A stretch of 64,000 bases of DNA from Chondrilla cf. caribensis. Taxonomy: Eukaryota; Porifera; Demospongiae; Chondrillida; Chondrillidae. The position numbers were made by a program, and so were the translations under genes. The number at the start of each line of letters is the position of its first letter. Positions within the stretch are counted from its first letter, which is position 1. Positions 1 to 64,000 of the stretch are shown here, in pieces. The stretch lies in the NCBI GenBank assembly GCA_964020155.1, contig OZ026546.1:3657900-3721899 (forward strand), written 5' to 3'. Under the pieces are notes generated by a model. That model was not told where the DNA came from, made no database searches, and saw only the letters and a list, made by a program, of their open reading frames with translations.

Positions 1-2
1 GA

Positions 3-260
3 TTTGGCGGTGACCCTTTCGTAACTAACGCCAATGGTCGAACAGCCTTTCATGTAGCGTGTGCTTCTTCTCGTTCGAGTCAGAGAACAGACAAAAAGAG
101 AAAGGAACTCCTCCAAATGCTCTTAGACCAGCCCGTGAAGAAAGAATATCAACTACCGTTTATCAATGGTTCGGACCGCGAGAGGAGAAATGGAATGGAC
201 AAGAGTTATGTATATCATCCGTCTGTGTGTCTGTTGGACAAGGTGTGGTGGTGGTGGTGT

Positions 261-330
<70 letters not shown>

Positions 331-469
331 ACGTGTGTGTGTGTGATTAAAGAGAGAAAGTGTGTATGTTTATTCGTGTGTGTGTGTGTTCACACGTTTC
401 AATGCTGTGTAGGATGAGAATACACCATTACATCTGGCTGCTCAGTCTGGTCTACTTGGATGTGTTGAA
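3..469 (+). CDS. Ankyrin-repeat protein, two internal exons (gene partial at left edge)
   Basis: Exon 3-242, read from base 3, encodes an ankyrin-type stretch: DPFVTNANGRTAFHVACASS, then a charged linker and KELLQMLLD. A donor GTGTGG at 243 is possible, but the GT repeat makes the exact end uncertain. After a GT-microsatellite intron, exon 413-469 (acceptor TGTGTAG, donor GTAAGT) encodes DENTPLHLAAQSGLLGCVE, the classic TPLHLAA helix of a following ankyrin repeat. Both exons are in phase 0 and join in frame. Ankyrin repeats are protein-binding scaffolds; the partner cannot be told from this fragment. The 5' part lies outside the window. A possible next exon, 1554-1607 (acceptor TTTGTAG, donor GTACGT), reads PTEKSEMETGNDLSFRAR, but it does not join in phase to the exon at 2001. 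I therefore cannot say whether this is part of the downstream NBR1-like gene or a separate one. Confidence 0.65.
243..412. repeat. (GT)n microsatellite in intron
   Basis: Nearly pure GT dinucleotide from about 255 to 345, flanked by GGTGGT. It fills most of the short intron between the two ankyrin exons. Cys-Val ORFs over it are artefacts of the repeat. Confidence 0.9.
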
Positions 470-854
470 GTAAGTGTGTACCTGTACCAATGTATGTATG
501 AATGTATGTATGTAATGTATTGTACAATTTATATGTACAGTCGAAACGTATTAATACAAAATCTCTACAGCATAAGACTATTGTTAAGTCCCTACATTTT
601 CAGCTGATGTACACACGCATTATGTGAGTACTGTCAACACGAAATGCTTTTAGCATGGAATTGTGGAATTGTCCATAGAATTTCGCGTTAAGGAGGTTCA
701 ACTGTACATTGGTGCGTACATGGTGTGCTTTGTATGTATGTATATTGTGTATACCTACGTACGTATGTACGTACGTACATGTACATACGTAAATGTGATT
801 TGGCATCAGATTCTGGTCAATTTGTCATAGTAAAACTACTAGAGCCCAAGATGG

Positions 855-1495
855 TGTTTGTAGTGAGTGGATGTGTAGAGTGCTGTGTGTAGTGTGCTGT
901 GTGTGAGTGTGTAGAGTGCTGTGTGTGACTGTGTGTGAGTGTGTGTGTACGTGTGTAGTGTGAGTGTGTGTGAGTGTGTAGTGTGCTGTGAGTGTTGTGT
1001 GTGAGTGTGTAGAGTGTTTTGTGTAGTGTGTGTGTATGTAGTGTTGTGTGTAGTGTGCTGTGAGTGAGTGTGTGTGTACGTATGTAGAGTGTTGTGTGTA
1101 GTGTGAGTGTGTGTGAGTGTATAGAGTGCTGTGAGTGAGTGTGTGAGCGTGTAGAGTGTTGTGTGTAGTGTGTCTGTATGTAGAGTGTTGTGTGTAGTGT
1201 GCTGTGAGTGTTGTGTGTGAGTGTGTAGAGTGTTGTGTGTAGTGTGTCTGTATGTAGAGTGTTGTGTGTAGTGTGCTGTGAGTGTTGTGTGTGTATGTAG
1301 AGTGTTGTGTGTGAGTGTGTAGTGTTGTGTGTAGTGTGCTGTGAGTGTTGTGTGTGAGTGTGTAGTGTGTGTGTAGTGTGTGTGTATGTAGAGTGTTGTG
1401 TATAGTGTGCTGTGAGTGTTGTGTGTGAATGTGTGGAGTGTTGTGTGAGTGTGTAGAGTGTTGTGTGTAGTGTGCTGTGAGTGACTGTGTGTGGT
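855..1495. repeat. GTGTAG/GTGAGTGTGT minisatellite
   Basis: About 640 bp of imperfect tandem repeats assembled from GTGTGTAGTGTGCTGTGAGT, GTGTAGAGTGTTGTGTGT and similar blocks. The reverse strand gives Thr-His-Ser ORFs that are purely repeat-derived. It sits between the ankyrin exons and the NBR1-like exons. Confidence 0.85.
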
Positions 1496-2000
1496 GAACT
1501 TACTTGTAACTTGCAATTTTTGACATTTTTACTATCCCAATTCTCATTTGTAGCCAACAGAAAAATCAGAAATGGAAACAGGCAATGACCTCTCCTTCAG
1601 GGCAAGGGTACGTCTGATCCTATATTCGAATGACGAGAGTTGGCTTTGCTCCATTCTGTGTGGAGACCGTTGTACTACCAGCTAGTGTACTCGTTGTTGT
1701 GGGAATGTGTCTTGTTATCTAAGAATGAATCCATTTATCTCTGTTTGTTTGTTGGCGGATGAGGAGGGTGAGATATTTGTGTGAGCTGCACACATGTATA
1801 AATTGTCATAGCTCTGGGCACTCTGTGTGCGCACGTATATACATACTGAAGAGCACAGCATACATATGTACATGCATCAGTGTACCAATTGGAGAGTGTG
1901 TGTTAGAAGAAATGAGTTTGTGGTGCTTGTACCCTATGTATGTACCGTCTAATGTGCACAGCCATCATGTAAAATCTGTTGTTGTTGTTGTTGTTTACAG

Positions 2001-3005
2001 ATTCCAGTGATGAATTTGTTATTGTCATTCCACCGTACTTTGATCCGAATGCTCCCCTCACTGCTGCTGGACAGATTCCGCAGAACGCTGTTGAGGACAG
2101 GACCAACGACAGGAATAACACTATTTGTGGAGAAGACAGCATTGGGGGACTACCAGACTGGGAGGTGCTGTCCTCGCCAGATGGACCACCCCAGCCTATT
2201 CCCCAACTAGGACCTAATCCGGACAACACCAGCCCACGTATTTCACCAAATGCCACACCGAAGCAGGCATGGAGGGATGCCAGCAACTTCAAGTTTCATA
2301 GGATGACCCTCGGTGAGGCCACCATCAAGGAGCCTCTCACCATAGCCACTGGTCTGGTCAATACGTTCACCAACTTTGTCAAGGACATCCACGTCCATCA
2401 CCGCCCACAGGACTCCCCAGCTGGGGACATTAGGCTTGAACCCGTTGATAACAACCAGAATATTTGTGGACAGAATGACCTCAACACCCCTTTTGAAGGT
2501 GGATCAGATGAGGACTTTCAGGTACGTATGTTTGTATGTATGTACATATTTGCTGCTGTGTGTGTTACAGCACTTGTCTGTGTGTGTCTGCCTCACTGTA
2601 TGTTCTCCAGATGTTATATTCATCCATCTTGTTTGTCCGTAGGATGCCTGTACAGATTTGGTTGACCAAAATATACTTGACTCAGTTGAAGTCGTTCAGC
2701 AGGTTGAAGACTCTGACAAATATACTCCAGAGCTCGAACAAGAGTCTACAGTAGAGAACTCACAGGAAGGTATCCAATGTGAAGGAGACAGTTGTGATAA
2801 CACTTCTACCACGCCTGCTTTCAAGCTTCCAAAGAAGTACACACCTCCACAGGCAAAGTGGGCACCTCCTAAAGAACCCACTAACCTCGTGGATAGGCTG
2901 GTGAGCATGGGATTCCCGAATCGCCACCTGAACGAGGAGCTGTTGAAGAAGCACAACAACCACATAAGAGCTGTTGTGAATGACCTCCTCGACCGCCAGA
3001 GTTGA
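2001..3005 (+). CDS. NBR1: NBR1-like selective autophagy receptor, last two exons
   Basis: Exon 2001-2521 (acceptor TTTACAG, donor GTACGT) begins SSDEFVIVIPPYFDP. This matches the LIR-containing segment of animal NBR1, where an aromatic followed by aliphatics after acidic residues (here F-V-I-V) docks onto ATG8/LC3. About 120 residues on comes GLVNTFTNFVKDIHVHH, in the place of NBR1's membrane-binding amphipathic helix. Exon 2643-3005 (acceptor TCCGTAG) ends with a UBA domain, LVSMGFPNRHLNEELLKKHN, then VVNDLL and stop. MGF...LLKKHN is a strong NBR1 signature; UBA binds ubiquitinated cargo. The exons join in phase 0. Exon 2001 needs one base from an upstream exon that I could not place. The PB1, ZZ and FW domains should lie upstream, probably outside the window. 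Assignment to NBR1 is from recognised family motifs. Confidence 0.72.
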
Positions 3006-3144
3006 ACTTGCTGTGTGTATTTCACCTACCTACCCACAATAATAATGAAATGTTTCATAGTTTAGCACCCGCACCCAAACACACACTGCATAGATGCGTC
3101 GGATCGGATACGCTCGTCAGCCATAACATCCGTTTCGTCCCCCA

Positions 3145-3357
3145 TATAAATGCGCGTAAGTGCGTATCACGGTCTTCATGCACTCATTTCACGCGACCTC
3201 AAGTTTACGATCAGATCTATATTTTTTTTATCGGAGAACTTTTTTTCCCGAGTGCTTGTTCCGAGCTACGCGTAGAAGATCTGTCCCTGCTCTACCTTCT
3301 TTTAATTGGGCCAGTTAACGTTCGCAATTCCTGCAAGTGAAGACGTACATTTCATCC
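3145..3357 (+). promoter_or_regulatory. TATA box and non-coding first exon, copy A
   Basis: CCCATATAAATGCGCG places a TATAAA box at 3145-3150. About 210 bp on is a strong donor, CATCC|GTGAGTAT, at 3358. TATA box, spacing and donor are kept at 31011/31251 (copy B) and 42777/43018 (copy C). I infer a promoter with a 5' UTR exon spliced to the signal-peptide exon, whose acceptor TTCTGCAG lies just before 6765. No transcript evidence is available. Confidence 0.45.
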
Positions 3358-3954
3358 GTGAGTATAATCTATAGTCTCTTTTTTAAACTATGGTCTTTCT
3401 AATACTTCACCGCAGGGTAGCTTAGACTGGGTACTAAGGGTAACAATAAAAAAGGTAGTGGTCAATTTTTTTCAAACCTGGACCGAAAATTTGCATGGAT
3501 TTGATTTTGCCGATCGAAGTAAGTAATTTGTATGGCACATTCAGCTGTCCATTCCGTAATATTTTAGCATGTAGCATAAAATATTATTGTAAGAGCTTTG
3601 TATTTTGTAAAGGAATTAATGTAACCCTTTGCAATTTAGGTTATCGAAAAATCTCATTTTTATACATGTTAATTTCGTATTTGTATCTATGCAATGCCAT
3701 ATACATATAAGCCCCGTTTGCACAACACGTTTTAGTTGATTTATAAATGTGCTTAATTTGTGGAAAACGTGATGAACAAATCTTCTGCATAAAAGGCTTA
3801 AATGCACTTATATTTCTGTAAACCTTGTTCAGTGGTGTTTAACCTGGGTTTCAAGCTCTCTTTTATGGTGAACTTGTTCGTAAGCTTACTTAAAAGTTGT
3901 CACGTAGACATATTTACAGACATGACTAAGGAGGAATCTCAGATATGTATGTAT

Positions 3955-4054
3955 AGGTTACTACCCGCCTACGAGGGAGGTATCGTATTTACTGCGCGAG
4001 ACCCGAGGGCGCGAGCAGTAAATACGATACCTCCCAAGGCAGGTGTGCAGTGAC
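3955..4054. repeat. Hairpin element with GC-rich loop (H1)
   Basis: Perfect 21-bp inverted repeat: GGGAGGTATCGTATTTACTG at 3975-3994 pairs with its complement at 4016-4035 (one more base pair at the inner end), and an imperfect outer stem extends it to about 3955-4054. The loop is GCGAGACCCGAGGGCGC. Absent from the aligned position of cassette B. Confidence 0.75.
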
Positions 4055-4455
4055 CTATTTATCGCCAAATAAACGCTGTATAATGTGCAGAGAAAATCGC
4101 TGCTTCGTTTTGAAGAGATTTTCTGCTCTCCAGTCCAATCCTGTGTGCCTGTGATATCCAGAATCGGCTATGTATGGGAAGAAATACCGTAATATGTAGA
4201 AAGCAAGGTAGCAAAAGCGGCTATTCTCAAGTTATCATGACGACTTTGAGGAACTCAGTTGCGGATACATAGCCGATTCTGAATTTAGCAGTACATTGCA
4301 GGAGACTAAAGTAGTGTTGGCATAAAGAACTACTGGACTTCTAACTTTTATTTCAAGTTTCCTCCCAGCCGCTGTTGCTCTACATACTATGTGTTGTCAC
4401 AGTTGCGTTATTGCTATAATGATATTCATTTCCTTGAATGCGCAAAATTGTTATA

Positions 4456-4673
4456 CTGTAATTCCAGGAAATAATGTGTGCATGATTAAAATAATATGAA
4501 TCATCCAACTTTGGAGTAGGATTGAATAAATGCCATTATAAAAATGCGCAACACCATTTTGAACACCAGAAACAAATAATGCATACATAAAATGGCATTC
4601 TAAATAATGCGCCAGTGAATTCACTCACAAAGTTCGCATTTATAAAACACCGCATTAATTTCCGGAATTACAG
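4456..4673. mobile_element. Small inverted-repeat element (MITE) with TA flanks
   Basis: Ends CTGTAATTCCaGGAAATAAT and its near complement ATTAATTTCCGGAATTACAG form terminal inverted repeats of about 20 bp, flanked by TA on both sides. It is 218 bp with no coding capacity. TA duplication fits a Tc1/mariner-like or similar origin; the parent is unknown. Confidence 0.6.
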
Positions 4674-4783
4674 TAGCTTGTAAAATGCCTTGCAATTTCT
4701 GCCCTTTTAAGGTAAAAACTGGGTGCTTACGTGATACTGTCCCTGACCTACTGCCCTGTTGGCCTTTTTGAAGTACGTCGTCA

Positions 4784-4925
4784 TTGGGCAATAAGTAGTA
4801 GTTATCACCTAATTACGAGGATGGTAGCCGTAATAGAATACAAGACTGAGGTGAAGCCGAGGTCGAGTAATTCTATTAGGCTGCCATCCGAGTAATTGGG
4901 TGATAACTAAGTGTAGGTTATTGCC
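4784..4925. repeat. Long imperfect hairpin (H2)
   Basis: Left arm GGGCAATAAGTAGTAGTTAT...GGATGGTAGCC pairs with right arm GGCTGCCATCCgAGTAATTGGGTGATAACTA...TTATTGCCC. The unpaired centre is CAAGACTGAGGTGAAGCCGAGGTCGAG. It abuts H3, and the GGTTATTGCCC end is shared. Confidence 0.7.
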
Positions 4926-5054
4926 CTAGGACGAGTCACTGAGCCGTTTTAGAAACCTAGGGATGTTGCATAATCACCGAGGGCGGAGCCCGAGGTAATT
5001 ACGCAGCATCACGAGGTTTCTAAAGGCAAAGTGATTTGTCCAAGGGCGATAACC
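4916..5054. repeat. Long imperfect hairpin (H3)
   Basis: GGTTATTGCCCTAGGACGAG...TTTTAGAAACC at 4916-4957 pairs with GGTTTCTAAAGGCAAAGTGA...GGGCGATAACC at 5014-5054. The inner loop region ATAATCACCGAGGGCGGAGC then CCGAGGTAATTA is itself a hairpin with a CCGAGGGCGGAGCCCGAGG core. Confidence 0.7.
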
Positions 5055-5268
5055 GACATATACTATGGAAACATGCACTATATGGTAATATTCTGTTACC
5101 TTGGCTTTGTTGAGCAATTTAGGTAAAGCTAAAGTACTATTTTGGAAGCAGATGTTGCTTGGTGTAGTGACGCCATCTTACACAACCTCCATAACTCGCC
5201 GTAGCAGGTGAGCCCACCTTTGGCTAGTACCAAATAATTTTCAACCTATAAATTCCTCCTGTCACCAA

Positions 5269-5420
5269 CACAGGAGGAAAGTACCAATTTCATTAAGTAT
5301 GAAGCACTATTGAAACATTATTGAAAGGCCCTGTTTCAATGCAACTTTTGTGAAATAGAGCCTTTCAACAATGTTTCAATAGTGTTTCCTACTCGATGAA
5401 AACAGGATTTTCCTCCTGTG
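5269..5420. mobile_element. MITE family with CACAGGAGGAAA ends
   Basis: Starts CACAGGAGGAAA and ends TTTCCTCCTGTG, with an internal inverted repeat around AATAGTGTTTCCTAC and GAAGCACTATT. A related element, CACAGGAGGCAAA to TTTCCTTCTGCAC, is at 10898-11053 in the last large intron of gene A, with orthologous copies at about 36908-37062 (B) and 49905-50059 (C). That set was therefore inserted before the cassette was triplicated. Confidence 0.6.
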
Positions 5421-5779
5421 CAAATTTAATATGATAAAATTTTCTTGCATTTGTGACATTGTGGGAAATAATAAAATTAATGCTTCCTCTTTTTGGCCCA
5501 GTGGTCAAAATTTGAAAAATTATCATTTGTTGAGACATTAATTTTGATTCTGTTTTACTTTGAAGCCATGAGATTCTGCCATAATATTACACATTTTTTT
5601 GCAATTGGTATGGTCTTACTTAACCATACCCCTAATGTAGCTAATATACTATTATTACTCTATTTGTCATGTAACATGAGGTTAACGAGGTGATGGTCAG
5701 TTCCTTGCACATGACATACTCAGACCTTCATACATGTAGTTCATGCCAATATCCTCCCAGTTCTCAGTCGTACTATTGC

Positions 5780-5856
5780 TTAGTCTGGCTTGCTAGACCC
5801 AACTTCTCATTATCGCGTGCAGTAATGAGAGGTCAAGGTCTAGCGTGCCAGACTAA
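5780..5856. repeat. Hairpin, 75 bp
   Basis: TAGTCTGGCTTGCTAGACC pairs with GGTCTAGCGTGCCAGACTA, and inner arms CTTCTCATTA/TAATGAGAGG flank the loop TCGCGTGCAG. Foldback-type, no coding content. CTTGCTAGACC also occurs at 32649 and 44158 in cassettes B and C. Confidence 0.6.
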
Positions 5857-5942
5857 CTATTGTTATGCTATTGTCATGTGAGGCCCATGAGTTCATGTAT
5901 ATTGATGTGGAGCAGGTGGAAATTATTTAACATGCTGGAACT

Positions 5943-6161
5943 ATTTAAAGTTGAAAATCTTTCTTTGGACTGATTGTGCATGTAAATTTTATTTCATCAA
6001 TGATCGATTCCAATTATCAACGTTTTGCCCACTTGGGCTTCTTTAGGAACACTGCAACACTAAAATGTCAACAAGTGGGTGAAACTTTGAAAATTGGAAT
6101 TATTGATGAAATAAAACTTACATGCATGGTCAGCCCGAAGAAAAAGTGTTGACTTTAAATT
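5943..6161. mobile_element. MITE, about 220 bp, present in cassettes A and B
   Basis: Arms of about 65 bp: ATGTAAATTTTATTTCATCA on the left and TGATGAAATAAAACTTACAT on the right, with AAAGTTGA/TTGACTTT near the outer ends. The same element is at about 32223-32450 in cassette B, so it predates that duplication. Confidence 0.6.
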
Positions 6162-6787
6162 GAAGCCAGTTCTATGCCTATGCATGACACACTAGACATT
6201 TGCTTGTCTGGCAATATTGTTTACACAGGGACACAGAATGACTGGAAACACAACATATTCACTATTAAGTGCAATGGTACAGCTGCAATTTTTTAAGGCA
6301 TCCCTACAAATAGGGTGTTATAATAGTACATTTGTGTATTTGAAACATACCTACGTATGTGAGCCCTCTGCCCTCAGATACATAAATCGTTAAACTTTCC
6401 ATCCCCTTAATATAACCTATACAACTTTATAACAATGTTGCAGGTACATTAGTGAATAAATGCTGTGACGTGTGTTTTGTAATAATAATATGATACGTAC
6501 ATAGCTGATCGATGATCAAATTTTGAATGATTATCAGTTTTGGAAACATAAAATTTGTTTCTGTTTTACAATGACATCCATTTGCGTCAGATAATATAAC
6601 AAGTATATTCAGCTTGGTCTCACCTAATCATACCACTAAATATGGCTACCCTGGTCAAACTTTACTTGGTTGGCAGTGAAAATGGTTTTGTTTGCATACT
6701 GTATGTCTGCTTATTAAGCTTGACAATGGGTATTTATCCACTTACATGAACATTTTCTGCAGGTTCAGGTACGTACACTTCCCAACA

Positions 6788-11718
<4,931 letters not shown>

Positions 11719-13050
11719 CCACAAATCATCCAGTGAGTTGTCAACAGCACCTACTGGGGATAATAACTGTTCAGTGCTGTGTATGTATAATATGTTATAG
11801 TCACCAGCCAGCTTTCTATTATGTCCCATATATATTAATTGTACACAGACAATGGATACAGTATGTATGTAGCTCATGGGAGAGGGGCCTGTCAATTTGA
11901 TATTATTAACCAACCTTCGTAGCTGGGGACTAACTTATGAAGCAATTCCCACCGGCGTATGATACAGTATGTATGTAGATCATGGGAGAGGGACCTGTCA
12001 ATTTGATATTGTTAACCAATCTTCGTAGCTGGGGACTAACTTATGAAGCAATTCCCGCCGGCGTATGTTGCCTGTAATTCTAGCTAATTTGGAGGTGCTT
12101 AAAAATTCAATGCATGAGAGGGCATAGTAGAAAAAGACTAAGCACCTTCTTAATAGCGTAGCTAATGGGAGTGAGGGCATATCAACCTGATATTGTCACC
12201 CAAACTAGCTGTGGATGTGAACTAACTTAGTAAACAATTTTCATCTCCGTATGTGGCCCGTAACCCTAGCTACATTCAAAGGTTCTTAATTTTATACCCT
12301 GGATAATACCCCCACTCAGTACACACCTCACAGTACAAACCTCACTGGATACACATATTCGCAGTACACACCTCGCAGTACATGCCCACACACTCCTTCA
12401 GTTGACATTGTCCACTTCTTACAGGACGATGCTTCTTGAAAGAACTATAGCACACGTGTGTATAGGTGCATTATTCTCCATAGAAACTGTAGTTTTCTCA
12501 TATTTCAATGACTTTGTAGATACATGATGTAATACTTAGCTATATAATATTATTACAGTTTGTTTTGTATAATATATCAGTTAGGATTATTATTTTGCTC
12601 AACACAATTCAAGGAAGCATCCATGATATAGCACAGCGAAATGTATGCCACATACATAAGCATACACTAGGGCTGAATGTCTACATTGAGAGTTTTACTG
12701 AAACACTACATTCATATTATTATAGAGATGTACTCACTCACATATCCTCAGTCATCAAAAGTGAGACATTAGGCATGAATGCCTACCATAAGTACACGGA
12801 TACACATAAATAATATTCTATGTCCTTTACATACGTATATGTACATGATGCATAAATAGGACTAACGTGTATGTAATCAATGATATACAGTTCATTTGTG
12901 ACTAGCTACAGATATAATTTTATGATGAAATTTAATTTAGAACTCTTTCAGTTACAAATTCAATATCGAACATGTATAATAGTGGAAAACGTACTGTTCG
13001 TCTGTGAGTTCAACAGCACACACTTAATGGTGATGGTAGTATACAGTGTG
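11719..13050. other. 3' spacer of cassette A, no gene seen
   Basis: The spacer aligns with 37779-38990 and 50759-51984. It contains a local direct repeat of about 90 bp (AGGGGCCTGTCAATTTGATA near 11884, and again as GAGGGACCTGTCAATTTG near 11989). No ORF is conserved across the three copies. It stops matching B and C where their second gene begins. Confidence 0.7.
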
Positions 13051-13149
13051 GCCAATAAAGCTCAATTGTTTGTTTTGTGGGTATGTGTGGTCACTAATTA
13101 GTTCACTCTACCTGGGTAGGGTCAACTAATTTGGTACCCCTACCTGGAT

Positions 13150-17125
<3,976 letters not shown>

Positions 17126-17134
17126 GTGCATATA
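17126..17134. repeat. Target-site duplication, left
   Basis: GTGCATATA immediately before the left terminal inverted repeat. The identical 9-mer follows the right one at 29130-29138. Confidence 0.85.
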
Positions 17135-17241
17135 ACTAGCCATTAGGGACAGGGATTTAGCATTGAACTGTTGCGTAATAAGCAAATGGCATCTGCTGTT
17201 GCGTAATAAGCAAATGGCCTCTATATGTGACTATATACGTA
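17135..17241 (+). repeat. Left TIR of the MULE (with 28-bp internal duplication)
   Basis: Matches the complement of 29051-29129 over 79 bp, from ACTAGCCATT to ATATACGTA. It contains an extra tandem copy of 28 bp (TGTTGCGTAATAAGCAAATG at 17170 and again at 17198), so it is 107 bp long. Past ATATACGTA the satellite begins at once. Confidence 0.88.
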
Positions 17242-20045
17242 GGCCCTGTGGATGTAGTAGATGTAGTAGACCCTGTAGATGTAGTAGATGTAGTAGATGT
17301 AGTAGACTATGTAGATGTAGTAGATGTAGTAGGCCCTGTAGATGCAGTAGATGTAGTAGACCCTGTAGATGTAGTAGATGTAGTAGACTATGTAGACCAT
17401 GTAGATATAGTAGATGTAGTAGACCATGTAGATGTAGTAGATGTAGTAGACTATGTAGATGTAGTAGATGTAGTAGACCCTGTAGATGTAGTAGATGTAG
17501 TAGACCCTGTAGATGTAGTAGATGTAGTAGACGCTGTAGATGCAGTATATGTAGTAGTCCCTGTAGATGTAGTAGACCCTGTAGATGCAGTATATGTAGT
17601 AGGCCCTGTAGATGTAGTAGATGTAGTAGACCATGTAGATGTAGTAGATGTAGTAGACATTGTAGATGTAGTAGATGTAGTAGACTATGTAGATGTAGTA
17701 GATGTAGTAGACTATGTAGACCATGTAGATATAGTAGTTGTAGTAGACCATGTAGATGTAGTAGATGTAGTAGACTATGTAGATGTAGTAGATGTAGTAG
17801 ACCATGTAGATGTAGTAGATGTAGTAGACTATGTAGATGTAGTAGATGTAGTAGACCCTGTAGATGTAGTAGATGTAGTAGACCCTGTAGATGTAGTAGA
17901 TGTAGTAGACCCTGTAGATGTAGTAGATGTAGTAGACCGTGTAGATGTAGTAGATGTAGTAGACCATGTAGATGTAGTAGATGTAGTAGACTATGTAGAT
18001 GTAGTAGATGTAGTAGACTATGTAGATGTAGTAGATGTAGTAGACTATGTAGACCATGTAGATATAGTAGTTGTAGTAGACCATGTAGATGTAGTAGATG
18101 TAGTAGACTATGTAGATGTAGTAGATGTAGTAGACCCTGTAGATGTAGTAGACCCTGTAGATGTAGTAGATGTAGTAGACCCTGTAGATGTAGTAGACTA
18201 TGTAGATGTAGTAGATGTAGTAGACCCTGTAGATGAAGTAGATGTAGTAGACGCTGTAGATGTAGTAGATGTAGTAGACCCTGTAGATGTAGTAGACTAT
18301 GTAGATGTAGTAGATGTAGTAGACTATGTAGATGTAGTAGATGTAGTAGACTATGTAGATGCAGTAGATGTAGTAGACCCTGTAGATGTAGTAGATGTAG
18401 TAGACTATGTAGATGTAGTAGATGTAGTAGACCCTGTAGATGTAGTAGATGTAGTAGACCCTGTAGATGTAGTAGATGTAGTAGACCCTGTAGATGTAGT
18501 AGACTATGTAGATGTAGTAGATGTAGTAGACTATGTAGATGCAGTAGATGTAGTAGACTATGTAGATGTAGTAGATGTAGTAGACTATGTAGATGTAGTA
18601 GATGTAGTAGACCCTGTAGATGTAGTAGACTATGTAGATGTAGTAGATGTAGTAGACCCTGTAGATGTAGTAGACTATGTAGATGTAGTAGATGTAGTAG
18701 ACTATGTAGATGCAGTAGATGTAGTAGACCCTGTAGATGTAGTAGATGTAGTAGACCCTGTAGATGTAGTATATGTAGTAGACCCTGTAGATGTAGTAGA
18801 CTATGTAGATGTAGTAGATGTAGTAGACTATGTAGATGCAGTAGATGTAGTAGACCCTGTAGATGTAGTAGATGTAGTAGACCCTGTAGATGTAGTATAT
18901 GTAGTAGTCCCTGTAGATGTAGTAGACCCTGTAGATGCAGTATATGTAGTAGGCCCTGTAGATGTAGTAGATGTAGTAGACCATGTAGATGTAGTAGATG
19001 TAGTAGACATTGTAGATGTAGTAGATGTAGTAGACTATGTAGATGTAGTAGATGTAGTAGACTATGTAGACCATGTAGATATAGTAGTTGTAGTAGACCA
19101 TGTAGATGTAGTAGATGTAGTAGACTATGTAGATGTAGTAGATGTAGTAGACCCTGTAGATGTAGTAGACCCTGTAGATGTAGTAGATGTAGTAGACCCT
19201 GTAGATGTAGTAGACTATGTAGATGTAGTAGATGTAGTAGACCCTGTAGATGAAGTAGATGTAGTAGACCCTGTAGATGTAGTAGATGTAGTAGACCCTG
19301 TAGATGTAGTAGACTATGTAGATGTAGTAGATGTAGTAGACTATGTAGATGTAGTAGATGTAGTAGACTATGTAGATGCAGTAGATGTAGTAGACCCTGT
19401 AGATGTAGTAGATGTAGTAGACTATGTAGATGTAGTAGATGTAGTAGACCCTGTAGATGTAGTAGATGTAGTAGACCCTGTAGATGTAGTAGACTATGTA
19501 GATGTAGTAGATGTAGTAGACTATGTAGATGCAGTAGATGTAGTAGACTATGTAGATGTAGTAGATGTAGTAGACTATGTAGATGTAGTAGATGTAGTAG
19601 ACCCTGTAGATGTAGTAGACTATGTAGATGTAGTAGATGTAGTAGACCCTGTAGATGTAGTAGACTATGTAGATGTAGTAGATGTAGTAGACCCTGTAGA
19701 TGTAGTAGACTATGTAGATGTAGTAGATGTAGTAGACTATGTAGATGCAGTAGATGTAGTAGACCCTGTAGATGTAGTAGATGTAGTAGACCCTGTAGAT
19801 GTAGTATATGTAGTAGACCCTGTAGATGTAGTAGACTATGTAGATGCAGTAGATGTAGTAGACCCTGTAGATGCAGTAGATGTAGTAGACCCTGTAGATG
19901 TAGTAGATGTAGTAGACTATGTAGATGTAGTAGACCCTGTAGATGTAGTAGATGTAGTAGACTATGTAGATATAGTAGACCATGTTGATGTAGTAGATGT
20001 AGTAGACATTGTAGATGTAGTAGACCATGTAGATGTAGTAGATGC
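17242..20045 (+). repeat. Left subterminal satellite array, 27/18-bp units
   Basis: Units have the form GTAGATGTAGTAGATGTAGT then AGAC plus a variable trinucleotide (CCT, TAT, CAT, GCT, ATT or CGT): 27 bp, or 18 bp when one 9-bp GATGTAGTA step is missing. Higher-order repeats are visible: the block around 17550-17780 (GCAGTATATGTAGTAGGCCC) recurs at about 18895-19135. Because every unit is a multiple of 3 without stops, very long ORFs exist on both strands. They are consequences of the repeat, not genes. Confidence 0.9.
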
Positions 20046-20393
20046 ACTGTATAATCTTATACTATATTATATTGTTATGCATATATGTATTTTACTACAT
20101 TTATAATATGATATATATGCATGCAGATAGTAAGACATATAATAATTTGTGCACTTGGCCTGTATAATAAGTATTCTAATTATACATATATATTATTATA
20201 TATAATATACATACTTATATTTATACATACCAAATTCCAATTACAGGCATTTTATAATTACATATACGTAAGTGAAGTTCAGAATCAATAATTATTATGT
20301 ATTGTATACAATAGATAATAGTAAATGATATTGCATACAATGATATATATAATATGAATGAAATAGTCTGTGTATGCTATTAATATTATGTAA

Positions 20394-23232
20394 TTAGTTT
20401 TGGATTTGCTCTCCAAAACAAAGTGTTGTGGAAAAACTGGGAGCAGTCGAATTGCTCCGCATAGCCCGGAGCTTTTTCGTTGGGGATGATCCTGTGACTG
20501 CATGAGGTAAGTGGCAAATATATACATGAAGACTATATAAGTTCACATAAAATCACGTGTGACATACCTTTTGCTGGGCGTTTATTCCTGCTTTTGCTGG
20601 ACTTTCTGGGCACCTTTTCATTTTGTTTCATCGGCTGGGGATTGTCTGTTACATGTAGATCTGGCTCAATTGTTTCGTTCCCAGATGTCTGGGGATTGTC
20701 TGTAACAGGTCGACCTGGCTGAATTGTTTCGTTCCCAGTTGTCTGTTGTTCATCATCCTCAGCTTGCTTTGATGGAATGTGCTCAGTTGAACAAACTGAG
20801 TATCAAGTAAGTACAAATACATGAAATACATAAGTTGAGTGCTAACTATTGTCCTGGTCCTATATACTAGGGTAGCCTGGGTATAGCACTAACCTGCTTT
20901 CAGTGCCTCTGCCAGTTCCGAACTTATGCATGACTCATGCATCACAATACACCTCTTTTTGGTGGTGCACTCTGGGGGTCCAGTTCCAATCTGAATGATG
21001 AAGAGATCATTGCTAAGCTATGCCATTGTAAATGTACGTATATAGTAAATCAATAATACCATAATAATTCTGTGTATTATACTTAGGTAAGTGGTGTAAC
21101 ACATGGATATGTCTATTCATACATACATGCATACACACATACATACATATGTACATACATAATACATACTTAAATACATACATACAAGCATACATGCATA
21201 CATGTATATGTATATATGCAACTGCGTAGCTATCAAAGTATTATCTATATACCTTGGAGATGGGAGGAGTCTGAATCATTGCTTTAGCCGAAAGAAACAA
21301 ACGTGCAGTGCCTTTGAAGCACAGGGGGTTTTTCTTCTGTGGGTCAGCAGCCTTCGTAAACATAGCTGCAACAGTGGGGTCCACTGGCAGTTCACTAAAA
21401 ACAAACATAAACTGTTTCTTTTTTTCCTGGTATTTTACCCTCTGCAAAATTTCAGTCCTTGACTTGTCAGCTGTCCAAAGTAGCACTTCTTGTGCATACT
21501 TCTCCATATGGCTCTTGTCAGAGACAGAATATGAAGAAGTATCATCATGTTCGAGCTGAAAATCTCGGACAGTTTCTGAAATCCTTGTCGTGAAAAAATC
21601 ATCTATTTCCTCTTTGCATGGCAACTGTAGGTCCTCCACAATCTGTGATTTATTAGTCATTGCATACATAAATACATAAACATAATAATTCACAACATAA
21701 CAATATCATACACATACATACATACATACACATTTAACCACGTATACGATTTCGTACATGTATGCAGTATGATACCAATCTAATATAATACTGGTAATAT
21801 CACAAGTGTCAGGAAACTATAATATATGTGTGTGGAGTTCAATCAAAATATGTTATTTGCATACCTTATCACAGAACCACTTTAGTGCACCATACTGTGG
21901 TACAACTCGGTGGAATACCTGGGCAGGAAATATACGTTCCAGTTCAGGGATGATATTTTCATCCATCTCTCTCATTCCTTTTTCCTGGAATAATGTTCCT
22001 AAACTGACAAGGTAGGAGATCCCTGCTGACACTTGACGCTGGCATTGTTTTAGTCTATAATGACTAGTAATTTTGGTTGTTAAGGAAGGTGCCAGAAATG
22101 GTATTAATAAGCACCTAGTGGCACTCCTGCATGTTTAGATATAGAAAATATACCACAGTAAGCAGATAAGACCATGCTGTTTTATGCATAAAGCATATCA
22201 TTAGTACATACATGCATAATTATATTACACATACTCTATAAGTACTAATATTCATTTTTATCCCATATATGACAGTCAGCTGAATGGAATGACTAACACA
22301 CCTTGCAGATGTATTAAGGGGAAAATTGCTTGTGACAATTATCCCAGCTCTTGGTATCTGCATGCCATGGGCCAGTGTATGCACAAATTCTCCATTGTAC
22401 AGCTGAACTACTATTTCTTCCGTATCTTTCTTGGAACTGGGGTCATCAAATCCCACTGGGATACTTGAATTAGACAGTGTAGCACGTATGGAAGCATTTG
22501 TCACTTTGCTGTATATGTGTTGCGGTGCACCAAGGGCAGCCATCACGCACCTCAGTGCCGTTGTCTTGCCAGTGCCTGGTGGACCATACAAAACTGGCAC
22601 GGGGAAGTTGGAAAGCACATCCCTGATTGTTTCGTAATGGAGTGTGAGAGCCCCTGCTGCCAAAGCTACCAATGCTGCACAGCTATTGTGATTCATGCAG
22701 TCCATTAGGGACATAATCATATGTTTCAATGGTTCAACTGCCAGAGGCTTAGCCACAAAGAATGGCTCACTGTGGATGCCTTGTACAGTTTCGGCAACCA
22801 GATGCTGGATCCAAATGTAGTTCGTCTCGGCTATGGTAATCTCTTCCCCTCTGGCATTTATGTATGTCTCCCCATCCAGTACCCATGTGCCATCAATTTG
22901 TCGTCCAGGATACAGAGCTGGCTTCTTTACTGGACAGGAGTCAGCATTTTTATACTGAAAGAATTCGGTAACTTCCTTTTCAGTGAAGTTACACAATAGA
23001 TTACCCTGCTTGTAAGAGCGGTTGAGCTCCTTAATGAATTGATTCTTCACATGGAGGCCATCATTCGTCACATAACATAACCTGATAGCAAAGTATGTAC
23101 TAAGTACTACATGTATTGGTAGGTAAATGCAAAGCAAGCACACACATGCATACTTCACAAGCATACATACTGTATATAATATTAACACACATGTACACAA
23201 TGCGCACACACACATGCACACGCACACACACA

Positions 23233-23297
<65 letters not shown>

Positions 23298-23828
23298 CAT
23301 ACTGCACACATACTGGTCACATAATAACTACATCTGTACAAACACGCATAGCACATACTGTACATGTATATATATACACACACACACAACTTCATACCTC
23401 TTTTGGTTGGTGTCCGATGAAGGACAAACTTCTAGGAGGTAGCCACTTAAGTGTGGCCTACTCTCACAGATTACATTGTTTTTCACCTTGAAAGTAAAGT
23501 TTGATACTGCTCTGTACTTTCCCTTCACCAGCACTCCAAATGTACACCTCTCTGTGTCTTCATGGAATCGAGTATCTACAAAGTTTTGAAAGATAAAGCA
23601 TTATGTACCTTGTTCTGCTTTGAGAGTCATGTATGTACATAATAATAGTGATTCACTGGAAATAATGATACACAACTGATTTCACTATAATATATTCTCA
23701 CCAGCATCTGAAACAATGTCCTTCTGTGATTTAGAAGAAATGGAGGAGTCATCTTTGGAAAGGGGTTCTACAAAGCTGTCTTCAGTCTGAACTTCTGGAA
23801 TTACAGTATGAGCATCTTTGTCATCCAT
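20394..23828 (-). CDS. Transposon-borne P-loop AAA-type ATPase, 8 exons, 721 aa, intact
   Basis: Minus-strand exons 23828-23702, 23575-23398, 23081-22302, 22126-21865, 21642-21253, 20990-20894, 20795-20568 and 20497-20394 join with matching phases (1,2,2,0,0,1,1) into exactly 722 codons. Start MDDKDAHTVIP. Walker A GPPGTGKTT at aa 268-276, Walker B-like VGFDD at 311-315, sensor-1-like TSN at 352-354, then a conserved-looking SATRCLLIPF. The C-terminus has two copies of a roughly 17-residue motif (TTGNETIQPGRPVTDNPQ / TSGNETIEPDLHVTDNPQ) and a basic KSSKSRNKRPAK-type stretch, perhaps for DNA binding or nuclear import. The ATPase core resembles DUF927/SF3-type helicase-like ATPases, but I cannot fix the family. 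It lies inside the transposon, divergent from the transposase, so a helper role is inferred; a captured gene is the alternative. Confidence 0.8.
23195..23300. repeat. (AC)n in intron 2 of the ATPase gene
   Basis: About 70 bp of pure AC with degenerate flanks, lying between ATPase exons 2 and 3. Confidence 0.9.
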
Positions 23829-24366
23829 TGCAAATGGTAGGGTTTCAAATCACAACTTACCAAGAGCAGCTGCATTTTATAGGCTATTCAGTGAATCTCT
23901 GGTGAAGCCAACCATATGCAAGGTGCAAGTGAGTACTCCATATATGGGAGTACCATGCATGTGTGGGTGCACCATATATAGAAACACATAATGGAGTTGC
24001 AGACGATTGATAACACTATGTACCTCCCATGCAAACCAGCAGGTACAGCTCAGGAGGTGCATATGCACTTCAACCGTTTCGGGCTCATTTACCCTCATCA
24101 GTGCAACATACCAAAAACTGATAATATGTACGTACATTGGAAGGGATGCTACATACATTGTGTACATGTGTACATTGAATCAGACACTACATACACTGTG
24201 TACATTGAATCAGATTCTACATACACAGTACATATCAACAAGACTCACATGGATACCATTGCCATTTAACAGGCAAAGGATATAACAAGGCCTTTGTATT
24301 GATGATCATTAACAAATCTTCATTTGGACTCCTCATCAGTCTGTGGTCAGAGGCAAACAATGACAG

Positions 24367-24450
24367 AAGTCCAACCACCCATTTGTACCTACAACAAAGG
24401 AGATGAAGCTTTCTTTGTTGTAGGTAAGGTACAAATGGGTGGTTGGACTT
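24367..24450. repeat. Near-perfect hairpin inside the transposon
   Basis: AAGTCCAACCACCCATTTGT then ACCTACAACAAAG pairs with CTTTGTTGTAGGTAaggTACAAATGGGTGGTTGGACTT; the loop is about 12 nt. A small foldback element or a regulatory structure. Confidence 0.7.
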
Positions 24451-24824
24451 GAGTCTTGTTCATATGTTCACTCCATAACTGAAACTACACACAAGCAACA
24501 CATAAACATACACTCACATAACAAAACATAGGCACATAAGATTTGCATACAAATATACATATGAACACAGTCATGTCCCTAACTACATAACAATACATAC
24601 ACACTGTGTCATAAATACCTGAAGACTAGTTGTCCTTGCATGGTAACAATGAAGTAATTAGAAATGTATGTATGTATTGTATGTATTGTATGTACGTACA
24701 TATGTATGTGTGTGTGTACTATGTACGCATATATTAATGTATGTATGTATGTATTATGTACATACAGTACATAAAGAACACTATGTACATACAATACAAA
24801 GAAAGCACACCCTACAGACACACA

Positions 24825-24934
24825 CACACAAACACACACACATAAACACACACATGTATACACACACACATGCACACACACATAAACACACACATGTATA
24901 CACACACACATGCACACACACACACACACACACA

Positions 24935-24990
<56 letters not shown>
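24825..24990. repeat. (AC)n-rich microsatellite
   Basis: AC tracts interrupted by ATGTATACACACACATGCAC units, then pure AC to 24990. Confidence 0.9.
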
Positions 24991-24993
<3 letters not shown>

Positions 24994-25141
24994 TCCTTCC
25001 AATCGTCACAAAATGCTGTAGCCAGGCAACACAAACTTTATAATTTATGCACACCCATCAATGTTATGGTCAGGTATATATAAAAGGGGTGAAGTGATAG
25101 ACCTATTGTAAGAGTATAGAGAAAAGTATTTCCAGAAAGTG

Positions 25142-26180
25142 ATGAGCAGCAAGGTTCCATGCAAGTTTTGCCCAAAGACTTTTGTCCATGCATCTAGTCT
25201 CAGTAGACATATAGCAAAGTTCCATTCAGAAGTGAAATCTGGTCCCGGAAAAGTCCATTGCCTGGAATGTACTAAAATGTAAGGATACAGCACTATATAT
25301 CACTGTAGGTCCTCTAAATTGTAAATACATACCATGATTATATCTGTATGATTATTTCATTGCAGATGCTCTAGTGTGAAAGGGCTAATCAACCATCTGA
25401 AAAAGAAACATGATATCATTTATCTCATTTTGAATAAAGATTTTGGCAGTTTTGAATTGTTTCTTAAATGGAAGGATGATGTGGAAAAATCAACTTTAAC
25501 CAACTATGTCTTAAAAAGTGGCCGAACAAAGTCAGGCAATGTAGAACACTTCAACTATTACTGCAACAGATCTGGTATGTACTCAACACGTGGTAAAGGT
25601 AAAAGGCAGTTGAAGACACAGGGTTCCTCTAAAATAGGGCATTACTGTACAGCGTACATGTCAGTAAGAAAAAACAACAAAGACGGCAGGGTGTGTGTGG
25701 AGTATTGTGACGGACACTACAGGCATCGGAAACAGTTAGCACATTTACAAATACCTGAGAATGTACGTATTAAAATAGCTGACATGCTCAGTAGGGGTAG
25801 CACTGAAAGTAGCATACTGGATGCAATCAGGGATGATGTAAGCGAAGGACTGCAACGTCAACATCTCATCACAAAAATGGACATACACAACATAAAGCGG
25901 CAGTATAACATCCATGGTATAGAAAAGCACAATAATGATCTCACAAGTGTTAAAATGTGGGTGAACGAACTAGGTGAATTGAAAGAGAATCCAATTGTGA
26001 TTTTTAAAGCCCAGGGAGATCATCAACCACTTGATATGGATGATGTGGGAGTCAATGACTTTGTGCTTGGATTTCAAACAGAATTCCAATGTGATATGAT
26101 GAAAAAATATGGAGAAAATGCAATATGTATGGATTCCACTCATGGAACCAATTCCTACAATTTCTTCCTTGTGACTATAG
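25142..26180 (+). pseudogene. MULE transposase, N-terminal part, truncated by satellite
   Basis: Exon 25142-25278 and exon 25366 onward (donor GTAAGG, acceptor TTGCAG, phase 2) join in frame. Two C2H2 fingers: CKFCPKTFVHASSLSRHIAKFH and CLECTKICSSVKGLINHLKKKH. Then a basic region, a Cys/His segment around YCDGHYRHRKQLAHLQIP, and a MULE-type block FVLGFQTEFQ...MMKKYGENAICMDSTHGTN, where the Asp of CMDSTHGTN is the usual first catalytic acidic residue. Immediately after SYNFFLVTIV the frame enters the 27/18-bp satellite at about 26181. The remaining catalytic residues and C-terminus are missing, and the open frame continues only as Leu/His-rich repeat. About 320 residues of genuine transposase remain. 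I regard it as a broken gene whose product could still bind DNA through its fingers. Confidence 0.78.
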
Positions 26181-29005
26181 TCTATCTACATAGTCTTCTA
26201 GATCTACTACATCTACTACATCTACAGGGTCTACTACATCTACTACATCTACATAGTCTTCTAGATCTACTACATCTACATAGTCTACTACATCTACTAC
26301 ATCTACAGGGTCTACTACATCTACTACATCTACATAGTCTTCTAGATCTACTACATCTACATAGTCTACTACATCTACAGGGTCTACTACATCTACTACA
26401 TCTACATAGTCTACTACATCTACTACATCTACAGGGTCTACTACATCTACTACATCTACATAGTCTACTACATCTACTACATCTACAGGGTCTACTACAT
26501 CTACTACATCTACAATGTCTACTACATCTACATGGTCTACTACATCTACAATGTCTACTACATCTACTACATCTACATGGTCTACTACATCTACTACATC
26601 TACAGGGTCTACTACATCTACTACATCTACATAGTCTACTACATCTACTACATCTACATGCCATTGGTCTACTACATCTACTACATCTACATGGTCTACT
26701 ACATCTACAGGGTCTACTACATCTACTACATCTACATAGTCTACTACATCTACTACATCTACATAGTCTACTACATCTACTACATCTACATGGTCTACAT
26801 GGTCTACTACATCTACGGGGTCTACAACATTTACTACATCTACTATATCTACAGGGTCTACTACATCTACTACATCTACATAGTCTACTACATCTACTAC
26901 ATCTACATGGTCTACTACATCTACTACATCTACAGGGTCTACTACATCTACATCTACATAGTCTACTACATCTACTACATCTACAGGGTCTACTACATCT
27001 ACTACATCTACAGGGTCTACTACATCTACAGGGTCTACTACATCTACAGGGTCTACTACATCTACTACATCTACATAGTCTACTACATCTACTACATCTA
27101 CATAGTCTACTACATCTACTACATCTACATAGTCTACTACATCTACTACATCTACATGGTCTACTACATCTACTACATCTACATAGTCTACTACATCTAC
27201 TACATCTACATGGTCTACTACATCTACGGGGTCTACAACATTTACTACATCTACTATATCTACAGGGTCTACTACATCTACTACATCTACTATATCTACA
27301 GGGTCTACTACATCTACTACATCTACTATGTCTACTACATCTACTACATCTACATAGTCTTCTAGATCTACTACATCTACTACATCTACAGGGTCTACTA
27401 CATCTACTACATCTACATAGTCTTCTAGATCTACTACATCTACATAGTCTACTACATCTACTACATCTACAGGGTCTACTACATCTACTACATCTACATA
27501 GTCTTCTAGATCTACTACATCTACATAGTCTACTACATCTACAGGGTCTACTACATCTACTACATCTACTATGTCTACTACATCTACTACATCTACATAG
27601 TCTACTACATCTACTACATCTACATGGTCTACTACATCTACTACATCTACACGGTCTACTACATCTACTACATCTACAGGGTCTACTACATCTACTACAT
27701 CTACATAGTCTACTACATCTACTACATCTACATGGTCTACTACATCTACTACATCTACACGGTCTACTACATCTACTACATCTACAGGGTCTACTACATC
27801 TACTACATCTACAGGGTCTACTACATCTACTATATCTACAGGGTCTACTACATCTACTACATCAACATGGACTACGACATCTACATAGTCTACTACATCT
27901 ACTACATCTACATGGTCTACTACATCTACTACATCTACAGGGTCTACTACATCTACTACATCTACAGGGTCTACTACATCTACTACATCTACTACATCTA
28001 CTACATCTACAGGGTCTACTACATCTACTACATCTACTACATCTACTACATCTACTACATCTACAGGGTCTACTACATCTACTACATCTACTACATCTAC
28101 TACATCTACAGGGTCTACTACATCTACATAGTCTACTACATCTACTACATCTACAGGGTCTACTACATCTACTGCATCTACAGGGTCTACTACATCTACT
28201 GCATCTACATAGTCTACTACATCTACAGGGTCTACTACATATACTACATCTACAGGGTCTACTACATCTACTACATCTACAGGGTCTACTACATCTACTG
28301 CATCTACATAGTCTACTACATCTACTACATCTACATAGTCTACTACATCTACAGGGTCTACTACATCTACTACATCTACATAGTCTACTACATCTACAGG
28401 GTCTACTACATCTACTACATCTACTATGTCTACTACATCTACTACATCTACATAGTCTACTACATCTACTACATCTACATGGTCTACTACATCTACTACA
28501 TCTACACGGTCTACTACATCTACTACATCTACAGGGTCTACTACATCTACTACATCTACATAGTCTACTACATCTACTACATCTACATGGTCTACTACAT
28601 CTACTACATCTACACAGTCTACTACATCTACTACATCTACAGGGTCTACTACATCTACTACATCTACAGGGTCTACTACATCTACTATATCTACAGGGTC
28701 TACTACATCTACTACATCAACATGGACTACGACATCTACATAGTCTACTACATCTACTACATCTACATGGTCTACTACATCTACTACATCTACATGGTCT
28801 ACTACATCTACTACATCTACAGGGTCTACTACATCTACTACATCTACTACATCTACTACATCTACTACATCTACAGGGTCTACTACATCTACTACATCTA
28901 CTACATCTACTACATCTACTACATCTACAGGGTCTACTACATCTACTACATCTACTACATCTACTACATCTACTACATCTACTACATCTACAGAATCTAC
29001 TACAT
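26181..29005 (-). repeat. Right subterminal satellite array, inverted relative to the left
   Basis: Units CTACTACATCTACTACATCT with ACAGGGT, ACATAGT or ACATGGT are the complement of the left array. The length is almost the same (2.8 kb). Local expansions of pure CTACTACAT occur at 27980-28110 and 28840-28990. Together with the TIRs the two arrays form a long discontinuous inverted repeat around a 6.1-kb core. Confidence 0.9.
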
Positions 29006-29050
29006 CATTCTACTACATGTTTCTCACTATTGCTTAATAACTGCTGCTAT

Positions 29051-29129
29051 TACGTATATAGTCACATATAGAGGCCATTTGCTTATTACGCAACAGTTCA
29101 ATGCTAAATCCCTGTCCCTAATGGCTAGT
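29051..29129 (-). repeat. Right TIR of the MULE, 79 bp
   Basis: TACGTATATAGTCACATATA to GGCTAGT is the exact complement of the left TIR apart from the left copy's 28-bp insertion. A 45-bp unique stretch (29006-29050) separates it from the satellite. Confidence 0.88.
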
Positions 29130-29138
29130 GTGCATATA
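29130..29138. repeat. Target-site duplication, right
   Basis: GTGCATATA, identical to 17126-17134. Confidence 0.85.
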
Positions 29139-30310
29139 GCACTGCGTGATGCTTGTCTGTGTGTGCATGATGCTTGTGTGTATGTGCATGATGCTTGTGT
29201 GTATGTGCATGATAATTGTGAGTATGTACATGATGCTTGTGTGTATTTACATGATTCTTATGTGTATGTACATGATGCTTGTAAGTATGTGCAAGATGTT
29301 GCAAATTTGAGCATAATGCTTGTGCGTATGTGCATGATGCTTATATGTTTCTTTCTTACATTAATTAACATCATGTCATTATTATATTTGTCATGACATG
29401 GTACCACATGTACTTCATTAGAGATCTCTCATTGTCTTCATCCAGATGGCCAGCATGTACTGTTACTTCTATCTTATAGGTTTCCGTTTTGCTGTGAGAC
29501 CTTCAGTGTAGTAAGCAAGGCAGCAAGTTTCCTTGGTTGCCATTGTAGCCATGGTACCCTTCTTGTGTGTGTATGTGCATGATACTTGTGTGTGTGAAAA
29601 ATGCTTACAAGTTTGCGTCTTATACTCAGATAGGTCAAAATGACATCACAATCATAGTTTGAAATGACATCACTACATGTACAGGATTGTATAAACGTGA
29701 TGTGTTGAGTGTCAAGTGTTGACTCAACCAAATTAGCCCATCCATTTGTCTGTATGGACAATGACACTCGACCAATGGAACCACGAGAAAAAATTAAGAT
29801 ACCAACTGCAGCTAACTGTGCGCACATAGTTTCAGTTAAGTACAGCAGAAGCCAATTAAAGACCACTTCAGAAAGCAATTCTAACTAGGTTGCACATATT
29901 AGTGTTTGTGCATATGTTTATAATGCTTGTGTGTTGTGTATTATGCTTGCAACTATGTGTATGATGCTTGTGTATGTCTAAGTAATGGTTGTATGCATGT
30001 GTATGATGGTTCTGTACATGTGCTTGTGCATGTGCTGTGTTTAGTAGTGTATTTGTTTGTGAGGTTACTTTCTTGCATCATTGAACATAATGGATTACTT
30101 CATTTGTTATGCTATAGTACAATTGCCACCGTAAGTAGTCCTCTTCAGTTCTTTCATTGTCTATGTCCAGATGGTCAGGCTGTACTGATTACTTCAACTT
30201 TTTGGCTTCCATTTTGTTGTGTGACCTTTAGTGCAGTGAGCAGGACATCATGCCCACTTGGTTGCCATGGTAGCAATGGTAGCCTCCTTGTGTGAATATG
30301 TACAAGATGC
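29139..30310. repeat. Degenerate tandem array, about 1-kb units (right part)
   Basis: This continues the array of 13150-17125. It has the ATGATGCTTGTGTGTATGTG minisatellite, the TTTCCGTTTTGCTGTGAGAC and TTCCATTTTGTTGTGTGACC blocks (29485, 30205), the ACAATGACACTCGACCAATG block (29757) and the TGCTGTGTTTAGTAGTG block (30032). No gene seen. Confidence 0.75.
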
Positions 30311-30324
30311 TTGAGTCTGTTATA

Positions 30325-30745
30325 TCAATCAATCAATCAATCAATCATTATTATTATTAACTGTCCTATGAAGCACACCATTATACATTATCAAAATAAA
30401 AGGAAATCCGATCAAGAATGTTTGTGGCTAGTTCATCACCCCACTTATCTTCCACCTTCCTTCTCACACAAGCCTGTAACATTGTTGTGATTTCTCCACA
30501 TGACAGCCCTTTACCTCCTTGTACCAATTTCACACCAAGCAAGGCACTCCAGGCATTTTTTCAGATTCTTCATCCATCCTCCACCACTCTTGGCTGTCGC
30601 CAAACCTGCTGCCCTCAAAATCCTACCTTCAAACATTGGATTCGTCATAACCTTCAACCAGAAAGCAACACATCTCACCCTCACGAGCCATACCACCGGG
30701 AAGGTATAGACCTCCATGATCAGGGATACCCTGACACATAATAAT
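30325..30745 (-). mobile_element. Non-LTR retrotransposon 3' end (5'-truncated), cassette B
   Basis: On the minus strand an ORF segment reads VEVYTFPVVW-like sequence, then FWLKVMTNPMFEGRI. In another frame a conserved end follows, GLSCGEITTMLQAC to FYFDNV-stop. The element then ends in a TGATTGATTGATTGATTGAT tail at 30328-30346, the kind of short tandem 3' tail seen on CR1/L2-type elements. A diverged copy sits at 41158-41420 plus 41793-41945. Frameshifts are present. The class assignment is tentative. Confidence 0.45.
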
Positions 30746-31010
30746 ATGATAATTATTATAGACTATAGTATATTATGTAATGTCAGTAGTTCCTGATAGC
30801 GACAAATACTTCTTAATGCACATTATTTCTATACTGATAGTTTCCAATATTTTGATAAATACCCCCGAAGGCCCAAAACCTACCTTTCATTTCTCTACAC
30901 CCTTACGTACCCTGTGAGGCTCTAAACACTAGCTGTTTACACCTAGCTGGCCACTAGACCACCCGTTGGATACGTACGCTCGGCAACCATAACATCCGTT
31001 TCGTCCCCCA

Positions 31011-31250
31011 TATAAATGCGCGTAAGTGCGTATCACGTTCTTCATGCACTCATTTCACGCGACCTCCAGTTTGCGATCAGATCTATATTTTTCCATCAGA
31101 GAACTCCTTTTCAAGAGCGCTTGTTCCGAGCTATATACGCGTGGAAGATCTGTCCCTGCTCTACCTTCTTTTGATTGGGCCAGCTACGCAACGTGCAAAC
31201 CATCTACGAACGTTCGCAATTCCTGCCAAGTGAAGACGACCATTTCCTTC
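31011..31250 (+). promoter_or_regulatory. TATA box and non-coding first exon, copy B
   Basis: TATAAATGCGCG at 31011; donor TCCTTC|GTGAGTATAA at 31251. Same arrangement as in copies A and C. Confidence 0.45.
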
Positions 31251-33472
31251 GTGAGTATAATCTATAGTCTCTTTTTTAAACAATTATGGTCTTTCTAATA
31301 CTTCACCGCAGGGTAGCTTAGACTGGGTACTAAGGGTAACAATTAAAAGGTAGTGGGCAATTTTTTCAAACCTGGGCCGAAATTTGGCATGGATTTGATT
31401 TTGCCGAAGTAAGTAATTTGGCCTGATATTTTTTTGTATGGCACACGTACATTTAGCTTTCCATTCCGTAAAATTTTAAATCATGCGGTAATATTATTGT
31501 AAAAGCTTTGTATCAATTTTGTAAAGGGAACTGTAACCCTATGCAATTTAGTTTCTCGAAAAAAACTTAATTTTATGTGTACCTATACATAATTAGCCCC
31601 CTTTGCGCAACATATTTTAGTTGACTTAAAAAATATGTTTTGTAGAAACATGCTAAACAAATCTTTTGCATATATAAATAGTTTAAATGCGCTTGTAAAC
31701 GGATCTCTGTAAACCTTGTTCAGTGGTGATTAACCTGGGTGTCAAACTCTCTTTGTTATGGTGAACTTGTTCGTAAGCTTACTCAAAAATTGTCACGTAA
31801 ACATGTTTACAGACATGACTAAGGAGGAATCTCAGATATGCATAGATACAAATAATATTATGATTATATCTCCATATCATTATCATGTTATGAATATCAT
31901 CACATTGTGTTTGCACTCACACCTTCATTGTTACGGTCAGCAATAGGTCACTTAACAAGATGGTGTATTCCACCACTTGGCAGGTACGGAATGGCTGGAA
32001 AAACAAACTATCCACTATTAAGAGTGATGGTTTATAGCTAAAGCAAGGAAAAGGCACTTGGCACTAGACATCCTTGTATACCACATAGTTTACAACCTTC
32101 ATACATGTAGTTGATGCATATGTCCTCCCAGCTCTCACTCTTACTATACATAATTGCTATGCTATGAGTTCATGTATATTGATGTATGTGTACGTGGTGA
32201 AAATTATTTAACATGCTGGAACTATTTAAAGTCGACAATCTGTCTTTGGACTGATTGCGCATGTAAATTTTATTTCATTAATGATTCCAATTTTCAACGT
32301 TTTGCCAATTGCAACTTGGGCTTCTTTAGGGTTATAGGGTTAACACTATACAGCCCTATAATGTCCACAAGTGGGTGAAACTTGGAATTATTGATGAAAT
32401 AACACTTACATGCATGATCAGTTCAAAGAAAGTGTTGACATTAAATTCAGGTCAGTCCAGCATATGCATGACACACTAGATATTAGCTTGTCTGACAGTA
32501 TTGTGTACACTGGGGTACAGAATGGCTGGAAACACAACATATATATTATATATTCACTATTAAGTGCAATGGTAGCAAAAGCAGGAAACAGCACTCAGCA
32601 CTAGAAATGCTAATGCTTTTGGGCCAGATCATTGCATATACACTAGACTGGCTTGCTAGACCTCCCCTGTTGGCATCTAGAAATTTAGATGGGAGGAGTG
32701 GTCCGATGGTTGGGATAGAGACTGGCTAATACTTATTCAACTAATTGATTACATCAAGACTGAGGATTGCGACAACAAAATTTTTGACTGTGTTGGTAGA
32801 TGAGCTGCCATATTTGTGTCAGAATTCAATGTCCACCAACTAGTTGTAATGGAGAGATGTTTAATGGCACTGTTGTCCATGACATTCAAAACATTCAGAT
32901 AATATTCTGATTTTGTATTAATTTCTCCAGTTTTCAGTCGATATTAAATTTTATACGTGGCTTTTTATAGTGTATTGTTTTAATTTCGACTTCCGGTATG
33001 TAACGCTCGATATAATATATACTCTATAATATAAATTATAATGGCTCACTCAATTTAAAAATCACCACATTCATTGTCACCAGTTATCATGATGTGTTTA
33101 CCTATCCACGTAGCCTTGAGCTAACTGCATAATTTGAAACCTAATTTCTTCTTTCTGTGACCAAATACGTATCTGTAATGTGACTTCTACGTGAAACTGA
33201 GTGGCACGCTTAAAACTTTCTCAATGCTCAAATTTAATTAATTGCCAGTTATCGAGATAATTGACTCTGTTTTGTATTGAAGTTGTTATAGTTTTGGTTC
33301 ATGTGTAGCATGTTTCCATGACATGATCTTGCTTAGCCATACGCCTTAAAATATGGCTACCCTCATTAATCTCCTGTTTGGTAGTAGTGAGAGTGGTTTG
33401 GCTGCGCTATGTCACTAATTATCCTTGCCAATATATATATACTTCTTGCAGGTTCGGATTCACCCCTCAGCA

Positions 33473-37778
<4,306 letters not shown>

Positions 37779-38989
37779 CCACAAATCATCCAGTGAGTTG
37801 TCAACAGCACCTACTGGGGAAAATAACAGTTCAGTGCTGTGTATGTATGATATGTTATAGTCACTAGCCAGCTTTTTATTATGTCCCATATATATTAATT
37901 GTACACAGACAATGGATACAGTATGTATGTAGCTCATGGGAGAGGGGCCTGTCAATTTGATATTGTTACCCATTGGCAACCTATGTAGCTGGGGACTAAC
38001 TTATGAAGCAATTCCTGCCTTCATATGTTGCCTGTTATTCTAGCTACATTTGGAGGTGCTTAAAAAATTCAATGCATGAGAGGGCATAGTAGAAAAACAC
38101 TAAGCACCTTCTTAATAGCGTAGCTAATGGGAGTGAGGGCATATCAAACTGATATTGTCACCCAAACTGGATGTGAACTAACTTAGGAACAATTTTCATC
38201 TCCATATGTGGCCCGTAACCCTAGCTAGCTACACTCGAAGATTTTTTAATTTTATACCCTAGATAATACCTCCACTCAGTACACACCTCACAGTACAAAC
38301 CTCACTGGATACACATATTCGCAGTATACCCCCAGAGTACATGTCCACACACTCCTTCGGTTGACATTTTTCTTCTCACAGGACGATGCTTCTTGAAAGA
38401 ACTATAGCACACGTGTGTATAGGTGCATTATTTTCCATAGAAACTGTAGTTTTCTCATATTTCAATGACTTTGTAGATACATGATGTAATACTTACGTAG
38501 CTATATTATTACAGTTTGTTTTGTGTATATCAGTTAGGATCATATTATTATGCTCAATACAATTTAAAGAAGCATCCATGATAATATAGCACAGCAAACT
38601 GTATGCTGCATGCATATGCATGAGCTAGGGTCGAATGTTTATATACATTGAGAGCTTCACTGAAACACTACATGTATATTATTACAGAGATTTACTCACT
38701 CACCCTCAGCCATCAAAAGTGAGACATTAGGCATGAATGTCTACCATAAGTACATGAGTACACATAAATAACATTCTGTGTCCCATACACACATATACGT
38801 ATGTATGCATTCATAGAGCTAAAGTGTATGTAATCAACGATATACAGTTCATTTGTGACTAGCTACAGATATAATGTTATGATGAAATTTAATTTAGAAC
38901 TCTTTCAATTACAAATTCAATATCAAACATGTATAATAGTGGAAATTGTACTGTTCGTCTGTGAGTTTGACAGCACACACATAGTAGTC

Positions 38990-39518
38990 ATGGTGGTAAA
39001 CAGTGTGTCCAGCTCTGAAGTAAACTGGGGAATTCATGGAAGATGGATCAAGATTCTGATAGGAGTAACTCTAGGTACGTGAGTGGCTTTAACTTGAAAT
39101 GATAAATTGATATTCAAACTATTTCGACTAAATCACTACAATATTCATATAAAAGAATTAACCTGTGCATTAATATTCTTATTTTCAATAGTGGTGGTAA
39201 TGAATGCCATTAGGACTAATGGCAATACATGTGTGATATTGCAAGAGCGACCTCGACTGTATCCAGAGAGAGCGTTGGTGGTTATTGGGGAGAGTGTCTC
39301 CATCACCTGTATGCACAGCTCCGACACCCAGGCTGAGTGGTTCAAGGACGACAACATCCTAGTCATCCAGGGTCTGGTGCACTACCGCAAATACTCCTAC
39401 AATACGACATTCAGCGTCTTCACCATACCAAGGGTCAACGCATCACACAACAATACACACTTTCACTGCCAGCTGGCAAGTGAGATAAAGAGTGCTACAT
39501 CAACCATTTTCATCATAG
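38990..39518 (+). pseudogene. Second receptor gene, 5' fragment in copy B (signal peptide and Ig exons only)
   Basis: Exon 38990-39074 encodes MVVNSVSSSEVNWGIHGRWI and KILIGVTLG. Exon 39192-39518 encodes an Ig domain (Cys in VSITCMHSS, Trp in AEWFKD, Cys in HFHCQLAS), ending with donor GTGAGT. Both match 51984-52517 of copy C closely. The downstream FN3-like, stalk, transmembrane and tail exons are absent: homology stops near 39850 and unrelated sequence follows. A secreted single-Ig product is possible if the intron is read through (stop at 39550), but a broken copy is more likely. Confidence 0.65.
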
Positions 39519-40324
39519 GTGAGTTAGTGCTTGCTGCTGTCCCTCAATAATATCACTTTACACTGCAACCTGCTTGGTACTGAAGGTGTCTTGGCTAGTA
39601 TGTACGTACATGTGGTATGTACTAATGGTTGGTGAGTACACTTCACTCAGCCCCTAGCTCATGTACACTATGTCAACCAGTACTGATAATTAGTACCTCT
39701 CATAAGAAGTACAGATCTAGTGTGCCCTTCAAGGTATTAGTCTTACTAAGCACACTGGGCTGTATAAGTACACATGCAATAACGTATATCATAATCACCC
39801 TATGTTATCAATAAGGTAAAACTTTAACTATCTGCGTATGTACGTACATATTGGAGTAGTACATAGAAGCTAGTGGACCATTCAGTAAAATGTAGAGTAC
39901 ATTACATACACATATTACATTTGGCACACACTCCCAATCTCAGATAGTCCCTGCACTCCATCCGATCCGCACCTCATGTACTGTACACTATCTTACGTTA
40001 TACACTACGCTATCTTGTTTAGCATATTATGGCATATATCACGTAACTCCAATCAAAACTACAGTACATGTACAGTTTTGATGCATGTGTGCCCTTTGAA
40101 GTACTGTATTTAGTGAGCACAGTATACACGACACACAGAACACATCTCCTTGCAATACACACCTCTTCACAGTATACACGACACACAGAACACTCCTCCT
40201 CACAGCACACTCCACATATCTGTGCAGTCAACATTGTCCTTTTCATTGCAGGATGGTGGTCTTTAAGGAACTGCAGCATGTGTTTATATCTGTACATTAT
40301 TCTCCAGACAATGTGTATATTAAT

Positions 40325-40977
40325 TAGTGCTGCAACGGATATCCTAGCTATCAATATCTGAATGTTGTATCTGGATATGTTTCCCATGTGTAGCAGATAT
40401 TGTAATTTTGCACACGTGCAGAACCGAATGTTGTCTAAAATGCACAAAATTGTTTGATTGCGTGTTGTCAAATACGCATGGCTTCTAGAAAGCGAACAAG
40501 CTAAGTGTGGGAGTTCTTTGAATAGCTTATATTTAATTCAGATGGAGGAAAAGACGTGAAAAAGTATCCTGTAAATTGTGTGACCAACAGCTCAGCTGAT
40601 GGTGGTGGAACAGCAAACTTACTGAGTCATCTACCAGCGAAACATCCATAAGAGTACAAGCGCTGCACAAATCATGACGATTCCAGCTTCAAGAAAATAT
40701 TGTTGGAGAATATGCTTCGAAAGTGTATGCCCTGGCGTGCTGCAGCTATTGCGGACAAAATTACCAAGTTTATTGCCAAGGATCTGTGTCCACTTAGCGT
40801 TGTAGACAGCGATGGCTTTGAGCTATGTTATAACAGTTGACAGTCGATTTTATGTAATTTTGTAATTATGTCATTATGGTATGTAATTCATGTAATTAAT
40901 CAATTATCCAACAGATATTCGATGTAATTTTGTCTAGGATATCCGAAAAGTACCAACCCATATCCGTTGCAGCACTA
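40325..40977 (+). mobile_element. hAT element, 653 bp, with BED-finger transposase remnant
   Basis: Ends TAGTGCTGCAACGGATATCC and, inverted, ATATCCGTTGCAGCACTA. Flanks ATATTAAT (40317-40324) and ATATTAAC (40978-40985) are an 8-bp target duplication with one mismatch, as expected for hAT. It interrupts the spacer between cassettes B and C. Confidence 0.75.
40478..40840 (+). pseudogene. Degenerate hAT transposase N-terminus (BED finger)
   Basis: From ATG at 40478: MASRKRTS, stop, VWEFFE, then shifted frames give KKYPVNCVTN...GGGTANLLSHLPAKHP and KFIAKDLCPLSVVDSDGFEL. The pattern (SxVW, C..C, TANLLSHL..KHP, then IA.DL.PLSVV...GF) is that of ZBED/hAT transposases. Several stops; clearly dead. 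Only the N-terminal part survives in this internally deleted element. Confidence 0.7.
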
Positions 40978-41420
40978 ATATTAACTTATTCCATATATTT
41001 TCATTTTGTGAACATTACAATCTTGTATAATGTTTGCATTGGTTATACAATAACTATAATCAGAATTACAGCATACGTTAGTCCAGCTGTAGCTGTGTAC
41101 ATTGGGTTATTAATAATTCAAAGAAGTATAAATAGTATATAGTACCATTATGAATCAATCAATCAATCAACCAATCATTATTATTAATAATGTGCCACAT
41201 ACATAACACTAGGACAAACTGTCCTATCAAGCACACCATTATACATCATCAAAATAAAAGAAAATCTGATCAAGAATGTTTGTGGCTAGTTCATCACCCC
41301 ATTCGTTTTCCACCTTCCTTGCACAAGCCTGTAACATTGTTGTGATTTCTCCACATGACAGCCCTTCTACCTCCTTAATTGGCACCAATTTCACACCAGC
41401 CAAAGCAGTCCAGGCATTTT

Positions 41421-41482
41421 TAGGGGCTGCCGCAGGCAGCCCCTATATTGTTTTCATTTCGACTTCCGGTATGTAACGCTCG

Positions 41483-41529
<47 letters not shown>

Positions 41530-41792
41530 TATATAATATATATATATATAATATGTGTTCCTACGTGTAACAGCAACAATGAATTTATAATTATTATAAT
41601 TTATATTGCGCGAATTAAAGATGGCCGATTTCGAACGCCGACAATTAGAAATTGGGCTAGAATTCGTGCCCTGAAGCTTCCCCGAACGTAATAACTTCAG
41701 CGAAGGTTCTTTTGAACCTAATAAAGACATCCAAGTAATCCGAGTGCGGGGGGCGGCAGCCCCACGAGTTTTTGAACTCGAATTACTTGTTT
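41421..41792. mobile_element. Insertion with terminal hairpins, about 370 bp
   Basis: It interrupts the retrotransposon fragment between CCAGGCATTTTT and CAGGTTCTTCGTCCATCC, which are contiguous in copy B. The left end is a hairpin, AGGGGCTGCC gca GGCAGCCCCT. The right end folds as AAGTAATCCGAGT...ACTCGAATTACTT and contains GCGGCAGCCCC, complementary to the left end. Inside is a TA-rich tract and a 17-codon ORF MADFERRQLEIGLEFVP. Its left internal motif, TTCGACTTCCGGTATGTAAC, recurs at 32988 and, inverted, near 62665. Confidence 0.5.
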
Positions 41793-41954
41793 CAGGTTCT
41801 TCGTCCATCCTCCACCACTCTTATAGCTGCCAACACTGCTGCCCTCAAAATCCTTCCTTCAAAGCAACACATTACACCCCCGTGAGCCATACCACGGGAA
41901 GGCATAGGCCTCCATCATCAGGGATAGATACCCAGACATATAATATGTATTGTT

Positions 41955-42540
41955 GTATGGTTGTGGTTAACATCAAAGGAAAAAGTGTGCATTGTTTTTT
42001 ATTGTAATTGCACAATTTTTTGACCTTTTCAACCACAGGTGTGCTCAACTAGTAATTGTCAGCTTTTTGCGCCCATTGTTATCAAAGCAATTTGAATCAT
42101 TGAAACAATTGCAACAATTGTTTATTCTGAAGAAGGTGGAACTCCGGATCGGCGAAAAAATTGAAACGCTTGCTCGGTTTCATGGTTCTGATGCACCGCT
42201 GAATTGCCATTAAAAGAACGTGAAGGGTTTTCGGGGGATAAGGCTTGCCGTCTTATCCTCCGTCACAAATCGACCAAGCCAGTACACAAGAGTGGCTTTA
42301 TTTTCAGTCATTAGCACGTTTTCAGGGCACTTCTCTTGAGGCTTGTGTTTATTCCGTTCTTCAAACCCTGCAGGTTTTGAGACCCCACGATGTAGATAGC
42401 TGTGTGCTCTTGGGTTGAAAAGGTTTGGACATAATCTCGAAGTCGTCGTCGTCGATATCGAAGTTGAAACGCCTAGATGGCAGCACGTTTCGAAGTCATT
42501 TCAGCCATAGCAGCTACTGAAAAACAGGTGCTGGCTAGCT
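41955..42540. other. Unidentified insertion in copy C
   Basis: About 590 bp with no counterpart in copy B. It is GC-richer than its surroundings (around GAAGTCGTCGTCGTCGATAT). No convincing ORF or terminal repeats. Confidence 0.4.
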
Positions 42541-42776
42541 CTATACTATAATTATTATTATGTAGCTAACGTCAGCAGTTCTTTAATGCACATTATTTCA
42601 ATATTGAAAGTTTCCAATATTCTAATAAATACCCCCGAAAGGCCCAAAATCAACCTTTTTCTATACCCCCTTACATACTCTGCGAGGCCCTAAACACTGT
42701 CTATACCTATCTAGCTGGCCACTATAGACCAGCGGCGTTGCACTCGGCAGCCATAATTATATCCGTTTCGTCCCCA

Positions 42777-43017
42777 TATAAATGCGCATAAGTGCGTATC
42801 ACGGTCATCATGCACTCATTTTCACGCCACCTCCAGTTCGCGATCAGATCAGTATTTTTCCATCAGAGAACTTCGGGACCCTTTTCTGAGCGCTTGTTCC
42901 GAGCTACGCGTGGAAGATCTGTCCCTGCACTACCTTCTTTTAATTGGGCCAGATAACGTGCAACCTACCTATACGGACGTTCGCAATTCCTGCCAAGTGA
43001 AGACGTACATTTCCTCC
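42777..43017 (+). promoter_or_regulatory. TATA box and non-coding first exon, copy C
   Basis: TATAAATGCGCA at 42777; donor TTCCTCC|GTGAGTAT at 43018. Same layout as copies A and B. Confidence 0.45.
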
Positions 43018-43430
43018 GTGAGTATAATCTATAGCATCTTTTTTATAAACTATGATCTTACTAATACTTCACCGCGGGGCAGCCTAGTTTCATCCATCAG
43101 TTTCTCCCCAAGAATTATTTTTGTGCGTGTACCTAATATACACATAAGCCCCGTTTACACAACATAATGCCCATGATACATGTCTATAAAGAGAGAAATG
43201 TAAGATTGTTTTTAATTGACAATGTATGTTATGGAGGCAACATGCAACATGTAGTTCATGCCAATGTCCTCCCAGTTCTCACTCATGCTATTGCTATGCT
43301 ATTATGTCATGCAAGGTCCATGAGTTTATGTATTGATGGTCAGTCCCAAGCCCATGACACACTAGACATTAAAATTTTGCTTGTCTGGCAGTATTGTTTA
43401 CACAGGGGCTGTACTTTCCTGATGATTGCA

Positions 43431-43845
43431 CCAACAGGTACAAGGTGTCGCATTGCTCAGATATACTCTTATTGTAGATAAGGTATACTATACCTGGTCC
43501 AGCAATGTGATACCTTGTACCAACAGGTACAAGGTGTCACATTGCTCAGATATACTGTTATTGTAGATAAGGTATACTAAACCAGCAATGTGACACCTTG
43601 TACCAACAGATACAAGGTGTCGCATTGCTCAGATATACTGTTATTGTAGATAAGGTATACTAAACCAGCAATGTGATACCTTGTACCAACAGGTACAAGG
43701 TGTCGCATTGCTCAGATATACTGTTATTGTAGATAAGGTATACTATACCAGCAATGTGACACCTTGTACCAACAGGTACAAGGTGCCGCATTGCTCAGAT
43801 ATACCATTATTGTAGATAAGGTATAATAGTATTATACCAGCTAGT
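43431..43845. repeat. Tandem palindromic repeat, 5 units of about 83 bp
   Basis: Each unit reads ACAAGGTGTCGCATTGCT, then CAGATATACTGTTATTGTAG, then AGCAATGTGACACCTTGT. The ACAAGGTGTC...GACACCTTGT arms make each unit a hairpin, with the linker ACCAACAGGT. Located in the first intron of gene C and absent from B. Confidence 0.85.
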
Positions 43846-44933
43846 GCCGGGACTTTGTGTGATAAGGATAAATACTGTATTGATATAGTGTACTATAAGC
43901 TTCATAATGGCTGGTACCTAGAGTGTCTAAGCATGTACGTTCATGTCATACTTTGTAAACTGTCATTACTTCCCTCCTCAATAAGCAAGGGAAGGACTTT
44001 GTATTATAATCTCTAACTTGTAATTTAGTGTCAGTTGATAGTTGCAAGCCATTGTGTTGCATAATGCCATAATGGGACATCCTAACCCCTATCAGTTTGC
44101 CCTACCCCTAGTTAGATCCAGAACATTCCTCCATTCATTGCATGTACAGTAGAGTGGCTTGCTAGACCTCCCCTGCTGGCATCTAGAAATTTAGATGGGA
44201 GAAGTGGTCCAATGGTTGGGATAGAGACTAGTTAACACTTATTCAACAAATTAATTACGTCAAGACTGAGGATTGTGACAACAAAATTTTTGACTGTGTT
44301 GGTACATGATCATGAGCTGCCATACTAGTGTCAGAATTCAATGTCCACCAGCTAGGTGTAATGGAGAGATGTTTAATGGTACTGTTGTCCATGATATTCA
44401 AAACCTTCAGATATTATACTAGTTTTGTTCTAGTACTTCAGTCAGATGTTTCATTCATGGCTTTTTCTTTTTTGGCGAATATGTAGACACTATATATATA
44501 ATATTATATTGTAGTGATTTATTCAATTTTAATAATCACCAAATTCATTGTCACCAGTTATCACGATGTGTTTGCCTATCCACATAGCCTTGAGCTACCT
44601 AATTTAAAACCGAAATTCTTTCTATGACCAAAAATACATATAATATGACTTTTACATGACACTGAGTGGAGTGCTAAACACTTCCTCAATGCTCAAATTC
44701 AATTAATTGCCAGTTGTTGACATAATTGATTCTGTTTTGCATTGAAGATATTACAATTTGGTTCATGTGTAGCATGTTTCCATGACATGGTCTTGATAAG
44801 CCATGTGCCTCAAAATATGGTTACCCTCATCAATCCCCTGCTTTGTTATTAGTGAGAGTGGTATGGCTGGGCTATGTCGTTAATTATCCCTGACAATGTA
44901 TAATTCTTGCAGGTTCGGATTCACCCCTCAGCA

Positions 44934-46323
44934 ATGTATTTGAGTTTCATTATTATCGTCGCTGCAATACCATTTCACATGGTGAAAGGTACTTATATAC
45001 CGTATACATGTGCTCTTTCTCTCTCTCTCACATCACTGTAACATAATGTACACACCTCTAATAATAATCATGCATTCCTTCTATTCCTAGGGAATACCTT
45101 TGTCGTGGATCCTAGTGACCAAAGAGCAAAACCTGGCGATGCAGTTACATTCACGTGTAGATTTACTGGATCAACTCGCCCCACTTGGTATAAGATTGAC
45201 GAAAATGGAAACAATCTGGTTGCAATCACTCATGGTACCACTACAATGGGTTTTACCTACACCAGTCCTAGTGATGATGTGGCAGCTCTGGGTTTTACAG
45301 CAGCGACAAACCTCAACCGGACTATGTATTATTGCACACTCCCCCTCATTGAACCCATAAACTCTTCTGCTGCCCAACTTTTGGTGTATGGTAAGTGACA
45401 TACATGGTGTACCCTCAAACAATTAAGTGCACATGAACTGAGTAATAAATAGCTGATGGTGATATCATTCACACGAATCATCTCGTTCCAAATGTTTTGT
45501 GCTTAGTGCAATTTCTTTGAAGTGTACTTTTGTCCCTGAAATCATTGGCACACGTATGCACATACTGCTTGTGTAGATATTGATGTACTGTTAATCATGT
45601 CCGTAGTATGTGGTCTGATATATTATACATATAACATTTGAGTGAGTGTGCATATGAGCATAGGCGTAGGAACCAGGGGGGCACCCGGGGCACGTGCCCC
45701 CCCCCTTGAAATAAATTCTTTAAAAGTGCCCCCCCTTGAGAAGATACTGCATTGAGAAAATTTCAGAGTTTTGTATTGGGACCAGGGTACAATTGTAGTC
45801 AGCATACTGTTTACCTCAACGAATAAAGGCATTTATCAAAGAGCTAGCCCTTATCGTTCACAAACACTCTTGAAAAAAGAAAAAAAACTTGAGAGAAACA
45901 GTTGTGAGAACGGCCATTAGTGTCACATGATATTGAAGTCATGTGATATGGTAGACAAAAATGGCCACCCAACAATCGTTACTCAATTTTTACAGCTCAT
46001 CAATCCCCAGCAAGTGCCCCCCAATCTGAATTGCCTTCCTACGCCCTTGATGAGCATACACACACTCACACGTACACAAACACACACTGCACACACACAC
46101 ACACTCACATCCGCATGATATTTGTACACACACACCACATATACACAAACACTCACAGTACACACACTCACATCCACACAAACACACACTGCACACACAC
46201 ACACACTCACATCCGCATGATATTTGTACACACACACCACATATACACAAACACTCACAGTACACACACTCACATCCACATGTACATAAATACTCACACA
46301 AACACGCACACAAGCACACCCAC

Positions 46324-46398
<75 letters not shown>

Positions 46399-46411
46399 CA
46401 CACACACAAAC

Positions 46412-46456
<45 letters not shown>

Positions 46457-46469
46457 CACACACACAAAT

Positions 46470-46539
<70 letters not shown>

Positions 46540-49500
46540 TTCCACAACATACGTACACTTTCACTCTACCCACCAGCTGGACCCTTGCCACCATTTCCAA
46601 CTGTGACTGGGGGCTATATTTCCCTGACAATTTCTTGGAATACACCATGGAACCCGTCAACAATGACAGGCAGTGCTTTGACAAACTATTATGCTGAACT
46701 GCGTGATAGCAGTGATGTGTTACAGGAAGCTAGGAAAATAGCAGCTTCTGAACCTAGGACGCTCACCTTCCACGGTCTGACTTCTAATACCACATATAAA
46801 GTGAGGATGAGAGCAGAGAATACCATTGCTAATAGTACTTGGAGTGAATTTGTTGAGGCAACCACAACAGTATCAAGAGGTACGTATGCAACAGTGTATA
46901 CTTTCTGTATTTTTGTGAAGGTGCAGTTGATATAATGGAGTATATTATAACATATGCTATTATCAAATGTATTTTAAATTCGGTGGTTATATATATTCCA
47001 TATAGAAAGAGATTTTAAGAGATCGAATGTCTTTTCATATTCCCATAGTTCCTGATAAACCATCAAATATCCAAATTTCTGTGAACATAAATGATGGCAC
47101 ACCAAGTATTGAAGTGACCTGGGAGGTGAGGTCCTTGTGAAACTACATGTTGTCAGAATACAGGCCTTAGGTAGGGTGGTGGTTGATGGTTTGTTGGGTT
47201 CATATGCATATTCATGTACGTATACAATCTTTCACCAAGTTCTCGTGGAATTGAGTGACTGATATTATAAGCCGCTCACCAGACCCTATCTTACTGACTA
47301 TAGGCCATAGAAAAGGTTTTCCAGGGGTTGTGAGGTTCATTGGTTCCTGCACCTCCTACCCCTTATCCCCGTATTCTCTTGTCCATGGTATTGGTATTTG
47401 CGACGGTGGCCTTCCACTTACCAAGTTCGAAATCCCGGTTATAATAACCTGGATTTAGATATGACCATTGGTAGTTTTGCTGCTTAATTGTCTTGGTATC
47501 TTTGTATCCGATTCAGTACTTATAAATTATTATACCTAATGCAAGTGAATGAGTTGGATATTTCTGCTACAGTGTCTTGTACAATTATGTGATTGACAGT
47601 GTGTCTCTCTTCCACCAGCAAGACGAATTGAGCGGTACAAATATAAAGGGACCTGTGTTGACCTTCACACTCCATCATAAAGCTGGTGATTCGGAGTTCT
47701 CACCAGTAAGTGTTGATGCACCAACACTCAAGGCCAATGTCCCCAGCCCACAACTGGGAGTGGCATACACTGTGGCTGTCAGCGCTACCAACGTAGGAGG
47801 AGAGTCTGAGAGATCAGATGAAAAGAGTATCAGTAAGTATAGACATTGTACACAGTACTGCAGTGAACCATGTGCTTGTAGTGTACGTATACAAGATCAC
47901 TAATTCCTTTGATCTACCCAAATATGTACTCCATAGTTGGATATTTTTCACAAGTTTTTATTATGTGTTTATTGCATTCTTATGTGATTCACGCAATAAT
48001 AACCATGCAATTTCAAACCATGAACTTTGCCACAAGATGTAAATACGTACAAAAATTGCAAAAGCAAGTTCAAAATTCCCGTTTTTCAATGGAATTGCCA
48101 AGTTATTGATCTTCAAAATATCCCATGATTTCAGACGTACATTTTAATCAATGTCTATACGTACATAGTACTACATAATGTGATCTATACCACTATGGGT
48201 GTATATACGTACATAATAATGCTTAATGTGTGTACTTTTACCGTATACTTTCCTAAGAATACATCTATAGATTGTGTTGACTTTGGGCATTTATAATTCA
48301 TGCAGCAACATGTAATTCTCAGTTTATACAAACTATTTGCATACACCCATGCCTCATATTACTCAATGCTAAGGAGTTAATGTAGAGAAGTTCCGAATGA
48401 ACATCAAACCTGATATTGTTTACAATATTCCACCTATTATATGCATATAATAATGATTGCTATAATTGTATGTGTACTATGGTAATACTATGAGTACTAT
48501 TAGTATACGTATGAGTGAATTATTATGTGTATGAATTTTATCTTCTTTCTTCTTGTGTTATTGCTTGCAGCTGTCCAGTACCTCACCAGTGCAACTGTAG
48601 AGCTTGTTAATGGGAGTGCTTTGAATGTGACCTGCAACATTGAAGTGACCAACGTTAAGGTGAATTGTTTTGTGAGTGTTCTAAGCCAAAGCTCTGGGGA
48701 AACTATCGACACGAGTGTAGCCGTTACCACTGGTAGCAGTCGATCTTCAGTGAACTTCTTGGTTACCGGGCTGAGCGAGGGAAACCAGACCTATACAGTA
48801 CGTGCTGTCAATGGGAGCAATGCTACACTGGAGACATTTTCAGTCAGTGAGCTCGTTACAGTGCCCTCCCCACCAACATCCACACCATCACCAGTAACAA
48901 CACCGCCCACAAATCTTCCTCCAACTACATCACCTAAAGGTTAGTAGGAGATGAATTTCTATTGGACAACTTTGTAGTCAGTAAATTTATATCAAAGTAT
49001 AAATTGTGCATGCCTCCATCTACCAAATGCAAGTATCAATGATACATGATGTTAGGCCCTTTAGTTGATATTTTTATGTGCTTCAACATCTCCAGCTAAT
49101 TAATGTGAAATGGCTACCATTCAGTCCTGAGAGAGCATGATTGGGAGTTAAGGCTTATTGGGGTGGGATAATACCTTAGGGAACATGTTTTGCCAATCAG
49201 TCATGCTGTTTGAACATTCCATGTGACAAGGTTGAGAAACCATGTAGGAACCTTGTGACAAAATTGTGACAATCAATGATTCATGTATCATGTATGCCAC
49301 CAGGTTACAACAATCATATGACTAAATGTGAGGAGACTGTGACAAGTTATAAATGGTTGTGAAATTTGTAAACCCACAATGAACACACTATTTACACCCA
49401 TTTATAGGTCTACCTACTATTTCCACATTTTTGGAGAGTACCACTCTTGTGACTGGTAGCAATCACACTTTTGTGTGTGCAGCACTTGGAGACCCTCCCC

Positions 49501-50758
49501 CAACCTTTGGATGGAGGTTCAATGGGGACAGAATACTCCAGGTCTCATCAAAATACAGCAACTCAACCAACAGAACTCACAGCTTACTCACAGTGTACAA
49601 TTTGATGGTCAGTGATGATGGAGAGTACACCTGCCAAGCAGCTAACAGATATGGCACAGACAGCACATCAGCCGAATTGACAGTCTTATGTGAGCGTCAA
49701 TATTAATATTGTTATTCAATTTATAATAGCTATAAGACATGTAGCAATGATAATACAACAGTTATTATCAAAATTCGTAGTAACAGTATACTTTTCAAAT
49801 GGTTATTTTCATCATAGTTCGGTATGTGTATGTGGGGGCGGCTTATGTGCGTGATAGTTGTGTTTGTGGGGGTTACGTCCCATGCACCAGGACATCGTTC
49901 ACACAACAGGAGGCAAATGATGTTTTCATTGAATTGGAAACACCATTTAATCATTGTTGAGTTTCCTTGTTTCAATGCATCACTCGTGAATCCAGTCCTA
50001 GTTTCAACGGTCATCCAATAGTGTTTCCTACTGAAGGAGAGCAGCATTTCCTCCTGCACACCTGCGTGTGTTCACACACATTCACTGAGCATTTCATTCA
50101 CTCTAGATGGCTTTGCTGGTTCAATGACCATTTCTTTGGCCTTAACTTTTACTTTAGGTAAGTGTAGATGATTTTTATGAATATTAATTTTATGTACTTT
50201 CATATTATGTACATAATATGTGTGCACATAATATTGCATTGTTGCAGGTGTGTATCAACCTGTTACTTTCACCCAAACTAGCTGTGGATGTAAACTAACT
50301 AAGTCTTATGAAACAATTCCCGTCTCCGTATGCGGCCCCCGAGTCTAGCTACATTAATTCAGAAGTGCTTAACATTTTATATATATATATATATATACGT
50401 TGTGATCTGTATGCCTGAATTAGTTTCAGAATATATATCATTTATATGCAATACGCACACCAATATTATACATAATATATATAATATGTATCTCGAACTG
50501 ACACTTTGACACAATGTCATGCATCATAAAAACTTCAGGTCTCTTTTCTCACTAGGTGCCTGGAGAGACAACCCAATCTACATAGATTGGATAATGTGTA
50601 AATTCATATAGAACTGTATAATTTTGAAATGTACAATTTGTTGTCGTATGCTCAATGTGCATGGTGCATGCGTACACATAATTACGTAATCCACCTATAT
50701 GGGACAATTATCTATTTATAATACTTCTGTTTGTGTGTTAGGATTGGTGTTTTTCTAG
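44934..50758 (+). CDS. Ig-FN3-Ig cell-surface protein, copy C (9 coding exons, 555 aa)
   Basis: Exons 44934-44988, 45091-45390, 46577-46879, 47049-47125, 47619-47832, 48571-48939, 49408-49689, 50107-50157 and 50742-50758 total 556 codons in frame. It differs from A and B by an extra phase-1 exon (49408-49689) encoding a second Ig domain of I-set type (FVCAALGDPP, GWRFNG, SDDGEYTCQAANRYG) between the FN3-like domain and the hydrophobic end. The Pro/Thr stalk is longer. The last exon has TAG where A and B read CAG, so the protein ends ...TLGLVFF, five residues early. The C-terminal hydrophobic signal is still there, so GPI anchoring would not be lost. Inclusion of the extra Ig exon keeps frame either way and could be alternative. 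Confidence 0.78.
45663..46049. mobile_element. hAT-type MITE, 387 bp
   Basis: Begins GGCGTAGGAACCAGGGGGGC, ends TTCCTACGCCCTTG. The flanking 9-mer ATGAGCATA is repeated exactly (45654-45662, 46050-46058); 8 of these bases would be the hAT duplication. Inner GTGCCCCCC runs are also inverted. Absent from the same intron in copies A and B. No coding capacity. Confidence 0.72.
46060..46540. repeat. AC-rich microsatellite upstream of FN3 exon, copy C
   Basis: Contains a roughly 116-bp direct duplication (ACACTCACATCCGCATGATA at 46102 and 46208), then nearly pure AC to 46536, about 40 bp before the FN3 acceptor. Confidence 0.9.
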
Positions 50759-51983
50759 CATGGATGGATTTAGCCACAAATCTTCCAGTGAGTTATCAAC
50801 AGCACCTACTGGGGATAATAACGGTTCAATGCTGTGTATGTATGATATGTTATAGTCACTAACCAGCTTTTTATTATGTCCCATATATATTAATTGTACA
50901 CAGACAATGAATACTGTATGTAGATCATGGGAGAGGGGCCTGTCAATTTGATATTGTTACCCATTGGCAACCTATGTAGCTGGGGACTAACTTATGAAGC
51001 AATTCCTGCCTTCGTATGTTGCCTGTTATTCTAGCTACATTTGGAGGTGCTTAAAAAATTCAATGCATGAGAGGGCATAGTAGAAAAACACTAAGCACCT
51101 TCTTAATAGCGTAGCTAATGGGAGTGGGGGCATATCAACCTGATATTGTTACCCAAACTAGCTGTGGATGTGAACTAACTTAGGAAACAATTTTCATCTC
51201 CATATGTGGCCCGTAACCCTAGCTAGCTACACTCGAAGGTTTTTTAATTTTATACCCTACCCTCCACTCAGTACACACCTCACAGTACAAACCTCACTGG
51301 ATACACATATTCGCGGTATACCCCCAGAGTACATGTCCACACACTCCTTCGGTTGACATTTTTCTTCTTACAGGACGATGCTTCTTGAAAGAACTATAGC
51401 ACACGTGTGTATAGGTGCATTATTTTCCATAGAAACTGTAGTTTTCTCATATTTCAATGACTTTGTAGATACATGATGTAATACTTACGTAGCTATATTA
51501 TTATAGTTTGTTTTGTGTATATCAGTTAGGATCATATTATTATGCTCAACACAATTTAAGGAAGCATCCATGATATAGCACAGCAAACTGTATGCTGCAT
51601 GCATATGCATGAGCTAGGGTCGAATGTTTATATACATTGAGAGCTTCACTGAAACACTACATGTATATTATTACAGAGATTTACTCACTCACCCTCAGCC
51701 ATCAAAAGTGAGACATTAGGCATGAATGTCTACCATTAGTACATGAGTACACATAAATAACATTCTGTGTCCCATACACACATATACGTATGTATGCATT
51801 CATAGAGCTAAAGTGTATGTAATCAACGATATACAGTTCATTTGTGACTAGCTACAGATATAATTTTATGATGAAATTAATTTTAATTTCGAACTCTTTC
51901 AGTTACAAATTCAATATCAAACATGTATAATAGTGGAAATTGTACTGTTTGTCTGTGAGTTTGACAGCACACACATAGTAGTC

Positions 51984-53966
51984 ATGGTGGTAAACAGTGC
52001 GTCCAGCTCTGAAGTAAACTGGGGAATTCATGGAAGATGGATCAAGATTCTGATAGGAGTAACTCTGGGTACGTGAGTGGCTTTAACTTGAAATGATAAA
52101 TTAAATTGATATTCAAACTATTTTGACTCAATCACTACAATATTCATATAAAAGAATTAACCTGTACATTAATATTCTTATTTTCAATAGTGGTGGTAAT
52201 GAATGCCATTAGGACTAATGGCAATACGTGTGTGATATTGCAAGAGCGACCTCGACTGTATCCAGAGAGAGTGTTGGTGGTTATTGGGGAGAGTGTCTCC
52301 ATCACCTGTATGCACAGCTCAGACACACAGGCTGAGTGGTTCAAGGACGGCAACATCCAAGTCACCCAGGGTCTGGTGCACTATCGCAAGTATTCCTACA
52401 ATACGACATTCAGCGTCTTCACCATACCACGGGTCAACGCATCACACAACAATACACACTTTCACTGCCAGCTAGCAAGTGAGATAAAGAGTGCTACAGC
52501 AACCATTTTCGTCATAGGTGAGTTAGTGCTTGCTGCTGTCCCTCAATGATATCACTTTACACTGCAACTTGGTTAGTACTGCAGGTATCTGGGTTAGCAT
52601 GTCATACATATGGTATGTACTTCTGGTTAGTGAGTACACTTCACTTAGCCCCTAGCTCATGTACGCTATGTCAACCAGTACTGATAATTAGTACCTCTGA
52701 TAAGAAGTACAGATGTGGTGTGCCCTTCAAGGTATTAGTCTTACTAAGCACATTGGGCTGTACATGTACACATGCAATAACATACATCATAATCACCCTA
52801 TATTGCCCAAAAGATAAAGCTTCAACTATCTGCATATGTACGTACTGTCCATACCTTTATACAGAACCTCCCATACTCACATACATTCGTCCAAGAACAG
52901 AGACAATCCCTTTTCTCTTATGCTGGACGTTATCCAAATCGTTCCAAAAAGAAATTGCCTACAACATGAAAATGACATCCCCTAATGGCCAATTGTGTGA
53001 CAACAATGCAGTGTCTGGGTCCTCATGTAAAGCATTGACCAATACCTGTCATTTCAGCAGCCTCAATGGAGAGATTGAAAGTGACCCTATCAGGGTGTTC
53101 TTGGAAGCAGAAATTCCAACAGACAATGGTACTAAAGTGCACAAGTCTGGAGGGTTGCAACTTTACCTACCGCGAGGTGAATATACATACGTACATATGT
53201 ATGCAAGTGCATACACACCTGAACTGTAACCAAGCATACAGAATATACGTATATATGACATCATATGCATTATTTTACAGGGATATATTTTAAAGTCTGT
53301 GTATTCAGGGGTATACGTAGGTACAACATGTATATCTCCCCAACACAGCCCTGGATACACTTTGTGTACACTTGTTAACAGTGGTCAATATCTCCAAGTA
53401 TATACGTACATGTTCTAAGCATGTTTGTGTCGATCAAAATGTACATAGTTCTAAACATGTCACTTTCAAACATACTCAACATAGGAGAAGGTGATCACTT
53501 GTATCCATGCATGCAGTAGTATTGATTAAGTATCTGTGAAATAAAACTGTATCAGTTTTAGTGCATTTTTAGACCACAAAGAGAAAGTCTTAAATACAAC
53601 GGTGTCTCTTTAATATCATATACGTACGTACATACGTACTGTATATACACATACATATGCATGTGCATACGCATGTAGGAAGAGTATAAAAATGGATGTT
53701 TGCATTTATACTGTACTTATAATGTAGATACAGTTTGTACCTATGTACATTGCCAATGTATATACCTACGTACATAGGTCCTTACAACACGAGCAACCAG
53801 TGGAACATTAGTGTTCAAGTAATGCCACCAACCAATGGAACCATAGGTACTGGATTTTACATACAATGGAAGGTATGATGTATGAAGGTCTATGCATGCA
53901 TATGCATACTATAATATGTTGACATGTTTGCACATGCATGACACACACACAATACCCACACAAACA

Positions 53967-54018
<52 letters not shown>

Positions 54019-57000
54019 GACACAAACATTCAATCAAATGACATAATTTTTTCCCAAATATTACAGTGAACATTCTTAAAGTTACATCTATGATATAGTA
54101 CATTTGTTGTGTGTTTTCAATCGCATTTCAGTTTCCATATTATGAAGCCCCAGAAAAGTTTCAAGTTCTGTATACATGTATGAATGAAAGTGAACCAGTT
54201 ATGTCTAACATAACACACAACAATGAGGCTGTTTTGTCTACTGGTGATACTTTCAATTTCACTGACAGTAAACAGTGTGCTATCACTGTCAGTGCCTGTT
54301 TGAAGGGAACGTTTTGTCAGTGGTCAGTTAAAAGTGATCCTTTTACCTTCACAGGTTGGTGAATGCATGAGAGGAAATACCTATATACACATGTACATTC
54401 ACATACGTATATGCACCAAATAAGCACACACAAACGTACATGCACACAAACACATGCACAATTGTGCACATAAACCCCATACCCACACACATACACACAC
54501 ATATACGTACGTACATACATCCAGACCCACACATATTATATGTATATATACCAATATAAACATTGAAACAGTACATACATATGTACACATGTCCATAAAC
54601 ATTACATACTGTAATTTCAATACTGCTGTCATGTTTGATGCTAATGCATAAATGTACTATGTGTTCCAATGCTGATATGTACATAGTAAGTGAACTACCA
54701 ACTAAATCTGAACACAACAGATCTGAAGACACGCCCACCACATGCCCACCAGCCACATCCACAGGTAAAGCAATGCACATGAATAATATGCATACAAACG
54801 TCACAGGAGGAAACTGCTGTTTTTGAGTATGAAACACCTTGGAATCACTGTTGAAAGACTCGACCTATTAATTTCTATGAACAATGCATTGGAACATTCA
54901 ACAAGACTTCAATGGAATTTCATCCTTAGTGAAACTGGTACTTTCCTCTTGTATGTATATGCAGTATCCTATTATACTGTATACAATGTATCTGCAGTAC
55001 ATTATGGAGATCACACAACAATGCATCCTGTAGGATTATATTACATTGCATCTGCCCATAATAACCACATACAGTATGTACAGTATATATTATATGCATT
55101 AGTAACAAGTTAAGGCTGCCTATGTGCGTATAGTGGAATATGTATGTACACATATAATAGTAACATACGTTCATACTGTATACAGTGGGACCTCTCTATT
55201 ACAAACCTCTGAGAAGTGGAAACCTCTATAATAAGGACACCATTCTGTGTCCCAGTGTAGTACTGTAGTGTATCAAGTGGCCTCTGAATTGAGGAAACCT
55301 CTGTAAAAAGGACTAAAATCAATGTCCAAAAGTGTCCATAATAGGAAGGTTCCACTGAATTAGTATATATATATGTACATATATATCTACGTATGCGTAT
55401 GTATATTCCTACATACGTACTCTATGTATATTGTGTACAGTACTGTTATTTGAATCCCTTTCAATTTCATTCCGTGCCATTCATATGTGAAGTCTTATTT
55501 GGTTTGTGTGGATATTCACTTAAATTAAAATGTAAATGTGCTAATTAATATGTGAGTGCTCACACATACCTACAGTACATGTACATGCGAGGAGTGGATG
55601 CAATTGTACTCGCATCAAGGATAGTAATAACAGAGTACATATACTGTATGTATGTATTATACATGTGTACGTACTCACTATAGGTACGTATATGTAAGTA
55701 TGTATGTATCTATGTACATATGTACAGTACATACCTTATAGCGGGAAAGTTTCGTGGACTAAGAGTTTTGCGAATTTTGTGAAGAATCTGGTATTTGTGA
55801 AAGTTTTATTCATGAACACCCAATGACGTAATCGTCTGTCAATCAATTAACGTGATGGATCACGAAACTTTTTATGGGAATTCGTGAAATTGATCATGAG
55901 TGATTCACGAAAGTTTTGTCTCGCAAAACTCTAAATACAGTATAGGTAATATTATGTATGCATGTATATTTCCATGTACATATTATGTATGTCTACTCAC
56001 TAGGGGATAGTGGTCCAATTGGACTGTACAAAGCTGCAACAATTGCCCTGGCAACAGCATTGGGACTATTATTGACAGTAGTGGTTGTAGTGAGTATAGT
56101 GTTAATCGTGAGAGAAAGGAGAAAACAAAGGATGAAACTGGACCAATGTGAGCCATATGAACTCAAGTTTACGCATCACGTGTAATTGCTATTTGTAATC
56201 AATTCAAACTATATACACTCAAACCTCCTCACAACATTACTTTTTACAAGGACAGTCTTTTCATACAATAACATGTTTTGTGGATACGGATATATTCACA
56301 TATGTACACAGTAATTGAACTGTGTATGATCTACTGAGATACGATAAAGATATAATTCTGTTACGACAGTTATGTAACTGGTTATAGTGACACAAAAAGT
56401 GAGGAGTTAGAGGTGATGTTATAAAGAAGCTTAACTGTATATCACAATATACATATATTTCGTATGTACGTATGTAGATCCTTTATCATGAGAACTGTAT
56501 TCGACATAATGTCGTGTACTGTATTCGATATAATGTCATGAGTACTGTATTCGATATAATGCCATGAGTACTGTATTCGATATAATGTCATGAGTACTGT
56601 ATTCGACATAATGTCATGAGTACTGTATTCGACATAATGCCATGAGTACTGTATTCGACATAATGTCATGAGTACTGCATTCGACATAATGTCATGAGTA
56701 CTGTATTGGACATAATGTCATGAGTACCTTATTCACTTCACTATTATTCACTGTTCACTTTAGTATTCACACATTTGGGTTACAGTAATCCTGCCGCATG
56801 CAGTTATGTAAAGTTCTTCGTGTTCCATTCATTATGCACAGGCATCAGGGATATGACAACGTTGAACATCAGTGACCGTGACACACTCACCAACCGACAA
56901 CAGGAATTCAACAGATCCTGTATAAATACTGCTGACCTAGTGGAGGACGCAGGCTACATGGTGATGCAGAATGCAGTACCTGTGAAACAGTGTAAGAGGG

Positions 57001-57071
57001 AGGAGCATAAGCCCGTCAGCCATTTTTCTTCAGCTGAACAAGAATACTGTGAAATAATTCAAAGAAAATAA
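51984..57071 (+). CDS. Transmembrane receptor: Ig, two cytokine-receptor-like FN3 modules, tyrosine-motif tail (8 exons, 497 aa)
   Basis: Exons 51984-52068, 52191-52517, 52865-53176, 53778-53872, 54132-54354, 54687-54764, 56004-56147 and 56842-57071 join to exactly 498 codons. Order: signal peptide 1-29; Ig 29-137; Cys-rich FN3-like module 138-241 (FLLCWTLS, paired Cys); second FN3-like module 242-347 ending CLKGTFCQWSVKSDPFTF, where WSVKS at 337-341 sits where class I cytokine receptors have WSxWS; Ser/Thr/Pro stalk; TM helix about 384-409 (AATIALATALGLLLTVVVVV) followed by RERRKQR. The tail has YMVM at 460-463 (YxxM, PI3K p85-type SH2 site) and YCEI at 490-493 (like the Src-SH2 pYEEI site). 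If the donor at 56148 is not used, a short tail ends at 56185 (EPYELKFTHHV). The cytokine-receptor likeness is a hypothesis; a divergent FN3 receptor is the alternative. Confidence 0.75.
53940..54018. repeat. (AC)n microsatellite in receptor intron
   Basis: About 50 bp of pure AC between the two exons of the second FN3-like module. Confidence 0.9.
55185..55357. mobile_element. MITE with CAGTGGgACCTCT ends
   Basis: CAGTGGGACCTCTCTATTA at the left and AATAGGAAGGTTCCACTG at the right, with internal copies of AACCTCTRTAATAAGGACA. This CAGTGGAACCTCT-type end is common among Tc1/mariner-like MITEs. Lies in the intron before the transmembrane exon. Confidence 0.6.
55741..55935. mobile_element. Foldback/MITE-like element rich in TTCGTGAA
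   Basis: AGAGTTTTGCGAATTTTGTG near 55768 pairs with GTCTCGCAAAACTCT at 55919, and several TTCACGAAA/TTTCGTGAT motifs occur in both orientations. The ends are not sharply defined. Confidence 0.45.
56491..56728. repeat. 26-bp tandem repeat, about 9 units
   Basis: Unit AGTACTGTATTCGACATAAT plus GTCATG, with C/T variation at GAYATAATG. Lies in the last intron of the transmembrane receptor, about 110 bp before the tail exon. Confidence 0.9.
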
Positions 57072-57695
57072 ATAGGCCGTTTCCACAATTTGGGACTTTT
57101 GTGTAATACATAATTGATGTGTGTTCATTGCTTTTATAAACATGTCATACATAATATATACAGTAATAGTTAATAATGATATAATATGTGTAATGCAGGA
57201 CTGATATTCTGCATACATACAAAATAATGTATAAAAATGGTAGTCTACATACTCTACAAACGCACACATATTATGTATACACGGTACATAAATGGAATAA
57301 TCTGTTTACATACAGTATGTATGCATAATATATGTACGTATAATATATTATGTACGTACGTACTTCGTTCATAAGGAAACCCCATTCTATATTGTAGTAT
57401 AGTGGACACCAGTGTAACAACGACATCAATTTTGTGTGCATGTCTGCAGACATTCACAAATGATACAAACTATTACAGAATATCCTCTCCACATCATACT
57501 ACGTGCGTGTTGGTGAGAAAACTGAGGTAATCCAAAATAATTGTAAAGTTCATATATGTAACACCAATATTAGTTGTATACAGCATAAAGTATAATACTG
57601 TACAGAGGTCACTATATCCATGATACTGAACTGATTATAAAGGATTTGGAAAGATAGACACTGAAGTGTAAGAATGCTTACCAGTATATTTAGAA

Positions 57696-57794
57696 GTTAA
57701 GACATAGGCACAAGGGCATTATGACATATAAATACCGAGTCCCGAGGGCGAGTGTATTTTATATGTCATAATGCCTGAGTGTCCATGTCTTAAC
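57696..57794. repeat. Hairpin with GC-rich loop (H4)
   Basis: GTTAAGACATAGGCACAAGG...CATTATGACATATAAATAC pairs with GTATTTTATATGTCATAATG...CCATGTCTTAAC. The loop is CGAGTCCCGAGGGCGAG, nearly the same as in H1 although the stems are unrelated. An outer inverted pair, AGCATCCATTGC/GTAATGGATGCT, follows at 57801-57893. Confidence 0.75.
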
Positions 57795-60043
57795 CATTAT
57801 AGCATCCATTGCTAACGCTTTATAATGTTGCTAGCGCTTTATACATTATAAAATTGCTGTATAATAGTACTGTTTCTATGGTAATGGATGCTATATAGAA
57901 ATATACAGTACACACAATACAAAAAGTACATACATACGTACATCCAGATTGGTGGCAACATTGAATAGACCTAGGGGATACTTATTCTTTGTATGCCTAT
58001 GACTTTCAGACATGACAATTTGTGTTAGTTAGGGGCACTTACAGGTCACTGCAGTGCTGGTAACCTGTTTACTGGCACACCGACATCTTTGATGTATATC
58101 TGATGTCATTGGGCAATAAATAATACATAGTACATATATACGGGTGTACAGTACATTTATACTGTACATACATTTAGTAGATACAATACATGCAGTACAT
58201 TATTATGTATAGTATACACATATGTAGTACATACATATTCGTACAAACAGTATAATATTATATGCATACAATATTATAATATACAATACAAACATACAGA
58301 TACATATAGTACATGCGTACATATGTACAATACAGTGATGAGATTCCATATAATACCTACAGTACATGGTTGTGGTACACACATACCTATAGAGCATGTG
58401 ATTAGCATGCCATAACACAAACAACCACAGTGTTAATGGTTTCCTGGACTTTAAAGGTGTACGAATCCCTTGAAGTGGGTGAAAGCCCTAAGACTCTCCC
58501 TGAAATTGTAAACTTCCTTGAAACTTACTCAGCATGCAAAGACAGTGACCATGCACAGCAAAATAGCATATCGCGACACAAGCAACCACACATATAGTGT
58601 TATTGGTTTCCTATGACTTTGTACAAAATTGATGCTTTGAAGTGGGTGGTCAGCACAGACAATGACAACAACTCAATTACTGCTAACTATTCCTTGAGGC
58701 CTCTTACACTGTGTTTATGGAATATAATTAGGGGTGGTTGCCCGGGCAACGAAGTGTAGTATAATATACAATACAAACATACAGATACATACAGTACATA
58801 TGTACATACGTATGTACAGTACGTATACAGCGATGAGATTCCATAATATATTACCTACAGTACATGGTTGTGGTACACCCATTATAGAGCATGTGATTAG
58901 CATGCCATAACACAAGCAATCACACATAATAGTGTTAATGGCTTCCTAGGCCTATGACTTCGTACAAAATTAATGCTTTGAAGTGGGGGAAAGCTCCAGG
59001 ACTTTCCCTATAAACCTCCCCAGCAACTCAATTACAGCTGATTAGGTCATTGTGAGGTCATATACATGCATTTGTTATAAAAATCACATGCTCTGATGTA
59101 TATATGCCCATGTGCATGTGCATATATATGTCCATGTACTGATGTCTGCAGATCAAGACATTCACAAGTGATACAAACTATTTCAGAATTTCCTGTCCAC
59201 ATCATACTACGTGCATGTTGGTGAGAAAACTGAGGTAATCCAAAATAATTGTGAAGTTCATATAATATGTAACACCAATATTAGTTGTATACAGTATGAA
59301 ATATAATACTGTACAGAGGTCACTACATCCATGATACTGAACTGCAATTACAAATGATTTGGAAAGATAGACACTGAAGTGCATGTTCATGTACTGACCT
59401 ATGTGGTAATTTATCTAATGTATGATATGTATATTAAGTATGTTATTATGTATATACATATACGTACGTATACGTATATAGTACATACATATACATACAG
59501 TTTACTTTTATATACATACAACATTATAATACAATACAAGCAAGATACATATATACTGTAATACATATCACGTACAATACATATAGTACATACATTTGTA
59601 CAGTGACAAAATTCCACACCTACAGTGCACAGTCATATGCATGGTACACACACTATAGAACATTACATTGTGGTTATGATGACATAACACAAGCAACCAT
59701 ACTACGTCTATTACCAATGGACTCCCCCTGCAAATGTACCTAGCTGGGCCTAACGCAGCAAAGATAATGATCACAACAATAGATACAGGTAATTAGGTCA
59801 TTGTGTAAATATGCAGCCGTTATGACAATCACATGCTCTGATGTGCATGCACCTGTCCATGTACTGAGCCTGTGTGGTACTCTATCATAATATTCAATGT
59901 ATCTATGATGTTATGGTGTACATACCTACAGTACTGCATGTATATTATTATTACACGTGTCTTATATATGTAGAGTGCTATATTACATATAATTGATATA
60001 CAACATGCACTATAGGTATATATTATAGGTATATATTATATTA

Positions 60044-60236
60044 TAACCACCGTACCTCTGATAGCCCCTGGTTACATTCAAATCAGTTTAAAAACAGCTT
60101 CAAACCACCTCAGTATGTGGTATACCTGAATAAATAATGATAAGTAACTGCCCAAATGCATTTTATGGTAATGTATAAAAACAGTTTAGACTTGAGGTGA
60201 TTTGGCATAAGCGCTTTAACGCTCTGATGTAACCAG
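60044..60236. mobile_element. 193-bp MITE, copy 1
   Basis: Nearly identical to 61465-61657. Inner ends CTGGTTACATTCAAATCAG and CTCTGATGTAACCAG form inverted repeats. The paralogous segment at about 63900-63930 (TATTATAGGTATACACATAC) lacks it, giving an empty site. Confidence 0.7.
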
Positions 60237-60486
60237 AGTACGTAAATGTATAATATCATAGTTATTATACTTTGTAAAGTATACGTACAATAGTATATGA
60301 ACATGTATAATAGACATACAGTGCATATTGCACAAATCATAATAGGAGTATATATACATGTACAAACACTGAATGTACATATATGTACATACCTATAATT
60401 ATTAATGAATCAATGGATACGTTTGGTTCATTTAACACTGTTCAGCACAATACGTGCTGCACAGGATGGGTGAAGGCTCGTAGACA

Positions 60487-62547
60487 CTAGATGACTCCCC
60501 ACATCATCACGATACACACAAACATGACGTACTCTGTAAGGTAAGGAGAGAATAGTAGTGTTATAGTCACCTCCAGTAACTGTCATCCTACACTAACATA
60601 GGGTAGAGTGTAGAGGAGTGTAGTAGTGTAGCTGAGATGATGGTAGCTTCAGGTCAGTAGGCAGGAAGGGCTTGTTGGAACCACATGAACACCATAAAGA
60701 CCCTCACATTCTAAATGTCAAACACTACATACGGCTTTATTGAGGACCAAAGGCAGTTTCCCCTGGATTTGTACATTGGATTACATTGGATTACATTGTT
60801 CATACATTGGATTACACTGTTCATACATCGGATTACATTGTTGAATGTTCATAAATTGGATTACATTGTTCATTAATCGGATTACATTGTTCATACATTG
60901 GATTACATTGTTCATACATCAGATTACATTTATCATACATTTTTCATACATTGTTCATACATCAGATTACAACCCCCTTTTCAAAATCCCCTCTACAGAG
61001 AAGTGCAGTTGTCAAAGGTTTGTATATGCATCCACCCACATACAGACACATTGTACACAGGCTGGATATAGAGGACCATACAGTGTACTACAGTCTATTA
61101 TGTCTGCAAATACATATACGTAATATGGCAATATTTGTGTAGGGTTACACACAATCACTCCAGTAACACATACATATAAGTAGGGTACATACAAATGTAG
61201 TATGAAGTGTGTAATTATACTAAAAATTTAATGATGACAATAGCTGAATTTTATGTTCAACGAAGCTACTAAAATTAGCAGCGGAAATAGGTACATATAC
61301 ATGTACGTATGTCACAGAATGGCTGTAGGTACATGTTGGCAACATACGTATCACATGTCATAAGACAAACCAGCATGTGGTGTGAGGCTGCACCACAACT
61401 TGTGATAACAGACAAAGAGTATGTGGAAAAAAAACCTTTGGGGGCTGTGTTAGAAGGTGTCAGGTAACCACCGTACCTCTGATAGCCCCTGGTTACATTC
61501 AAATCAGTTTAAAAACAGCTTCAAACCACCTCAGTATGTGGTATACCTGAATAAATAATGATAAGTAACTGCCCAAATGCATTTTATGGTAATGTATAAA
61601 AACAGTTTAGACTTGAGGTGATTTGGCATAAGCGCTTTAACGCTCTGATGTAACCAGGGCTGTGGGTGGAATATGTGTCGAAAGTTCACTCACTAGCTGG
61701 AATGGCTGGTACTCCATTACTATCTGAAGGTCTGCTGGTATTGTTGGGATGTGTTGATCCTGTGTTAACAAAATACACAGACATGAACATAGTAACACGT
61801 ACATTATAGGACTTTAATGAAGCACAACACATATGCACTCCACACATTGTCAAGGTGCATGTATCAAGATCAGCTAAACATACCTACGTACAATATACGA
61901 AAAGTACAAAATTTATGTGCACACAAGTCAGGCATCCATGTACAACCCATAGTAAGCCAACAAGTGACCATTAACACTTTCCTATTATACATGTGAGCCA
62001 TTCTAAACAGAATCTTTGTAAACACGCATCTCTATCTAACCCGATTTATATAATGTATATAGATATCAATGTAAGAGTACATCTGAAGGTCAATGTACAT
62101 ATGTATAATATCAGAGATTACATTATCAAATGTACAGGCTGTGCTCACCAGGTTTTGATGGTACAGTCTCGTTCTTGGTCGATGGGTCACCGGTGATCTG
62201 GAGACTAATCTGCACAGGATGTGACCAGACTAGTCCTCTTGAAAGTTTAATACCACATGACAAGGAGATGTTAACAGCAGAACTGTTAGCAACTGATATA
62301 TTGCCACACATTAGTGTGGCAACAAATGTCTTATCAGATGATTGGACTGGGTGGGAGATTATGATCAGTCCCTCTGACATCTCTTGCCTATCACCCGCAA
62401 TTGGGTGATTCTCTTCAACACACTCATTATCTGGTAGGCACACCCTCCAGCGTCTGAAGGTGTTTGCCAAATGTTTAACTCTGGGATGGCACACAGCATT
62501 GATACCTTTGGTTGTCTCTTTGACACTCAATCCTATTTCACCACACA
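60487..62547 (-). CDS. Putative receptor-like gene, minus strand, partial model
   Basis: Exon 62547-62149 (399 nt, acceptor TTCTTTAG, donor GTGAGC, phase 1 to 1) encodes a Cys-containing extracellular-type domain (CGEIGLSVKETTKGINAVCH, WRVCLPDNEC, FVATLMCGNISVANSS) ending in a DPSTKNETVPSKP stalk. Exon 61759-61694 (phase 1 to 1) continues a Ser/Pro/Asn stalk (STHPNNTSRPSDSNG). Exon 60533-60487 could supply a C-terminal hydrophobic end, KYVMFVCIVMMWGVI-stop. All three join in phase. A signal-peptide-like MIQLGLNMLVLIPSFAIL at 63116 on the same strand could be the start, but its donor (GTCGGG) is weak. No family recognised; architecture and phase pattern resemble the cassette genes. Confidence 0.35.
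60777..60968. repeat. 21-bp tandem repeat, about 9 units
   Basis: Unit CATTGGATTACATTGTTCATA with substitutions (ATCGGATTACA, ATCAGATTACA). No coding role apparent. Confidence 0.85.
61465..61657. mobile_element. 193-bp MITE, copy 2
   Basis: Starts TAACCACCGTACCTCTGATA and ends GCTCTGATGTAACCAG, as at 60044-60236. It lies just beyond the stalk exon of the minus-strand gene. Confidence 0.7.
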
Positions 62548-64000
62548 CTAAAGAAACTGCAGACAGGGATTAAATTGAAAATAAATTCATTGTTGCGGTT
62601 ACGTGTAAGAACACATATTATATATAATATATAATAACTATAATATATCTATCTGTCGAGCATTACATACCGGAAGTCGAAATGAAAACAATATAGGGAA
62701 CACAAAAACACATAAAAACACAATATTATGTAACTGATACAAACCAGTCTATAGAATATAACAATGGAAAAGGGTGCATAGGGATGACAAGCAAAAAAGG
62801 GAATGAACAAGGTAGTGATGAGTGGAATGAGAATACCGTTGGAGTGAGCAGCACGTCGGAATGAGAACACTGTTGGAATATAACATCCCTATATCAACAG
62901 CTGCAGACACTATACTGTGTGTTGCACAATCACTGCTGCTGATATAGGGATTGTTATATTCTGACAGTATGGTCAGATGAACGCGATTACTAGTATTTTG
63001 CAAGGACATGATACGATCGCATGTTCGCATGTCTCCCGACCGTTCACGGCAATTCGCCGATCAAGAATTGCAAACGAAGGAATGAGAACCAACATATTCA
63101 GTCCTAGCTGTATCATCGCTTTTATTTCTGATGAACGAACAGATGAAATACTTTCGCAAACGTAGTTTGCCTCCTGTGCATTCACAGAGTGGTTAGAGAC
63201 GTCGATGTTCACAATGAACCATACAGAGGACCTATAATATTCTGACAAAAATAATTGCATAATCAACAAAACAACACTAGATCTATTCTTTCCTTACTTC
63301 CCTCTGTCCTCCCACAGATAATATAACCTGATTTAGAGCATAGACTATGGTTAGAACATCTATGGTCCTCCTAACACGTACGGAGTGTATGATGAGCCGT
63401 AGAAACTATACGTGTTTTTTGTTAATTGGCAGGTGTGAACTAATCGCTACTTGGGCTTTCTGTAAAATCTTTGCCAATGGTATATATAATATGGATACTA
63501 GTGACAGTGAAGTGACTAGCTGGACTTTAAGGTGCAGGGATCCATTCAAGTGGCATGGCCAGAGAAATCCCTAACAAATCCCCTACAAACTTCCCTAGCT
63601 ACGTAGGTCTTACATAACAAAGACAATGACCACAACCAAATGATTAGGTCATTGTGAGGCCATATATTATATATGCATATCTGTCTGTCTGTCATGACAA
63701 TCACATGCTCTGATGTATATATGCACCTGTTTGCATGTGCACATGTCCATATACTGCCCTGTGTGCTAATTTAATTAATTATATCCAATGTATGATGGTA
63801 TGGTGTATGTACATATGTACAGTACTGCATGTATAATGTACATGTGTCCTATATAAGAGAGCTATTACATATAATTGATATACAATATACGCTATAGGTA
63901 TATTATATTATAGGTATACACATACGTAAATCATAGATATTATTACTTTATAAAGTATACGTACAATAGTATATGAACATGTATAATATACATACAGTGC
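62548..64000. other. Spacer to right edge
   Basis: It contains an inverted copy of the TTCGACTTCCGGTATGTAAT motif near 62665, and a hairpin at 62868-62965 (GGAATATAACATCCCTATAT pairing with ATATAGGGATTGTTATATTC). A duplicate of 59820-60330, without the MITE, lies at 63690-64000. The only ORF of interest is the possible signal peptide at 63116 on the minus strand. Confidence 0.5.

Follow-up and report, generated by a model that had tools for sequence, protein, structure and literature searches.

Known transposase partners and accessory genes

In bacteria, some DDE transposases work with a dedicated ATPase partner. The transposases of Mu, Tn7 and IS21 use AAA+ partners (PMC11208146, in its available parts), and the ends of these elements each carry several transposase-binding repeats (PMC10122671, as excerpted). 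Among MULEs, second genes are already known: maize MuDR carries mudrB, a yeast element mutB and Arabidopsis elements vanB/vanC, all of them accessory genes located between the terminal repeats, and the accessible portion of PMC6446971 mentions no ATPase among them. Rehavkus, which is MULE-like, has minisatellites at its ends (PMC6446971, PMC10218199, both in excerpt) and a PHD finger in its transposase. Accessory genes common to transposon superfamilies are known as well (PMC12730594, in part), as illustrated by the TET/JBP dioxygenases of fungal transposons.

The present locus comes from the sponge Chondrilla cf. caribensis. The window, that is the whole stretch of DNA analysed, comprises 64,000 nucleotides (GCA_964020155.1, contig OZ026546.1, positions 3,657,900 to 3,721,899). 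It contains a MULE that carries, next to a truncated transposase gene, a complete gene for a putative P-loop ATPase. As with IstA/IstB of IS21, MuA/MuB of Mu and TnsB/TnsC of Tn7, a transposase gene and an ATPase gene lie inside the same ends, which contain repeated units. In contrast to these three systems, the element is eukaryotic and intron-bearing, arrays of the family range from about 0.1 to 2.8 kb, no sequence relation between the ATPases was detected, and the mechanism is so far a proposed one. The parallel with TnsC, IstB and MuB drawn in the earlier note serves as a working hypothesis; relatedness in sequence was not found. The ATPase gene resembles mudrB, mutB and vanB/vanC in being a MULE accessory gene between terminal repeats, and differs from them in that its family also accompanies KDZ elements. 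The minisatellites in inverted ends that mark Rehavkus are present. However, no PHD finger was found in the window element, whose transposase is truncated: tblastn with the PHD finger of the KDZ elements gave no match in 17135-29129. Compared with TET/JBP, the enzyme and the host group are different, and here the two superfamilies occur in one genome. In a partial literature search that did not extend to Repbase, no report of an ATPase partner in MULE or KDZ elements was found, and an ATPase family common to both is, within that search, apparently unreported.

The MULE carrying the ATPase gene

The MULE occupies 17135-29129 (11,995 bp) and has matching ends and a perfect 9-bp target duplication, GTGCATATA. 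Target duplications of MULEs are 8-11 bp long. The unique outer ends (ACTAGCCATTAGGGACAGGGATTTAGCATTGAACTGTTGC...) face outwards at 17135 and 29129, with no difference over at least 40 bp; the left one has an extra internal duplication of 28 bp at 17168-17222. Inside them are two inverted minisatellite arms of about 2.8 kb each, with a 27-bp unit and clear 9- and 18-bp harmonics (Table 1). The element looks young because the 9-bp duplication is perfect and the outer ends are identical.

The transposase frame is open from 25142, contains one intron placed by inspection, and enters the right arm at about 26175, after FFLVTI. Since the frame runs into the arm, most of the catalytic domain is missing, and no complete DDE domain is present; beyond the right arm, only the terminal repeat follows. 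What is left is of MULE type, as indicated by matches to ZSWIM1-3 RNase H-like (6.2e-4) and FAR1 (0.0032), both below the curated cut-off, and by the motif CMDSTHGTN recognized by eye, together with the terminal inverted repeats and the 9-bp duplication. The window copy would be mobile only by means of a transposase from elsewhere, because its own catalytic part is absent. The earlier note had described an intact ATPase gene within a MULE, divergent from a dead transposase; the ends and target duplication bear out the first part of this description, and the truncation by the right arm bears out the second.

The first 34 bases of the MULE end, with up to 3 mismatches, recur at only two other sites in the 137-Mb genome, both partial, which leaves the window element as the only complete copy of the assembly. 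At one site, on C5, the end is followed by the same minisatellite and then by unrelated DNA; at the other, on C15, the match is limited to 40 bp. The latter (C15:2937627-2937666) is a solitary end, identical to that of the window and continuing into unrelated sequence. A further transposon nested around the ATPase gene was considered and rejected, the spanning inverted pairs being simple repeats and a 29-bp hairpin at 24362-24455 (among the longest 25 of 69).

Table 1. Features of the window element, related loci in the genome and their repeat arrays. Positions without a contig name refer to the window.
Feature	Position	Strand	Remarks
Target-site duplication, left copy (GTGCATATA)	17126..17134	.	
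Left terminal inverted repeat, unique outer part (ACTAGCCATTAGGGACAGGG...)	17135..17239	+	
Left minisatellite arm	17257..20044	.	27-bp unit, 9- and 18-bp harmonics
ATPase exon 8	20394..20497	-	stop codon ends at 20394
ATPase exon 7	20568..20795	-	in-frame 54-bp (18-residue) tandem duplication; basic tail begins
ATPase exon 6	20894..20990	-	
ATPase exon 5	21253..21642	-	junction with exon 4 crossed by P0008
ATPase exon 4	21865..22126	-	ATRCLLIPF block; junction with exon 3 crossed by P0008
ATPase exon 3	22302..23081	-	part of N-terminal region, Walker A, DDPSS, TSN
ATPase exon 2	23398..23575	-	N-terminal region common to KDZ-borne homologue
ATPase exon 1	23702..23828	-	ATG at 23828
MULE transposase exon 1	25142..25278	+	zinc-finger-like (by eye); splice site by inspection
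MULE transposase exon 2	25366..26175	+	FAR1-like, first part of RNase H fold (CMDSTHGTN)
Right minisatellite arm	26176..29006	.	inverted relative to left arm; 26203-28982 by repeat finder
Right terminal inverted repeat, unique outer part	29025..29129	-	inner limit approximate
Target-site duplication, right copy (GTGCATATA)	29130..29138	.	
Family locus	C5:3553839-3554282		KDZ-type
Family locus	C6:2319430-2319828		KDZ-type
Family locus	C1:2326343-2326741		KDZ-type
Family locus	C24:1844000-1844179		KDZ-type, decayed
Window array	both arms		
C5 arrays	both sides		18-bp, inverted orientation; at or near presumed element ends
C6 array	right end		9 bp, 126 copies
C1 array			9 bp, 16 copies
C24 array			9 bp, 13 copies; at or near a presumed element end

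An intact ATPase gene

The ATPase gene lies on the minus strand (23828-20394). Its eight exons have compatible phases, all seven introns are GT-AG, and the coding length of 2166 nt corresponds to 721 residues and a stop, that is exactly 722 codons. The protein contains a Walker A motif (GPPGTGKTT), VGFDDPSS, IVTSN and a basic C-terminus. All the elements of the gene listed in the earlier note (compatible exons, codon count, Walker A, VGFDD, TSN and basic C-terminus) were thus recovered, and the gene is intact.

Besides the window copy, six relatives of exon 3 were retrieved from metagenome and genome contigs, with 73-81% identity in local alignment over 31-100% of the exon; one of them, the fragment P0009, drops to 58% in a further alignment. 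Because of these six relatives, the frame is not a chance opening. One of the six, the metagenomic P0008, is an uninterrupted protein of 299 residues that begins shortly ahead of Walker A, covers exon 4 and ends within exon 5. It passes the exon 3/exon 4 and exon 4/exon 5 junctions at the predicted residues, its contig being either a transcript or an intron-less copy. In a separate contig of 304,126 bases, P0013 (102 residues) is nearly identical to part of window exon 3, with one internal difference and divergence at the last residue; it probably represents the same species or a close one, sequenced for another assembly.

It may be asked whether part of the gene model is in error, or whether the window copy is dead. 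The splices are predicted, and four of the seven junctions (exons 1/2, 5/6, 6/7 and 7/8) are without outside support. Nevertheless, the junctions 2/3, 3/4 and 4/5 have such support, since P0008 crosses two of them and three introns recur in the KDZ-borne homologue, and all 722 codons are open. We regard either possibility as very improbable.

The same ATPase family accompanies KDZ transposons

Across the whole genome, in searches that score best candidates only, window exon 3 used as a query retrieved four loci and the C5 homologue five. All five family loci lie in or adjoin DDE transposons, namely this MULE and four KDZ (Zisupton-like) loci, so a second transposase superfamily in the same genome is accompanied by the same ATPase family. 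The earlier note had reasoned that its proposal would fail if homologues existed only as ordinary host genes; within the same searches, no ordinary host-gene copy was found. It had also asked whether homologues always lie between the same terminal repeats and beside the transposase; all five loci are in or next to transposons, four of them of KDZ type and one a MULE.

The KDZ assignment concerns the four homologous loci and not the window. At C5, the transposase is accompanied by a cysteine cluster (CxC5, 33.7 bits, above the cut-off of 26.9), the KDZ domain itself scoring 23.0 bits, below its cut-off of 26.6 (7.6e-5); homologues of this transposase are found at C6 and C24. At C6 and C1, two separate insertions each have imperfect terminal repeats and a duplication of 8 bp, AAGACATT at C6 and ATCTTCCT at C1, which is the length given for Zisupton (PMC12730594, as excerpted). 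Target duplications are therefore seen at three of the five family loci, counting that of the MULE.

At C5, C6 and C24, the KDZ transposase is directly upstream of the ATPase on the same strand, and these are also all three KDZ loci recovered with the C5 transposase exon as a query. A PHD finger follows downstream at all four KDZ-type loci, the C24 copy having a stop. Thus, KDZ elements share the ATPase family with the window and differ from it in organization: the window has a MULE transposase, a divergent gene order and a 9-bp duplication. No KDZ transposase was found at the C1 copy, and the transposase therefore seems to have been lost there too. In the transposase-deficient copies of both superfamilies, the C1 element and the window MULE, the ATPase frame is still open in the stretches examined.

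The pairing of a MULE with the ATPase is seen in a single element. The two other loci with MULE transposases (C7 and C1:7.77 Mb, 28-29% identical) yielded no ATPase within about 10 kb with four queries, the only two matches having E values of 0.07-0.09 over 13 and 35 residues.

Homology and shared introns of the two versions

The C5 protein was modelled by eye as 575 residues in eight exons with GT-AG introns, its C-terminal end being left open. It aligns with the window protein over 455 residues with 21% identity (BLASTP E 1.6e-23, single comparison), and a global profile comparison gave a probability of 99.4% over 506 columns. The alignment spans the N-terminal region (LSGYLLEV in the window, LKGFILEV in C5), Walker A, DDPS and LIPF.

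In both genes, three introns coincide in position and phase. The intron between window exons 2 and 3 corresponds to that between C5 exons 1 and 2 (phase 2), and the intron between window exons 4 and 5 to that between C5 exons 6 and 7 (phase 0). The intron between window exons 3 and 4 matches that between C5 exons 5 and 6 (phase 2); both interrupt a codon for arginine located ten residues ahead of the LIPF phenylalanine, as counted from the LIPF block, the alignment having a four-residue gap beside the junction. Comparison of the sequences thus shows the MULE and KDZ versions to be homologous over most of their modelled length, with introns in common. From this we infer that both would descend from one intron-bearing gene.

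Repeat arrays at or near the element ends

At each of the five ATPase loci, a repeat array with a 9-, 18- or 27-bp period lies at or near an end (Table 1). At the two MULE loci lacking the ATPase, no such array is present among the repeats listed; the comparison is a small one, of five loci with two.

Wider family and classification

A search with a profile of six sequences retrieved 31 proteins: ten MULE-type, 15 KDZ-type and six of a third clade, whose closest match in the genome, at 34% over 212 residues (E 8.2e-39), is the window protein. In a tree of 25 sequences, with 12 fragmentary relatives left out and assigned to clades by eye, the KDZ type has a support of 1.00, the separation of the MULE type from all others 0.95 and the third clade 0.83. 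In 19 aligned sequences, the first G, the GK and the DDP are invariant, and the T after GK is nearly so.

The label 'AAA-type' given in the earlier note fits the motifs, as Walker A and an acidic Walker B-like motif are present, and otherwise remains nominal. For the window protein, no curated AAA profile scores above its cut-off (PF00004, 21.1 versus 21.2 bits; AAA_22, 22.6 versus 27), and its other Pfam matches are also under cut-off and all sit around Walker A. The Pfam families suggested earlier as a check fared alike: besides AAA, the SF3 profile PF00910 gave 19.0 bits against 21.5 (E 0.002), and DUF927 at best 14.1 bits in the rows with bits shown, against 22.6 (E 0.03-0.14); the DUF927 profile has no match in the whole genome. 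For TnsC, IstB and MuB, no Pfam match at E <= 1 appears for the window protein, P0008 and five third-clade proteins, weak matches possibly having been filtered. The profile phrog_296, 'DNA transposition protein', reaches 0.014 at best, in four of six members. No profile of Pfam, NCBIfam or PHROG matched over the length of the protein, and the highest-ranking of the weak matches concern profiles of phage primase/helicase and of clamp loaders, one of the family comparisons covering the best 25 of 36 families with cut-offs not given. Structure prediction, also proposed earlier, gave two models with mean pLDDT 39 and 36, unusable for the fold, a lid or an arginine finger. Because no curated profile exceeds its cut-off, membership in AAA+, SF3 or the TnsC/IstB/MuB group is unproven. 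The family is best explained as a P-loop ATPase of a so far undescribed family, in which the N-terminal region is likewise conserved.

A bacterial or phage origin of the proteins was also considered. A full-length search among 7,995 scored candidates gave one weak match (E 0.56), and the 31 proteins of the profile search resemble, by eye, eukaryotic exon fragments; this origin was rejected. At least eight IMG/VR loci match 24-66 residues around Walker A.

Signs of selection

The earlier note took the intactness of the gene as a hint of function or recent activity. For the window copy, intactness says little because the element looks young; the argument fares better with the conservation in relatives, nucleotide tests being available for the KDZ version and protein conservation for the MULE version. 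Six coding stretches (five of the ATPase and one of the PHD finger, 1542 nt, part of the gene) were compared between the copies at C6 and C1 and contain 7 differences, 4 synonymous and 3 nonsynonymous (pN/pS 0.21, Fisher p 0.044). The same stretches differ at 7 of 1542 positions versus 55 of 4950 in the rest of the shared block (p 0.023), a count that omits the last, badly aligned bin; with it, the figure is 76 of 5066 (p 0.0006). These seven substitutions, with the PHD stretch included, provide modest evidence that the coding stretches of the KDZ version have changed less than their surroundings.

Possible role of the ATPase

Taken together, these data suggest a helper ATPase kept and shared by eukaryotic transposons. 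We hold, with slightly better than even confidence, that an element-encoded P-loop ATPase of an undescribed family, borne by MULE and KDZ elements, works with the transposase. In such a mechanism, ATP would be bound by the protein, as its Walker A motif suggests. By analogy, the ATP-bound form would assemble on DNA, at the repeat-rich element ends and/or at the target, and would there license or position the transposase in the manner of IstB, TnsC and MuB. A more specific version, in which one module exchanged between MULE and KDZ would read iteron-like, 9-bp-based end arrays and control a DDE transposase, having arisen independently of TnsC, IstB and MuB, is proposed tentatively and with appreciable doubt. 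Against a partnership with the transposase stand the single ATPase-bearing MULE and the lack of a profile link to IstB, TnsC or MuB over the length of the protein.

The leading alternative, on account of where the weak profile matches point, is a replication helicase that would load at the terminal arrays and unwind DNA, the elements replicating or repairing themselves during movement. P0008 matches phrog_1139, 'DNA primase', over residues 12-150 (6.5e-6), the PF00910 and DUF927 values point in the same direction, and an 'Active helicase' (5dgk) aligns from Walker A to the acidic motif with E 0.4; the order of the A, DD and [ST]N motifs is reminiscent of SF3. However, none of the matches spans the protein, those of Pfam are all under the curated cut-off, no gene for a polymerase or primase was noticed in the elements, and the 8- and 9-bp duplications are consistent with ordinary strand transfer by a transposase, which makes a helicase unlikely in our judgement. 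MULEs are also known to take up host genes (PMC6446971, PMC6431247, both in part), and the spliceosomal introns would suit a captured host gene carried as a passenger, Pack-MULE style. Such a capture is improbable: no copy away from transposons was found among the best candidates genome-wide, the gene is complete rather than a fragment and its coding exons are conserved, and members of the family are also found with KDZ elements, three of these loci having a KDZ transposase and one lacking it. We give equally little credit to a factor acting against silencing or for chromatin access and passed between superfamilies like TET/JBP. Genes of the latter occur in 11 fungal transposon lineages, KDZ included, and have moved between them (PMC12730594, available sections), the plant MULE gene vanC is anti-silencing (PMC6446971, available sections), and the KDZ elements described here encode a PHD finger; yet a P-loop ATPase weakly resembling DNA-replication proteins would be an unusual choice, and Pfam revealed no chromatin domain in it.

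If the ATPase does work with the transposase, eukaryotes would have a system with possibly ATP-controlled target choice or immunity, in which one accessory gene of a family without a Pfam model would serve two unrelated transposases. The repeat arrays would then be concrete candidates for its binding sites.

Sequences around the element

The MULE is flanked at 13582-15896 and 29143-30022 by several patches of a 21-bp minisatellite (TGCATGATGCTTGTGTGTATG and similar units), and the target duplication GTGCATATA is similar to part of its unit. The MULE may have entered near such an array. The window also contains a perfect (TG)n tract, 585 bp long, at 14527-15111 and, outside the MULE, other tandem arrays at 43426-43825 (83-bp units) and 56486-56734 (26-bp units).
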